A stretch of 64,000 nt of DNA from Vulcanisaeta sp. JCM 14467 (lineage in GTDB: Archaea > Thermoproteota > Thermoprotei > Thermoproteales > Thermocladiaceae): positions 186,001 to 250,000 of the forward strand of contig NZ_BBDM01000001.1 of the NCBI RefSeq assembly GCF_001316245.1, in the 5' to 3' direction. The translations under genes were made by a program, and so were the position numbers. Below, piece by piece: positions 1 to 64,000 of this stretch (position 1 is the first letter of the stretch; each line of letters starts with the position of its first letter). Under the pieces are notes generated by a model. The model saw nothing but the letters and a program-made list of their open reading frames with translations, made no database searches and was not told the DNA's origin.

Positions 1-1533
1 ACCATGTAGTGCCTACACCGCTAGAACCCCATATGCCCTGGCATACCCACGTGTCATTACTAATTGAGTAATAGAGCGGCCACTCACCAACGCTTGACGG
101 GCTATTACCCACTTGGAGTTCGAGGGCGAAGTTCGTGTTGCCACCAAAGAATGAGGTGGAGGTGTCATTGGTCTCAAAGGCAATTGATGGGTAAAAGGTC
201 AGCGTCACATTGTATGGGTAGGTCAAAATGTATGGGTAAGACACGGAATCAAGCACTGGATCAGCGAGCTGCTGAGTGCTGTTGTAGGCCTTGCCATTGA
301 TGTTAACGGTGATTTCGTAATCGTAATTACTAATTCTGTCCTCATTTATCGTGGCAATCGTGTAGTTCTGCCCATTAACCACCGCCGTTAATGTTAATTC
401 GTAATTACCGTTGCCGAGGCTTAACTGCGAAATGCAGAGGGTAACCCCAGTGGCAAGCCAATCAACGGGACTCGTGAGACTATAATTGTATACGCTAATG
501 AGGTGTTGATAGGGCGGAGTATCATTGAAGACCCATGTATTCTCCATAAGTGTTGGCGGCCATAATTGGGCGATTGACTGAGCCATTAAGAAGCCGATAT
601 AATGAATCGTAGACCCATTAACCGTGTAGTAGAAGTTGAGTTCTTGGAATATTGTTAATGGCACACCGGCATAATCGCTTACGGGCATCACCAAATCACT
701 ACCATTAAGCGGGTACACATAGCCACAGACCTCACTACTCGAATTAACATTGACAAAGCCCGACAGGGCCCACGTCAACGCCGTTGGGTCACTACTATTT
801 AGATTAACGTAGTTCCTGGTTTGCGGTAGTTGATGAGGTGATGAGGCGTGCGTGTAATTTTGCCATAAGTAACTTGGTGGGACGTAGCCAGGAACGAGAA
901 TGAGTGGCGGTATTATCGTAACCTCCATTATAATTGATGGTGGTCGCGGTGGGCTCCTCAGTATATCCCTTAGTAATTGTCTCGCCACCACCATGATTGC
1001 GCTTAACGTCTCGTTACCCTTAATGATCGTTACATCATAGCTGGGCCTTATGAAGGCTGGCGGTACCGTAACCCACGTGCCGTTAACTAAAAACTGAATT
1101 ACCTGCGTCTTAACCTCAATGACAACCTCAGTCCCGTTGGGCATTACCAGGTTAGGTAATCAATGTGCCAGGCAAGCCTAACCCACCCATTAACTGGCAC
1201 AGAGACCTCCACAGCGGAGTTCCTGGGGATACCCAGGACACTGCGGAGTAGGTCTGCGTATACGCCAGTGATTGTGAATTGCCTTGGCAATGTGGCTATT
1301 GCCAACACGTCAACGGTATTGTTGGCAATCAACCTGCCCAACCCCGTGCCCGGGGTGGTATTGCCGATGACAACGCCTATGGAGCCATTACCAAACTGCA
1401 CAAGCACCACACTAGGCACATGCCGCGCATTACTTGCGCCACCCGCCGAGCTCAGTAGCAGGGCTATCAGTATTGATGCCGCTATCACGAACACGACCAT
1501 TGATAGTATGGTAAACAACCTATACCCACCCAT
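1..1533 (-). CDS. Large Asn-rich secreted or surface protein, partial, one frameshift
   Basis: The gene runs off the left edge of the window. The first ORF part has an N-terminal membrane segment just after the chosen ATG at 1533 (MGGYRLFTIL...), followed by a beta-rich extracellular part. Its frame stops at 1144, but a second open frame starts at the overlapping TAATG and stays open to base 1 (about 380 codons). Adding one C near 1148 joins the two into a continuous beta-strand region (IDYLTLVMPNGTEV), so I read one protein of at least 510 residues. It has many N-x-S/T sequons, as expected of a glycosylated archaeal surface protein. No family recognised. The neighbours upstream are also surface proteins on the same strand. 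A genuine pair of translationally coupled genes remains possible. Confidence 0.6.
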
Positions 1534-1565
1534 CAACGACCAAAGCACACAGGCCCAAGTTATTT

Positions 1566-1814
1566 CTACCCACTGGAAAACCACGTACTAACCACTAGGC
1601 GCATCACCACTAATACGTAAACCCACACACCAACCGGCAAATAGGGCAGACAGCCAGGACAGTAAGCCCACTTGACCAAACGTCCCACCATGAGCCTGCC
1701 ATCATTAAAGAGCAAGGACTTTTACGCCACCGGCAATGAGCAACATGAAGTAAGGAAGTGAGGAGAGGAAAGAAGAAATGAAAGAGAAATAAGGAGGTTT
1801 TGATTTTGAGCCAT
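1566..1814 (-). CDS. Small membrane protein, reconstructed across two frameshifts
   Basis: No single frame is open here, but three short frames join into a plausible small protein of about 80 residues. It starts at ATG 1814 (MAQNQNLLISLSFLL), passes a hydrophobic stretch (FMLLIAGGVK), then LLFNDGRLMVGRLVKW, a CPGC pair and a final hydrophobic segment (VGVWVYVLVVMRLVV), ending at a TAG at 1566-1568. It lies exactly between the two larger surface genes on the same strand and ends before the chosen start of the next one. The function is unknown. The reading depends on two assumed one-base errors near 1758 and 1735. Confidence 0.35.
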
Positions 1815-1829
1815 GAGCCTACTACCGCA

Positions 1830-2709
1830 TTATGTTTGGAAGTCTTGGTACATGCCGCATGTTGTTCCCTGGTCATACATCTGGGTATACACCACGTTGG
1901 AGCCTTCAACCGTGTTATTGGCCAACGGGCCCTGGTATAGGTCCACGTTGGAGCAGAATTGGAAGTAACCAGAACCACCTGGGTTGAAGTTCACAAGCCT
2001 CGTACGAAAGTCCCATTCGAGTATAAAAGACTCATTCCCGCCCAGACCACGTTGGACCTATACCAATGATTAGTGTATTGAGACGGAATGCTTATACACC
2101 TGTAAAATATATCGTAGGTTTCGTAGGCAATCGGTATCTTCACCTCCTCACAAACCTCACTAATCAACCCATTACTACCAATGTCATACTCAATGTACCA
2201 CTGGGCATTAATATTCCACTGAGGAGCAGAAACAAGAGGCCCGGAACATCAGCGTATACAATCCGAGGATTTTGCCATAGAAGTTCAGGAGGACTTATGC
2301 ACGGGTACCAAACCTGCACAAGGAAGGTTAAGTTTCCAGTACTACCTGGTCCTCCTGGGTAACCACTCGTCACATTGTAATAAATAATTCCCTGAACAGC
2401 ATTTCCAGTGCTTCCTAAAGTACTGCACACCATATCCACGTCTGGGGTATATTGTAGTGATACCATTGGTTGATTACCTGCGCCGTAGGATTGTACGGTC
2501 ATTGTATTCGTTATGACGGCAAGGACGCTGACAAAGCTTGGCGTCACGCCATTCGTCGTGAACTCGTAATTACAACCGCTAATTGCCTCGGTGCATGAAT
2601 TACTCTGCGCAGTGACATGTCTCGGCAATATCGTTAACGCGGTTAGTACTGTGAGGAGTGATAACACAATTATCAATGTAATCCTGAGACTGCCCGCCAT
2701 ACCCATCAC
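1830..2709 (-). CDS. Secreted protein with signal peptide, two frameshifts
   Basis: The N-terminus MAGSLRITLIIVLSLLTVL... is a clear signal peptide or anchor, followed by a cleavable-looking HVTAQS. The body is rich in Cys, Asn and Tyr and looks extracellular. The first frame (to 2164) degenerates after ADVPG near 2237. Adding one C continues it as PLVSAPQWNINAQWYIEYDIG and on to YSNGTFVRG. A second missing base near 1999 then leads into LVNFNPGGSGYFQFCSNVD, ending GMYQDFQT with TAA at 1830. The whole is about 293 residues. Eight or more Cys suggest disulfides. No family recognised. Its start overlaps the end of the upstream surface gene by 4 bases, so the two are probably co-transcribed. Confidence 0.6.
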
Positions 2710-3469
2710 CCATTGCTTGTGGTTCTTACGTACTGCGGTAATTGTTCGTATCCCATTACATATGACGGTGCGTAGTTAGTGGTGAATGGTTTCGCGTTCG
2801 TGATTAGTCCTGCCGTTAATACCTGCGGTAATTGGCTCATTGATCTTGTCACATTTGTTATGTAGATCACGGGCTCCTCAATTATTGCCGCCCCTCCCCC
2901 ACCCCCATTGGATACTGGCATGTGGGTAGGGCGTAGGGTACTGCTGAGTAAATGAGTACGGTTATTACATCACCATTGGTTAAGTTAATTGGTGGGAAGG
3001 AGACATCATCGTCGGTATAAGCCACGGCTATGTAGCCGTTGGAGTTATTGACTGCGAATTCCAGGCCCTGGATCGGCCCTGGATCATTAGTACTCGCTAT
3101 CAACTTACCATTCACATAAACACTCATTATCAACGCATCACTTGGATTCGACAACCTCGAGAATACAGTCAAGGCCTCATTAATAATGCTTGCTGGAAAA
3201 GCCATGTAAATGCCGACGAAGTCTATGGTAGCGTTGCTACGTACGCGGTAATTAAGCATAATAATGGAGTTACTGGGAATGACTATGAGGTGGCCATAAC
3301 ATTGCAAAAAGCCATAATACGTAACCCTAGGCGCAATAGTTGGAATAGGAACTGGTTTACCTAAGGGGTGGTGGTTAAGTATGTGACTGATAATGAGTAG
3401 TATTGATACACCCACCGCTGCTAGGATTATTATTGCCATTAGCGCGGATGGTTTACGCCCGGTCATCAA
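2706..3469 (-). CDS. Membrane-anchored surface protein, frameshift in a G run
   Basis: The N-terminus (MMTGRKPSALMAIIILAAVGVSILLI) is one membrane anchor, followed by an extracellular domain with N-x-S/T sites. The first frame ends at 2882 in a poly-G stretch. Adding one G near 2893 gives YPMGVGEGAAIIEEPVIYI and continues to 2706, so the separate 71-residue downstream frame is the C-terminus of this protein (about 254 residues in all). The function is unknown. It is the first gene of a three- or four-gene surface operon. A perfect 8-bp palindrome lies 47 bases before its start, matching one in front of the gene at 4249. Confidence 0.6.
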
Positions 3470-3515
3470 CCACCTTCACGTGAGGAGGTACTTATTTCTA
3501 GGCATTAGTAGGTGA

Positions 3516-3536
3516 ACGTTCTAAGGACTAGAACGT
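3516..3536. promoter_or_regulatory. Palindromic candidate operator
   Basis: ACGTTCTA, a 5-base spacer AGGAC, then TAGAACGT form a perfect 8-bp inverted repeat upstream of the surface operon that starts at 3469. The core TTCTARGGACTAGAA recurs at 4205-4219. Inferred to be bound by the winged-helix protein encoded at 3694-4151. Confidence 0.55.
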
Positions 3537-3693
3537 AAGGCTAAATTAAGATATGCCAGGCTTAGTACGTGAATAGTAGGCGGGCTTTAATCGCTTAAGC
3601 CGCAAATATCACGGCCTAGGGCGTTCCTGAACAACGCGTTGGGCTCATCATTGACTCTTCACTCTATCAACTCTAATTAACTAATATGGTGGA

Positions 3694-4151
3694 TTAACTG
3701 CTGGGCTCCTCATCACCACTAATCCTGAGTAGTCTCCTCAACCTCACGTACTGGCTCCTAAACTCAATGGTGGAGAAAACCATTAGTGAGGTTAAAGCAC
3801 AATGGCCATGGGGTCGAGCCTCACTAGGCCTAGGATGACGGTGATTGCATAGGCGATTGTGAGCGTTGCCGAGAAGCCTAGGTAGAAGGCTGACCTAGGG
3901 AGTACGCTGGACCAGAGGATTATCGCACCCTCGACAATCCCATTCCTCTTAACTGCCCTATAGCCACCTGAGTCCTTAATCACGAGACCCAGGTCCCTCA
4001 ACCGCTCTAGGTGGTGGTAGACCTGCCCAGGGCTCGATAGGCCAAGGGTTCTCTGGATCTCCCTAATACTCATGGGCCTACCCTCCCTAACGAGCAGTAG
4101 GTAAATCCTGAGCGCCGTCTCACTCAAGTCAGCCCTATCACCACCGCGCAT
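3694..4151 (-). CDS. Membrane-anchored winged-helix transcriptional regulator
   Basis: Residues 8-70 form a winged helix of the ArsR/MarR-like type: LSETALRIYLLL, then MSIREIQRTLGLSSPGQVYHHLERLRDLGLV with a clear recognition helix, then a wing (KDSGGYRAV). After KRNGIVEG come two hydrophobic segments (ILWSSVLPRSAFYLGF and LTIAYAITVILGLV). The frame stops at 3792, but adding one T in the CTTTAA stretch continues it as a membrane segment (IVLLTSLMVFSTIEF) and a charged tail (RLRRLLRISGDEEPSS) to TAA at 3694, giving 152 residues. The architecture suggests a regulator that senses a membrane signal. It sits between two surface gene units whose promoters carry matching palindromes, so it probably controls them and itself. 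Confidence 0.7.
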
Positions 4152-4182
4152 TCACGGTAATGCCATGCTCAAGTACTTAAAG

Positions 4183-4219
4183 TTCTAGGTCCTGAAACAA
4201 GGCGTTCTAGGGACTAGAA
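4183..4219. promoter_or_regulatory. Two operator-like sites upstream of 4249
   Basis: TTCTAGGGACTAGAA (4205-4219) is a 6-bp inverted repeat around GGA and matches the site at 3516-3536. A weaker copy, TTCTAGGTCCTGAAA, lies at 4183-4197. A TATA-like AAATATA follows directly at about 4221-4227, 25 bases before the ATG at 4249. Binding here would therefore overlap the BRE/TATA region of a leaderless promoter. The regulator gene starts 32 bases away in the other direction. Confidence 0.55.
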
Positions 4220-4248
4220 AAATATAGGTCCAACGCCTGATTAACCTG

Positions 4249-5445
4249 ATGGACGAATCCAAGGCCTGGACTAGGACTTTGGTAATAACGTTAGTGGTGA
4301 TGGCCTTAACGGCGGTAATTGCCCATGTAATCTACGCGGCTAATCCAATGAAGAGCAATCCATTAACCAGTCACTACTTCATTGATATCAACCCCAACAC
4401 CATCTATACAGTGCCCGCGAATGGTACGCTAGAGGTACTTATAGAGGGTATTAATGGCACGGCCATTGTAAGCACCAACGAGATTATATACAACAGCTCG
4501 GGCCTACCAGTAACCGGTAAGGTACTACATGCAATCGAGTCCATTAATTACTACGTTATAGCCCTGTACTGGCTTCAGTCAGGTTATGAGGTGGTTAATG
4601 GGCATACCCAAGCAAGGTGGACGCCCGAGGTTGGTTATGCGGAGATTAGTGGTGAGGAGTTGTCGGTAATACTGAGTAGGGGCCCACAATACCTATACTC
4701 CTGGGTAAGGACTAATGTAAGGCTCAAACCCCTGGATGAGTACCCAGTATCGACTGTAAGGGTCATTATTAAGGCGCCAAACGGGGAGCTGGTCAGTGGT
4801 GGTTATATATGTGTCAATCCCATATTGCCGCTGCCAGCACTTATGTACGTCCACATGCTTAGGTGTGTCCCGGTCAGTGATGGTGTGGCTTACCTGAGAC
4901 TGCCAACAATACCGTACATAATGATCTACACAAAATCCGTGTCCCTAAGTAATAGTACCGTAATTAGCGTGTTCAATAAAACAATTAATGAATATGGTTA
5001 TTCATTGAATGTTACTGTGACTGAGGAGATTGTTTATGAGGTAAGTCCACCAATAATCATCGTGCATGGCAGCACCATCGCTGTGCCCAGTAATGGCACC
5101 ATTGAGATCACGGTTAGCGTAACCCCAATCCCAATTCACCCATCAATTACGCCGATCTATTACATTAACGGTGCCATTACTAATACCAGTAACTACAACG
5201 GTTATTACTATTACCCCAATATTCCTATTGCGCCTCCAACCACCGTCATGGGGACAAACACCACACCAGTAAATGCACTTGCTGCCCCAGTACCTCCCAA
5301 TTCAACTCGCAGTTTTACTAGTAATTACCTACTGCTGGCTGCCATGGTGGTTTTGGCGGTTATCGTGGGTATGATAATGAGCATTATCATAACGAAGATC
5401 ATCTATAGGTCGAGCAACCAATTAATGGGAGACGGCAAAGAATGA
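4249..5445 (+). CDS. Membrane-anchored surface protein, anchors at both ends
   Basis: The gene encodes 398 residues in one intact frame. Residues 10-30 (TLVITLVVMALTAVIAHVIYA) are an N-terminal anchor or uncleaved signal. The body is beta-rich, with repeated motifs of the kind TVPANGTLEV and AVPSNGTIEITV that look like related sandwich domains, and it has many sequons. Residues 360-385 are a second membrane segment, followed by a short charged tail (RSSNQLMGDGKE). No family recognised; an S-layer-associated or adhesion role would be a guess. The promoter carries the palindromic sites described above, so it is probably co-regulated with the divergent surface operon. Confidence 0.75.
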   Translation: MDESKAWTRTLVITLVVMALTAVIAHVIYAANPMKSNPLTSHYFIDINPNTIYTVPANGTLEVLIEGINGTAIVSTNEIIYNSSGLPVTGKVLHAIESINYYVIALYWLQSGYEVVNGHTQARWTPEVGYAEISGEELSVILSRGPQYLYSWVRTNVRLKPLDEYPVSTVRVIIKAPNGELVSGGYICVNPILPLPALMYVHMLRCVPVSDGVAYLRLPTIPYIMIYTKSVSLSNSTVISVFNKTINEYGYSLNVTVTEEIVYEVSPPIIIVHGSTIAVPSNGTIEITVSVTPIPIHPSITPIYYINGAITNTSNYNGYYYYPNIPIAPPTTVMGTNTTPVNALAAPVPPNSTRSFTSNYLLLAAMVVLAVIVGMIMSIIITKIIYRSSNQLMGDGKE

Positions 5446-5494
5446 TTTTGATCAAGCCCTTAAATTCCTGAAGAGGAATACCCTTCGTAATCCG

Positions 5495-5589
5495 AATGAT
5501 GATCACAATGCATCATGTTAAGTAATGACTATGGGTTGTCACGCACTAGCCCCATCCCTGACCGAAGTGATTATTGGTTGATCATCATT
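5495..5589. repeat. 11-bp inverted repeat in a 240-base gap
   Basis: AATGATGATCA (5495-5505) pairs perfectly with TGATCATCATT (5579-5589). The 73-base loop contains a smaller ATGGG/CCCAT pairing. It lies in the gap between the surface gene and the PaREP1 gene. It may be a structured 3' region or an untranslated RNA; nothing else was seen in the gap. Confidence 0.3.
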
Positions 5590-5685
5590 GCGAGCCCTCA
5601 TCATTATTCATCAGCACTCGAGATCCAAATCACCGCATAGGGTGTTTTTGAGTAAATATTTAAGGCTTGGTGGGTGATAGGTCCT

Positions 5686-6170
5686 GTGGCTAAGCCTGGT
5701 TTGACCCTGGCAGGTATAGGGAGGTGAGGATTGAGGAGGCCATCATGGAGGCTGGGCTTGCCGAGAAGTTCCTCGAGATTGGGCTTGTCCGTAACGCCGC
5801 TGGTAAGGCTTTCCAGGCATGGAAGGCGCTGCTTGGTGCCTTGGCCGTTAATGCCAGGGATGAGCTCGCCAAATTGTTCAATAGGGATGTTGAGGTTGAG
5901 GGCGGCGTAATCAAGGAGGTTGATTACGTAATAGCACTCGTACCAACGACGAGGATGAGGGACATAGCCAGGGCCTTGGAGACTAGGTACCCAGATACTT
6001 ACGCAAATACGTTGCTGGCCCTCGAGCTACATAGATATCAGTACAATGGAGCAGATCCGGAGGGTGCGCTGTCTGTGTATAGGAGTGATGAGGATGCATC
6101 AATCGATGTGAGGAGATTAGTCAAGGCTGTGAAGGCCATGGTGAATGAGTTGAGGAAACATGACGCATAG
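5686..6170 (+). CDS. PaREP1 family protein
   Basis: Matches the PaREP1 family, a multicopy family of Thermoproteales with a four-helix HEPN-like fold and no established function. The signature AGLAEKFLEIGLVRNAAGKAFQAWKALLGALA is split over residues 23-54 of the restored protein. A frame opens at GTG 5724, but the family normally begins with a KPWFDP-type segment. That segment is present upstream (GTG 5686, AKP then WFDPGRYREVRIEEA) if one C is added near 5696. The restored length of about 161 residues fits the family. The stop is TAG. The gene stands alone, with a TATA-like AAATATTTAAG about 25 bases before the GTG. Confidence 0.8.
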
Positions 6171-6219
6171 AATAGTAGCACAACGTAATAATACGATCAG
6201 TCCAGGGCAGCGGCCCTGC

Positions 6220-7782
6220 CTAGTTTCGGCTTGCAAGGCCCAGGTATTCATTTATCACCTTGTTCATGCTATCGATATCCCACGAATCAATGCCCATGGA
6301 CCTCGATGGTACTGGTAATCCCAGGTAGTCCTCCTCGAGAAGCCTTGTCCAGCTCTCCGATATCTTCCTTCCAAATACTGCCAGGACCTCCCTGAATATT
6401 GCCGAGTTATACCAGGCAGCGATCATTGGGTTATTGGTCCTAATTATGTAGAAGTTCTTTGAGGCGCACAGTGCTTATCGCTATAGTTGGCGATGACCCT
6501 GTGCCTAGTGAGGTCCACCTTATCATGTATGAACACATGCCCAAAGGGCGCCTTAGACCTCAACTGAGCCCACACATGCCTATACCACTTACTGCCGAAC
6601 CTCAGGGCCGGCACCCTCACCCCCTCACCCCACCTAACGTACCTAAGCACATCACCGCTCGGCTCGTCACCTATGGCGAGCACGTAAAACCCAGGGTTCC
6701 GAATTAGGACCTCACCCTCGTAATACTCGGGCCTCCTGAGACATGGAACCAGGTACCTCCTTGGCAATTCCAACTGCTCGTCATTGTTCGTGATAACCAC
6801 GTAGTCCCGCTCCTCCTCGGCAATCCTCCAGTACTTATTCGGTATAAAGAAGAAGTCTGGGCCGTACATCTCAACACCCCTCACTACCTCATGCCTACTT
6901 AAGTAACGCATCAATCCCCTACTCATGGCATTCTCCATGACTAAGATGAGTCTCATAGCCCTATCATAATCAAATAGTGATAACCAATTCCGATCAGCAA
7001 AGGCTAGTAACCCTCTTAAATCCACAGCCCCAACTTTCCTCAGATTACCGTCATAGTGGTAAATCCACGATACCCTACTTAGATCATCAGTGGAGCTCGA
7101 TAACTCACCTATCTTCCTGATGAAGATTATCAATTCCTTAAAACCACTACCATCACTGAACGATGGATTGACCCTATTCTCCACGAGACCAATAACCTCA
7201 TACCTCAACTTCAGCAGTCTCTTAACACCCTCACCCTGCCTCGTGTAAAAGGTTGATGCAGGCATCACAAGTATTGCATACCCACCGTCATTGAGAATAT
7301 GATCTATTAGGAAGAAGGATAGTACATGAAGGCCCGGGTCCCTCCTAATAATGAGGTCCCCATAACCCATTGAGTCCATGATCCTCAGCAACTCATCCCT
7401 ATTACGCACAAGGTGCCACCTGACGAAGGGCGGGTTCGTAATAACAATGTCAGCCCTATACCTCCACGCAACCCTGAAGGCATCGCCACAGATGACCTCA
7501 GCATCACTATACAGTGAGGATAAAACCCTACGAGCCAACATGCAGGTCCCTCATTAATCTCTATCGCCACAACCCTCCTGGGCCTAACCAAGTCATTAAT
7601 GGCCGAGAGCATAACGCCAGAGCCGGCGAATGGGTCCATAATGATGCCCCTCCGATGATCCTCATCAACATCTTGAAGGAAGTCCCTAATCACGCTAGGC
7701 CATCACGACTCGTGTAATACGAGGAAGTACCCTTCCTATCCACAGTCCTTTGAACTTCATACTGCTCATCAATTAGATACAT
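6220..7782 (-). CDS. Solitary adenine-specific DNA methyltransferase, three frameshifts
   Basis: Motif I (IIMDPFAGSGVM) and the catalytic motif IV (ITNPPFVRW) mark an N6-adenine methyltransferase of the gamma type, with a C-terminal target-recognition part (FFIPNKYWRI, then FIHDKVDLTRHRVIANY) like TaqI/Eco57I-class enzymes. The start is ATG 7782 (MYLIDEQYEVQRTVDRKG). Breaks near 7695, 7545 and 6465 are each repaired by one base, giving about 521 residues and the C-terminus NNPMIAAWYNSAIFREV to 6220. The family methylates DNA using S-adenosylmethionine. No restriction endonuclease gene is adjacent, so it may be an orphan or epigenetic methylase, or a type IIG enzyme lacking its nuclease part. 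No N-terminal PD-ExK domain is visible. Confidence 0.75.
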
Positions 7783-7969
7783 CCAGCAACCTCACCCGAT
7801 CTCTCTACTATTAGGAGGTCCCAAACTTTATAACTTCCATTGAAAAACAGCTATATTGATACCTCATCCCTCCTTCAAGGTCGGGGCAATTATTTAAATG
7901 AACGTACCCATTGATTCATTATGATAAAAACAAATTGAAAGACACAAAGCAAATTTTTTATTTATGTCA

Positions 7970-8707
7970 TTACTTAACCTTCGTCACAGGCAACTTTCCA
8001 CTCCTCAAATCATTTATCAACTGAACCACCTCACTTATCGCAGCCTCAAGAATAGCCCTACCCTTCTCCTGACTAGCCCTCGATGGGTAACCCTGCACTG
8101 CCTTCGTATACTCCATGGAGTAAACATCCTTACCATAAACCCTAAACCTAGCCTCAACCCACTCATCGGCCGAGCCGTCCCTAGGCACGTACTTAACAAG
8201 GTCAGGATAGGCAGCCCACACCTCACTCGTCTCATCCTCAGCCGCATGACCCTCAGGCGTTTCCAGGACCTTTTTCCTAGCCTCCTTTGCCAGGTCTATC
8301 CACCAGTTTATGATTATTATTGTTAGGTTTGTCTCCTTAGCCACGTCCTTCGCGGCCATGTTCAGTGCGTCGGCATTTCCTCCGTGGCCATTTATTACGA
8401 CCAGGTACTTAACGCCATTCCTCGCCACCTCCCTGAATATGTCCCTGTAAAGCATGTAGAGGGTCTCGTTACTTATAGATATTGTCCCTGGAAACTTATC
8501 GAGTACGTAGGTATTCCCATACCAAACAGTTGGGAGTAGGAGCGCGTTTGTCCGCTTAGCAGCCTCCTCAGCTATGTACGTAGCCATCAACGCATCAGTG
8601 CCGAGTGGCAAGTGTGGCCCGTGAGCCTCAACAATGCCCGTTGGTAGTAGGGCTACTGTTTTATCGATCTTCTCGAACTCAGGCCAGGTAAGCTCCCACC
8701 AACGCAT
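7970..8707 (-). CDS. Creatininase/FAPy-deformylase family amidohydrolase
   Basis: The gene encodes 245 residues in an intact frame. The metal-binding signature GIVEAHGPHLPLGTDAL near residue 25 and the INGHGGN motif near residue 105 are those of the creatininase family, whose archaeal members include the 2-amino-5-formylamino-6-ribosylamino-pyrimidinone formamide hydrolase ArfB of riboflavin/F420 synthesis. A Glu from the later HAAEDETSEVW region probably completes the metal site. The exact substrate (creatinine-like amide, mycofactocin precursor or formamidopyrimidine) cannot be told from sequence alone. It stands alone between an orphan methylase and a toxin-antitoxin pair. Confidence 0.8.
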   Translation of the reverse strand: MRWWELTWPEFEKIDKTVALLPTGIVEAHGPHLPLGTDALMATYIAEEAAKRTNALLLPTVWYGNTYVLDKFPGTISISNETLYMLYRDIFREVARNGVKYLVVINGHGGNADALNMAAKDVAKETNLTIIIINWWIDLAKEARKKVLETPEGHAAEDETSEVWAAYPDLVKYVPRDGSADEWVEARFRVYGKDVYSMEYTKAVQGYPSRASQEKGRAILEAAISEVVQLINDLRSGKLPVTKVK

Positions 8708-8751
8708 TAATTAAGGGTAAAGCCACGCCCTTTAATGCACTACCCAATTAA

Positions 8752-9168
8752 TCACGGGTCCCAATACCGCCCAGCCCTGTCCCTAAGGGCGAGGGCTAGC
8801 TCGAGAACCCTCCTATACCTCCTCGACCTAAGCACTTCATCAACCACGTTAATATCAAGCACCGCATAGCCATGAACAACAATATTCCTAAAACCAATCA
8901 ACGCCCTAACAAAGGACTCCTCATCCCCAGTGATCAACCCCGCCTCCCTCAACCTCCTGGCAATGCCGGAGTAGCCCTCAACCACAATGCCCATGTTCGA
9001 TAGTAGGCGTTGGCATAGGTCGATGAAGGCCTGGGCCTGGACCTGGAGGGCGTGTATTGACGCCAGTTGGTCCCGCCAATTACTCAGGTCGTAACCGTGG
9101 TCCACGAGCTCGTCGAGCTTCCTGGTCATATCCTCAATAATGCCCAGTAATTTATCTAGGACTGCCAT
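8752..9168 (-). CDS. hepT: HepT-like HEPN ribonuclease toxin
   Basis: Four-helix HEPN protein of the HepT/DUF86 type, 138 residues. The active motif RNIVVHGY at about residues 92-99 is the R-x4-H-x-Y signature of HepT RNases. In characterised pairs the Tyr is the site that the MntA antitoxin AMPylates. The gene follows the nucleotidyltransferase gene by 4 bases on the same strand, which is the usual operon form of HepT/MntA modules. The N-terminal half (ALDKLLGIIEDMTRKLDEL) is helical. Intact. Toxicity is inferred from the family, not shown here. Confidence 0.8.
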   Translation of the reverse strand: MAVLDKLLGIIEDMTRKLDELVDHGYDLSNWRDQLASIHALQVQAQAFIDLCQRLLSNMGIVVEGYSGIARRLREAGLITGDEESFVRALIGFRNIVVHGYAVLDINVVDEVLRSRRYRRVLELALALRDRAGRYWDP

Positions 9169-9172
9169 CGTT

Positions 9173-9580
9173 TCACCAGGGCCCTGCCCGCATTAAGCAC
9201 CAGGTCCAATTTTTTTTAGCATCGATTAGGAAGTCCTCGCATATGGAGGCGATCCTATGCATCCTCCACCACGTATCATCACCCGCCATGTAGAGTAAAA
9301 CGCCATCGCCAAACACCTCATGAACCAGATAACAATCAGTACCCTCACTAATAGGCACTAGGTCCACCCTATCCGTGCCCAGGTAATCCACTAGGTCGAA
9401 GAGGAGTTTCGAGTACCTGTCTAGGTCGAAGCCGTTTACAAACTCCACGGCTATATCGACATCCTCGCCAACGCCCCTCCTAGCTACGGAGCCGAAGAGC
9501 ACCGCGTAGTAAATGCCGTAGTTACCCCATGGAAACCTCCTCAACCTGTCAATCACTGATTTATCAAGCATTAACCCCAA
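9173..9580 (-). CDS. mntA: MntA-like minimal nucleotidyltransferase antitoxin
   Basis: The gene encodes 135 residues. The minimal nucleotidyltransferase signature is VLFGSVARRGVGEDVDIAVEF at about residues 27-47; the spacing between GS and DVD is 8, a little shorter than the common 10. A third acidic residue is in DRVDLVPIS. In the family these proteins add AMP to the partner HepT and neutralise it. The C-terminus differs from typical homologues after DFLIDAKK, at a run of 8 A/T (about 9213-9220). A one-base error there would change the last 12 residues. It is the upstream gene of the HepT/MntA pair. Confidence 0.75.
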   Translation of the reverse strand: MGLMLDKSVIDRLRRFPWGNYGIYYAVLFGSVARRGVGEDVDIAVEFVNGFDLDRYSKLLFDLVDYLGTDRVDLVPISEGTDCYLVHEVFGDGVLLYMAGDDTWWRMHRIASICEDFLIDAKKNWTWCLMRAGPW

Positions 9581-9687
9581 TCTAAGGATTGCATGACTGA
9601 TTAAATTAAAGTATTCGCATACATCTAACGCCTTAAGTACGTACTTGCAAAACTTAATTCCTAGTGCGTAATTACTTGTTTTAATCT

Positions 9688-10656
9688 ATGAGGGGTCATA
9701 TGACAACCACGGCTACGCATATGGCAGTACGTTCAATTCTACTGTTAATTACGGTACTAGCATTAATGATAGTCCCCAAGGCAGTAATCGCACTCGGCGG
9801 CTGCTACATATTCACTAATATTAATTTAACCTCAACAGGCTTCCCGTACAGTGTCGTGTTTTACACGAGGATTAGCCCAAGCCGTTTCGCGCGTTGGCCC
9901 CCGATTACCGCTGGCTTATTTAATAAGACCATACCAATAACACTCAGCGAAAGAGCGCCCCAGGTCAGCATATCATTCCTTAATGAAACTATTAATTACG
10001 TATCGCCAAATCCACCCTTCTTCTACACAGCCAAGTTAACAGCCACCTGGAGCTACGCGGTATACCCAATTAACATCACTAACTACATCGCCTACGCCCA
10101 GTTAGGTCCCTGGTTTAACATTACGATGATTAACAACAGCTGCAAATTCCTACGCACATACGTAGTTCTACGCCCAGTACCTACTATAATCAATGCAAGA
10201 CCTGACTGGCTATATTTCAGCGCATTCATTGTAATACTAGTATTACTAATAGGGGCCCTGTCAACCATTATTTACCTACTCCTCATTAAACCCATGAGAA
10301 GGCCCACCAGCAACTCATCAGTGCCACTCGGCATTTATCGCTTCGGTCGTGGCATGTTAATATTCCTGGTTACGAGCATCATAAACATAATCATGACAAT
10401 TACATTCCTAATGTCATCAATACTCACGGGAAGTTCATTGATGAACCCTAGTTTAAGGAACCCATCCTTGAGGAAGACCATGGCCACGATGAACAGCGCG
10501 TACACCGCATCAATGATTACCGACGCCATCGTCATGTACGTAGCAATACCCGCCAGGTTCCCCATGGTTAATCGGCCCTGGGGCGTGACGTATAGTAGGT
10601 TTGCCACGTGGCCGGGCACGGTGAGACCGCTTGACAATGCAAGCTGGTGGTGGTAA
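9688..10656 (+). CDS. Membrane-anchored extracellular protein, 3' part uncertain
   Basis: The N-terminal signal or anchor (SILLLITVLALMIVPKAVIA) is followed by an extracellular part with sequons and then a membrane segment near residues 176-202 (FSAFIVILVLLIGALSTIIYLLLI). No family recognised. The frame remains open to 10656, but beyond about 10335 it is Ser/Thr/Met-rich and looks like the antisense of a convincing membrane-protein ORF on the other strand (10335-10640). The true C-terminus is therefore probably at about 10335-10360, perhaps after a frameshift. First of several small membrane-protein genes on this strand. Confidence 0.55.
   Translation: MRGHMTTTATHMAVRSILLLITVLALMIVPKAVIALGGCYIFTNINLTSTGFPYSVVFYTRISPSRFARWPPITAGLFNKTIPITLSERAPQVSISFLNETINYVSPNPPFFYTAKLTATWSYAVYPINITNYIAYAQLGPWFNITMINNSCKFLRTYVVLRPVPTIINARPDWLYFSAFIVILVLLIGALSTIIYLLLIKPMRRPTSNSSVPLGIYRFGRGMLIFLVTSIINIIMTITFLMSSILTGSSLMNPSLRNPSLRKTMATMNSAYTASMITDAIVMYVAIPARFPMVNRPWGVTYSRFATWPGTVRPLDNASWWW
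10335..10640 (-). CDS. Small membrane protein, antisense to a longer ORF
   Basis: The reverse-strand frame reads as a normal two-segment membrane protein of about 100 residues: MTMASVIIDAVYALFIVAMV, then FLKDGFLKLGFINELPVSIDD, then VIVMIMFMMLVTRN, ending in a basic tail. It has balanced charge, unlike the opposing frame. The start is unclear: TTG at about 10640 or a downstream GTG or ATG. It would be divergent from the gene at 10637 and convergent with the one from 9688. Function unknown. Confidence 0.45.
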   Translation of the reverse strand, partial: ALSSGLTVPGHVANLLYVTPQGRLTMGNLAGIATYMTMASVIIDAVYALFIVAMVFLKDGFLKLGFINELPVSIDDIRNVIVMIMFMMLVTRNINMPRPKR

Positions 10657-10951
10657 TGTCCGAATTGGTTACTACGGTTCATTGGTGAACATATTCGGCA
10701 TAATACTCCTAATGATCGCCTACCCAGCAATATTCATACTAGCCGAGCCATTCGCCGTGTATGCCATTGAGCACGTAACTCCATCAATAACGCCAGGCAT
10801 AATCTCGGCAGCTGAGGGGTTATTGACGGCCGCGATCCTAGCACTAATAGGCATCATAATACTGTTTGTCGGCTTCATAATGACGATCATAGCCACGTAC
10901 AGGCTACTAACCACGTACAGCCCAACAACCAAGTACCTAGCGCAGCAATAG
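10637..10951 (+). CDS. Small membrane protein
   Basis: The protein has about 104 residues from ATG 10637 (MQAGGGNVRIGYYGSL) with two long hydrophobic segments (LVNIFGIILLMIAYPAIFIL and AILALIGIIILFVGFIMTIIA) and a polar Tyr-rich tail. No family recognised. It is followed 8 bases later by the next gene on the same strand and is probably in one operon with it. Confidence 0.55.
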   Translation: MQAGGGNVRIGYYGSLVNIFGIILLMIAYPAIFILAEPFAVYAIEHVTPSITPGIISAAEGLLTAAILALIGIIILFVGFIMTIIATYRLLTTYSPTTKYLAQQ

Positions 10952-10959
10952 CCCTGCTG

Positions 10960-11411
10960 ATGGTGAGTATTATCCTAAACCTCGTGGGTATAACAGGCGT
11001 GAGCCTAGGCATAATCACATACGCACCAGCCATTGCCTACCTATACTACCTAACAACACTCGCGCTAGACAGGATCGCTAACTTCAACGATATAGATGCA
11101 TTAATGCTTAGTGCAGAGCGTGAGCTGGACATGGCTAGGGTGAGTACCTACCAATCGATAACTTAAGGAGGGCATTCAACTACGCAGTAAAGGCATTGGC
11201 GATCAGGGAGGGGTTACCCGAGACTCAAGACGCTGCGAGGACTGGCTATTGGACTAATCAGCTGATTACGAGCGCGGTAATGCGCCTATCAGATAAACTA
11301 CCTACTGTGAAGGAACTATGGCTAAGCCTAAGCCAGGGATCGGTAACAAACATTGATGAGACGATAAATAAGGTTAAGGAAATACTCAAGATTGTTTTAA
11401 CCAAGCAATAA
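10960..11411 (+). CDS. Membrane-anchored helical protein, one frameshift
   Basis: ATG 10960 starts a membrane segment (VSIILNLVGITGVSLGIITY), followed by helical sequence. The frame ends at 11166, but adding one G near 11142 joins ELDMARV to EYLPIDNLRRAFNYAVKALA and then to the second frame ending at 11411, about 150 residues in all. The soluble part (RRAFNYAVKALAIREG... LITSAVMRLSDKLP) resembles HEPN/PaREP-type helical bundles only loosely. Function unknown. Confidence 0.5.
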
Positions 11412-11427
11412 ACCTAATCAACGACGC

Positions 11428-13197
11428 TCAGCTGACACACGGTGGAACCGGGCGATGGGTATAGGTAGGCAGGTAATCCAGGTAGTAACCGCTACCGTTA
11501 ATCACAATGCCCGTAGGCCAATAATACTCATTACCACTAGACGCGGTAATAGCTGGCGAGCCCACGAATGTGGTGTAGAACTGCCACGACGTGTCAGGAT
11601 TAGTGAAGATATTTACAACATAGTTTTGGTATATGGTGGCTGTGGATGACGTTAAATAATTAAGTATGTATGACACGGCAAAGCCGATGAGCGGCCCAAC
11701 AACAGGCGGTAATTCATCAAAAATGTATTCAACAATGATCTCAGCAAGAACACCACCAATGCCAGCGCCCCAGGCAGGAATGCCAGGGTTATACGTCACC
11801 AACACCTTCTGTAGATTATACTCCACAACACTACTCGACATACTGCTAGGCGTAGGCGCATTGCTGCAGGCCTGGACGTACGTTGGTGAGGACTCAGCAG
11901 ATGGATTATATGAAATGTACTGACCATCAAGTACCGAGAATGCCTCACCAGCTAATCCCTGGTTTATTAATACGCTAGGTTATTCGTCACGGAACCATTG
12001 CCAATATCAAGATACGGATAGACGTAAAGATTACCTGAGATAAGTGATGTAACGCCAAGAACCATCGTCCCGTTGGCTATATAAGTTGGTGTGCAAGTGT
12101 CACCTTGGAATGAACAATAATAATAAGTGACCGCAGCTACATAACCACTCGGTCCTATGTATATAGTCCCAGAACCGGGCACGTAATATTTTACACTAGT
12201 TGAACCACAGGATTCGCTCAAGGAATTACCGTAATGAATTGATACTCCACCTATGATATAGCCGCATGAAGTCGAATATAGATACATATTAGCTGATTGT
12301 GAGAAGGTAATTGTTGGCCCATTAGATGTGGTTGACATAATGTAGTAACCTGAGGTGTTGTAAATAGCGTATGAGGCGTAAAACCCACTACCTGCCTGAA
12401 CTTGCCCGTTACTCATTATGACACCCATTTTTGTGACACCATTATCCCATATCCCTGAGCCCCAACTTACGAAGAATAGCGGTATCGGCCCTTCAAACTC
12501 ATAGCAACTCTCCAACTGCCAACCAGTTGCACCTAGCCCTGGGAAGTATGGCAAGCTAAACGGCGACCACGGAGTACTATTCCCCATGCATGAACCTACG
12601 TAGGTGTATCCGTATGGGTCTGACGCGTTCGCCTTGGCATTAGTCGTTAGTGTGGTTGTTAGCTTCGTTAGGTTTCTCGGTATTGGTAGTGGCTTCGCAT
12701 GGTTAGGTTCACCGACGCCATTATTGCAATGTGCTCCCTGCTGATGATCCAACTTGGATTGTAGGGTATTGCCAAGATCATGAACCTTATGGTGTGCGTC
12801 TCGTTGGATGTGTATGTTATGAATGCAAGCAGTGACGGCCACAGCCCAGCCACCTTCCACGCGCTGGCCACATTCGTCATTAGTGGGTTTGTTAGGTTTA
12901 TGGTCACCGCGCCAACACCGTAGTAGTAGCCTATGGTGTATATCTTCGTTGGTGTGAATGCGAATAGGCTCACGGTGATTGGCGCAGGCGTGTTGTTTAG
13001 GTATGCGCGTATTACGAGGGTTGGCGCCGTGATACTACTCATGTTGTAATAATCTATGCGTGTTGTCTCGCCTTTGAGGGTCATGAAGGGCTTTGGCTGA
13101 ACCTGGGCTTGGGCTAGGGTTATGAAGGCTATGGACAGCGCAGCTGCGGCGAGTATTGCAGGGTGATTATGCGTAGTACCTTCACTCGGTTGGGCAT
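11428..13197 (-). CDS. Large secreted protein with signal peptide, three frameshifts
   Basis: ATG 13197 starts a signal peptide (VKVLRIITLAILAAAALSIAF ends in a typical small-residue cleavage region), which is visible only if one base is added near 13157. Two more breaks, near 12690 (after VNLTM, into AKPLPIPRNLTKL) and near 11968 (NNLA into LINQGLAGEAF), are repaired the same way. The restored protein has about 590 residues, is Tyr/Ser/Gly/Asn-rich with several Cys, and contains a late hydrophobic stretch (VVGPLIGFAVSYILNYL). This looks like an exported surface polypeptide. No family recognised. It forms a convergent pair with the small membrane genes before 11411. Confidence 0.6.
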
Positions 13198-13224
13198 AAC
13201 AACCACTCTAATTGCGAGATTTTT

Positions 13225-13880
13225 TTACTCCGGCTGTTCATAAAAGTTGTTCCCTGTCTCGCCCAGGCACGCTTCCATCGGTATTATCAGGTTATTCAGC
13301 TTCTCCTCACCAATTGTCGTCGGTGGCCCATGGCCTGGGTAAACAATGAAGTAATCGGGCAACTCCCTGTACAGCTTACATACGGAATCCCTAAGCCTAT
13401 CCATGTTACCTCCTGGCAGGTCAGTCCTACCGACGCTACCCTCAAATAGTGTGTCCCCTGTGAGTATGAAATCATCGCCAACTATTGATATTGAGCCAGG
13501 GGTGTGCCCAGGCGTGTGGATGACCTTGAGACCGAGCGGTAGTTCAGAACCATCATCAATAAACGTGGGTTCCGGCAACTCGGGCTTTGGGAATCCCCAC
13601 TCGGTGGCTAATTCGTTAAATATATCTCTCAATTCCCAATCAAGCCTATGAACCATGAATGGTGTGTTTAGGCGATTAACGAGTTCCCTAGCTGCCCCGA
13701 CGTGGTCGAAGTGCAGATGCGTGGCTACGATGGCCAGGGCATTCCTATTGCCCAAGGCCTCAGGATTTTACCGGTCTCATCGCCTGGATCGATGATTATG
13801 CACGAAGCATCACTACAGACCAAGTAGCAGTTAGTTTCGAGTGGGCCCACGACTATTGACTCAACACTAACCATTACCAT
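13225..13880 (-). CDS. Metallo-beta-lactamase-fold hydrolase (glyoxalase II-like)
   Basis: Has the THLHFDHVG metal-binding motif (H-x-H-x-D-H), then VIHTPGHTPGS, then LTGDTLFEGSVGRTDLPGG and YPGHGP, which are the ordered motifs of glyoxalase II-like hydrolases. The N-terminus (ATG 13880, VSVESIVVGPLETNCYLV... IIIDPGDE) is in another frame and joins after one base is added near 13757. Restored length is about 218 residues, normal for the short archaeal members. The substrate is probably a thioester or similar; it cannot be specified. The start overlaps the end of the next upstream gene. Confidence 0.85.
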
Positions 13881-14155
13881 CACCTCGCTTGCCCCTGCCT
13901 ACCCATTATTGACCACACCTCGATTGCGCAGGCCAGTATTGACAGTGACTGTATGGTGGCCCCAACGTAATTCACCAGGGGACTCCTAATTACTGCAAGT
14001 ATTGCGGCCGCTATTATCAATAGCGTGCTCGTTAGCCACATGTACATCGAAGCCCTATGCGTGGCTATGCTCGTCAATACTGCGTAATTGCCGATCAATA
14101 GGGCCAGGGCGATTATTAGGACCACGATCGCCGCTATGAACTGTCTAATTAGCAA
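13880..14155 (-). CDS. Small three-helix membrane protein
   Basis: The protein has 91 residues with three hydrophobic segments (FIAAIVVLIIALALLIGNYA, MWLTSTLLIIAAAILAVI, VGATIQSLSILACAIEV) and a short basic tail. It overlaps the preceding gene by 7 bases and the following hydrolase gene at its stop, so it is probably co-transcribed with both. No family recognised. Confidence 0.5.
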   Translation of the reverse strand: MLIRQFIAAIVVLIIALALLIGNYAVLTSIATHRASMYMWLTSTLLIIAAAILAVIRSPLVNYVGATIQSLSILACAIEVWSIMGRQGQAR

Positions 14156-14454
14156 TAGGCTAGGCCGACGACTACAGAGGCCGTGAAAAACACAGGCACG
14201 TAACCCCTACTAAAGCCCCCACGCACTAGCGTGACGCCCATGTATGTGTATAGGCCTAGGATTAGGGCCAGGGTGACTAGGGCGACTATGGCTATGTTGT
14301 TGGGTATGTAGAGCATGAAGTAGGGCAGTGGTAAGTCCGTGTATATGGTTAGGTAACTACTTATGAAGAGCCAAAGCAACGACGCGAAGTTAACCAGTAC
14401 AAAGCCTACGTAAAACCAAGCAAGCCTATTAAGCAGGCGTGCACCCAAGCTCAT
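14149..14454 (-). CDS. Small membrane protein
   Basis: The protein has 101 residues with three hydrophobic segments (FYVGFVLVNFASLLWLFISS, IAIVALVTLALILGLYTYMG and VPVFFTASVVVGLAY). It is the first gene of a three-gene unit with the small membrane protein and the metallo-beta-lactamase-fold hydrolase. It may form one protein with its neighbour if the 7-base overlap is really a frameshift. Function unknown. Confidence 0.5.
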   Translation of the reverse strand: MSLGARLLNRLAWFYVGFVLVNFASLLWLFISSYLTIYTDLPLPYFMLYIPNNIAIVALVTLALILGLYTYMGVTLVRGGFSRGYVPVFFTASVVVGLAYC

Positions 14455-14524
14455 TAACTTAGAATGAATGGTAAGTCCTTAAATGCCTTGCGGCTTGGGT
14501 GCCGAGTAATCCTTATAATGATTA

Positions 14525-15376
14525 ATGACGCCCATGCATTGGGTCATGGTAATGAATAATAAATTACGTGGGTACCTGGCAATGATTGGCGTACTCACTG
14601 CGTGGGGTTCCTCATATTCCATATCCAAGGTGGCAATGTACTACATGTCGCCATTCGTACTAACCATGTACAGGTTCGCCATCGGCGGGTTAGTGCTGGC
14701 CCTGGTTGGTAGGGGCCTAATCATTAATCGCAAGTATGTAATTAATGCATTACTGAATGGCGCGTTGTTCGTTGTTTTCCTCAATATCGCCATTCAGTAC
14801 AGCACGAACCCAGCCCTGGTTTCCGTACTTGTTTACACCCAGCCCATATTCGTACTAATACTCTCCATAGTCCTATACCACGAGAAGCCAAGGGCTCTAC
14901 AGGTCATTGGCATAGCACTCGCATTCACCGGCTTATTAATAGCCGTTGGTGTGTATAGCTTTGACATTGGTGACGCCATCGCATTGCTTGGGGCTTTTAC
15001 CTGGGCTGTCGGTACTCATTACTTTAGGAGGAACCTGGTTAATGAGGACCTTATTAAGTTGAACGCATCAATGTCTATTATATCGGCGTTGATAGCGTCT
15101 CCCGTACTTATAATCAATCCTTACATGTCTTTATCCGTGAATGCTGTTGTGTGGGGTGTGCTCGTGGCCCTGGTGGCGCAAGTGGCTGGTTTCCTGTTTT
15201 GGTTCCTTGGTGTTAGGGATCTTGGGCCCATCACCGCTAGTTCGATCTCGATACTCGTACCTGCATCGGCATACATATTCGCCCTGCTAATCCTCGGTAA
15301 GGTACCCACTATGACGGAGATCATTGGTTCGGCAATAGCTCTTATTGGAGTCCTGGTGTCGCAGTTAAGGGCTTGA
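14525..15376 (+). CDS. EamA/DMT-family transporter
   Basis: The gene encodes 283 residues with about ten membrane segments in two EamA repeats: the first from LRGYLAMIGVLTAWGSSYSIS, the second from GDAIALLGAFTWAVGTHYF. This is the drug/metabolite transporter fold, exporters of amino acids or other metabolites; the substrate cannot be told. ATG 14546 (MVMNNKLRGYL) or 14552 may be the true start, nearer the first helix. Intact frame, convergent with the pilin-like gene. Confidence 0.85.
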   Translation: MTPMHWVMVMNNKLRGYLAMIGVLTAWGSSYSISKVAMYYMSPFVLTMYRFAIGGLVLALVGRGLIINRKYVINALLNGALFVVFLNIAIQYSTNPALVSVLVYTQPIFVLILSIVLYHEKPRALQVIGIALAFTGLLIAVGVYSFDIGDAIALLGAFTWAVGTHYFRRNLVNEDLIKLNASMSIISALIASPVLIINPYMSLSVNAVVWGVLVALVAQVAGFLFWFLGVRDLGPITASSISILVPASAYIFALLILGKVPTMTEIIGSAIALIGVLVSQLRA

Positions 15377-15381
15377 TAATT

Positions 15382-15837
15382 TTACTGACCCTGTAGGTTA
15401 AGTGTTTCGTATATTATCTGTTGACCATTGGTTAGTACTGCCTCTGCAGTGTTTATTCCATATATCCTGGAATCACCACTATAATTCGCCATGCATTCGC
15501 TAACTTTTAATGTTGCGCCTATGTAATGTGTTCCATTACTGATTATTGTAAGTAGGGCATAGCCACCAGGCGGTATGGCGCATTTACTACTTGGTGTGAA
15601 CTTGGCGTTGTTAATGACTATGTATGCTAACTCCACGTACTCAGTGCCTGAATTAATTATTATGAACGTAGTATTACCCTGGGACATACTCGGACCCTCA
15701 ATGACTGCCCTTATGCCAAACGACCTTGATGATGAGTCTGCAATCCCAAATACCCAAATGATGATAGCCACGGCCAGCGTTATTGCTACTGCGGTGAGGA
15801 TTATTGTCGCTACTGTGTCACTCAATCCCTCACTCAT
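15382..15837 (-). CDS. Archaeal type IV pilin-like protein
   Basis: The protein has 151 residues. The N-terminus SEGLSDTVATIILTAVAITL, followed directly by a long hydrophobic helix ending IIIWVFG, is the class III signal and assembly helix of archaeal type IV pilins (FlaG/DUF1628-like). The remainder is beta-rich (FIIINSGTEYVELAYIVI) with a few Cys and sequons. It would be processed by a prepilin peptidase and assembled at the cell surface. No pilus ATPase or platform gene is in the window. Divergent from the secreted protein at 15942, so a shared control region lies at 15838-15941. Confidence 0.75.
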   Translation of the reverse strand: MSEGLSDTVATIILTAVAITLAVAIIIWVFGIADSSSRSFGIRAVIEGPSMSQGNTTFIIINSGTEYVELAYIVINNAKFTPSSKCAIPPGGYALLTIISNGTHYIGATLKVSECMANYSGDSRIYGINTAEAVLTNGQQIIYETLNLQGQ

Positions 15838-15941
15838 TGTGGCTATTCAATTCAATTCCCCTTAATAAACATTATTTTTTTAACGAAATTATGCGAGCCT
15901 CATGTTAAATTCATAAATATGGGTGATTGTCCATAATCTTG

Positions 15942-17101
15942 ATGAGCAGTAAGGTTTTAGCTGCTGTGTTCATGGCTATTGGCATAACCCTAATACTAAT
16001 GTCTATACTAGTGTTGATGGTTTCATCGAGCATGCCTGGCGTGCCATTCTGGGAGGGTTTATTGACATTGCTTCATATACCAATGGCTGGACCAGATATT
16101 CGTGTGGTAGTTAATATACCGAAGCAGCAGCTCTTCAGCCCATTAATCATCGTTAATGGTGAGTTAACCAATGTAACTGTGCAGAACCCACTATGCATGT
16201 TCCATCGCTACGGGTTCAGCCATATACCGTTAGTGTGACGGAGACCATTAACCTCAATGGGGGTAGGTATACGGTGAATGCTGTTGTGACCGAGGTTGCC
16301 GTAGCCATAGTGGGTTATAACTAGGCTAGGGAGTATTACCAATTTCCCGCGAGTAATAACTTTTGCCCAGCAGTATCATTAATCGTTAATGCCACGATTA
16401 ATATGCCCAATGCATCACCATCGCTGAGAAGTCTCATCATTTCTAAGGTTATGAATGATATAGCCAATGATACTCTAAATGCAAGGTTTTGGAAATTAAC
16501 GGTGGGTCAATGCCTGGACAGGGTATTGACCTACTACTTCACTGTAACGTCTGGGGTCAGGAATTACATTGATGGCGGGAGTGTTAGGTTGGTATCTTAC
16601 GGTATTTATTGGTCAGGCCGCTTTGAGGGTGATTATTATGTCGTAATCAGTGTTGGTTATGAATTCGTGTTTAACGTGCTTTCTAGAAATGGTACGAGGG
16701 TCGGTGTAATAATTGCTGATGTTCAATACCGAAACGGCTCGGTAATAATGAGTGTACGGCTTATGCCGAGAATGAGGGTCTCAACTCTAGATAGTGCTAA
16801 GTATACGGTTGAGGGCCATCACTCACTAACTGGGCTGGTTAGAATGGCTGAACTGGCATCCATAAGTCCAGGTTATGTTCTTGTGTATGACGTAGTCTTT
16901 TACGATAATAACCTCGGCGAATAGGTATCACTAGCCAGCCTATCCTCGCCTAGTTACACGGCTTATGCAATAACCATGGAGTCCTGCCCAGGAATGACAC
17001 CAAGTAATTATGGCCAGCACGAAATACCCAGCGGCTTCCCAAACTCGGGAACCCAAGTAACGGGCTTCGAGAATGAATACACCACTAGCTTCTGTGGCTG
17101 A
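15942..17101 (+). CDS. Secreted/anchored protein, one frameshift and two in-frame TAG codons
   Basis: ATG 15942 (MSSKVLAAVFMAIGITLILMS) starts a membrane anchor followed by an extracellular beta-rich protein. Adding one base near 16184 carries the frame on through PTMHVPSLRVQPYTVSV to GYN, then TAG at 16322-16324, and it continues without a further break as AREYYQFPASNN and the long frame from 16403. A second TAG at 16922-16924 (after DNNLGE) is again followed in frame by 58 open codons (VSLASLSSPSYTAYAITMES) to TGA at 17099. Sequence of the same compositional kind lies on both sides of each TAG. Base errors or real readthrough are both possible. The function is unknown. It pairs divergently with the pilin-like gene, which suggests a shared surface role. 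Confidence 0.55.
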
Positions 17102-17108
17102 TTAATTA

Positions 17109-17510
17109 CTACGAGCGCGGCGGTTGCACGAAGCTGGTTTCCATGATCTTTGTCATGACCTTCGAGGTTAACTCATACGTGGCTGCAATGTTTGAGTTCA
17201 AGACCCTTAATTGATTGCTTATTAAGTCTAGCCTATCAATGACCTCCTTACGCAAGTCATCAATCTTCCTACTCAAGTCGTTAAACCCCGTGTCAACCTT
17301 CTTACTTAAGTCATCGATTTTCTTGCCCAACTCGTCTAGTTTGTTGCTCATTATGTACATGAGTATTATTGAGGCATCCTCCCTCGAGACCTCCCTCCTA
17401 CTGATCCAACTTGGCAACTGCGCCATTACGTAGTCCACGCCTCTACTAATCAGCAGATTCATTAACTCGCTCAAGTCCATAAAGTTATCAGTATAATGAT
17501 TCCCTGGCAT
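17109..17510 (-). CDS. Coiled-coil protein
   Basis: The protein has 133 residues. Residues 55-110 form a regular coiled coil (LDELGKKIDDLSKKVDTGF, NDLSRKIDDLRKEVIDRL) similar in pattern to the longer coiled-coil protein at 27085. The N-terminal half (SRGVDYVMAQLPSWISRREVS) may be a small globular part. Intact, convergent with the secreted gene before it. No catalytic motif; function unknown. Confidence 0.55.
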   Translation of the reverse strand: MPGNHYTDNFMDLSELMNLLISRGVDYVMAQLPSWISRREVSREDASIILMYIMSNKLDELGKKIDDLSKKVDTGFNDLSRKIDDLRKEVIDRLDLISNQLRVLNSNIAATYELTSKVMTKIMETSFVQPPRS

Positions 17511-17710
17511 TAATAAACCTTTCCCTGAGGATTAACTTTAATTAATTTCAATACTTAAATGGGCATAATTGAGATATTTCCATTAAATGGGATGGTTATG
17601 CCTAAGTAGTGATTCTTAATATATGCAGTGTTTCAGAAACTGCGTTAACGGTGTGGCATATCGTAGTTCTCAACAATGTAAGCTTTATATTAGCCTTAAA
17701 TAAATCGTTT

Positions 17711-17911
17711 ATGATGAATGCAACGAAGACTAATACGGCCCGTGGGAAATTGGCGAAGATGCTTGAGGCTAGGTATTATGAGCTTCTGAAAGAATCACCA
17801 GAGATTAAGGGTAATTTGGCCGTGGAGTTCATTAGGAGGATAGAGATGCTAGGTAGATTAATTGTGCCATCAATGTCCTGCCTTACTGATTTGCTAGAGA
17901 AACTGCTATGA
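17711..17911 (+). CDS. Small helical protein
   Basis: The ORF is open from 17609, but the sequence before 17711 does not look coding. ATG 17711 (MMNATKTNTARGKLAKMLEARY) gives 66 residues, mostly helical (ELLKESPEIKGNLAVEFIRRIEML) with a final hydrophobic part. A TATA-like TTTATATTAG lies about 25 bases before this ATG. No family recognised. Confidence 0.45.
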   Translation: MMNATKTNTARGKLAKMLEARYYELLKESPEIKGNLAVEFIRRIEMLGRLIVPSMSCLTDLLEKLL

Positions 17912-17979
17912 TGTGGTAGAGGGTTATTACGTAGCACCGAGTTAGGTGTTTATTATTACTTTCAATTTAATTTAAATAA

Positions 17980-18618
17980 TCAATAAAATATTGCTGGGTC
18001 CTTCCTCAGCGAGGCTTCCCAGAACATTATCTCGAAGTTCACACTATCCCTAAAGGCCCTCTCCATCTCGGGCGTAACCTCATACCTATCCAGCGCCCTG
18101 AGCACGGCCTCAACCCTCGACCAGTAATCACTCGATGCGTAGAATTCCGCCCACGCATTAAATAATCCATTCCTAGTACCAACGACGTACCTGCCTATTT
18201 CGCCGTACCCCCACATGCATGGTGCCCACGCGGCGAGGAATTGCGGCCAACCCAGTGATGCGTAGTAGTGCAGGTGCCTTGTGTATGCGTAATTCACGAG
18301 GTTGAATCCCGTGTTATTGACCTCGTCCTCGGTTATTGATAATTCCCTGAACAACCTCTCATGAACCTCCGCACCTCTCTCAACGTTACTAAACACGGCC
18401 GTCAACACGTCAATAGCCTCACTAAGCGGTGCCCTGCTGGCTGCCTCAATAACGGTCCTCTGCATTTCCCTAACGTACTTCGTGTCCTGAATAAGATAAT
18501 ACCGAAACACGTCAATCGGTAATGAGCCATCCTTCAGTCTCTCGACAAACTCATGTCTAACGTACCTATCCCATAACTCACCAACTAACTCCCTGAGCCT
18601 CTCGTGAGTACTAACCAT
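17980..18618 (-). CDS. tenA: TenA-family thiaminase II
   Basis: The gene encodes 212 residues, intact and of normal length. TenA signatures are visible: LWDRYVRHEFVERLKDGSLP near the start, FRYYLIQDTKYVREM near residue 39, and the catalytic-Cys region LAAWAPCMWGYGEIG near residue 130. A Glu from the last helices (FEIMFWEASL) is the usual acid. TenA hydrolyses aminopyrimidine breakdown products of thiamine and so salvages the pyrimidine half. No other thiamine gene is adjacent. It is followed downstream only by intergenic sequence and lies just after thg1 on the same strand. Confidence 0.9.
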   Translation of the reverse strand: MVSTHERLRELVGELWDRYVRHEFVERLKDGSLPIDVFRYYLIQDTKYVREMQRTVIEAASRAPLSEAIDVLTAVFSNVERGAEVHERLFRELSITEDEVNNTGFNLVNYAYTRHLHYYASLGWPQFLAAWAPCMWGYGEIGRYVVGTRNGLFNAWAEFYASSDYWSRVEAVLRALDRYEVTPEMERAFRDSVNFEIMFWEASLRKDPAIFY

Positions 18619-18663
18619 ACACTAATGCTGTAATTACACAGTTATTAAGCATTATTAACAATG

Positions 18664-19377
18664 TTATTGAACACTGCATGAGCCGAGTTCGTTAATAACC
18701 TCAATAGGGTTCCTTTCAATGATCCTCCTCCTCACGTACCTAACCCTGGCGCCACTCCTCCTATCAACACCCTCAAGCTCAACCCTAACCCTCACGAGGC
18801 AGGTGCCCAGGGACTCCCAGGTTAGTCTTGGCCCACCCAGGGCCTTAATGACATCGCTAATGTGCGGAGTCTTACTTGGCGGTATGGCTTTACTCCTCTG
18901 GGCAATCTCAACGTGGTAATTATTGAAGCCAACTCTGACGCGGTAAAGCATGTACCTAGCCACGTCGCGACAATTGTCATTAAGCGTTATGACCCTTGCA
19001 TCGAAGTGCAGTATCTTGCCCAGGGCGTTGCTAACAATGGCCGATGCCAACCCAGCCATTGAGCTGACCAGCTTATACTCACGCCCATTGAATGGTACGT
19101 AGTTGAGGAGGAATACGTTAATCTCATCACTAATCACCAATGCGTAATCGCCTGAGAAGGTCCTCATTAACTCCCTGGCTGCATCAAGCATGGCCCTGTG
19201 GACTCTCTCATCCCTGGGCCAGGTAAAGCTACTAAGGGCCTTGCCAAAGCCGGCGCCGTCAAGCCTAACAACGATTGGTGGCTTAACAATACTAGTGACT
19301 ACCCTGGAGTCAAAATCCCGCTCCAGCTCCACGGGGTTGGCTCTGATCAATAAGTTAAGCACATCAGCACTGCCCAT
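18664..19377 (-). CDS. thg1: tRNA(His) guanylyltransferase-like protein (Thg1/TLP)
   Basis: The gene encodes 237 residues. The reverse-polymerase core is visible: VVRLDGAGFGKALSSFTWPRD with the first metal-binding Asp, and YALVISDEINVFLLNY with the second acidic pair. These enzymes add a nucleotide 3'-5' to tRNA ends; archaeal members are Thg1-like proteins that can repair truncated tRNAs or add G-1 to tRNA-His. The C-terminal part (DVIKALGGPRLTWESLGTCLVR) fits the family. Intact. The start at 19377 is followed closely by conserved sequence. Confidence 0.85.
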   Translation of the reverse strand: MGSADVLNLLIRANPVELERDFDSRVVTSIVKPPIVVRLDGAGFGKALSSFTWPRDERVHRAMLDAARELMRTFSGDYALVISDEINVFLLNYVPFNGREYKLVSSMAGLASAIVSNALGKILHFDARVITLNDNCRDVARYMLYRVRVGFNNYHVEIAQRSKAIPPSKTPHISDVIKALGGPRLTWESLGTCLVRVRVELEGVDRRSGARVRYVRRRIIERNPIEVINELGSCSVQ

Positions 19378-19576
19378 TAAACCTCACGAGTTAGTCAGGT
19401 AAGGGCCATTTAAAAATAAGCCCATGAACAATTACGGTATATTTTAAGCTAATGCTAGTAGAAGCTCACTATACGTCATACCCAATATGATAAGCATAGA
19501 TTGGCATAGGACATGACTAAGAGAGTTGTAGTGCATCGTATTGGAAAGGATTTTTAATACGTTGTTGCTCTATATC

Positions 19577-19640
19577 GTGAGTGATGTAAAGCGGGGACGG
19601 ATCTGAGCAATGAGGATCGGAGACCTGCGCGCTGATGATC
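19577..19640 (+). ncRNA. Candidate C/D box guide sRNA (between thg1 and hisI)
   Basis: Boxes in order: C-like GTGATGT (19581-19587), 15-base guide, D' CTGA (19603-19606), 4-base spacer, C'-like TGAGGA (19611-19616), 15-base guide, D CTGA (19632-19635). This spacing is what archaeal 2'-O-methylation guides show. A TATA-like ATTTTTAATA lies at 19551-19560, about 25 bases upstream. It occupies the only gap over 300 bases (19378-19689); nothing else was seen there. C and C' each deviate by one base from consensus. Targets not determined. Confidence 0.5.
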
Positions 19641-19689
19641 GTCATGGGCATTGACTTAATGGTGATGGTAATATTCTCTATGTTTATCC

Positions 19690-20124
19690 TTAGTTACGTG
19701 GAGGTTTGTGGTTCTCATTCTTGCCCTGCATTGTTAATTCACTCCTTAACTCATTGATTATGTCCCTGTAAGACCTGTAGAAGCATGACTTATTGCCCGT
19801 GTGGCAAGCGGGCCCCATTGGCTTGACGAGCAGTAGTATTGCGTCTCCGTCACAGTCGATCCTGAAACCCTCAACTATTTGGTAATGCCCGCTGGTCTCG
19901 CCCTTTAGCCATAGTCTCTTCCTGCTTAGGGACCAGAAGTGTACGTAACCTGTCGTGAGTGTTCGTATTAGGGCTTCTCTATTCATGTGTCCCACCATGA
20001 GGACCTCCTTGGTCTCCACGTCCTGTAGCACGGCCACTATTGTTGAGTCCGTATGCCTAAACCAGAACTTATCCGCAATCCTCACGGCGTCCTCATACGA
20101 AAGCCTGATCATCTCCTCACCCAT
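19690..20124 (-). CDS. hisI: Phosphoribosyl-AMP cyclohydrolase
   Basis: Step 3 of histidine synthesis: opens the purine ring of PR-AMP to give ProFAR. 144 residues, intact. Family motifs: [36 protein letters not shown], then the metal-binding [24 protein letters not shown] with three Asp/Cys ligands. It is a free-standing PRA-CH without a fused HisE domain, as is usual in archaea. Last gene of the his operon; its start overlaps the end of hisH by 16 bases. Confidence 0.95.
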
Positions 20125-20710
20125 CTGTATAAGTTATTCAGGAAAACCTTACCCACCCAACCACTCTTCTCAGGGTGAAACTGAGTCCCAACCACATTGT
20201 CACTGCACACAATGGCTGGGTATGGGCTGCCGTAAATGCTTATAGCCTTAACAACATCCTCATCCACTGGGTAAGCCACGTAACTGTGGACATAGTAAAC
20301 GTACTGGCCGTCCAGCCCATTGGTTAATGGACATGTTGAGTTGATCACGATTAGCCTATCCCAACCAATGTGCGGCACCTTAAGCCCAACCCCAGCGATC
20401 CTATCCACCCTACCCCTGAACCAGCCCAACCCATTATTAACGCCGCCCTCCGTACCAACCTCAAACATCACCTGCATGCCAAGGCAGACGCCCAGGAAGT
20501 ACGTACCACCCCTCCTCAAGTCATCAAACAATCCCCTGCGCGAGACCAAGTACCTAGAGACGGCGCTGAAGGAGCCAACGCCTGGGAAGACGATTAGATC
20601 CTCGTTACCAGTTGGCTCAGGCTTATTGAGACCTCGAAGCCAGCACTCCTCAGCCCTGAGTAGATGCTGAATAGGTTGCCAACGCCGTAGTTAATGATCG
20701 TGGCCCTCAT
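20109..20710 (-). CDS. hisH: Imidazole glycerol phosphate synthase, glutaminase subunit
   Basis: Supplies ammonia from glutamine to HisF. The triad-type GATase motifs are [13 protein letters not shown] with the nucleophile Cys and [10 protein letters not shown] with the catalytic His. The N-terminus ([20 protein letters not shown]) is in another frame; one base added near 20624 joins SISL to [17 protein letters not shown]. About 200 residues restored, normal for HisH. The start ATG overlaps the stop of hisE (ATGA). Confidence 0.9.
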
Positions 20711-20996
20711 GGCCTCATCCTCCTCCTTAACTCCTCATAAACCTCCTCAGGCCTAACGTTATTCACGGCCATGAGCACCAGTAAGTGATACAGCAGATCA
20801 GCAACCTCACTAATGAACCTCTCCCTACCCTCGGCTAGTGCAGCCACGATCACCTCACTGGCTCCTCACCAACCTTCTGCGCTATGTACGGCTTACCCCT
20901 CTCGTAAAGCATGGCCGTGTAACTCCCCTCCCTCCTCGTGTTAATCCTATCGAGTATCACCTCATACAGCCTATCCAACACATCACTCCCAGCCAT
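20707..20996 (-). CDS. hisE: Phosphoribosyl-ATP pyrophosphatase
   Basis: Step 2 of histidine synthesis (PR-ATP to PR-AMP). Read from ATG 20996 ([18 protein letters not shown]); the signature TRREGSYTAMLYERG followed by KPYIAQKVGEEP is typical. One base added near 20862 continues into SEVIVAALAEGRERFISEVA, DLLYHLLVLMAV and the C-terminus [11 protein letters not shown]. About 96 residues, normal for a stand-alone HisE. The upstream frame start at 21038 lies inside hisD and is not used. Confidence 0.9.
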
Positions 20997-22167
20997 ACCT
21001 AACACCAATACTCCTTGCATGTAACTCAAAGCCCTCATGCCTAGCCAGGGCCATGGCCGATTTGACTAACTCCTCCCCAGGCTCCTCAGCGTTAGCGTAC
21101 ATGATGGGCTTTAGGAAATCATACACGGTTAAACCACCCCTGAACCTGGCCCATTGATTAGTGGGTAGTATGTGGTTTGGGCCTGCTGCATAATCAATAA
21201 TTGCCGGTGGTGTGCGGCCGAGACTCACGGCGCCGGCATTAACTACCCTACCCAGGTACCTGTGCGGATCCCTAACGTAGAGGGAAAGGTGCTCGGGCGC
21301 AAGCTCATTGGCGATCTCAATCGCCTCATCTGCACTGCTCACCTCCACCAGGTAGTACATGTTTTCATCACTCCTCAACTCATTTGCTACCTCGTTGATT
21401 AACTCCCTCGATGTTGAGATAAGCACTATGAGCGTTGCTGGTCCATGCTCGGCCTGGGCCCTCATGTCAAGGATTACATCCCTCGTTGGTGCTTTCGTCA
21501 GCTATGATAACCAATTCCGTGGGTCCCTCAATACCGTCAATACCAACATCCTTACTCACGAGGAACTTAGCCGCCTGGACGTAGATATTGCCTGGACCCA
21601 CAACCTTATCAACCTTAATAACGGACTCCGTGCCGTAGGCAAAGGCCGCTATTGCCTGAACCCCACCAAGCCTGTAAAGTCTCTTAACGCCGAGCTTCTT
21701 CGAGATATAGCATATGACTGGGTCAATCCTGCTTGGCGGTGTTGCTACGTAAATCTCCCCAACACCCGCAACCCTGGCAGGTACACCAGCCATCAGCAGT
21801 GTTGATGGGTAGGCCCTCCCACCACCCGGAACGTATATACCCACCCTCCTGATCGGCCTCCAAACAACCCCATACTCAACTCCCCTTGAACGGCCGGCGA
21901 AGTCCCTCGGCTTTATTGAGCTATGGAACTCCACCAACTGCTCATAGATGTGGTCAATGGCATCCCTAAGTTCCCTGGGCACCCTACTAGCCAGCTCATC
22001 AACCCTATCCTCAACCACCGAGTCAAGCTTAACACCGTCAAACCTCTCCTCAAGCTCAATCAAGGCCCTATCACCGCCCTCCCTAACCTCCCTAATTATC
22101 TCCTCAACCATTGGTAGAACCTTCGTGAAGTCATTAGGCCTAGCCTGGGTAGCTCAAGGGATATCAT
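20983..22167 (-). CDS. hisD: Histidinol dehydrogenase
   Basis: Last two oxidations of the pathway, histidinol to histidine, NAD-dependent with zinc. Motifs: [64 protein letters not shown] and [24 protein letters not shown]. Two breaks: near 22143 (between LPRL and [15 protein letters not shown]) and near 21466 (after ADEST, into [19 protein letters not shown]). Restored from ATG 22167 to about 394 residues, normal length. Overlaps hisF by ATGA and hisE by 14 bases. Confidence 0.95.
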
Positions 22168-22909
22168 AACCTCACCTCGATCCCGTGATCCCTCAGGTAC
22201 CTCTTGAGTTCCTGTATTCGAATAACCCCATCATGAAAGACACCAGCGGCCAACGCGGCGTCGGCGATCTTGAGGACCTCAAGGAAGTGCTCCATCCTAC
22301 CAGCACCACCACTGGCAATTACGGGTATGCCTACCGACTCGGCGACTAGCTAGTCAGTATTAGGTCATAGCCCTCCCTGGTACCATCCCTATCAATGCTC
22401 GTGAGTAGTATCTCGCCGGCGCCCAACTCCTCAACCTCCCTAGCCCACTTCACGGCGTTTAAGCCGTATTATACGTCCCGGACCTAATGAAGACCACGTA
22501 ATAATTGCCGACCATCTTCGCATCAATAGCCACAACAATGGCCTGCGAGCCGAATTGGCGAGCGCTCGGCTATTAATTGCTTATTCTCGACTGCTGCCGT
22601 GTTTATGCTGACCTTATCGGCACCATTACCCAGTATTGCCGATACGTCGTCGATGGTCCTAATCCCACCACCAACCGTCAACGGTATTGACAACACGCTG
22701 GCCGTATCCCTAACGACCCTGAGCATCGCCCTCCTACCCTCGATGGTCGCAGTTACGTCCAGGAACACTATCTCGTCAGCACCCTCCTCCTCATACCTAG
22801 CCGCCAACTCAACTGGGTCACCCTTGTCCCTGAGGTTCATGAAGTTGACGCCCTTAACGACCCTCCCATCCTTAACGTCTAGGCACGCTATTATCCTCTT
22901 CGTCGTCAT
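22164..22909 (-). CDS. hisF: Imidazole glycerol phosphate synthase, cyclase subunit
   Basis: Forms the imidazole ring and releases AICAR, the link back to purine synthesis. N-terminal [21 protein letters not shown] and [22 protein letters not shown], with the first catalytic Asp in CLDVKDG, are clear. The frame breaks at least three times (near 22560, 22466 and 22350). Read across, it gives [14 protein letters not shown] with the second catalytic Asp, [34 protein letters not shown] and [11 protein letters not shown] to the C-terminus HGIEVRL. About 250 residues, normal. The most damaged his gene in the window. Confidence 0.9.
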
Positions 22910-23499
22910 AGAATCCCCTTCAGGCTAGGCACTTCCCTGGAAACCACCCTACTCGCCTCGTAGAGACTAATGCCCAATGCCTTGAATGCCGCCTCAAGTA
23001 TGTGGTGCGTGTTGGATCCCCTGAGCTGTATTACGTGTAGGTTTACGCCCGAGTGGTATGAGAAGGTCTGTAGGAAGTGGGGTATATTCTCAGTGGACAA
23101 CCCACCAATCTCACTCCTCCTCAGTCTCAACTCCACATTACTCACTCCCCTACCCGATATGTCCACTGCAACAAGCACCAGGGCGTCATCCATGGGGATT
23201 ACGGCATTGGCAAACCTCCTGATACCCCTCTTATCACCGAGTGCTTCCCTGAACGCCTCGCCAAGTGCTATGGCTACGTCCTCAACCACGTGGTGGTCAT
23301 CATAGCCCTGCCTATCCTCGGCAATGACCGTGGATGTGGAATTCATGTAGTAGAGCATCGTGGCAAGCATGTGGTTTAGAAACCTTATCGGCGTCTCAAC
23401 CCTAACCTCACCCTTCTCGTCAATGTTGAGCTCAACCTCAACCCTGGTCTCCCTGGTCTCCCTCACGTACCTGGCAACCCTGCTAGACAAACCTAACAC
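22906..23499 (-). CDS. hisB: Imidazoleglycerol-phosphate dehydratase
   Basis: Step 7: removes water from IGP. 197 residues, intact. The two metal-binding motifs are [13 protein letters not shown] with [17 protein letters not shown], and the repeat [20 protein letters not shown] with [11 protein letters not shown]. Monofunctional, without the HolPase domain seen in some bacteria. The stop overlaps the hisF start. Confidence 0.97.
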
Positions 23500-24173
23500 C
23501 CCTCAAGGCACCGTTGTAAAAGCCCATCCCAACAATTGCGTAATTGAAACCAAACTCCCTGAGTCTCACTAGGTCATTCACAGTACTAATGCCGCCCGCG
23601 TACTCCCCTAACACCCCTAACCTTACTGGCGTAGAGCCCCACATTCTCGTCAATACCCTCCCCAGTGCCCTCCCTGTACGTAGGTGAATATGAAGCCATA
23701 AACCTCAAGCGAGAGCAAGTACTCAACCTTAACGCTACCTCTCTCCCTCCAACCCCTAATCAATACATTGCCCTGCTCATCATAGTCAATGGATACGAGA
23801 ACCCCATCCCTACCGACCTCCCTAACCAACTCCTCGAACTCACTCGGTCCGTGACGGGCAGTGTGGATACCACGATGTAGTCGCAATCCCTCAGTAACCT
23901 CCTAGCCTTCTCAATACCCCTAATGCCACCGCCGACCTGCACATGGCTAAACCCAACCTCCCTACAAATCCTCCTAATGACATCCTCATTACTACCAACG
24001 CCCTCAGCAGCATCAAGATCCACTATGTGAACCTTATCATAGCCATCACCATAAGCCTCCTGAGCCAATTTAAACGGGTCGCCTAGGATTAGTCCAGTGC
24101 CTCGCTGGCCCTTGACCCTCTTCACGGCAATCCCCTCACTAATATCTATGCTTGGCATTACCTCGAGCATCAC
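23483..24173 (-). CDS. hisA: ProFAR isomerase
   Basis: Step 4: Amadori rearrangement of ProFAR. (beta/alpha)8 barrel with the N-terminal [17 protein letters not shown] (catalytic Asp in IDI), [16 protein letters not shown] and [15 protein letters not shown]. Breaks near 23868 (after DYIVVST, into [19 protein letters not shown]) and near 23676 (after GFIFTYV). Past the second break the frame gives [20 protein letters not shown] and a C-terminal [13 protein letters not shown], typical of HisA. About 230 residues restored. The second strand-end Asp of the family should be in [10 protein letters not shown]. Confidence 0.9.
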
Positions 24174-25035
24174 CCAATCACCTTCTCCATGTTGATCACC
24201 ACTATGTCCCTAGCCCCATTGGCCACGGCCTTACCCACGACCTCGGGCAACCTGTCTCATCAACGACGGTGATAACCTCCCACGCATTGGTATTGGCAAG
24301 CTTTGATATGGCTGGGGATAGCATGGCTGGTAGGACGGATAGTACCCTCTCGAGACTCTCATTGGGCACGTTCATGAAGAGCATCTTCTTGCCCCTAGCC
24401 GACAATACGCCCCTCATGAGTGTGAGTATTATGTTTATCCGCTCATACTCCTCACTACTGGCCCAATCCCTATTGCCAATAACCACGGCGCTGGTCTCCA
24501 TGACAACGTCAATCGGCTTCAAACCATGGAGTCTCAGGGTGGTTCCCGTGCTCATCACGTCAATTATGGCATCCGCAGCACCCAGCGACGGCATCACCTC
24601 AGCCGCGCCACTAACCTTCACGAGTCTCGCCCTAATACCCCTCTCCTCAACGTACCTCCTGGCGATGTTGACATACTTAGTGGCAATGCGTACCTCGCCC
24701 CTAATCTCCTCAGGCGATGATATATTCCATGATACTGGCACTGCCAGGACCATCTTAGCACTACCGAAGTCCAGTCTCAACAATTCCTCAACGTCGGCTC
24801 CCGACTCAACGACATAATCATGCCCGGTGATCCCAAGCTCCGCAGCCCCAGTCTCCACGATGCTCGGTATGTCCTCAGTCCTAACCATGACCAACTGCAC
24901 ACCCTCCCAATTCGTCGGAACAATCAAAGCCCTCTCATCACTCATCAACGGCCTAATACCAACATTAGCCAGGAACTGAAGCACGGGCTGCTGAAGCCTA
25001 CCCTTATTCGGTATTGCGATCCTCAAGGACATCAC
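24170..25035 (-). CDS. hisG: ATP phosphoribosyltransferase
   Basis: First committed step of histidine synthesis: ATP + PRPP. Long HisG form with a C-terminal ACT-like regulatory domain, so histidine feedback is expected. Motifs: [53 protein letters not shown], and the PRPP loop region [16 protein letters not shown]. The C-terminus is restored by one base near 24252 (VVDETG into [19 protein letters not shown]). About 288 residues. ATG 25032 may be the used start. Ends in ATGA with hisA. Confidence 0.95.
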
Positions 25036-25978
25036 CCAACACCCTCAGCAATAGCTCGCACTGCTCCCTGGTCCCCACGGTAACCCTGTAATAACCTGAG
25101 AGTACATTCCTAGTGGCTATGGACCTAGCCATGAGCGGCGTGAATAGGTCCCTATTGTCCTTAATGAGTAGGAAGTTCGTGTATGAATTAAACACCCTAA
25201 GCCCAAGCTTCATGAGTCCCTCACGCAGGTACTCCCTGTTGGCGCTGACCTCATTGACGATGTCCCTAACGTAAGATGGGTCCTCCAGGGCCTTAATACC
25301 AGCCACTAGGCTGGGTAGCGCGATATCAAATGGCGTCGTGGTCTTCCTCAACGCCTTAATAACATCCCCATCCCCAATTAGGTAACCCACCCTAAGCCCA
25401 GCCAGGGAGAAGGCCTTGCTAAGAGTCCTAACGATTAGGATGTTTGGGTAATCATAAACCAACTGGGCGAAGGACCTGCCGTAAAACTCGTAGTAAGCCT
25501 CGTCAATGACCAGGAAGCCCTTAACACTGCCTGCCACCTCCTCGACCAAGTCCTTATCCAGCACCGCGGAGCCCGTGGGATTATTCGGATTATCAATAAC
25601 CACAAGCCTCGCATCACGAACCTCCCTGAGCAACCCATCCCTATCGACGTACCACCAATCCTCACCCTCAACAAGCCCAACCCTGACGTGCCTGAGACCC
25701 CTAACTGATGAGTAGACCCTATACATGCTGTATGATGGGTAGAGCGTAACCACCTTATCCCCAGGCTGGGCCAGGTTGTAGAATATGATCCTTAAAGCCC
25801 CATCACCGCCGGGCGTTGGCAATACATTGCTGGGCTCGACACCGCTATACTCGGCAGCCAACTCGGAGAATCTCCTGAACAACTCAGGATGCTGGTACCT
25901 ATTCGAAAATTGGAGATATCGGATCACTGCCTCGATTACATGCTTAGGCGGTGGGTATGGTGATTCATTGAGGTGCAT
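25004..25978 (-). CDS. hisC: Histidinol-phosphate aminotransferase
   Basis: PLP-dependent class I/II aminotransferase. The pyridoxal Lys is in [31 protein letters not shown] and [13 protein letters not shown] are the family PLP-ring motifs. The given start ATG 25978 lies inside conserved sequence: the same frame continues upstream ([20 protein letters not shown]) to about 26071, with no ATG, GTG or TTG. Either a non-standard start (ATT) is used or one base is missing near the start. CTATATAG at 26081-26088 and TTATTAA at 26104-26110 are TATA candidates. First gene of the operon. Confidence 0.93.
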
Positions 25979-26190
25979 CCTAACGCCGTCCTTTATATCC
26001 TCAAAACTGTACTCCTCAGCCTCGAGTAACCATGGGTATACCAGATCCCTTAACGTGATTGTCTGTGCAATGGAGGTCCCCTATATAGGCTCTTTAGTTG
26101 AGTTAATAAGCTTTACCACCAATTTATTAACCATGACGAACGTAATGGAGTTAAGTAGTCGTTGTAGCGATACTACATAGTGTTTATAGC

Positions 26191-26906
26191 CTAGGCCCTG
26201 CTGGCTACGTAACCGTACTGGAGGGCCCTTCTGTTGATCCAAACGGCTAGCATGGTCATTGGGACTAGGCTCACCTTAACGATCAATTGCGACGCCATTA
26301 GAAGCCAAATGTTTGGTACGACGCCGTAGAACGCAATGGGTATGAAGACCAGCGTGTCAATGGTCATGGCCACCGGGTCTGAGTAGCCGACCCTCCTGAG
26401 CACGCCACCGCCAATCCTACTCACTAGGAATACGTCGTATGTCTCGGAGACTAGGAATGCCGTTATTGAGGCGATGGCGACCCTGGCTGAGACGCCCATT
26501 ATACTCGCGAAGGCGCCCTGCAGTGACTCCCAGAAGGGTGCCGGTGGGTAGTTAATAACTAGCCAGTTAACTATGAAGATTAGGGCCTGGAGGTAGGCGG
26601 CGACCCTAACGACCCAGTAACCAACCTCCTACCAAACCTAAGCGTTAGGAAGTCGAGCATTGCCACGCTGGCGCTGTATGTAAAGACCCCCATGGGTATC
26701 ACCAGCGGACCAATGAAGGCGCCGATCTTTGAGGCTATGTACTGGCTAATGGTGAGGAGTAGCACGTAGTTCATGGCCGCCACCGGAAGGAGTAGGTCAT
26801 CCCTACCAAGCCTGTGCAGGATCCAGAGGACGCCGGCCACGGCCATGTAGGTAATTAGTGCGTAGCCGTAGAGTAAGGGCAGGTCTGCCAGGTTAGTCAA
26901 TGTCAT
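26191..26906 (-). CDS. Queuosine-precursor-type (YhhQ/VUT) transporter
   Basis: Polytopic membrane protein of the VUT/YhhQ family: LLPVAAMNYVLLLTISQYIASKIG, then PMGVFTYSASVAMLDFLTLRFGRR, and in the second frame FLVSETYDVFLVSRI and SDPVAMTIDTLVFIPIAFYG. One base added near 26630 joins them through VRVAAYLQALIFIVNWLVIN. Restored length about 238 residues. Bacterial YhhQ imports 7-deazaguanine precursors (preQ0/preQ1); in archaea the likely use is salvage for archaeosine in tRNA. Not linked to other such genes nearby, though a TGT-like gene lies at 55028. Confidence 0.8.
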
Positions 26907-27084
26907 GCAGGAAAGACCTGACAGGCAGGTATTAAAGCACTACCTGTGCGCCAAACTAGGTGTATAACCAAGCCTTGCTCATTGGGAATTGATTGAGCAT
27001 GCGCCATAAACCATCGACGTGAAGCCACGGTAGAGAATAAACACTTTTATACCCACACTCGGTAAATAGACTTGGCTTAGAGCT

Positions 27085-27872
27085 ATGGAGTCCGTGATAG
27101 GCCCAGCCATTGATAAGGCGTTGGAGGCGATTATGAAGAAGGTGGAAAGCGGCAAGAAGCTGAGTATGGAAGACCTCGTAATCCTCATGATAGGCATGTT
27201 CAGGGAAACCAATAGGAGGATTGACACACTATCTGACTCCCTCAATAAGAGGATTGATGCCCTGGAAAACACGATTAATGCAAGGTTTAATGCGTATGAC
27301 GAGAGGTTGAACGCACTCGATAAGAAGATCGACGAGAAATTTGCGATACTTGATAAGAAGATCGATGAAAGGTTTACAACGCTCGATAGGAAGATTGACG
27401 AGAAGTTCGCAACGCTTGATAAAAAGGTTGATGAGAAGTTTAATGAGCTATTGAGGAAGATTGATGATGTGGATAAGAGGGCTGAGGAGAGGGATAACGC
27501 ATTAAATGCGAGGGTTGATGCCGTGAACGCCAGGATCGACGCGGTATATGGCGAGTTAATCAAGCGGATAAGCGAGTTGAGTGATAAGGTTGATGCCAGG
27601 ATAAATGAATTGAGCAATAAATTAAGCGCGAGCGTTGAGGAATTGAGGAGCGAGATAAGAGCGGTGAGTAGTAGGCTGATGCCCAAATAAGTGAGTTAAG
27701 GGCCTACGTAGATGCACGAATAAAGGAGTTGAATGGTAAGATCGATTCACGAACAAATGAGCTAGACAATAGGTTGGACGCAGTCAATAAGGCATTGAGC
27801 GAGAGGATCGACAAGCTATACGAGTTACTGGGCAGGATATACGAAACACTGATAAAGCAAGCCACGAAGTAA
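27085..27872 (+). CDS. Long coiled-coil protein with 11-residue repeats, one frameshift
   Basis: About 262 residues after one base is added near 27678 (SSRL into DAQISELRAYVDARIKELNG). After an N-terminal segment (MEDLVILMIGMFRETNRRIDTL) nearly the whole protein is coiled coil. Four units of the pattern LDKKIDEKFAT repeat at exactly 11 residues (27316-27447), a hendecad that favours a right-handed or straight coil as in tetrabrachion-like stalks. The rest is heptad-like (VDAVNARIDAVYGELIKRI). No signal peptide or membrane segment was seen. Such proteins are common in Thermoproteales next to DUF3782-type genes; function unknown. Confidence 0.65.
27316..27447 (+). repeat. Four 33-bp tandem coding repeats
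   Basis: Four consecutive 33-base units encode LDKKIDEKFAI, LDKKIDERFTT, LDRKIDEKFAT and LDKKVDEKFNE. Bases differ mostly at third positions, so the repeats are old and kept by selection on the protein. Confidence 0.8.
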
Positions 27873-27914
27873 CTGCGTAATCCTATATCGACGTGGATAA
27901 GCCATCAACCAGCG

Positions 27915-28655
27915 TTAATGCCTATTGCCGAGTATGTTCCTTAACTCGCGAAGTATTGGTATTTCCCTAAGCATGTCCTCGGTCACAAACTCCCAATAAA
28001 TACCGCGCGGCTTAGGGTCGACACGACTCACCCTAATCACCCTACTCGGCGTCACCACAATATCCACAGGCAAGTCAAAGGGCTCCCTGGGAATGTCATC
28101 ACCGACCAACTGCAGCTCGTGCACCGTGGTCATCACCGGCGTACCCTCATTTACCCTGCCCAAGGCGCTAGCGATTCCCCACTCAATCTCGGCATAACCA
28201 TGCGACTTACCAAGCCTACGTCCACTACCTGGGTTAACAGCCACAGAGCCTATTATGACCAGGTCTATGTTGGGCATTTCCCAGGGCTTAATCGGCACGC
28301 CCCACTTAAATGCGCCCCTTATCGTTGAAGCCTCGCCATAGTACTGCCTAGGTATCCTGCGCGGATCGAGTAATAGGAATCCCTCCCTAATCCTAGGCGT
28401 CGGCATAATCAACAACTTACCACCACTTAACGCCAACTCCCTACAATATCTCTGCGGTGAGTCTGGGTTAATCTTTATCACCCTGGCCCGCGTGAACTCA
28501 GGCAGGGATGCGGCTAGTTCGCAAGCCCTGTCCGAGCCTATGAAGTTTGGTATTCTGCCGTAGACGGGCCTCGGGAATGATGCTACGTTCTTCTCCTCGA
28601 GCAGTTTCCAGATCCTTTCCCTAATTGATTGTTTAACATCCTTAACGCTCATCAC
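27915..28655 (-). CDS. 5-formyltetrahydrofolate cyclo-ligase family protein
   Basis: The gene encodes 246 residues in an intact frame. Matches the MTHFS fold: N-terminal KQSIRERIWKLLEEKNVASF, FIGSDRACELAASLP, LLIMPTPRIREGFLLLDPR and the C-terminal VGDDIPREPFDLPVDIVVTP, with VNPGSGRRLGKSHGYAEIEWG as the substrate-binding part. Archaeal members are longer and diverged from the bacterial ligase; some act on the thiamine or folate-like side of one-carbon metabolism. The precise reaction is uncertain. Confidence 0.8.
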   Translation of the reverse strand: MMSVKDVKQSIRERIWKLLEEKNVASFPRPVYGRIPNFIGSDRACELAASLPEFTRARVIKINPDSPQRYCRELALSGGKLLIMPTPRIREGFLLLDPRRIPRQYYGEASTIRGAFKWGVPIKPWEMPNIDLVIIGSVAVNPGSGRRLGKSHGYAEIEWGIASALGRVNEGTPVMTTVHELQLVGDDIPREPFDLPVDIVVTPSRVIRVSRVDPKPRGIYWEFVTEDMLREIPILRELRNILGNRH

Positions 28656-28773
28656 GAGTACTCAGTCCTGCGGAGAATTAAACATACCGCCTAATTATGA
28701 AACTAAATTAATTACTAACTTAGGATTATCTAATTACGTGGTTAATGTTGATGTTAATACCGTTATTGATTAG

Positions 28774-29795
28774 GTGAGGACGCAGCGATTAGTGCTGGGA
28801 GGCTCCAACGTGACCATAGGCTTCAGGGATAGGGCTCAGGAATTAATGAACCTCATTAACGATTTAGGCATCGGTGGTGTCAGGGTCATTTATGGGCCAT
28901 TGGACGCCGGCAAGACTACGTTGCTCAGCTTACTTGCTAAGGCGTTGAGGATTGTTAATGCCGATATTGCGGTTATTTACGTGAACTATGAGCGTAAGGT
29001 CACCGATGTAATAATGCCCGAACCACTGAGTGCGAGTAGCCTGGTTAATGAGTTGGTTAATAAGGTCACGGCAAGTATAATGGGCATAACAGTTGAGGTC
29101 GACCAAGTAATTAAGCTAGCGAGGTCTCTATGGAATCATATTAAGGAGCTGTGCGGTGTTAATAACGTCCTATTAATTCATGATGACTTAGATGGGTGGT
29201 TCATATCCGGTGGTGTTGGTCGTGATGCTGTCCATAAGTTAATAGTAATGCACTAATGCCAATGCTACTCTGGAATCTGTCTCAAGACTCATTCCTCGAA
29301 GTAGTTAATGAGATTAAGGACAAACTACCTGGCGGCTCGGTCATTGACCCTAAGGTTCTTTGGCAATTACTAGGTGGTAATGTCAGGGCGTTGGCGGACC
29401 TGGCAATTAACTACGGCTGGAACGTAACTGCATGGCTTAATAGCATAATACGCCATGTAAGATACTTGATATTTAGGGAAGCCCAACTTCTAAATATATC
29501 CGGCGCATCACCATTAATAACTAGAATTAAGATCTTCTTAGGGAACAATAATCCAAGACCTGACGATTTAATATACGAAGCATCAATTGATCGCGCCCCT
29601 CTAATTGAGTATAACGTTTTAATATACGTACTTGGCAAACCACTAATGCAATTACCAAATGAGGAGTGGGTAGGTAACGATTACGCCTATCAATTACCTG
29701 CTTATTATTGGGTCCTTAGGACAATGATAAGTAAGGAGTCAATAAATGTCACAAGCTCGGAAGTAATTAATGAAATAATAAATAGTGCAAAATAG
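28774..29795 (+). CDS. Archaeal AAA-type ATPase, internally shortened and frameshifted
   Basis: The N-terminal half has a P-loop GPLDAGKTTLLSLLAKALR and Walker B NNVLLIHDDLDGW, as in the archaeal ATPase family (pfam01637-like). The second frame carries the usual C-terminal part: MPMLLWNLSQDSFLEVVNEI, VLWQLLGGNVRALADLA and NVTAWLNSIIRHVRYLI. The frames meet near 29252 and one added base joins them. Only about 30 residues separate Walker B from LLWNL, whereas homologues I know have roughly 70-80 including sensor 1, so a segment appears deleted. Possibly a decaying copy. The start is GTG 28774 with an AGGTG-like site. Confidence 0.6.
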
Positions 29796-29861
29796 CGCAC
29801 ATAAATAATGTATATCCTAACATAGATATATGCTTCTTTGATGATTAACGGTTACGATAAT

Positions 29862-30338
29862 TCACGATCCACAGCATATGATTGCGTAAAACTCCCTACC
29901 GTCACCATCCACTAGCTTCAATAACTTCCACCTAGAGTCGCAGTTACCTGTTGAGAACACTAAAACATCACCGCTAGGCACATTACTGCTGTATCCCCAA
30001 CCATTAATTGATGGGTAGAGCCTATAGCCCGTGTGGACGATGACGGAGTAATCCCGTAGGCTACCCTTTTCATCAATAACCTCGATCACCCTAAACCTCT
30101 CCCTACACAGGTAAGTACTGAGCTCAACGTAGTCGCCCAAGAACGTGCAGGACCTTGGATGTAACGTTATAATCACCAGCGGTATTACTATGGCCGTTAT
30201 ACTAAGTACCACTATGATCGGCATAAGCAATGGGGGAATTAACCCACGTATCACGGCCCAAAGCCCGGCAATAATTATTGGAAGCGAAGCGGCAAAGACA
30301 ATACCAATCACCTTAAACGGGCTAAAGCAAATCCTCAT
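29862..30338 (-). CDS. Two-helix membrane protein with conserved Cys domain (copy 1)
   Basis: The protein has 158 residues. Two membrane segments (VIGIVFAASLPIIIAGLWAVI and MPIIVVLSITAIVIPLVII) precede a beta-rich domain: RSCTFLGDYVELSTYLCRERFRV, VLVFSTGNCDSRWKL and a C-terminal FYAIICCGS. Five Cys are shared with the neighbouring paralogue. The soluble domain may resemble a bacterial PH-type fold, but I cannot establish it. Tandem duplicate of the gene at 30418. Confidence 0.6.
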   Translation of the reverse strand: MRICFSPFKVIGIVFAASLPIIIAGLWAVIRGLIPPLLMPIIVVLSITAIVIPLVIITLHPRSCTFLGDYVELSTYLCRERFRVIEVIDEKGSLRDYSVIVHTGYRLYPSINGWGYSSNVPSGDVLVFSTGNCDSRWKLLKLVDGDGREFYAIICCGS

Positions 30339-30417
30339 TATTGAGATTGTGTAAGAATGAGCTTATAAACCTTGAGTAAGGGCTCGATAGGCATGAAGGA
30401 AATTCAGAATTAGCTAA

Positions 30418-30885
30418 TCAGGATCCGCAGCATAAAATCATGTAGAACTCCCTACCATTACTATCAGCGAGCTATCCAATCTCCATTTAGAGCCGCAGTC
30501 GCTCGTTGAAAATACGAGGACGCCACCAGGGATATTACTGCCAAAGCCCCAGCCATAAACCCATGGGTAAGCCCTAAAGCCGATAGGGACAATAACGGAA
30601 TACTCCCTTAATCTATCCTTTTCATTAACTATCTCAATCATCCTGAACTTCTCCCTACATAAGTGCGTGCTAAGCTCAATATGGCCACCTAGAAATTTAC
30701 AGCTTCTAGGGAATAGCATGAGCACGCCAATTATGATTGCTAAAATAAATGTTGAAATTACAATAGTTAATGCGGCTAACGGTAGAATTAGTCCATACAT
30801 ACTTATGAGTATTATGATACTGATAGGTACCATGAATATTAAAAAAAGGAATTAATAAACCCATTTTACTAAAGCAAATCCTCAC
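30418..30885 (-). CDS. Two-helix membrane protein, paralogue of 29862, two frameshifts
   Basis: The middle frame (30438-30833) matches the downstream copy closely: RSCKFLGGHIELSTHLCREKFRM, AYPWVYGWGFGSNIPGG, VLVFSTSDCGSKWRL. Both ends are in other frames. Adding one T to the seven-base T/A run near 30840-30847 restores the N-terminus RICFSKMGLLIPFF, matching copy 1. Adding one base near 30472 restores SNGREFYMILCCGS, matching the copy 1 C-terminus. The paralogue therefore independently confirms that the breaks are single-base losses. Function unknown. Confidence 0.6.
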
Positions 30886-31053
30886 AAGTATTAAGTTAGT
30901 CCGGGGAGGATTTATAAACTATCTTAACCATTTTTAAATGATATAATGACATTATTAAGGAGAATTTCAGAAAGATATCAAAAATACCATAACGTATAAG
31001 GGTAAAGAGCTTTTAAAGCAATTTATTAAGTAAAACAATATTGATGAATCATT

Positions 31054-31605
31054 ATGATGGAGAGTTTCTATCTCACTTCGTGGGATATCTTCAGGCTCGT
31101 CATGAGTAATTGGGTCCCCTTATTTATTATAGCTGTATTGCCGGCAATGATACCGCTAGTAATATTGGTCGTCTTATGGGTTTGGGGTAATAGGCATATT
31201 AGGAATAGTGATAATTTGAGGGTCTTCAATAGGGTCATGGCCATTAGTGTTGTGGCCATGGTTATTGTTATTGCAATTACCGTATTTAGTCCATTAATTA
31301 CACTCCCTGGTAGGTACGGCTACTCCATAGTCAATAATACCCTGACCCTGTACATACCCACGGGCATGTATACCGTGAACCTGGCGGAGGCGAGTATATG
31401 CATTGCCAATGTCACGCAGGCCGTGAGGATTGACGGCTTTGCCTACGGCCCACTGGGCATGGGCCTGTTCCTTGTTAATGGTAGGTACATGTTTGTCTTC
31501 ATCTATGCACAACAGGGCTTGCAATGGATTTACGTGGTTAGGTATGGCCGTGAGGTCCTTGGCTTATACGCGCCGGGCCTTGAACTACCCATTAGGTGTG
31601 GTTGA
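31054..31605 (+). CDS. Membrane protein with C-terminal beta-rich domain
   Basis: The protein has 183 residues, intact. Two membrane segments (WVPLFIIAVLPAMIPLVILVVL and VMAISVVAMVIVIAITVF) precede a domain GRYGYSIVNNTLTLYIPTG... VNGRYMFVFIYAQQGLQWIYV that looks like a bacterial PH-like sandwich. This layout (two helices then PH-like domain) resembles known bPH proteins; I rate that as inference only. Convergent with purT. A TATA-like run lies before the ATG. Confidence 0.55.
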   Translation: MMESFYLTSWDIFRLVMSNWVPLFIIAVLPAMIPLVILVVLWVWGNRHIRNSDNLRVFNRVMAISVVAMVIVIAITVFSPLITLPGRYGYSIVNNTLTLYIPTGMYTVNLAEASICIANVTQAVRIDGFAYGPLGMGLFLVNGRYMFVFIYAQQGLQWIYVVRYGREVLGLYAPGLELPIRCG

Positions 31606-31663
31606 GACGTGGTTTAGTAAGGGCTTGTCAGGGATTGATCGTAGTCCTTTAACAATGAATTAG

Positions 31664-31774
31664 GAATTTAATGAGGCGAGGAGGCACGGGATTGAGATGG
31701 CTGGTGAGGGTGATGTTGCCCAGTGTTGTGGGAAGCCGTGTAAGGCCATGGAAGAGGTCGTCTTTAGCGTTTGA
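31664..31774 (+). pseudogene. Possible remnant of a PaREP-type helical protein
   Basis: An open stretch of 36 codons after a TAG reads FNEARRHGIEMAGEGDVAQC, then CGKPCKAMEEVVFSV. The core EGDVAQ..EK.YKAMEEVV pattern resembles the start of PaREP1/8-type HEPN proteins (GDVVQASEKLYKAAEE). No start codon and no continuation was found before purT, so if real it is a truncated fragment. Confidence 0.25.
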
Positions 31775-31796
31775 TTTTTACGTACTGTGCTGTGGC

Positions 31797-32996
31797 TTAT
31801 CTGACGAGTATTAGTGATGAGGCCTTCCTAACCTTCTCCCTGGCCTCCTCCACGGTGTTTCCAGTGGCCAGCACAACGCCCATCCTCCTGTTGTGGTAGG
31901 TGTATGGCTTGCCGAAGAGCCTAACCTGGACACCTGGTATCTCCAGTGCCTTGTTGATGTTGAGGTATTTCGGGGCCCACCCCTCGTTGTCGGCAAGTAT
32001 AACGTGGGCGGCGGCTGGGCTCACAAGTCTCACTTCAGGTGTTGGTAGCCCAAGGGCGCTCCTCACGTGTATCTGGAATTCATTAATGTCAAGACTTGCG
32101 AGGGTCACTAGGCCCGTGTCGTGGGGCCTAGGCGCGACTTCGCTGAATAGGACCCTGCCACCGCTGACCAGCACCTCTACGCCGAATATCCCCAGGCCGC
32201 CTAGTTCATTGACTATCCTAACCGCGTACTCCATAGCCCTTGCAGCCACGTCATTGGGCACCGTGTGTGGGTGCCAGGATTCAACGTAGTGGTAGACACC
32301 CCTGGGTCTCTGGTGCTCTATTGGCGTTATGACCTTGGTCACGACGACACCGTTGGGTTGGGGATACCTGTAGGTCAGTACGGTGAGCTCCGTGTCTATC
32401 CTTAAGTACTCCTCAACAATAACCCTCGAACTCCTGCCCCTCGCGTGCATCAACGCCTCCCTGAACTTCTCCTCAACCTCACCCTCGTTGCTTATCACCT
32501 CATGGCCATGGCCGCTGGAGCTCATTTCAGGCTTTACGATGCATGGGTAACCAATGTCCCTACACGCCCTCTTAACCTCCTCGGCGTTCTCGGCGAAGGC
32601 ATAGGCCGTAGTGGGTAACTTGAGCTTCTCGGCCGCAAGCCTTCTCAGCTCGATCCTATTCATGCATACCTTCACAGCCCTTGCGTTGGGCACCACCCTG
32701 TAGCCCTTCTCCTCTAACTCCATCAGGGCGTCCGTATTTATGGCCTCTATCTCGGCAATTATGGCGTCGGGATGCTCCCTCCTAACCACGCTCTTGATGG
32801 CGTCGCCATTGAGCATGTCAATCACGTACCTCCTATGGGCCACGTGCATGGCTGGGGCCATGTCATACCTATCAACGACCACGGTCTCCAACCCCATCCT
32901 CTGGGCCTCAATAACCATCTCCTTCCCCAACTCACCACCACCAAGCCAAAGAACCTTCCTCGCACCCTCAAGGAGCGGAGTCCCCAACTCCATCAT
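31797..32996 (-). CDS. purT: Formate-dependent GAR transformylase
   Basis: Third step of purine synthesis: formylates glycinamide ribonucleotide using formate and ATP. ATP-grasp enzyme, 399 residues, intact and full length. Motifs: [73 protein letters not shown] and [18 protein letters not shown]. Using PurT instead of folate-dependent PurN is usual in archaea. Divergent from purC, with an identical mirrored promoter. ATG 32993 or 32996 lies 27-30 bases from the TATA box, so the transcript is probably leaderless. Confidence 0.95.
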
Positions 32997-32999
32997 TAA

Positions 33000-33070
33000 A
33001 ACATTTATTTTAAAACATTTATAAGGCTTTTGTCGCTAATTCCCATTAATTATTTAAACAAATAATTAAA
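33000..33070 (-). repeat. Left arm of a perfect 71-bp inverted repeat; purT promoter
   Basis: Exact reverse complement of 33222-33292 over all 71 bases; the arms are separated by 151 bases. Read toward purT, it holds CCTTATAAATG (TATA box near 33022) and the downstream element TTTAAAATAAATGTT. The match ends within a few bases of the purT start, so both divergent genes receive the same promoter and any operator in it. Confidence 0.9.
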
Positions 33071-33221
33071 TAATAAACATGACTATGGATTACAGACAGA
33101 GTCGTAAATACCATGCCGTGTTATGCATAGGCTTAGCGAATTAGTTGTGGCTTATTGGTCTCGTGATGTGGTACTCGTGGTGAAAATACGTATTGGGGTT
33201 AATTTGAGTGTTGAGTTTTTG

Positions 33222-33292
33222 TTTAATTATTTGTTTAAATAATTAATGGGAATTAGCGACAAAAGCCTTATAAATGTTTTAAAATAAATGTT
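33222..33292 (+). promoter_or_regulatory. Right arm of the inverted repeat; purC promoter
   Basis: Same 71-base sequence as the purT promoter, in the opposite orientation. TTATAAA at 33268-33274 lies 28 bases before the purC ATG at 33299, giving a leaderless transcript. The segment from TATA to start, CCTTATAAATG then TTTTAAAATAAATGTT, recurs with few changes at purE. The 151 bases between the arms (33071-33221) hold no ORF I could support. Confidence 0.8.
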
Positions 33293-33298
33293 ACAACA

Positions 33299-34035
33299 AT
33301 GGGTGGTGAAAACCGAGGCGTGGACTTGGGTACGAGGTTTGTTAAGGTGGCGGAGGGGAAGACTAAGGTGGTTTATGACTATGATGCCGATCATTACCTA
33401 CTATATTTTAAGGATACGATAACCGCTGGTGATGGGGCTAGGAGGGATGTGATTGAGGGTAAGGGAGTCATAAATGCCCAGACCTCGGCATTCCTCTTCA
33501 AGCTACTGGAGTCCAGTGGTATTGAGACGCATTACGTGGGTATGTATGATGAGAGGACAATGATTGTTAGGAAGTTGAGGATGGTGCCGGTGGAGGTGGT
33601 CCTGAGGAACATAGCCACCGGCAGTATTGTGAAGAGGTTGCCGATTAGGGAGGGCGAGAGGTTTGACCCACCGATAATAGAGTTCTTCCTCAAGGATGAT
33701 GCGAGACACGACCCATTGCTAAACTACTCACACATGGAATACCTAGGGCTCTTCACCAGGAGGGAGGCGGAGCAGGTGGAGGAGGTGATGAGGCGGGTGA
33801 ATGACGCGTTATACAACTTCCTACTGAGTAAGGGTTGATACTTTACGACTTCAAGCTCGAGTTCGGTAGGCTTGGGGATAGGCTGGTCATTGGTGATGAG
33901 ATAACGCTGGATGCCATGAGAGTTAGGGAGAACGGTACACTGAGGATCCTAGACAAGGACCTCTACAGGAAGGGCGCTGACCTGGAAACGGTGAGGAGGA
34001 GTTATGAGGAGTTCCTCAGGAGGATCACGTCGTGA
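33299..34035 (+). CDS. purC: SAICAR synthetase
   Basis: Joins aspartate to CAIR. Motifs: [35 protein letters not shown], then [41 protein letters not shown] and, in the second frame, YDFKLEFG and [13 protein letters not shown] (ATP/Mg site Asp). The frame breaks at 33835; adding one G to the GGG run joins LLSKG to [11 protein letters not shown]. About 245 residues, full length. First gene of the forward purine operon. Confidence 0.95.
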
Positions 34036-34044
34036 GGTGGTGGG

Positions 34045-34317
34045 ATGATTTACGAGGTTGAGTTGATAATAATGAATAAGGATGGGGTTAGGGACCCTGA
34101 GGGTGAGACGATACAGAGATACGTCGTTGAGAAGATCGTGGATAACGCGGTTAAGGGGACCAGGGCAGGTAAGTACCTACTGTTCAGGGTTGACTCGAGA
34201 AGCCCGGAGGAGGCTGTGGGGATAGTTAGGAAGTTGGCTGATGAGGGTAGGTTCTACAACCCAATGGCCCATAGGGTCATCATCAGGGTGGTTGGGCGTG
34301 AGGACTGCAGTCATTAA
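34045..34317 (+). CDS. purS: FGAM synthase, PurS subunit
   Basis: The protein has 90 residues, intact. PurS-type small subunit: YEVELIIMNKDGVRDPEGETI then VDNAVKGTRAGKYLLFRVD. It bridges PurQ and PurL in the three-part FGAM synthase of archaea and Gram-positive bacteria. Overlaps the purQ start by 20 bases. Confidence 0.93.
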   Translation: MIYEVELIIMNKDGVRDPEGETIQRYVVEKIVDNAVKGTRAGKYLLFRVDSRSPEEAVGIVRKLADEGRFYNPMAHRVIIRVVGREDCSH

Positions 34318-34965
34318 GTTCCCGGGAACAACCTGTGAGACTGACGTGTATAGGGCATTGCTCGAGGCCGGGGTTGAGACTGAGGTGGTGGGGTTTAGGG
34401 ACTTTGACCCTGACAGGTACGACGCCGTGGTTCTACCAGGCGGCTTCAGCTTTGGGGACTACCTCAGGGCTGGGAGTATAGCCGCGAATACCGAGGTCAT
34501 GAGGAGGGTGAGGAAGATGGCTGATGAGGGGAAGGTCGTCGTCGGCATATGCAACGGCTTCCAAATACTCGTGGAGAGTGGGCTCCTCGAAGGCGCACTA
34601 CTGCCAAACCTAAACCTCAGGTTCGTGAGTAGGTGGGTCTACCTAAAGGTGGCCAGGAGGGACACAGTACTGACCAGGGGACTTGAGAAGGACGTGCTTA
34701 GGATGCCCATAGCCCACGCCGAGGGTAGGTACTACCACGAGGACCCCGATAGCTAGGGAGCTGGCTGTGCTTTATTACTCCGGGCCTGACGGGACGGTTG
34801 ACGGGCGATACAACCCAAATGGGTCGCTCCTAAACATCGCGGCCATAGCCAATGAGGAGGGCAACGTGATAGGCATGATGCCACACCCGGAGAGGGCGGC
34901 ATTCAGACTCACCTCCTGACGGCACGACAGACGGTCTACTACTGCTTAGGGGGTTGAGGGGATGA
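34298..34965 (+). CDS. purQ: FGAM synthase, glutaminase subunit
   Basis: Class I glutaminase supplying ammonia to PurL. Start GTG 34298 ([21 protein letters not shown]). Catalytic Cys in [18 protein letters not shown]; His/Glu in MMPHPERAA. Breaks near 34752 (after HEDPD, into [19 protein letters not shown]) and near 34914 (RLTS into [16 protein letters not shown]). Restored to about 222 residues. The stop overlaps the purL start (ATGA). Confidence 0.93.
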
Positions 34966-37094
34966 TTAGGCTAACGCTGACACCACACGAGATGGGCATC
35001 GTTAGGGAGAGACTGGGTAGGGAGCCTAATGAGGTTGAGTGGGCCGTAATCGACGCCCTGTGGTCCGAGCACTGCTCTTACAAGTCATCCAGGATATACC
35101 TAAGGAGCTTCCTTAGTACAGCCGAGGGTAGGAGGGTTGTGATGGGTATTGAGGATTGGCAGGACGCCGGGGCCCTGGACGTTGGTGATGGCTGGATCGT
35201 CGTGCTGAAGCTCGAGAGCCATAACCACCCATCGGCCATAGACCCATTCAACGGCGCTGCGACTGGGGTTGGCGGCGTAATCAGGGACATCATTAGCAAG
35301 GGCGCTAGGCCCATAGCCCTCCTCGACATGATCAGGGTTGGAGACCCACGTAAGGAGAGGAATAGGTGGTTATTGAGGAACATAATCAGGGGCATTGGGT
35401 TCTACGGCAATAGCATAGGCGTGCCCGTAATCGGTGGGGAGTTGTCTTTTGATGATTCCTACGAAGACAACCCGCTGGTCGATGTGGCCGGTGTTGGAGT
35501 GGTTAGGAAGGACAGGATCATACCCAGCGTGGTCAGGGAGCCTGGGCTTAGGATGGTCATTGTGGGGCTAACAGGGCTCGATGGTCTGGGAGGGGCGTCC
35601 TTTGCGTCGAGGAATCTCAGTGGGGAGGATGAGATTGGCGCGATCCAGATCGCGGACCCATTCGCCGGTAAGATAGTCCTGGATGCCACGTTAGCCGTGG
35701 CCGACAAGGTGGAGGCCATTAAGGACCTGGGCGGTGGCGGGTTGGCAGTGGCCGTCACGGAGATGGCCAATGGGTTAGGCGCGGTCGTGGACCTGGACAG
35801 GGTTCCCCTGAGGGTTGATGGTTTATCCCCAATGGAGATCCTCATATCCGAGACCCAAGAGAGGATGCTATTCGCCGTTAGGGAGGAGAATGTTAAGGAT
35901 GTTTGTGGGGAGTTCGAGTATTATGAGTATCCATGCGCAGAAATCGGTTACTTCACGGATAATGGCGTCATTAGGTTTCGATATGGAGGTAATGAGGTGG
36001 CAAGCCTACCAGCAAGCCTACTACTATCACCGCCACTCTATACCCATGAGGTCAGGAGACCGGCAGGGAAGCCTACGGCCGAGAGACTTGTAATCGATAT
36101 TGAGGAGGCCGTTAGAGGGGTCGTCTCACACCCAGACTTCGTGAGTAAGGAGTGGGCATATTCACAGTTCGACTATGAGGTCGGCACGTCAACCGTGGTC
36201 AAGCCGGGTGAGGCTGATGCGGCGGTGATCTCTTTACCCAATGGCAGGCTATTGGCAATCAAGGGTGATGCGAATCCCGACCTATGTGCCGAGGATGCCT
36301 ACGAGTGCGGTAAGTCCATAGTGGCCGAGAGCTATAGAAACCTAGCCACCGTGGGGGCCAGGGGAATCGGCATCGTCGACCACCTACAGTTTGGCGACCC
36401 AAGGAAGCCAGAGGTATATTACACGTTTGTCGAGGCCCTGAGGGGCATTGCCGAGGCCGCCAGGTTCTTCAGGACGCCTGTGGTTGGTGGTAAGGTTTCG
36501 TTTTACAACGAGAATAAGGATGGTAGGCCGATAAAGCCCACGCCACTGGTCGTCATGGTTGGTCTTGTGGAGGGTAAGTTCCTGAGGGGTAGGGTTGAGG
36601 AAGGGTTGAACATAGTGATGTTGGGCTTGACTAGGGATGAGCTGCGTGGGTCCTTCCTCTCAAAGCTATATGGTAGCTTTGGCGAGGTTCCTAGGGTGAG
36701 GTTGAATGAGGACCTCCTCGCAAGCGAGCTCGTGATATCGGGGATAAACCAGGATAGGGCCTTGTTCGTTAAGGACGTAGGCAGGGGTGGCCTAGTCACG
36801 GCATTATTCCCAATACTGGTTAGGGGCTTCGGCGTGGAGGTTAGGAGCGGCATGATCAAAAGCGATAGTGATGACTTGCTGGTTAAGTTATTCTCAGAGA
36901 CCAGTGGTAGATTCATAGTACTGACTAATGAGCCGGAGTGGTTCCTTGGGAATAAACTGGGCGTTGTGGCATCAGTGATAGGCAAGGTGACTAGGGACTC
37001 GGGCATCCTCAAAATAGATGATAGGGCTATGGACCTGGGCAGGGAGGTGGAGAATTACTATAACTACCTTTATAGGGTGATGGATGGTGATTAA
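34962..37094 (+). CDS. purL: FGAM synthase, large subunit
   Basis: Step 4: FGAR + ATP + NH3 to FGAM. 710 residues, intact, small PurL type without a glutaminase domain. Motifs: EWAVIDALWSEHCSYKSSR, KLESHNHPSAIDPFNGAATG, VGGVIRDIISKGARPIALLD, DLGGGGLAVAVTEMANG and the second-half VKDVGRGGLVTALFP. One of the longest intact frames in the window, in contrast to its neighbours. Overlaps purF by 8 bases. Confidence 0.97.
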   Translation: MIRLTLTPHEMGIVRERLGREPNEVEWAVIDALWSEHCSYKSSRIYLRSFLSTAEGRRVVMGIEDWQDAGALDVGDGWIVVLKLESHNHPSAIDPFNGAATGVGGVIRDIISKGARPIALLDMIRVGDPRKERNRWLLRNIIRGIGFYGNSIGVPVIGGELSFDDSYEDNPLVDVAGVGVVRKDRIIPSVVREPGLRMVIVGLTGLDGLGGASFASRNLSGEDEIGAIQIADPFAGKIVLDATLAVADKVEAIKDLGGGGLAVAVTEMANGLGAVVDLDRVPLRVDGLSPMEILISETQERMLFAVREENVKDVCGEFEYYEYPCAEIGYFTDNGVIRFRYGGNEVASLPASLLLSPPLYTHEVRRPAGKPTAERLVIDIEEAVRGVVSHPDFVSKEWAYSQFDYEVGTSTVVKPGEADAAVISLPNGRLLAIKGDANPDLCAEDAYECGKSIVAESYRNLATVGARGIGIVDHLQFGDPRKPEVYYTFVEALRGIAEAARFFRTPVVGGKVSFYNENKDGRPIKPTPLVVMVGLVEGKFLRGRVEEGLNIVMLGLTRDELRGSFLSKLYGSFGEVPRVRLNEDLLASELVISGINQDRALFVKDVGRGGLVTALFPILVRGFGVEVRSGMIKSDSDDLLVKLFSETSGRFIVLTNEPEWFLGNKLGVVASVIGKVTRDSGILKIDDRAMDLGREVENYYNYLYRVMDGD

Positions 37095-38425
37095 AGAGCA
37101 CTGTGGTGTGGTCGGTGTGTGGAGTAGGGATGGCGAGGCCCCATGATTGCCTACAGGGCGTTGAAGCTGCTGCAGCATAGGGGCCAGGAGTCTGCGGGGA
37201 TCTCCTACCTAGATGGCGAGATAAGGACTGTGAAGGGCATGGGGCTTGTGGAGGAGGCCATAGACCCAGCCTTGCTCGGTCGCTCGGGCCTTGCGATAGG
37301 CCACGTTAGGTACTCAACTACGGGGATGGGCACGATCGACGAGGCCCAGCCATTGTCGAATGGTGCGATCTCCGTGGCCTTCAACGGGACGATACCCAAT
37401 TACTACATGTATGGTACGAAGACAGACACCGAATTCATACTTAAGGTATTGAGTAAGAGCGGTGACGTGAGACTTGGCCTTAAGAGACTTGTGGAGCTTG
37501 CCGACGGCGCCTACTCGATAGTCATACTAACGACGAGAGGTGAGTTAATAGGGTTTAGAGATCCCAGGGGATTTAGGCCCCTGGTCCTTGGTAGGGTGGG
37601 CTCAAGCTATGTAATAGCCTCCGAGGACTCAGCCATTAGGCAGTTGGGTGGTAATGACATTAGGGACGTGAGGCCTGGCGAGGTGGTTTATATCGATAAG
37701 TACGGGAATGTGGAGAGTGAAGTACTGGCGCAACCGCAGGGAGTGACGACTTGCTCATTCGAGTACATATACTTCGCAAGGGCCGACTCCGTGATAGATG
37801 GGATTTCCGTCTATAGGGCTAGGGTAAGACTTGGCGAGATCCTTGCAGAGAGACACTACGTGGATGCCGACATCGTGGTCCCCATCCCAGGTTCATCAAT
37901 ACCGATAGCCATAGGCTATTCAAGGAGATCCAGAACACCACTTGAATTTGCGTTGACCAGGACAGAGATGGCCAGGAGATCCTTCATAATGCCAACCAGG
38001 AGGGAAGGGAGATAGTTTTAGTGGAGAAGTTTGGCGTGGTTGGTGAAGCTGTACGGGGTAAGAGGGTTGTGCTAATTGACGACTCGATAGTTAGGGGAAA
38101 CACAATGAAGCACGTGATAAGGCTACTGAGGAATAGTGGTGCCAGGGAGATTCACGTGAGAGTTGGTTCGCCCATGATACGGTACCCATGCTACATGGGT
38201 ATGGACTTTCCAAGATCCCAGGAGTTGATTGCCCATAATAGGACTAACAGGGAGATTGCAGCCGAGGTAGGGGCTGATAGTGTGGAGTACCTGACAGTCG
38301 AGGAGATGATAGAGGCGATAGGCAGGAGAGACCTATGCCATGCCTGCTTCACCGGGATTTACCCACTGAAGTATCCCCAATACTCACTTCGACTAGGATC
38401 TATGCTAAGGGGGTGGAGGGTGTGA
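37087..38425 (+). CDS. purF: Amidophosphoribosyltransferase
   Basis: First committed step: PRPP + Gln to phosphoribosylamine. Start GTG 37087 gives a short propeptide and the Ntn nucleophile Cys (MIKEHCGVVGVWSRDGEAP). One C added near 37140 leads into MIAYRALKLLQHRGQESAGI; then LAIGHVRYSTTG and VAFNGTIPNYY (oxyanion Asn). A second break near 37998 (SFIMP into NQEGREIVLVEKFGVV) precedes the PRPP loop RVVLIDDSIVRGNTMK. Cys at the C-terminal DLCHACFTGIYP fit the Fe-S form. About 446 residues. Followed by a paralogue. Confidence 0.95.
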
Positions 38426-39632
38426 GTGGAATATTGGGTGTATATGCCTTCGACAGGGTGTGGAATGTCGGTAAATTCCTCTACTACGGACTAATTGGGC
38501 TCCAACACAGGGGTTATTCTCACAGTGGCATAGTCACGTTGGGCAATGAAGGCTTCACTGCGGTGATTGATAAAGCGGCCCCTGAGGACCTAGAGATTGA
38601 TGAGTTGAGGGGTTGGGCAGGCGTTGGTTATACGGGGACTAGGCCGGGTTATCCATTGGTGACTGATTATGCGTTGCCGTGGTTGACGGTGTAGTGAGGA
38701 ACGTGGAGGAGCTGCTCAGGGGTATTTACAAGGACCCTGAGATGGCGTTGGCTGATAGTAAGGGCGTTTTCTCCTTAATCTTCCTCACCAGGGATGGCAG
38801 GATGATAGGCTATAGGGACGAGAGTGGTATTAAGCCCCTCGAGATTGGTGGATTCGGTTTCGATCTAGCCATCTTATCCTCCGAAACCTCAGGCATAACG
38901 GTGGTCGGTGGTGAATTTAGGAGGGAGTTAATGCCGGGTGAGATGGTCTACATAGACCAATACAGCGTCTCCTACTCTAGAATTAAGGAGGCCGCGCCCA
39001 GGTACTGCACCATAGACATTATTTATCAAAGCAGGATTGACAGCCACGTCTTCGGTCTCGACATATATGACGTTAGGGTTAGGATTGGTGAGGAGTTGGC
39101 TAGGGAGAGGAGAGTTGACGCGGACGTGGTCATTGGCGTGCCTGACACGGCGATACCGTACGCAATAGGGTACTCGAGGAGGACGGGTATACCGCTAGAG
39201 CTTGGCTTCGTTAGGACTGGGAGCAGTATAAGGACTATGCTGGCCTCGGACTACTTTCTCAAGATAGTGGGTATTCAGTTGAAGCTTAACCCAATAAAAT
39301 CCTCGGTTAAGGGTAAGAAGGTTGTTCTGATTGATGATTCCATGGTTACGGGTAGGACTCTGAAGAATGTGGTGTTTAGCCTTAGGTCGTTAGGGGCTAG
39401 GGAGGTCCACGTATTGATAGCTAGCCCCAAGTTAATCTCCAACTGTCCATACGGGATGCAGATACCGGAGGAAAGGGAGTTGATCACGGCCAATTTATCA
39501 GATGAGGAGGTGGCCAGGGTTATCGGGGCCGACTCAATCTACTGGCTAAGTCTTGAGGGGCTTTACAGGGCTGTGGGACATAGAAACCTGTGTCTCGGGT
39601 GTATGACCAGAGTTTATCCCAGGGAGGTGTAG
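38422..39632 (+). CDS. PurF paralogue lacking the catalytic Cys
   Basis: Diverged tandem copy of PurF. The nucleophile position reads Ser (MSGILGVYAF against CGVVGV in purF), so if Met is removed a Ser is N-terminal. LIGLQHRGYSHSGIVTL is kept, while the glutamine-site motifs are altered (WAGVGYTGTRPGYP instead of IGHVRYSTTG). One base added near 38680 joins DYALA to VVDGVVRNVEELLRG. The PRTase domain keeps VVLIDDSMVTGRTLKNV and the C-terminal NLCLGCMTRVYP Cys. About 404 residues. Could be a glutamine-independent or regulatory partner of PurF; function is inferred only. The start GTG overlaps the purF stop. Confidence 0.8.
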
Positions 39633-39635
39633 ACC

Positions 39636-41067
39636 ATGAAGGTCTTACTTATCGGCGATGGTGCCAGGGAACACGCATTGGCGGAGGCATTGGGTAACTC
39701 GGCGAGGGGCTATAGAGTCTATGCACTATCCTCGTACGTAAACCCCGGCATTAAGGAGGTAGTTGATGGGACGGGCGGCAAGTACTACGTCGGGAATATC
39801 CTGTCCCGGGATGAGATGAGGAGGGTGATTAGCGAGGTCGACCCTGACTTTGGCGTGATAGGGCCTGAGGACGCTCTTCGCTGGGATAGCCAACGTTTTC
39901 AGGGAGGAGGGTATACCCGTGGTTGGTCCGGATAGGGAGGTTGCGTTGATAGAGAGATCTAAGGTATGGATGAGGCAGTTGATGTGGAAGTATGAAATAC
40001 CGGGGAGACTGAGGTTCAGGGCATTCAGTAGTGCTGAGGAGGCGGTTAGGTTCATCCTCGAGTTTGGCGGTTCAATAGCCGTAAAGCCTTCGGAGCAGGT
40101 TGGTGGTAAGGGCGTTAAGGTGGTCGCCGATCTTCAGGCGTACTTAAGTGGTGAGAAGAGGGATGCCCTGAGCAGGAGCGCCGGTAGAATTGCCGAGCTC
40201 GTTAAGGATGAGGTTAAGTTAATCATTGAGGAGAAGGTTGATGGGCCTGAGTATACACTCCACATTCTCACCGACGGCCACACATACCTACCGCTACCCC
40301 TGGCCCAGGACTATAAGCACGCCTATGAGGATGGGATAGGGCCTGAGACTGGTGGTATGGGCTCGATATCAGGGCCTGGGTCATTACTGCCATTCATCAT
40401 TGAGGAGGAGTACGGGAGGTCTGTGGAGATAATAAGGCTCACCATAGAGGCTATTAGGAGGGAGACGGGCAGGGACTACGTTGGTGTCCTGGCGGGGCAA
40501 ATGATGCTCACAGGCCTATGGGGACCGACAATCATTGAGTATTACTCGAGGTTTGGCGATCCCGAGGCATCCGCAATAATACCACGCATTGAGGGTGACT
40601 TCGGAGAGGTGCTTGAATTAACGGCGACTGGGCACTTGAGTAGGGCTAGGATAGGCGTTGTCGAGAAGCCCTCCGTAGTGAGGGCCGTGGCTCCACTGGG
40701 CTACCCATTGGATAGGAGGATGGCGTCAGGTCACAGGGTTTGGCTTGACCTGCCGAGGATGAGGGAGTTGGGTTGTAGGGTCTACTTCGGTTCCATAGCC
40801 CTTGAGGGTATGCAGTTAATAACCAGGGGGTCGAGGGCTCTCGAGCTCGTGGTGATCGACGAGTTCGGTGAGGCAGTTAGGAAGCTCGATAAGTGCTTCT
40901 CCCTGATATCCTCGGACACGAGGCTCATATATAGGCATGACATTGGGAGCGCCATAGAGACTCAGATTGAGAAGGCCGAAATAGTTAGGTATACCTATAA
41001 AGCTAGGGAGAGGGCTGGATTGCTCGGGGTCTCTGCGGATTGGTCACCAAATGGTGGTCTGTGGTGA
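39636..41067 (+). CDS. purD: GAR synthetase
   Basis: Step 2: ligates glycine to phosphoribosylamine; ATP-grasp. N-terminal MKVLLIGDGAREHALAEAL; then SIAVKPSEQVGGKGVKVVAD, VDGPEYTLHILTDG, AQDYKHAYEDGIGPETGGMG and FGDPEASAII. Break near 39885: EDAL joins to AGIANVFREEGIPVVGPDRE. This is one of the few sites that needs a base removed (or two added). About 477 residues, a little longer than bacterial PurD. The C-terminal 60 residues (LDKCFSLISSDTRLIYRHDI) are typical of archaeal forms. Confidence 0.93.
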
Positions 41068-42025
41068 ATGAGTACGCCAAGTCTGGTGTAGACCTGGACA
41101 AATTGAGGGAGTATCACTCACTAATTTCGTCGCGCCTATCCTCTCAGGGCTTACCCATCGGTATCGGGCATTATGCAGGTGCCGTGAGGTTTGGCGATGG
41201 CTACATCGTGATGCATGTTGATGGTGTTGGCACCAAGACCTTACTCGCCCTTAGGACTGGGATTATTGAACCCACCGGGGTGGATTGTGTGGCCATGAAC
41301 GTTAACGACGTAGTCTGCGTGGGCGCCAGGCCAATAGCCCTCGTGGATTACCTGGCCCTGGAGAGGCCCATGGATGAGGTTGTCGAGAGGGTTATCATAG
41401 GCTTGAGGCAGGGAGCTGACGAGACTGGGATTCCCATCGTCGGTGGTGAGACGCTATAATGCCCGGCGTGGTGAGGGGTTACGACTTGTCCTGCTCCGTG
41501 GTAGGTATTGCCCGTGAGTTGAAGATTGGCGATGATGTTAGGCCTGGCGATGTGGTTCTGGGACTGGCCAGTAATGGCCTTCATGCCAATGGCTACTCAC
41601 TGGTGAGGAGGCTCATTGATGAGGGTAGGCTTAGACTTGAGGAGTGGGCTGAGGAATTGATGAAGCCGACACGTATATACTCTAACTCCATCCTCTCGGT
41701 TATTGACAAGATAAAGGCCGCGGCGCACATCACGGGTGGGTCCTTCACCAAGCTTAGGAGGATAACGAATTACCGCATCACCATAAGGCTGCCGGAACCT
41801 CCTGAGATATTTAAGGCTATTGAGAGGGCTGGGGTGTCGCATGAGGAGATGCATAGGGTCTTCAACATGGGCATAGGCATGGTGATATTCGTCAGTAGGG
41901 AGAATGTGGAGGAGGTTGTGCGGGTCCTCAGTGGGCGTGGTGAGGAGGTTATTGAGTTGGGTAGGGTTGAGGAGGGGCAGGGAATTAAGGTAATAACATA
42001 CAGGAACGAGGTCCTCCACCTGTGA
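41061..42025 (+). CDS. purM: AIR synthetase
   Basis: Step 5: closes the imidazole ring of AIR. GTG start at 41061 or 41064 (VNEYAKSGVDLDKLREYH), overlapping the purD end. Motifs: VMHVDGVGTKTLLAL, GVDCVAMNVNDVVCVGARPIA, GLRQGADETGIPIVGGET, LASNGLHANGYSLVRRL and AHITGGSFTKLRR. Break near 41455: adding one G joins GGET to AIMPGVVRGYDLSCSVV. About 321 residues. Last gene of the forward purine operon, convergent with purK. Confidence 0.95.
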
Positions 42026-42038
42026 GACCTGGGCGCGC

Positions 42039-43153
42039 CTATATGTATTGATCAACGCCCTCGGGATATATTAAGTCCATTATAATGCTGATCTTACGCT
42101 TAACATCATCCAGGGACTCACCAACCACATTTACATGCCCCATCTTCCTCCTCCTACGCACCTCACCCTTACCATACCAATACACCTTACCGTACCTAAG
42201 AACCTCAGGCGGCACCCTGCTCGTGCCTAGTATGTTGACCATCCCACCGTAGGATAGGAGCGCCGTGTCGCCAAGCTCCATCCCCGTGATAGCCCTCAGA
42301 TGCTGCTCAAACTGAGAAACGAAGGCAGCATCCAGGGTATAATGGCCCGTGTTATGCACCCTGGGGGCGAACTCATTGATCAACACATCACCACCCCTCA
42401 CGAAGAATTCGATGGCCATTGTACCTACGTAGTTCAGTGAATCAGCGAGCTTCCTGGCTACCTCCACGAATTTATCCAGGACCTCACCATCATTCAGCGG
42501 CCCGTAGTTGTAAACCAGTATTCCCTTACTATTGTAATTAAATGTTGGTGGGTATGCCCTGAAGTCGCCCTTCCCATCCCTAGTGACAACTATTGAGACC
42601 TCGTAGTCAAAGTTCACGAGTTCTTCGACGACGAACCTACACTTCATTTCCTTAATGATTGGTACCTCTCCACATCACCCCTTATGAAGTACTGACCCTT
42701 CCCATCATAACCACCCCTACTCTGCTTTATGACGCCCACGTTGTTGAATTGATCCCTCAGGATGCGCAGCGCCTCCTCGCCATCCTCAGCTATGTAGAAC
42801 CTCGACGTTGGCAGTGAGTGATCCCTATAGTAGACCTTTTCCCTCCACCTCTCCCTCTTGAGTTCAACAGTGTTCAGCCCAGGGAGTAACTTACCCTTCT
42901 CCTCAGCGTACCGCAGTGCCTCTTCACTCACGTGCTCGAACTCGAAGGTCACTACATCGGCCTGGTCAATCATCTCCCTATACTCCTCGGGCCTGAAGCA
43001 CCTATCCGCAATCCTACAGGCCGGTGCGCTCGGGTCGTCAAGTACGTAGAAGGTGAATGGGTACTTCCTACCCTCTAGTATCATCATCCAGCCCAACTGC
43101 CCACCGCCCAGTATGCCAATCCTCCTACTCGAGCTTTGTATTAAGGACCTCAT
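42039..43153 (-). CDS. purK: N5-carboxyaminoimidazole ribonucleotide synthase
   Basis: ATP-grasp enzyme: AIR + bicarbonate + ATP to N5-CAIR. Motifs: [52 protein letters not shown] and, in the second frame, [37 protein letters not shown] and [11 protein letters not shown]. Break near 42656, repaired by one base (VERYQ into [14 protein letters not shown]). About 371 residues. Overlaps the end of purE by 29 bases. Confidence 0.95.
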
Positions 43154-43597
43154 CCCTCATCCCCTCCATGAACCTCTTCATCTTCTCCGCTATCTCGGGA
43201 TACTTAATGCCAAGGATCCTAAGGGCAAGCAGCGCGGCGTTTCTAGCTCCCCCAATGGCCACCGTGGCCACGGGGACTCCGTACGGCATCTGGACTATCG
43301 AGAGGAGTGAGTCAAGCCCGTTGAGGCTTCTTGACGGTATTGGGACACCAATCACGGGTAAATGCGTCAATGACGCAACCATACCGGTAGATGAGCAGCA
43401 CCGCCTGCCCCAGCGATTATAACCTCGATGCCCCTACTCTCCGCGGTCTTAGCAAACTCAAACATGAACTCAGGCGTCCTGTGGGCCGAGACAACCCTAA
43501 CCTCCGTCTCAACGCCAAAATTCCTCAAAACCTCCACAGCCCCCTTCATGTACTCCCAATCAGACTTACTACCCATTATTACCGCAACCTTAGGCAT
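43125..43597 (-). CDS. purE: N5-CAIR mutase
   Basis: Moves the carboxyl group of N5-CAIR to give CAIR. Motifs: [51 protein letters not shown] then [16 protein letters not shown] and [21 protein letters not shown]. Break near 43389: one G joins HLP to GMVAS. About 157 residues. Class I PurE acting with PurK. ATG 43597 is chosen because it begins the conserved strand; it overlaps the stop of the leader ORF, with GGTGG about 9 bases before as a ribosome site. Confidence 0.95.
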
Positions 43598-43736
43598 AAC
43601 AACCACCAGCGCAATCACTCCCAATCCCAGGCTCGGTAACGCCCAAATGCGGTAGATTTCCCATCGTTGTAATACCGTAATTCTTGGCGTTCCTTATTAA
43701 TTCCAAAGACCTCCTGTGTGAGACTTGCATGTTCAT
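43590..43736 (-). CDS. 48-residue leader ORF upstream of purE
   Basis: The first ATG after the purE promoter (43736, 29 bases from the TATA box) opens a 48-codon frame: [20 protein letters not shown], then [17 protein letters not shown] and [11 protein letters not shown]. Its TAA overlaps the purE ATG (ATGCCTAA), which is typical of translational coupling. It contains a short amphipathic helix and a C-x3-C pair. No family recognised. It might be a small regulatory or accessory protein, a leader peptide, or a displaced N-terminal part of PurE; purE homologues normally lack it. Confidence 0.5.
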
Positions 43737-43739
43737 TGT

Positions 43740-43775
43740 TATAACATTTATTTTAAATTACTTATAAGGATTTTT
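43740..43775 (-). promoter_or_regulatory. purE-purK promoter with shared purine element
   Basis: Read toward purE: CCTTATAAGT, then ATTTAAAATAAATGTT, then ATAACAATG. Compared with purT and purC the TATA box, the TTTAAAATAAATGTT element and their spacing are kept; upstream AATT and GA-AAAA positions also agree. It drives the leader ORF and purE-purK as a probable leaderless transcript. Confidence 0.7.
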
Positions 43776-43897
43776 CAATCAATTAATATCGTTAATTATT
43801 TAATAATTTAATTAAACAATGCCGTGATGATATTACGAGTCTAGTCACCACTCGGGTATAATCTTAGGTTGAATTAAGTTAAGCGTATCCAATTTGT

Positions 43898-44460
43898 ATG
43901 AAGTCGGTCCTAATCATGACGGACATGAGTAGGGCTTTGTGTATGGGAAGTTGGGTAATGAGAGGTGAGGAATTCTGTGCCTAGGCTTAAGAAGTTAATA
44001 GAAAGTGCTAGGTAGAGTGGCATGCCCATTATATATGTTGGTGATGCCCACCTACCACGGATCCCAAGATCAGGGTTTGGGGTGAGCACTCGATGGAGGG
44101 TACGGATGGCGCCCAGGTGGTTGATGAGTTGAGCCGAGGGAGGGCGATTACTTACTTGAGAAGAGGGCGTACAATGCATTTTACGAAACAGGCTTAGACC
44201 CACCACTGAGGTCCCTGGGCGTGGACAAGGTGATACTCACTGGGCTACACACAAACATATGCGTTAGGCACACGGCTGCCGACGCATTCTTCAGAGGTTA
44301 TAGGATAATAGTGCCTAGCGACGCTGTTGACGCATTTACGGAGAGGGAGCACGTGGAGAGCCTTGATTACCTGAGGAGGGTTTATGGCGCTGAGATCATA
44401 ACATCCGACGAGGTAGTAAACCTGCTTAGGTTGGGAAAGAGCGTGGTCGTTACTCAATGA
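43898..44460 (+). pseudogene. Isochorismatase-family hydrolase, heavily disrupted
   Basis: The C-terminal half is a good isochorismatase/nicotinamidase-like sequence: GVDKVILTGLHTNICVRHTA with the nucleophile Cys, ADAFFRGYRIIVPSDAVDAF. Upstream pieces in changing frames fit too: MKSVLIMTDMSRA, VPRLKKLIESAR, a TAG, then SGMPIIYVGDAHLP, DPKIRVWGEHSMEGTDGAQVV and YLLEKRAYNAFYETGLDP. At least four frameshifts and one in-frame TAG are needed, more than in any other gene of this size, so this may be a real pseudogene on top of sequence error. The family hydrolyses amides such as nicotinamide. Confidence 0.65.
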
Positions 44461-44518
44461 TCAATTTCCCTTTGGCATATCGCAACATTTAAAAGGACGA
44501 TTAATGTAAAGTGTTCCA

Positions 44519-45154
44519 ATGGCTGGCGGTGCTTATAGTAAGGAGCAGTTGGCTTTACTCCTGGAGGGGGTTTCTAGGATTTTTAATGGTTTCATAGTGG
44601 GGTTGGTGTTGGGTGTAATATTTGCCATAGCGTACGTGGCACTTACATTATCCAGTGATGGTAGTGCCGAGGCCTTCATACATGGGCTTGGCATCCTCAT
44701 CATAGTCCTTGGAGTCCTGGCTTTCCCCATCAATTACTACTTCCTCTATGGCGGTCTCGTGTACTTATCGAGGGCCGACAGGGGTAAGTATGGTATTGGT
44801 GCGTGGGGAGGCCTTGGATTGCTGGTGCTAGATAGCGTCTTAATAATTTATGGCGTTTACCTAATTGCTTCACGTATTTCACTCACCACGTTCTTAATGA
44901 CAGCCGTACCAATAGCAGTTGTTGGCCTAATAATCCAGGTATTGATGTACGCGGCTCTCTATAGGCTTGGTGATGACTTCGGTGTTGGCTACTTAACGAC
45001 TGGCGTTATAATCCTGCTATTCGCCACGGTACTCTCCGCAATACCCCTAATCAACGTAGTGGGAGGTATCCTAGGTCTTGTAGGCTTCGTATTAATGCTA
45101 GTTGGTCTTAACGAGGTTAAGAATAAGATCGAGCCTCAAATAATGCCCAAGTGA
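44519..45154 (+). CDS. DUF996 family membrane protein
   Basis: The protein has 211 residues with five or six membrane segments. N-terminal LLLEGVSRIFNGFIVGLVLG, central QVLMYAALYRLGDDFGVGYL and C-terminal GGILGLVGFVLMLVGLNEVKN match the archaeal DUF996 family, of unknown function. Intact. A related, shorter gene follows 7 bases later. Confidence 0.75.
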   Translation: MAGGAYSKEQLALLLEGVSRIFNGFIVGLVLGVIFAIAYVALTLSSDGSAEAFIHGLGILIIVLGVLAFPINYYFLYGGLVYLSRADRGKYGIGAWGGLGLLVLDSVLIIYGVYLIASRISLTTFLMTAVPIAVVGLIIQVLMYAALYRLGDDFGVGYLTTGVIILLFATVLSAIPLINVVGGILGLVGFVLMLVGLNEVKNKIEPQIMPK

Positions 45155-45161
45155 TTCCAGG

Positions 45162-45626
45162 GTGAGTGTTGTGGTTGCTGGTATGGAGAGGTTGAGGTTG
45201 ATCCATGATGGGGTTACTAGGATTCAGGAGGGCATGTACGTGGGCCTTGGACTAGGCGTAATGTACGGCATCGGCATGCTGGGCATTAAGATATTGCTTT
45301 TGATAAGCCCGTTACTCCTTGCCGAGGGCCTCTACCTAACCCTTGTCAATGCATCGCTTATAGCGTTCCTCCTCTTCCGCGTCATTAATGGTATTACGGC
45401 ATTGGTGCTTTACGTACTAATACTCGTGGCACTCTATAGACTTGGCTCGGAGTTCAATGCTGATAGGTTGAAGATTGGTGTGATAATAACCATAGTGACC
45501 GTATTCATATTGATATCACCGAATATTATAGCTGCCATAATAGGGATTGTGGGTATTGCATTAATGCTCATGGGGCTGGGCGATGTTAGGAGGACAATTG
45601 AGAATAAGCTAGGTACTGGCGGTTGA
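45162..45626 (+). CDS. DUF996-like membrane protein, shorter paralogue
   Basis: The protein has 154 residues. It shares the plan of the preceding gene: MERLRLIHDGVTRIQEGMYVGLGLG, LVALYRLGSEFNADRLKIGV and IAAIIGIVGIALMLMGLGDVR. About 55 residues of the middle loop and helix are missing relative to it. Its start region may be GTG 45162 or ATG 45183. Co-transcribed with the preceding gene. Confidence 0.65.
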   Translation: MSVVVAGMERLRLIHDGVTRIQEGMYVGLGLGVMYGIGMLGIKILLLISPLLLAEGLYLTLVNASLIAFLLFRVINGITALVLYVLILVALYRLGSEFNADRLKIGVIITIVTVFILISPNIIAAIIGIVGIALMLMGLGDVRRTIENKLGTGG

Positions 45627-45722
45627 GGGCTTAGTGATCGGTTTGTGGGGAATTTGGTTTTTATAGGGGTTTGATTCTGATATCGACTGTGCAATTGGGA
45701 CGGGGATGTTTGGCTACTCCTT

Positions 45723-46905
45723 GTGTCCAGGGGCTTGAGGAGTGTGGCTGGTGGCGCACTTGGTGTCGTTACTGGGCTTTACCTGTACTATTACTTGCAC
45801 TTGTCTCTGACGGAGGTGGGTATATTCTTTGGCGTTGGTGCATTCACGGCACCTCTCCTCTCGCTACTATTTGGTAGGTTGGGTGATAAGTATAGTAGGA
45901 AAGCCGTACTACTGCTCACCTTGGCATTTCTGCCGATTGCCACGGCAATGCTCCTAATCACGAGGTATTACCCATTGCTCCTGCTTGCGGCTGCCTGGGT
46001 GGGTTTGGTACTGCCGGTGCCTTGGCCAGCGGTAGTGTTGGTGCTGTTGCTGCGCCTGTGCAGACGGCGATACTTGCCGATAAGACTGAGGGTATGGATA
46101 GGTCGGTGGTCTACGCGATCTTCAACCTAGTCTCCGGTATTGCTTCGGCCATTGGGGCTTTACTGGCCAACCTAAGTTACCTGGAGACATTCTACATGGC
46201 GCTCGCGTTATCTGCCGTTAGCTATTCATCGTGTTACCCATCAGGGAGGAACATAAGCCTAGGCGACGTATTAATAACGACCCAAATGGGGATTCCAAGG
46301 CAGTTACCCAGCAGGTTAGGAGGGATTTAACGTATATAAAGAGGTTCGCGATTGTCGGTGCACTTAATGGTACGGCCCAGGGATTGGTAACGCCATTTCT
46401 TCCAATAATATTCAGGATGGTGCTTCATGTGAGTAATGGTGTGGTTGGTGATATATTCTTCATTGGTGGTTTAGCGGCAGCCCTAACATCATTAACTGCG
46501 CCGGTTCTCTCGAGGATGTTTGGGCTTAGGGATGCCATTGTGATACCGAGGATAATATCGACAATAGCCCTAATACTCATTCCATTCTCAACCACGCTAT
46601 ACCTAGCCGTTACTACTTACGTGGTCTACGTCATGTTCAGGGTATCATCCCTGGCACCACAGCAGGCATTAATGATGGAGTTGGTAGGTAGGGGAAGTAG
46701 GTCAACGGTGTCTGGGGTTAATCAAGCATCGAGGTTATTACCATCGGCGACCGCGACCACGGCGGCAGGGCCAATGCTAGACTACCTACCATTACCCGTG
46801 CCATTTGCGATAGCCTTCGCCGTTAATATCGCGAACATAGTCTTATACAGGAAGTTCTTCCCAAACCCAAGGCCGACCCGCGGTGGCGTAACCGTAATCG
46901 ACTAA
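45723..46905 (+). CDS. Major facilitator superfamily transporter, frameshifted
   Basis: Three frames join into one MFS protein of about 400 residues. First: SRGLRSVAGGALGVVTGLYLY with FGRLGDKYSRKAVLLL, the loop 2-3 signature. Second, after a break near 46010: SGSVGAVAAPVQTAILADKT and LVSGIASAIGALLANL. Third, after a break near 46220: PIREEHKP, AIVGALNGTAQGLVTPFLPI and VSGVNQASRLLPSATATTAA. The frame extends upstream (DVWLLLVSRG), so the true start is probably some 20-35 bases before the GTG at 45723; a TTTTTATAG box lies at about 45657. The substrate is unknown. Confidence 0.75.
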
Positions 46906-47630
46906 CGGTCAATAACTTCCGAAGCCCTAACCTCCACGCCCAGTTCTCTAGCTAGCTCAAGGGCCCTCCTCCTAATTGCTGGGCCAACAATTAGTAACCT
47001 CGGCTTCACCTTATTAACCCTCTCGTAGAGCATACCCTCCCTAGCCAATTCCGCCACGTCGCCACGGTCAATCAACGCCTTGTACTCAATGAGTATGTGC
47101 TCATTATCCCTAACCAGGACGTCGACGTCTATTATTGATGGGTGCCCAAACACAACTCCCTCACTGTCGTAGTACGTCCAACGCCTAACCGTATAGGCCT
47201 TGAGCAAATCACTCACTAAGTACTTAATAGCCTCCCTGAACGCCTCCTCCGTGAATAATCCATAGCGATATCCCAATGCCGTGACCGACGAAGTCAACTT
47301 CTCGAGGGTACTCTGCATGATGAGTATAACCTCACCATGTCTCTTAACATCATCACTTAACGTCTCAATAACCTTCTTCAGCTCTCCAAAGGAATTGCTC
47401 AGTGTTTCCACGGTTTTTCGTAATTCATCCACCGATCCTTTCAATGCGATTATCTCCTCACCATGCTTAGCCACGATATCCTTCATATCGCTAATTGCCT
47501 TAACGAGGTTGTCTACCGAGGATTTGAGGTCAACCATGCCCAGTAGGCCCATTACTGCGTACCTAAACTCCTCATCCTCCCTCAACAGCCTTAGGAGCTC
47601 CCTCTTAAGGTCGAAACCCATTCCCTCCAT
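46902..47630 (-). CDS. DUF3782 / PD-(D/E)XK nuclease-like coiled-coil protein
   Basis: The protein has 242 residues, intact. N-terminal KRELLRLLREDEEFRYAVMG, then a coiled coil (residues 40-105, GSVDELRKTVETLSNSFGELKK), then a nuclease-like domain: FTEEAFREAIKYLV, VFGHPSIIDVDVLVRDNEHILIEYKA, which is the D...E-x-K pattern of PD-(D/E)XK folds, and RLLIVGPAIRRRALELARELG. DUF3782-type proteins are multicopy in Thermoproteales; a nuclease role is inferred from the fold only. Convergent with the MFS gene. Confidence 0.75.
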   Translation of the reverse strand: MEGMGFDLKRELLRLLREDEEFRYAVMGLLGMVDLKSSVDNLVKAISDMKDIVAKHGEEIIALKGSVDELRKTVETLSNSFGELKKVIETLSDDVKRHGEVILIMQSTLEKLTSSVTALGYRYGLFTEEAFREAIKYLVSDLLKAYTVRRWTYYDSEGVVFGHPSIIDVDVLVRDNEHILIEYKALIDRGDVAELAREGMLYERVNKVKPRLLIVGPAIRRRALELARELGVEVRASEVIDR

Positions 47631-47748
47631 ACTAATTCCATGTTCTCACTATTTAAACTTACCATGATGACCTCCTCACTCTAAAGGGCGAGACTTTAGG
47701 TATAAGTATTATTGTAACACTTATATTAGGCTTTGCAAGGAGTATGGC

Positions 47749-49305
47749 GTGGTTTCCTGGGAACTCATCTTTAGGGCCTCGGTATTCATCGCTGAGGAAA
47801 TGGGCGTGGCCCTGCGTAGGTCGGCCTTCTCGCCGAATATTCGTGAGAGGATGGACCACAGCTGCGCAATAACAGATCCCGAGGGCAATATTGTTGCCCA
47901 GGCTGAGCACATACCAGTGCACCTGGCTCGTTCAGGGTTGGCGTAAGGAACTTGCTCGATTGGCTTAGCAGGGAGGGTATTGAGCTCGGCCGTGGTGATG
48001 CCGTAATTCTCAACGACCCATACATATCTGGTACTCACTTAAATGATGTCATGGTCATGGAGCCGATATACATTGGTGATAGGTTGGTTGGTTATGTGGT
48101 TAATAAGGCTCATCACGTGGATGTTGGCGGGCCTGTGCCAGGTAGCATTAATCCAGGGGCTAGGACCTATATGAGGAGGGTTTGGTAATACCGCCTGTCC
48201 GGATAATGGTTAGGGGTGAGCTTCAGCGTGATGCGCTCAACATGATACTTAGTAACTTCAAGACACCTGAGACCGCCATTGGAGACATAACGGCTCAGTT
48301 AGCCGCGAATAGGGTTGGTGTTGTCAGGGTTAGGGAGTTGGTCGAGAGGTACGGCGTTGATGAGGTGCTCAATGCGTGGAGGGAGGGTGTTGAGTATGGT
48401 AGGAAGTTGGCGCTCATGGAGGTTGGTAAGTGGCCTAGGGGTGCCTATGACGCTGTTGATTACATGGAGCTTGGTGATGAGTTGCTACCCATTAAGGTTT
48501 CCGTGGAGGTTAGTGAGGATGGCGTTAAGGCGGACTTCACTGGTACGCATGGGCAGGTTGAGGCGCCGATAAATGCCGTTTACGGCGTAACCTTCTCCGC
48601 AGTATCCTTCGTGATTAGGTCACTAGTAAGGGGTGATATACCAACGAACGAGGGATTCTACAGCATCATAAACGTCACCGCGCCAGAGGGCACCTTGGTC
48701 AACCCGAGGAAGCCGGCGCCGGTGAGCGGCGGTAACGTCGAGACGACGCAGAGGATCGCGGACGTGGTGTTCAAGGCCCTGGCTAAGGCATTACCAGACA
48801 GGTGCCCGCAGCAGGCTCTGGGACAATGATGAATGTCATGATCGGCGGTACACTACCCAACGGCGGTTATTGGGCTTACTACGAGACGATCGGCGGTGGC
48901 ACGGGTGGTAGGTCTGGTAAGCCAGGTGTTAGTGGTGTCCACGTTAACATGACCAACACCCTAAACACGCCCATTGAGATTGCCGAGAGGCAATACCCAC
49001 TACTCTTCACTGGGTATAGGATTAGGGAGGGTAGTGGCGGTGATGGGCTTTATAGGGGTGGTGATGGGATAATTAGGTCATTCAAGGTACTCACCAGGGC
49101 GAGGCTCTCGATAATGGCCGAGAGGTTCAGAACAAGGCCCTGGGGACTGTGGGGCGGTGGTGATGGTGCGCCCGGCGAGGTCATAGTCAAGAGGGTTAAT
49201 AGATCAGTTATTAAACTGTCAAGCAAGGCATCAATAGACCTGGAGCCAGGTGATGAGGTAATCATAGAGACACCGGGCGGTGGCGGCTATGGCTCGAGGA
49301 GGTAG
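47749..49305 (+). CDS. hyuB: Hydantoinase B / oxoprolinase-type subunit
   Basis: HyuB family: [116 protein letters not shown] and [17 protein letters not shown]. Breaks near 47930 ([17 protein letters not shown]), 48172 (ARTY into [11 protein letters not shown]) and 48808 (ALPDR into [14 protein letters not shown]), each repaired by one base. About 520 residues. The partner HyuA, which binds ATP and normally sits next door, is not in the window. Start GTG 47749 is tentative. Confidence 0.9.
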
Positions 49306-49344
49306 AGCTGCCCTTTAATACCTGGCCGTTAATGAATCACCGTA

Positions 49345-49733
49345 ATGAGTACTAGGGATGAAATAAATACATTGATTAGGATAGCCAGGGACTTCCTTAA
49401 GACTGCCGAATTCCAGATGGGGAATGGCATGTATGACCTCGCAGTCTTTAATCTCGAGCAAGCCCTTCAATTCTTCCTGAAGGCGAAGATACTAGAGTAC
49501 GGCGCCCAATACCCACGGGCACACAGCGTGCGTTATCTGCTCAGGTTTTTACGGGACATAGTCCCCAATGATAAGAGACAAATAGTGAGTGAATTGCTGG
49601 ATAGGTACTTATTCGAGCTTGGCGTGCTTGAGGATGCTATATTGGTGCAAGGTACGTGCCGAGGGAGTACACTAAGGAGGAGACTGAAAGGCTAATTAAC
49701 ATTGTTAATGAGTTTATGAATAGTGGATTATAA
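49345..49733 (+). CDS. HEPN-domain protein
   Basis: Helical HEPN protein: FLKTAEFQMGNGMYDLAVFN, LEQALQFFLKAKILEYGAQ, YPRAHSVRYLLRFLRDIV. One base added near 49652 (EDAILV into ARYVPREYTKEETERLINIV) restores the usual HEPN C-terminus with the conserved Arg-Tyr pair, ending at TAA 49733. About 129 residues. The R-x4-6-H RNase motif is not obvious, so this may be the substrate-binding type. Overlaps the nucleotidyltransferase start by 11 bases. Confidence 0.8.
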
Positions 49734-50040
49734 TTACTTAATTGAGGATGCTAGGAGGAGGCAGGAGGTATTCAAGAACCTTGATAAGTACTTACTCATG
49801 ATTAAGAGCGTCGTTAGGTCAATAGACCCTAATGCCGAGGTTTACCTCTTTGGCTCGGTAGCCGAGAATAGGCATGTGCTTTCAAGTGATATTGATGTGT
49901 TAGCATTAACTAATGCCGAACCTGGAATAGTCCTTGAGAAATTATGGAGGGCAGGTATTGGACCTCCCTTTGAGATCCACGTGAGGACGCCGGATAAGCT
50001 GGCTTATTATGAGAGATTCAGTAAGTTAATCAAGATATGA
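49723..50040 (+). CDS. Minimal nucleotidyltransferase (MNT)
   Basis: The protein has 105 residues, start GTG 49723. Signature VYLFGSVAENRHVLSSDIDVLAL: GS, 10 residues, then D-x-D. A third Asp position is not clear in the C-terminal PFEIHVRTPDKLAYYE region. Pairs with the HEPN gene ahead of it; gene order is opposite to that of the HepT/MntA pair at 8.8-9.6 kb. Probably a toxin-antitoxin-like or tRNA-nucleotidyl-modifying module; inferred from family. Confidence 0.8.
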   Translation: MDYNYLIEDARRRQEVFKNLDKYLLMIKSVVRSIDPNAEVYLFGSVAENRHVLSSDIDVLALTNAEPGIVLEKLWRAGIGPPFEIHVRTPDKLAYYERFSKLIKI

Positions 50041-50147
50041 GTACTTTACCTCCTGCGTAATACACACCTTCTATCATCCTTTTCATAATTGGTTGGTATT
50101 CGCATAAGGGTGCTATCCTTAAAAATTAGAAAGGAACTTAGATAGAA

Positions 50148-50340
50148 ATGAGTTTTCTTGTGAATATGGGTTATGGTTTACGGTGGTTATTAATCGCCTC
50201 GGTGATTACCGTAATGATAATTGGCATCTTACTCATCATGACCTACCGAGATTGTATACAAAGCCTTCAATGGCAAGTATAATCAATACGAGAAATATGA
50301 AGTTAATAATCAGTGCAGGGAGTTAACGAGCCATCGGTAG
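50148..50340 (+). CDS. Small single-pass membrane protein, one frameshift
   Basis: ATG 50148 gives MSFLVNMGYGLRWLLIASVI and TVMIIGILLIMT, one membrane segment. One base added near 50244 continues as TEIVYKAFNGKYNQYEKYEV and NNQCRELTSHR to TAG 50338-50340, about 64 residues. A TATA-like CTTAAAAATTAG lies about 25 bases before the ATG, supporting expression. Too short and too broken to appear as one frame. Function unknown. Confidence 0.5.
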
Positions 50341-50414
50341 AAGTTATTAAGGTCTCCTAACCTCGTAGTATCGTTAACTGAAGGGCAGGAAACCATAACT
50401 TAAATTCAAAATCG

Positions 50415-51412
50415 TTAATCACTTATTCTTGACGCTTTAATACCGAGTCTCTGCTCAATAATATTTAAAGCCTTTATTAGCATTGTCGTTAAGTCGATCT
50501 TAGACCTAACGCTTAAGGCAGCAGCTGCTGCGTGACCACCGCCCTCACCATTAAAGTACCGCGCTAGGTCATTAAAGACATCCGCAAGTGATATCTTCTC
50601 CGTGATTCTCTTATTACCCCTACCGAATAGTCTCACCTCCTCTTCATGCTCAGAAGCCACCAATGCGATGTCACAGCCTGACCTAATCAATGTGTCGGCG
50701 AGTGATGATTCATATGCATTAACATTACTTAGGCATATTATGTAATCACCAGCCTGTAAGCCCTTAATCTAAGTAGTCCCTTAACCCTAGCCATTCTCTC
50801 GGAAAACGAAACATCCTCAGCCATGGCATTTACGATATCCCTATAATCCCTGCCAGCTAGCTTAAGTAGCCAGGCCAATACCTCGAAGGTACTTGGTCGA
50901 GCCCTACTCAACCTACCACTATCACTGAGTATGCCGCCAATGAGTAGGGTGGCAACATCACCACTCGGCTCAATACCTAAGTCCCTAAATACCTGGGCAA
51001 TGATTTCAGAACAACTCGTGGCGCCTGGGTCTACGATGGATACCGTGGGAGCTATATTACGTACCTCGTGGTGATCAATAACCACCACGGGCCCATCACC
51101 AATTAAATCCCTAAATTCATTTAATTGGGCATACGTACTAACATCAACCAGGAATACAAGATCTGTCTCGCCGCAGTTACCTGAGCTTTGATGAGCTATG
51201 CCGAGTTTCTCAATGAATGATTTAACCTCACGAGAAGGTCCCTCGGGGATCGCGAGAAGTGCGTTAAGGCCGAACTTGCTGATTAATTCCTTAGTGGCTA
51301 CGCCGCATGCATATGCGTCTAGGTCGGCATGTCTATGTGTTAGTATGCAGACTCTTTGCGTATTCCTCAGTAATTCTTTCAATTTCTCCAATCGATAAGC
51401 CAACCAATTCAC
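50415..51412 (-). CDS. DHH/DHHA1-family phosphoesterase
   Basis: RecJ/NrnA-like: VCILTHRHADLDAYACGVA, DLVFLVDVST, VVVIDHHEVRN (the DHH motif), LLIGGILSDSGRL, and in the second frame RYFNGEGGGHAAAAALSVRS, the DHHA1 GGGH substrate motif. One G added near 50750 joins LRAYR to AGDYIICLSNVNAYES. About 333 residues. Family members cleave nano-RNA or single-stranded DNA with Mn. It overlaps the upstream DUF3194 gene by 80 bases if MNWLAYR is used; TTG near 51377 is a likelier start. Part of a conserved archaeal cluster. Confidence 0.88.
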
Positions 51413-51674
51413 CCCTCTTAAACTTATCCATTAGGTAATCCGCTATTTTAAACCCGAACTCGACAGCGTCATTGATTATTTCATCGAGTCCCTTCAACAG
51501 CGGGTTTGTTGCTGCATCAATACTAATCTCAAGGGTGTAGTTGTTCATGTCAGTAAACCCCACATTAATTACGACATCCTCGAGAAGCTTCTCAGGGAGC
51601 TTATGCATTAAGTACCTATAAATTTCCTCAGCAATTACATTAATTATCTCATTAAGAACCTCATCACTACTCAT
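51333..51674 (-). CDS. DUF3194 family protein
   Basis: The protein has 113 residues, intact. Matches archaeal DUF3194: INVIAEEIYRYLMHKLPEKL, DVVINVGFTDMNNYTLEISI and GLDEIINDAVEFGFKIADYL. Function unknown. In many Thermoproteota it sits directly after prefoldin beta, as here, which suggests a tie to protein folding or ribosome biogenesis. Confidence 0.85.
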   Translation of the reverse strand: MSSDEVLNEIINVIAEEIYRYLMHKLPEKLLEDVVINVGFTDMNNYTLEISIDAATNPLLKGLDEIINDAVEFGFKIADYLMDKFKRGELVGLSIGEIERITEEYAKSLHTNT

Positions 51675-51679
51675 TACGC

Positions 51680-52060
51680 CTAACCACCACCCTTAGCAAC
51701 TCCACCAGCCCCACCCTGAAGCTTAGCCAATGCCTCATTTATCTGCGTTCTCAAGTCCTCAATCTGCTTCATCAACATGCTCTCCTGCCTTGACAACGTC
51801 TTTATATGAAGCTCAAGCAACTCCTTCCTATCCTTAAGCTCCTGGAGCGCTTGGTCCTTTGTTACCAGGACTAGGAATGAGCCGACGATCTTATAGACCT
51901 TGCTCTCGGCAGGCACCTTCTCAATCTCGGAAATAGCCCTCTCAACCTCCTTAAGCTCGCTCTCGAACTGCTGCTTCCTAACCCTAACACTATTTAACTG
52001 ATCCTGTAACGCCTGAAGTTTCTCCAGGTCTGACTGAAGTGATGGTGGTAATGAACTCAT
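51680..52060 (-). CDS. pfdB: Prefoldin beta subunit
   Basis: The protein has 126 residues, intact. Two long helices (SLQSDLEKLQALQDQLNSVR and LKDRKELLELHIKTLSRQES) flank the beta hairpin VYKIVGSFLVLVTKDQALQE, the prefoldin beta pattern. Four beta and two alpha subunits form the hexamer that passes unfolded proteins to the thermosome. The C-terminal Gly/Lys tail is disordered. Confidence 0.93.
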   Translation of the reverse strand: MSSLPPSLQSDLEKLQALQDQLNSVRVRKQQFESELKEVERAISEIEKVPAESKVYKIVGSFLVLVTKDQALQELKDRKELLELHIKTLSRQESMLMKQIEDLRTQINEALAKLQGGAGGVAKGGG

Positions 52061-52137
52061 TAAGGCGCCATTGATCTAAGCCTTAATAAATATTAATCCG
52101 CACGTTAATTACGACTAGCACTAATTATTGATAATGA

Positions 52138-52383
52138 TCAACCAAGTTCCTCAACCTTAAATATTAAGTATAATGACTTCAAAACCCCATTAACCAAGCT
52201 CCTTAGGCTTGTTAAGTCCTTGGCACACACCGTTATTACCACATCACCATTATCATTAGTATCAACACTCACAAACCCCCTCCCAAACCTCATCTCCCTC
52301 TCGAGCGTCTTAAACGAGTTAGCAACTAATTCCCTATTAACTCCCGTCAAAGAAAACACTGCTCTAAATCCGCACTCACTCAA
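52138..52383 (-). CDS. pcc1: KEOPS complex subunit Pcc1
   Basis: The protein has 81 residues, intact. Small alpha/beta protein with NSFKTLEREMRFGRGFVSVD and ITVCAKDLTSLRSLVNGVL followed by LKSLYLIFKVEEL, typical of Pcc1. It dimerises and recruits Kae1 in KEOPS, which makes t6A37 in tRNAs reading ANN. Start overlaps the Brix gene stop by 8 bases. Confidence 0.85.
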   Translation of the reverse strand: MSECGFRAVFSLTGVNRELVANSFKTLEREMRFGRGFVSVDTNDNGDVVITVCAKDLTSLRSLVNGVLKSLYLIFKVEELG

Positions 52384-52951
52384 TTCTAATCACCCTGGGC
52401 TTCACATAAATAACATCGCTAATCCTCATAAACGGCCCATAAGGACCTAAATCCCTACCATTCAGTATCTGCACCTCATACTCATTATCAACCCTATTAA
52501 TTAGGAAAATAACGTCATACATACCCCTAACACTCTCGAAATCATAAACCCTCATACTCAGCAAACCAAGCTGCTCACTTAATACGTCCATGGCCTCAGC
52601 ATATTCCCTAAGGGATACTATAATGCCATTACGCGCCCTCTGCTTGATAGTAACATTAACTGGCAAGTCAATCAATAACTTAACCCCAAAGATCCTTATA
52701 AAATACGGCATTACCTCGATTACTCCCTCCCTAACCCTTAGGAAACGCATAAAGCCTGGATTACCACCCCTAGATCCAATGTAGAGTATTCTATCGGCAC
52801 CAAGGCTGAGAGCCTTACCAGCAACCTCAATAATTGATAATTTGCCCCTATTTACCTTAACGACGTTGGGTATGACCAATTCCAACTCATTGAGAAATTG
52901 TCTCATTCTAATACTGGCATCTCTTGATGAAGTCAGTACTATTAGGCCCAT
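52376..52951 (-). CDS. Brix-domain ribosome biogenesis protein
   Basis: The protein has 191 residues, intact. Archaeal Brix/Imp4-like: IVLTSSRDASIRMRQFLNEL, VVKVNRGKLSIIEVAGKAL, ADRILYIGSRGGNPGFMRFL, and PYGPFMRISDVIYVKPRVIR. Role in rRNA processing by homology to Imp4. Lies directly after L37Ae in the same direction. Confidence 0.88.
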   Translation of the reverse strand: MGLIVLTSSRDASIRMRQFLNELELVIPNVVKVNRGKLSIIEVAGKALSLGADRILYIGSRGGNPGFMRFLRVREGVIEVMPYFIRIFGVKLLIDLPVNVTIKQRARNGIIVSLREYAEAMDVLSEQLGLLSMRVYDFESVRGMYDVIFLINRVDNEYEVQILNGRDLGPYGPFMRISDVIYVKPRVIRIE

Positions 52952-52962
52952 TATGGTGCCGC

Positions 52963-53244
52963 TTATTTGGTGCTCTGCTTAGCCGCGGCTTCCGTAGCCA
53001 GTGTTTTACCCATTATTGTCTGTGGAACCCAGGCACCGCCGGCAAAGGTATAGCCACACTTGGGGCATCTCCAGATGCCGAAGGCTATCCTCTCCATTTT
53101 AACCAGTGACTTGCACCTTGGGCACCTATGCTTACCTCTTTGTTTAACTTCGATCTGCAATACCTTTCTTCTAACACCCATGCCATACCTGGCGCCGTAC
53201 CTCCCCGTTGGCCCTACAATCTTCGTATGGCTAAACGGCATCAA
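52963..53244 (-). CDS. rpl37ae: 50S ribosomal protein L37Ae
   Basis: The protein has 93 residues, intact. KIVGPTGRYGARYGMGVRRK, then the zinc ribbon CPRCKSL and CPKCGYTFAGGAW, then a basic tail. Archaeal/eukaryotic-specific ribosomal protein. ATG 53241 or 53244 could both serve. First of the ribosome-folding-tRNA modification cluster. Confidence 0.95.
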   Translation of the reverse strand: MMPFSHTKIVGPTGRYGARYGMGVRRKVLQIEVKQRGKHRCPRCKSLVKMERIAFGIWRCPKCGYTFAGGAWVPQTIMGKTLATEAAAKQSTK

Positions 53245-53300
53245 GGACCTAGCATTTAACTAAATAAAAGCATTTCTACCGGTGATTCCCATCGGGCTGA

Positions 53301-53759
53301 TTAAATAATGACCCCACCCTGACCCTTAGGCGCGCTGGGTAATGGCTGTAGCTCAATGTCGGAGTTCATGAACACCCTGAACACGAGGAGTATCTTCTCC
53401 CTATCCCTACCCATCTCATCCTTACCCTTATACATCTTCAGTACCGTACCGCCTGAGTCGAGGACGATGCCGATGAAGTTTATACCACTTATCTTATTTA
53501 TTAAGTCCTTGGCCGTCCTAATCCTTATTAGTGGCATGAGCGGTGAGTAGTGTATTGATATCTCGGCCTCGCCGTCAGCCATCTTTACAAATATTGGTAT
53601 CTCGGGCTTAACACTCTGCGCGAGGGCCGGTGGTATGGATGCCATTAGGCCTATTAGGTTATTCAGCATTAGCCTTAGGTAATCGAGGGCATCATCAGCA
53701 TTGGGTATTGCGAGCCTAATCTCCGAAACGAGGCCGACCCTGACTATTTCGGATATCAT
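53301..53759 (-). CDS. Conserved crenarchaeal protein of unknown function
   Basis: The protein has 152 residues, intact. Alternating alpha/beta pattern (RLAIPNADDALDYLRLMLNN, AEISIHYSPLMPLIRIRTAK, DREKILLVFRVFMNSDIELQ) with a conserved PALAQSVKP loop. No catalytic motif was seen. Its place directly before rpl37ae suggests a translation-related role, but I do not recognise the family. Confidence 0.6.
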   Translation of the reverse strand: MISEIVRVGLVSEIRLAIPNADDALDYLRLMLNNLIGLMASIPPALAQSVKPEIPIFVKMADGEAEISIHYSPLMPLIRIRTAKDLINKISGINFIGIVLDSGGTVLKMYKGKDEMGRDREKILLVFRVFMNSDIELQPLPSAPKGQGGVII

Positions 53760-53864
53760 CTCGCCAATACTACTTCAGGATTTTATTAGTATTTCCGTTT
53801 ACCTGGCAGGAATATGAAACCAAAAATTTAATAAGGTGACTGCTTTATAAACCAGAGTTCGTCT

Positions 53865-54542
53865 ATGCATAGACTTAATGTAACCATAGAGTTCAAGAAC
53901 GGTAACGAGAGAGATATTGAAATCGCCGTTAGCGATCTAGTGATCTTTGTCTGGTCCGGGAGGACTACGGACATCATTAAGAAGGAGGTTGAGGAATTGA
54001 GTAGGATAGGCATTAGCGGGCCCAAGAACATACCCGAAATATACATACTACAGCCGTACCTAGTAACCACGAGCAATTACATAAGGAAGGTCAGTGACCT
54101 ACACAGCGGTGAGGTTGAGTACGTATTATTGATTAAGAATGAGGATGAGATCTACGTAACAGTCGGTAGCGACCACACGGACAGGGAGGCTGAGAGGTGT
54201 AGTATACTCGCGGGTAAGCACATGTACCCAAAGATTGTTGCAAGGAGGGCCTGGCCGCTTAGGGAGATTGAGGATCACTGGGATGACTTGGTACTGAGGA
54301 GTTGGATACTTGAGGATGATAAGAAGACCCTTTATCAAGAGGGCACAATGAAATTCCTACTAACACCAGACAAGCTTGTCGACCTGATACGCGAGGTGGT
54401 GCCAGACCTTAAGAATGTCGTTGTGTTTTCAGGCACGATACCAACGGTAAAGGGCCAGATAAAACCCAGTGGGTACTTCGAAATCGAGCTCTATGACCCA
54501 GTACTTAATAGGTCCATTGATCATTATTACTGGATTGAGTAA
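53865..54542 (+). CDS. DUF2848 family protein
   Basis: The protein has 225 residues, intact. Matches DUF2848, related to fumarylacetoacetate-hydrolase-like folds: NERDIEIAVSDLVIFVWSGR, VEYVLLIKNEDEIYVTVGSDHTDREAE (split here; the Glu/Asp/His set may bind metal) and KPSGYFEIELYDPVLNRSID. The substrate is unknown. ATG 53865 lies 26-30 bases after a TTTATAA-like box. The C/D box sRNA follows 7 bases after the stop. Confidence 0.75.
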   Translation: MHRLNVTIEFKNGNERDIEIAVSDLVIFVWSGRTTDIIKKEVEELSRIGISGPKNIPEIYILQPYLVTTSNYIRKVSDLHSGEVEYVLLIKNEDEIYVTVGSDHTDREAERCSILAGKHMYPKIVARRAWPLREIEDHWDDLVLRSWILEDDKKTLYQEGTMKFLLTPDKLVDLIREVVPDLKNVVVFSGTIPTVKGQIKPSGYFEIELYDPVLNRSIDHYYWIE

Positions 54543-54549
54543 TGATGCA

Positions 54550-54605
54550 TTGCGTGATGATGCTTGCAAGGTCTGATTCATGATGTACTGGGCTAAGCTG
54601 AGGAA
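54550..54605 (+). ncRNA. Candidate C/D box guide sRNA (after the DUF2848 gene)
   Basis: C GTGATGA (54554-54560, perfect), 12-base guide, D' CTGA (54573-54576), 4-base spacer, C' TGATGT (54581-54586, one mismatch), 11-base guide, D CTGA (54598-54601). All spacings fit archaeal methylation guides. It lies in the 94-base gap between two convergent genes. Transcription may be read through from the DUF2848 gene, as no clear TATA box precedes it. Targets not determined. Confidence 0.65.
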
Positions 54606-54636
54606 TAAAATAATTATCAGTATTCAAGGTCGTTAC

Positions 54637-54986
54637 CTATTGCTTCATCTTCTCATAATTAATACCTGTCGGTAAGTCTATGGTCGATAATACACTATAA
54701 TTATCACAACCACTAAATATGTTCTTACTTAATTCATTGATTAATGCGTTTAAATCATCAAACTCATACACAAACACCGATACGGAGAAGTTATTGGCGA
54801 CTACCGAATTCAATTCCCTAACATACTTATTGAAATCAAGCTCCTTACACTTATAAACGAGAACCTAACTGCACCGCCAAACCCAGCCCTCCTAATGACC
54901 ATATTCATGACACCCTTGAACCTGTCCAGCGAGTCATTACACACATCCACAACGAGCGTTAGACAATTCTTCTGGACCTTTCTCAC
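54637..54986 (-). CDS. Small protein downstream of the TGT-like gene, one frameshift
   Basis: GTG 54986 opens VRKVQKNCLTLVVDVCNDSL, DRFKGVMNMVIRRAGFGGAV, RFSF; one base added near 54858 continues YKCKELDFNKYVRELNSVV, FSVSVFVYEFDDLNALINEL and a tail ending at TAG 54637-54639. About 116 residues with an alpha/beta pattern. No family recognised. It follows the TGT-like gene by 41 bases and herA lies before that, so it looks like the third member of this operon. Confidence 0.5.
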
Positions 54987-55027
54987 GGTAACTACATGGG
55001 GATTATGAGCATTAATAAATATAATCC

Positions 55028-55993
55028 CTAACGTGCACCCTCAACGACCTGCTCAATCACCTCTCTGGCAAACTCATCATATATCGCCCTAAACACACCA
55101 CCACTTGGTGCTTCGAAACTATTAAGTACGACCCACGCATTAACCAAAGCCCTATACTCAAAGCTTGTTACAATCTCGTTGAATTGATTAATCATGGGGA
55201 ACCCCGTGACCTTAAGAAACTCGTAGAGCCTCGATAAATCCTCCTCCGTAGCCTCCTTACCACCGAAGTTAATGGCTCTGCCGCTTACGTGCCTCTCACC
55301 ACCACCTGGCATAACGACCTTACCATAGGCTGCCTTAACCCTCCAGGTACTCGTGTCAGTACTATCAATATTGATGAGTTTAAGTATTGGGTTTATTACT
55401 GGTGACCCAAGCCCAAGCACGTGAATGCACATACCGGTTTCCCGCTTTATATGCAGTAAGAACCTTAATGCTGACCTCCGTGAATCCTTAGGCACGCCCT
55501 TACTTATTAATACGTAGGGCACCAGGCCACCTATGGCGATACAATCAGGGTTAAAGTCCAGGTACTTAACCAAGTACTTAGTAATTACGTTGGTTCTCCA
55601 ATGGTAATGAATCACCGGCAATACATTATCGAATCTCTTAGTCAAATACTCATAATTAATTAGTGATCTTCTTAACTTCAGTTCTAAATCATGTTCATCA
55701 TCAGTGGGGCTTGGCGGATAGTCGAGGTTTAGGAAATACCTAACGTCCCAATACTGGTTGTATACCTCGGCTAAATCCTCGATGTCCGGTATTTTTCCAT
55801 GTCTCAAAAACTGAAATCCACCGCTGTCCATCCAAACCTCACCATCGTATTGAAGCACATTCTTTATGACATGCTCCCTCCTACCAATTCTGCTCCTCAT
55901 AATATCAAAGGCATTGACCATGACGGCTGGTACGCGGAAATAAAGCCAGGGCTTAGGTCTCGAATTCGCTGGTGTACCGAGGATTATACGCAC
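55028..55993 (-). CDS. Stand-alone TGT-like (tRNA-guanine transglycosylase superfamily) enzyme
   Basis: The protein has 321 residues, intact. Barrel of the TGT superfamily: VWMDSGGFQFLRHGKIPDIE (substrate-binding DSGGFQ), YFLNLDYPPSP, AIGGLVPYVLISKGVP and, after IHVLGLGSP, INIDSTDTSTWRVKAAYG, where the nucleophile Asp is expected. It lacks the zinc motif C-x-C-x2-C and the PUA-containing C-terminal half of archaeosine TGT. That is also true of DpdA, which inserts 7-deazaguanines into DNA, so DNA modification is one possibility and a diverged tRNA enzyme another. Operon with herA upstream and a small unknown gene downstream. Confidence 0.75.
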   Translation of the reverse strand: MRIILGTPANSRPKPWLYFRVPAVMVNAFDIMRSRIGRREHVIKNVLQYDGEVWMDSGGFQFLRHGKIPDIEDLAEVYNQYWDVRYFLNLDYPPSPTDDEHDLELKLRRSLINYEYLTKRFDNVLPVIHYHWRTNVITKYLVKYLDFNPDCIAIGGLVPYVLISKGVPKDSRRSALRFLLHIKRETGMCIHVLGLGSPVINPILKLINIDSTDTSTWRVKAAYGKVVMPGGGERHVSGRAINFGGKEATEEDLSRLYEFLKVTGFPMINQFNEIVTSFEYRALVNAWVVLNSFEAPSGGVFRAIYDEFAREVIEQVVEGAR

Positions 55994-56059
55994 AATAGTC
56001 GTTCACGAGAGTACAATAAAAGTTTTACCTGACTCTATTATACTCAAATTATATTTGAA

Positions 56060-57663
56060 CTACACTCTAGTAATACTGCTTCTCGGCGTTAACGTCGGTG
56101 TTATACCACCGTGCTCAGTCAGCCTATCCCTGACCTTAATCGGCAATGGCATTGACACGGCTAGTCCCGTTACTAAGGCATCATCCTCATTAAGAACCCT
56201 AACCTCCCACAGGTCCTCATCCGATATGAACTCAACCACATTCCTCACATACCTAAGATCAACCGGGTTTATTATCCTCTTAAATACCTGCGTCAGGCAT
56301 TGACTCAATACGTCTTGGTGCACCTTTGATGGTCTCTGGCTAATTATGCATAATCCAACGCCGAATTTACGACCCTCCCTAGCAATCTTTATCAGCGTTG
56401 ATGTGCTAAGTGATAAACCAACCGACGGTGCATAGTTATGGGCCTCCTCAACAACTATAAAGACCGGCCTATCCCTCCTCATAGTGGATACCCTGAATAT
56501 GTTATTTAGGATTAAGGCCACGAGGGCCTGCTGATCTATTAAGTCCAATCCACTAAGGTCCAATACGTGGATTCCATACTCCATTAAGTCATTAATATCC
56601 AGGAGTCTTATTGGCTCATTACCATAGAACTCGCCAGGTCTCGTTATAAAGAATGGCCTATTCTCCACGAGCATCTTAACCTTAGTTAATAACGTGGATA
56701 GGGCTAACTCATTTCCATAACCCTTAACAACCTTACCACCACTCTTCTCTAAATCATTAAGAAACTCATCAAGGCCTGTTAATTCATTATCCATCCCCAT
56801 GTACTGCCAAGCCTCCTCAAGAATCCTCCTCTGAGCATCGGTAAGCCCGTAATAATGATCTAGCAACCTTCCATTAACCTTAATGATAATGACCTTGGGT
56901 TAATACCAAACCTAACATACCTCCTCTCAACACCAAACCGAGCCCTGAAGTACTCGTCAAGGCTAGTCGTATCTACCTTACCCGGCACATACACCCTGAC
57001 GAGACCAGCCACGTACTTAGCATCATCGCTCAGAACCTTAGGAACCTGCATTGCCGAGTACTCGCCGTGCGGGTCAATGATTATTATGGGTATTTCAGCC
57101 CTTAACACCAATTCCTCGACAATGACACCGGCGAGCCAGGACTTACCACCACCCGTGGCAGCCAATATCGCGCAGTGGTGAGACACCAACTTATTGGCGT
57201 CCAACTCGGCGGGTATTGATAAAGACCTAATGCTACCAATGACCAGCCTAACACCGTCATTATTCACCCTGAGTAGCTTACCCAATTCGTCCTCGGTTGG
57301 TAAATATACGAAGTCCATGGGTTTTGGGGGCTTTAGGGGCTTGGAGAATCGTGTACCAACCCTATAACCAATGATTGATGCCCTGGCAAGCGTTGACTGC
57401 GCAATGTATTGAATGTCTATTCCATAGTCCCTAAATGTGTTTATTACGTCCTCACTCCCCAATTGGGCGATGACCCTATCATCAACCAAGTAATTATGCC
57501 TAATAACCCTGGTCACCCTTGCCAGTATTTGGCCGTAGGCTCTATTCTCATAATTGTCCAGGGTCACGAATGTACCAACGTTTACCCTATCCTCAACATT
57601 ATCAAATACCCTAAACCAAAATGCCCTAGGGCTCTGTGCCCTAATTACGACTCCAATCTTCAC
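56060..57663 (-). CDS. HerA-type hexameric ATPase, one frameshift
   Basis: Two frames form one HerA/FtsK-like ATPase of about 534 residues. N-terminal barrel (VGTFVTLDNYENRAYGQILAR), P-loop CAILAATGGGKSWLAGVIVE, IPIIIIDPHGEYSAM; then, after one T added near 56867 (LMEGLLDHYYGL), RRILEEAWQYMG, Walker B VFIVVEEAHNYAPS, and the arginine-finger region TLIKIAREGRKFGVGLCIIS QRPSKV. HerA usually works with NurA in DNA end resection; here no nurA is present and the partner is a TGT-like gene 66 bases downstream. Confidence 0.85.
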
Positions 57664-57805
57664 ATTATTAGTTAGGTATTACTAAGCCTTTATTGTTATT
57701 AAATAAAATAGGGATGGCAAGTTCAATGTTAAATTAATTGAATAGGGGTTAGCCAATTACTTAGCGTGGATTTTGAAATAAAGTTTTTAATGTCACAATT
57801 AATCA

Positions 57806-58668
57806 TTGCCTAATGTGGTAATTAAGGACTACGTACTATTGATGAAGCCCAGGGTCATTTGGCTACTCATACTTGCCGCAATAGCCGGGTACATATTCGC
57901 AGCCGCACCAAGCATAAACATTGCCTACATAGGGGAGTTGGCGCTTGTCGGGCTCCTGAGTACGGGTGGATCAGCAGTATTCAACATGTATTATGAGAGG
58001 AATATCGATGCCCAGATGAGCAGGACCAGGAATAGGCCAATACCAGCCGGTAGGGTAAGCCCAGAAAATGCATTAATTGAATCGTTAATCCTCTCAATCA
58101 TTGGTTTTGCCCTATCATACGTATGGCTTGGTTTATTACCAACAATATTCGTAGTACTCGGTTGGTTCTTCTACGCAATCGTGTACACGGTACTCCTGAA
58201 GTGCAGGAGTTGGAGTAATATCCTCATTGGAGGTATTGCGGGTAATGCCGCATTACTAACTGGTTGGACCATTGCAAGGCCCCTGGACCTCGAGGCAGTA
58301 CTGCTATCCATGGCCATATACCTATGGATACCAGCCCACATATGGAGCCTGGTTATCAGGTCCAGGGACGATTACGCGAGAACCTGCATTAAGATGCTAC
58401 CACTTGAGATGAGTGAAGATGAGGCCATGATGATGGTCGCAATACTCAATGTGGTCTCGAACGCATACATGCTATTCCTCTACATACTCATCCTAAGGAA
58501 CCTAATTGGGCTAGTCATACTACTTGCAACCGTTGCCTGGAGTAGTTACTACAGCGTTAAGGCGATCATTAAGCCAATAGGGAGGTCTTCTGGCAAATGT
58601 TTAAGTCAAGCTCACCCGTGCTAACAGTCTTCCTGCTAATAGGCATGGTACTCTCAATCATCAAGTGA
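57806..58668 (+). CDS. ctaB: Protoheme IX farnesyltransferase
   Basis: UbiA-type prenyltransferase making heme O for terminal oxidases. YVLLMKPRVIWLLILAAIAG, then the Asp-rich NMYYERNIDAQMSRTRNRPI and the second motif region RSRDDYARTCIKMLP. About nine membrane helices. One A added near 58580 restores the C-terminus (KPNREVFWQMFK, SSSPVLTVFLLIGMVLSIIK), about 287 residues. Indicates an aerobic or microaerobic respiratory chain. Ends convergent with NreA, overlapping by 8 bases. Confidence 0.92.
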
Positions 58669-59830
58669 TAAACCTAACCAAGTCACTCCTCAACTCCTTA
58701 ATTAGGCGGCTGTGGCTAAGCCATAGATTACCCGTCAGTAACGAGTTATTAACATAATTAATAGTCTCATCAATATCAGAAAACCTCCTGACATTAACGC
58801 CCATGCCATTCCTAACAGCCTCACGGGCTTGCCAAATGCCAACGGGGACTTTATAATCAGGGGTCACCTCCCTAATCGCAATCACCGATGCCTGCCTATT
58901 AATCTTATTAAGGTACTCAAGCACACCAAGCCTGATCGCGTAAAATGCACCACCAGTATTTTCTGCATAACCGCTCATGCCATTAACACCCTCATAATCA
59001 GTGAATACCCTGGGTGTACTACCATTTCTATTCCACACAGAACCAGGCATCTTCAGCTCTATGAGCTCATAACGCCACGGCCCCGGCATGAGGATTACGA
59101 AGTACCTATTACCCATGTACTCCATCTCATGAACCTCCACCTGCCCAATCTCATCATAGTCAACCACCCTACTCCTCAGGTAATCACCGATTATCGAATC
59201 AACAGCCGTTATAGACCACCTAGTGGGCACCAACCTCCTAAACCGCGCACTACCCAGTAGCCCAACCGCGAAAATGCGCTGTATCCTAGACACAGGTATT
59301 AAACCACGATATAACTCGATGACTGCAGTCCTGGCGTCAACATCATAATCATTAACCAACCTCTCAACAATACCCTCAGCACTCACGTTAGATGTGATCC
59401 TCAAATCCCTCAACTCACCAACATTACCAAGCGGTGCATGATAATCATCAGCCAATGCCCTAAGCACGATCTTCCTAAGCCTAACCTCAACATCAACCGA
59501 GTTACGCCCAATACTCAACTCCTGAATCCTACCAATAATCGGACTACTAAGCGACCTAACGGATGCCCTGGTCCTGGTGAGTATTACCCTAGACCTAAGC
59601 CTAACAACATCCCACTGGGTAAATCCACGCCTAAACCACTCCTCAGGACTATCAAGAACTGCCGCATCACCGCCCAAGCCATCAACCAACGCACCAACAT
59701 TAATGTATGGGTAATTAATCGAACCAACGAAATTCCCAGGCGGTGATAAGCCACTAAACTCATTCCTCACACTACGCCAAAGCCTGAACTCCCTCCAGAA
59801 GTCTGGCGGTAATTCACTAAACCTAACCAC
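58661..59830 (-). CDS. nreA: Nre family DNA repair protein
   Basis: The protein has 389 residues, intact. Matches archaeal Nre: FSGLSPPGNFVGSINYPYIN, VGALVDGLGG, DSPEEWFRRGFTQWDVVRLR, SRVILTRTRASVRSLSSPII, and RIFAVGLLGSARFRRLVPTR then WSITAVDSIIGDYL. Nre proteins aid mitomycin-C resistance with UvrABC in haloarchaea and often carry a PCNA-binding tail; no clear PIP box is visible at this C-terminus (RSDLVRFIT). Confidence 0.85.
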   Translation of the reverse strand: MVRFSELPPDFWREFRLWRSVRNEFSGLSPPGNFVGSINYPYINVGALVDGLGGDAAVLDSPEEWFRRGFTQWDVVRLRSRVILTRTRASVRSLSSPIIGRIQELSIGRNSVDVEVRLRKIVLRALADDYHAPLGNVGELRDLRITSNVSAEGIVERLVNDYDVDARTAVIELYRGLIPVSRIQRIFAVGLLGSARFRRLVPTRWSITAVDSIIGDYLRSRVVDYDEIGQVEVHEMEYMGNRYFVILMPGPWRYELIELKMPGSVWNRNGSTPRVFTDYEGVNGMSGYAENTGGAFYAIRLGVLEYLNKINRQASVIAIREVTPDYKVPVGIWQAREAVRNGMGVNVRRFSDIDETINYVNNSLLTGNLWLSHSRLIKELRSDLVRFIT

Positions 59831-60024
59831 TACATACTATGGTAATTCCAGGAAATTTAAATCCATTCGTCATGAATTGAGAAGGGATTAACGAGGGCTA
59901 AATTAAGCATTTATTTATATATTAATTAATACAAATCTAAAGCATTATTTTTAAAGCATAAAGATGAGCGCATTAAATGCATCTACTCATCAGTTTATAT
60001 ATTATAGGCAAATGAATAGACCCG

Positions 60025-60699
60025 GTGATCGGAATGGCGGGTCTATTCATGGACACACTGGACATCTGGTTAATGGTGCTTGGAATAACATTAATAACGG
60101 CGGCGTATGGCGTCTTCGTTAATTTCGTTAGGAGACCTAGAATTGTCACTGATGGGTCTAGGGTAGAGGTTGTTGAAAGGGCTCAGGGGGTTGCTGCCTG
60201 CATTAATGTGAATAAGTGCCTAAGCCTATTCTTCATCAGCGTTGGCATTTACGCGCTCGCCACGGGCCTCTGGGCCTCAATGACCTGGCCGTTTCCAGGT
60301 TCTTATAACTTAGTCTTCTCTGATGCCTGGCCAATATTTGGCTTAGTGACGTTAATGCTTGGTTTAGCCATGTACATAGGCGCTGACCTGAGGTACTTAG
60401 CAGTGCCTATTGTGCTGTTTAGTATACCGGTTATTGTTTATGGCGTTGATATATTCGTGCATGGGTTAACCAATGCCCCGCTGTTCGCAAGTGCCATGTA
60501 CATACTGCTAGGCGTTGCCATGCTAATTAGTCCAGGGGCTATGTTACCGAGGGGCAATGCGAGTAGATATGTAGGTGTCCTAGTAATGATACTGCTCATA
60601 CTCTCTGGCATTTTAGCATTTTACATAGGTATAAGTGCCACGTTTGAGCACACGCTGATTTGGTCTAAGTGGGTTCCTTGGTATGGTGTGTCAGGCTAA
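60025..60699 (+). CDS. DUF981 family membrane protein
   Basis: The protein has 224 residues, six or seven membrane segments. FMDTLDIWLMVLGITLITAA, GIYALATGLWASMTWPFPGS, YNLVFSDAWPIFGLVTLMLG and ILAFYIGISATFEHTL match DUF981, found mostly in archaea, function unknown. Start GTG 60025 lies 26 bases after TTATATATT (59994-60002), a strong TATA box. Just upstream, GATGAG/CTCATC (59963-59968, 59986-59991) form an imperfect operator-like inverted repeat. Confidence 0.75.
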   Translation: MIGMAGLFMDTLDIWLMVLGITLITAAYGVFVNFVRRPRIVTDGSRVEVVERAQGVAACINVNKCLSLFFISVGIYALATGLWASMTWPFPGSYNLVFSDAWPIFGLVTLMLGLAMYIGADLRYLAVPIVLFSIPVIVYGVDIFVHGLTNAPLFASAMYILLGVAMLISPGAMLPRGNASRYVGVLVMILLILSGILAFYIGISATFEHTLIWSKWVPWYGVSG

Positions 60700-60767
60700 T
60701 GATTCATTTATCTTTCAATTTCAAATTTAAAAACAATAAGATTTATTTCCTCTTCTCCATAATTCCT

Positions 60768-60826
60768 CCTGAATGAGGATAAGGGCTGCTGTCTGATGTG
60801 TGATGATTGGGAAGAGGGCTGAATAT
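60768..60826 (+). ncRNA. Candidate C/D box guide sRNA (between DUF981 and thrS)
   Basis: C-like TGAGGA (60774-60779, one mismatch), 13-base guide, D' CTGA (60793-60796), 4-base spacer, C' TGATGA (60801-60806, perfect), 12-base guide, D CTGA (60819-60822). A TATA-like GATTTATTT lies at 60740-60748, about 26 bases before the predicted 5' end. It ends within a few bases of the convergent thrS stop. Targets not determined. Confidence 0.6.
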
Positions 60827-60827
60827 A

Positions 60828-62692
60828 CTAGGTAATTACGCTTGATGGTCTCATACTTAGGTACTTCGGCATTGACAATGGTCTCCTTGGGTAACCCTTA
60901 ATCTCCTCCTCAATCCTGCCAATTAACTCATCAACGCTTAACTCAATGGGCTTCTGCGAACCTCTGACCCTAACGCTTAGCTTCCCGGTCTTCACTTCCT
61001 TATCGCCAATAACCACTATGTATGGCACCCAGAATGTCTCAGCATCCCTAACCCTCTTAGCCAGTGTCTCGTCGAATCTATCATCAATGTCAACCCTAAT
61101 CATCCTATCCTCAAGTTTCGAGACTACGTCATTGGCGAAGGCCATGTGCTCCTTACTAATTGGTATAATCCTTACCTGTATTGGTGAGACCCACGTTGGT
61201 AGTCTCGGCACCTCACCCCTGGACTCAGCTATGGCCGCAGTGTCAAGGAGTGCATATATGTACCTCTCAACACTTCCAATTATTGCCGTGTGTATGATCA
61301 CTGGGTACCTAATCTCTCCATTCTCATCCCTATATTTAATACCGAACCTTTGGGCATTACCGACATCGAATTGGAACGTGGCTATCTCCCTAGGTCTCCT
61401 AAGCTCATCAACAATGTGGAACTCCACGTTCAGGACCCAGTAGTACTTCTGCTCCGGCATTATCCTGACGAGTATTGGCTTGCCCTCACGCCTAGCCAAC
61501 TCAATTAGGTAGTCTCTGTACTCGTCGTAGAATTGCTTTGTGACGTTGTATAGGCTTACGTAGTCCCTACCCAACTTCCTAATCTCCCTAAATATTATCT
61601 CATGGAGCTTGAGGGCTACATCCATGGCGTTCTTAAGGTCCCTCGTGAATATGTGGAGGTCCGGCATGTAGAACCTCCTAAGCCTGAAGCATAGTACCGT
61701 CTCGCCAGGCTGTTCGTACCTATAACTATCGGCGACCTCGAGCATGCCGATTGGTATGTCCCTATAGCTCAGCACCCAGTCCTTGATCATTGCGAATTGT
61801 TGGAAGCAGGCTGCGTACCTCATTATTAGCTCGTCCTTATCACCCTCTATTGTATACATCCTCTCGTTAAATAACCTAGCATGCTCATCAATGGCCCTCT
61901 CACCACGCCTAAACATGTTCGTACCCCTAATCTTAAACACGGGTATACCAAGCTCATTGGCTAACCTCCACGCGTAGTCCTCGACTAACTCCATCATCAA
62001 CGTGGCCGCTGGTCCATACCTCATGTGCCCCACATCACTCATGGCTCCCACTCAAAGCCGAACTTACGGCAGTAATCAATGTACCTGGGCTCCCTACCAC
62101 CCTCAAGCTCCCTCTTCAGTACCTCCTTCTCAACCAGTGCCTTTAGGTCATCCTCATTTGGCTTGAATGGATACTTAGTTGCGTCGTACTCCTCACCACT
62201 TGGTGTTAGTATTACATAGTAATCCTTACTAACAACCTGTGGTTGGGCTGCCTGCGTAGTAACCATACTTGGACTTAACGTCTTACTAAGCTCTGATAAT
62301 GGGTGTCCATAGCACTTAATGTCGAATGCCTTGTAATAGCCGAAGGGTGCCCTCGACACTGGTACTGGGGATTTCTCCCTCAGCTTCTCGTAAACAGCCA
62401 ACAACACGCTCAATGCCTTACTGGGCTTGGCGAGGTTGGGGCTTAGGTGTGCGTACGGGTAGAGGACTATCTGCGATGCCTTGACTCTACTTAATACATC
62501 CAGTATTTGCTCAGTCACATAACTCACGTAGTTAGGGTCCTCCGTATCACTCTCCTCAACGCTCATGAAGACAACAAGCGCATTCTTCGCCGAGCCCCTC
62601 TCAAGGTCTGGCGTTAATGGTTCTGGGTTCTCCACGGCCTTATCCCTAACCTGGTATGAGAAGTCCTCCGCATGTATGAATAATAATCTCAT
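60828..62692 (-). CDS. thrS: Threonyl-tRNA synthetase, archaeal type, one frameshift
   Basis: Charges tRNA-Thr. Start ATG 62692 (MRLLFIHAEDFSYQVRDKA): archaeal N-terminal editing domain (residues 1-140), then the class II core: GHMRYGPAATLMMELVEDYA, FKIRGTNMFRRG, RYAACFQQFAMIKDWVLSYR (zinc Cys), MLEVADSYRYEQPGETVLCF, HTAIIGSVERYIYALLD, and the anticodon domain VRIIPISKEHMAFANDVVSK. One C added near 62044 joins FEWEP to MSDVGH; the two frames are one gene of about 621 residues. As this gene is essential, the break is strong evidence of sequence error. Confidence 0.95.
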
Positions 62693-62742
62693 TAATCTTA
62701 CGGCAGAAACAACTAATATTAATTTATTTAGGTATTGACGCT

Positions 62743-63904
62743 TCACCTCCACCTAACCCTGGGCTTAAATAGGGTCTCAATCCTCCTAATCCTATCAACA
62801 TACGGCTTTAAGTCTTTAAGCATCGTCACAACCTCATCCTCCATGATCCTTGTGAGCCTGTAAATACCGAGCTTAGGCAATACCTTCTTCTCCGGCTCGT
62901 AGAGCAGGTCCTCCTCAGGTTCAACCTCGGGTTGGGTATGTGCATTATCTCCGGTTCATAACCAAGCACTTGCTTCGCAGCCCTCCTAACCAGCTCGGCC
63001 ATTTCATTCAAAGTCTTAACCTCCCTGTAGTGATGCACAGTCCTGAACTCACCAGGTTCTGGCGGGTTCTCTATCAATGCTGCTAATGCCGTTATCGTGT
63101 CCTCAAGGGATGTGAACCCCTTCTTCTGTAGGCCGCTGCCGTATATAGTCAGTGGGTGGTTAACCACGGCCTCGGCGCAGAACCTGTTTATTACGGTACC
63201 CCACACATCATCAACATCAAACCTAGTGAATAATTCCTCAGAGACTATGTCCTCAGTCCTAGTCCCATAGACGGGGCCCTGGTGGAAGTCAGTTATTGTT
63301 AAGCCCCACAATTTATTTGCGTATAGGAGCATGTATGAATCAAACACCTTACTCCAGTGATACCATGAGCCAGCCCACCTGGGCACGACAATCCTATCCC
63401 TAACCCCCTGGATAATGGCATCAATAAACGCATCCTCGGGTATCCTAAATGCTGGATAGCCATACTCACCCAGGTACCCATCTTCAGTATGTGGATATCC
63501 CTCCTAACCTCCCTTACTGCGTATATCACGTTTAACGTTGACGTGAGATTGTTAATGATTGTGTACTTGGCATGCTCAACATCAATCATGGAGTACGGCG
63601 CCGACCTCTGCTCGGCAAAATGCACAATAGTATCGGGCCTATACCTCTCAATAACCTTCCTAACCAGGTCATAATTAGTTGCGTCACCCTCGATAAACTC
63701 AATCCTTGCGCCAAAAATTTCCTCAACAGCCCTGATCCTATCCTGCATTGAAAGTATGGGTAAGGCCGAATCAGAACCAACCTCATTCACGGCCTTTCTG
63801 GTGTAGAAGTTATCAATGCCGATGACCTCGTGACCCCTCCTAACGAGCCTTAACGCCAACGCCCAACCTAAATACCCATCAATACCAAGTATTAATACCT
63901 TCAT
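62743..63904 (-). CDS. agl3: UDP-sulfoquinovose synthase (SqdB/Agl3 type)
   Basis: Extended short-chain dehydrogenase making UDP-sulfoquinovose. VLILGIDGYLGWALALRLVR (NAD site), IVHFAEQRSAPYSMID, KMGTMGEYGYPAF, then RWAGSWYHWSKVFDSYMLLY with Y-x3-K, LWGLTITDFHQGPVYGTRTE and FTRFDVDDVWGTVINRF are near-diagnostic for the family. Breaks near 63470 and 62937 are each repaired by one base; the C-terminus then reads DLLYEPEKKVLPKLGIYRLT to TGA 62743. About 387 residues. In Sulfolobus, Agl3 makes the sulfoquinovose of the S-layer N-glycan, so the same role fits the many sequon-rich surface proteins here. Confidence 0.92.
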
Positions 63905-64000
63905 TACGCCTTCATCCTCGTGCTTATTGAGCCAAGTTAAATGTATTACCTAACAGTTAAAGCCGTAGATTAGGCAGTGCATAACTTTAAAAGGGTAAAT

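Follow-up and report, generated by a model that had tools for sequence, protein, structure and literature searches.

The 71-base inverted repeat between purT and purC of Vulcanisaeta sp. JCM 14467 probably consists of two identical promoters in mirror image, which belong to the host's own purine regulon and are set upon a purine biosynthesis cluster of Sulfolobaceae-like origin. Judging from the sequences compared, the purT promoter most likely arose recently by inverted copying of the one at purC, and both are likely to be controlled by a native protein combining HTH and phosphoribosyltransferase domains (HTH-PRT). Foreign purine genes appear in this way to have been rewired into the purine control circuit of the host. 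How imported operons enter host control mostly has to be deduced from the final outcome; here the sequence reveals the donor operator, the host operator and the promoter that was copied, and the latest copy has not yet diverged. The locus also points to a purine regulon of the host genus, with its operator and a candidate PurR-like regulator, and to another operator serving overlapping genes in Sulfolobaceae. The stretch of DNA analysed, 64,000 nucleotides long, is referred to below as the window.

Positions 33000-33070 of the window are the reverse complement of positions 33222-33292 at 71 of 71 bases, as an earlier note on this DNA had reported, and the 151 bp between them (33071-33221) are, again as reported there, unrelated in sequence to the arms. 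The exact match stops at 71, the window holding no inverted repeat of 72 bases; with mismatches allowed, it reaches 87 nt at 93% identity (32990-33076 and 33216-33302). The G+C content is 18% in the arms versus 48% in the window. By our own estimate the chance expectation of such a repeat, with arms within 1 kb in 64 kb, is approximately 1e-24 even at the composition of the arms, and both its length and shuffles rule out a chance origin. After it, the longest inverted repeat in the window measures 13 bp (arms within 600 bp). The genome contains no full-length, near-identical copy besides the two arms, and the single-copy spacer, whose orientation may be ambiguous in the assembly, has no match elsewhere in the genome or the genus. 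Mirror promoters are not a common habit of divergent purine promoters either, since those of relatives contain inverted repeats of just 6-15 bp.

Each arm is a promoter made up of an operator and a TATA box, the right arm serving purC on the plus strand and the left arm purT on the minus strand. On the purC side the operator (33219-33243, TTGTTTAATTATTTGTTTAAATAAT) is followed by a segment of 24 nt, the TATA box (33268-33275, TTATAAAT) and the start codon at 33299, which lies approximately 27 nt from the centre of the TATA box and 68 nt from the operator centre. The operator is a 25-bp dyad with the half-sites TTGTTTAA and TTAAACAA; from the spacing of archaeal promoters, the purC transcript is expected to be leaderless. 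The mirror counterparts of purT, on the minus strand, are an operator at 33049-33073 and a TATA box at 33017-33024, both TATA boxes being recognized by sequence. Here the operator centre is 65 nt from the first ATG and 68 nt from the second (32993), which is approximately 27 nt from the TATA box. Because homologues begin at this second ATG (MEIGTPLLEG), purT probably starts there, and its geometry is therefore probably identical to that of purC. With the purT start so adjusted, the arms adjoin the starts of purT (minus strand) and purC (plus strand), each with its TATA box, in keeping with the earlier description. A third, older copy of the promoter lies on the minus strand upstream of purE-purK (43736-43819; operator 43795-43819, TATA box 43760-43767). 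It matches the arm at 74% by BLAST and the purC promoter at 77% through the start codon, with a slightly different spacing of 71 nt between operator and start. Between this promoter and purE there is a short reading frame (43598-43736, minus strand), a leader peptide or a frame error, without a match in the purine loci examined in relatives.

The operator recurs at purine genes throughout the host genus. A matrix built solely from the purS promoters of seven genus relatives, with no contribution from this genome, scores 35.8 at purE, 33.7 at purC and 29.3 at purT, the next non-overlapping site in the window reaching 18.9; first-order Markov sequence of the same length gave a maximum of 16.6 in ten trials. 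The operator is all A/T and random sequence at 18% G+C scores up to 28, so that single weak sites are untrustworthy alone. Spacing is a stronger argument than matrix score: in each of the seven relatives, 67-68 nt separate the operator centre from the start codon of purS, a distance that recurs at purC and, counted from its second ATG, at purT, and nearly so at purE, with the operator upstream of the TATA box. A 25-column model of the relatives' operators, run through twelve genus genomes, matches at purS, purC/purD, purL/purE and the gene for the glutaminase subunit of GMP synthase (guaA). Additional genus matches fall at genes for adenine phosphoribosyltransferase, a purP-like protein, permeases, a CYTH-domain protein (the permease and CYTH names are our own reading of the sequences) and an HTH-PRT protein. 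Further sites in this genome occur at a permease/CYTH pair, a permease/guaA pair and the genes for a metallophosphoesterase and an Lrp-type regulator. Taken singly, sites have modest genome-wide E-values (0.02-0.03 for those of purC and purE), and the case for the regulon is therefore that the same genes carry the site in one genome after another. The sites at purS, guaA and genes of purine salvage and transport would thus mark a genus-wide purine regulon. The proposal that a mirror-image promoter ties purT and purC to one signal gains support, since each arm combines a TATA box with a full operator that is a purine site across the genus.

The genes behind these promoters are of Sulfolobaceae type. 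They comprise purT, the formate-dependent GAR transformylase (31797-32993, minus strand; NCBIfam PRK09288, 535 bits); purC (33299-34035, plus strand; TIGR00081), with a frame broken near 33835; the remainder of the acquired operon, namely purS, purQ, purL, purF, a second purF, purD and purM (34045-42025, plus strand), assigned by profile matches, identities and tree; and purK and purE (42039-43597, minus strand). The pur genes of the window are 61-85% identical to those of two Sulfolobaceae genomes (G270 and G320), and purE-purK are 66-83% identical to those of a further Sulfolobaceae genome (L131, isolate CF.Pisc.bin.25). By comparison, purC, purS, purQ, purL, purF, purD, purM and purK share mostly 35-57% identity with the genus, and purE 66-73%. 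The difference is wide for purL (80% to Sulfolobaceae) and purC (82.5%, G270/G320) versus approximately 40% to the genus, and narrower for purT (81%, G320, versus 72-74%). In the trees, purL of the window groups with G270/G320 (support 100/100) and purT lies inside a Sulfolobaceae clade (support 97/97). The 72-74% identity of purT to the genus had suggested a native host gene, an idea dropped after a phylum search and the tree. No native-type purL is left in this genome.

In the relatives, purS, purQ and purT form an operon in this order, and the gene divergent to purC is purD instead of purT. In L131, purK-purE is divergent from a run from purC to purM, with purT following; its order differs from that found here, which is therefore a rearrangement. 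The cluster is flanked by native genes at 27.9-28.7 kb (80% to the genus) and at 55-57.7 kb (87-93%). Its G+C content is 53% versus approximately 40% in the sampled donors, and the transfer is therefore old or the donor lineage unsampled. A hisC gene (25004-25978), amid his genes at 20.9-26 kb, is 68-70% identical to G270/G320 and 31-37% to the genus; hisC lies approximately 25 kb from purC in the donors, and his and pur genes may have been acquired together. Two tandem purF-like genes (37143-39632) are likewise found in Sulfolobaceae and in genus relatives, and the second may be a divergent paralogue.

Sulfolobaceae possess a purine operator of their own. The palindrome TTTACTTN4AAGTAAA is found with at most one mismatch in the purC promoters of the twelve loci examined, and in the purT promoters of 13 of 17 loci at approximately 60 nt from the start. 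It also precedes guaA, an APC-type permease gene and a xanthine-dehydrogenase-like gene, and each Sulfolobaceae genome holds one to three exact copies (L161-L167, L131-L135, L168-L183, L266-L278). This operator resembles that of the host in its overlapping gene set (purC, purT, guaA and APC-type permease) and in its distance from the start codon, but it has another sequence and is missing here despite the Sulfolobaceae-type pur genes. Exact copies number zero in this genome and in genome G007, and no site with up to two mismatches is present in the window, purC and purT included. The host operator, for its part, occurs in none of the 12 Sulfolobaceae purine loci. Given the absence of the donor palindrome and the presence of the host operator, all three promoters of the imported cluster would therefore have exchanged the donor site for the host site. 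In the literature searched, from which most subscription journals fell outside, there was no relevant description of the operator, of a PRT-type archaeal regulator or of mirror promoters, nor of either purine regulon, that of the host genus or that of Sulfolobaceae.

We infer the following course of events. The purine cluster would have been acquired from a Sulfolobaceae-like archaeon, and the donor operator would have been lost, with the host operator now in place at purC, purT and purE. Host-type promoters would have come first at purC and purE, and an inverted copy of the purC promoter would then have been placed before purT, so that the host regulator would control purT, purC to purM and purE-purK along with guaA and genes of purine transport. 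Over 83 nt the purC promoter shares 73% identity with the purS promoter of a genus relative (G004); downstream of the operator the identity is 62%, and none of 300 shuffles was as good (0-3 of 300 for other relatives). This likeness speaks for a host promoter as ancestor rather than for independent evolution. The purC and purE promoters still agree past the repeat, as far as the start codon (ACAACAATG and ATAACAATG), and both their operators start with TTG, whereas purT differs at both ends; the copy was therefore probably made from purC to purT. For neutral sites, the lack of any difference in 71 bases corresponds, by our own calculation, to a divergence below approximately 4% at 95%. Such identity, which includes a segment that is variable among relatives, indicates either a recent copy or continuing conversion. 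Selection, conversion and recent inverted duplication had all been proposed in the earlier note as causes of the identity; the balance now tips towards a recent inverted copy from purC to purT. The test offered there, relatives with unrelated promoters at the two genes, is inapplicable as worded, because purT and purC of the relatives are not divergent neighbours.

Continuing gene conversion between the arms, through a single-strand hairpin or strand-switch repair, could instead have kept two old promoters identical. Close inverted arms invite conversion, and the variable segment that has stayed identical comprises the 24 nt between operator and TATA box. We nevertheless find this explanation unlikely, because an initial copy would be required anyway and because relatives lack the divergent purT/purC arrangement, making the pair no older than the rearrangement in this lineage. 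It is more doubtful still that the imported promoters were retained, that their operators drifted to the host type and that functional selection alone made the arms alike. The TATA-proximal parts of purC, purT and purE are indeed closer to each other than to host promoters, but the donor palindrome is missing altogether, selection for an operator of 25 bp and a TATA box does not keep 71 bases identical, and the resemblance of the purC promoter to host purS extends downstream of the operator, beyond what shuffles achieve.

An assembly artefact producing the second arm, or a chimeric contig producing the whole cluster, is very improbable, even in a draft genome of 25 contigs and 81.6% completeness in which the cluster has many broken reading frames. 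The arms are correctly spaced from two different start codons and have different flanks, contig joining would not give Sulfolobaceae-type genes host-type operators unseen in Sulfolobaceae loci, and native genes stand on both sides of the cluster. The breaks (window positions 33835, 38015-38021, 38679, 41459, 42645 and 43370-43600, and G000:C6:63752) affect purC, both purF genes, purM, purK, purE and the HTH-PRT gene, and similar ones occur in three relatives (G002, G003 and G008); they have the look of indel errors left uncorrected in a long-read assembly, not of pseudogenes. We give hardly any credence to a MITE-like element inserted between purT and purC: 71-bp terminal inverted repeats and a 151-bp interior would fit its geometry, but neither the unit nor its interior has a second copy in the genome or in 11 genus relatives, and the arms are working-type promoters whose operator is common to promoters outside the repeat. 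A role as DNA structure, the cruciform or replication hairpin raised in the earlier note, is physically possible and equally far-fetched, for although folding of the single strand yields -79 kcal/mol (z -17), any perfect inverted repeat does the same, hairpin strength is no evidence of use, extrusion of a cruciform is disfavoured by a loop of 151 nt and relatives have no counterpart. An RNA element was rejected as well, no Rfam family being found at the repeat and the arms lying upstream of the expected transcription starts; a sub-threshold fluoride-riboswitch match inside purL (17.8 versus 34 bits) was ignored.

Under the preferred reading, a recent inverted copy of a host-type promoter, the regulator reading the arms is most likely the native PurR-like HTH-PRT protein, which would bind the operators and, as repressor or activator, govern transcription from them. 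The protein is present in all 23 genomes searched and scores 250.6 bits against PRK08558 (cut-off 184). The gene of this genome is the native version, with 84-88% identity to the genus; it lies on contig C6 as two frame-broken pieces. At its start, in this genome (G000) and in most readable genus genomes, stands TTTAAACAATTGTTTAAA or a close variant (L240-L249, L263), a head-to-head pair of operator half-sites next to the TATA box, an arrangement that would be expected for self-control.

In Bacillus subtilis, the PurBox regulon is governed by PurR, a repressor with HTH and phosphoribosyltransferase domains that senses PRPP. The system proposed here is similar in having a dyad operator upstream of genes for purine synthesis, salvage and transport and a candidate with both domains; it differs in its archaeal TATA promoters, its unrelated operator sequence and a regulator of candidate standing. 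Against TIGR01743, the Bacillus pur operon repressor, the candidate scores 87.7 bits, under the cut-off of 258.7 and in the PRT part only, which places it outside the Bacillus PurR family by that cut-off and limits the comparison to how it may work. Capture of host promoters by horizontally acquired operons is a general phenomenon, and here too foreign genes appear to have come under a host regulatory site; a perfect mirror pair and an older third copy set this case apart, in that the copying is still visible. A wider reading, to which we give even chances, is that the whole de novo pathway was swapped for a foreign one and control kept through direct and mirror copies of a host promoter, with two undescribed archaeal purine regulons that differ in operator and possibly have orthologous PurR-like HTH-PRT regulators. 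If true, promoter copying would here be the means of regulatory capture, observed before the copy has changed at any base. The regulator may also be another protein, for example the product of an Lrp-type gene carrying a site. One such gene of the Lrp/AsnC type (L221, G000:C2:176854) has an operator-like site upstream, and could be an alternative member of the regulon or its regulator.
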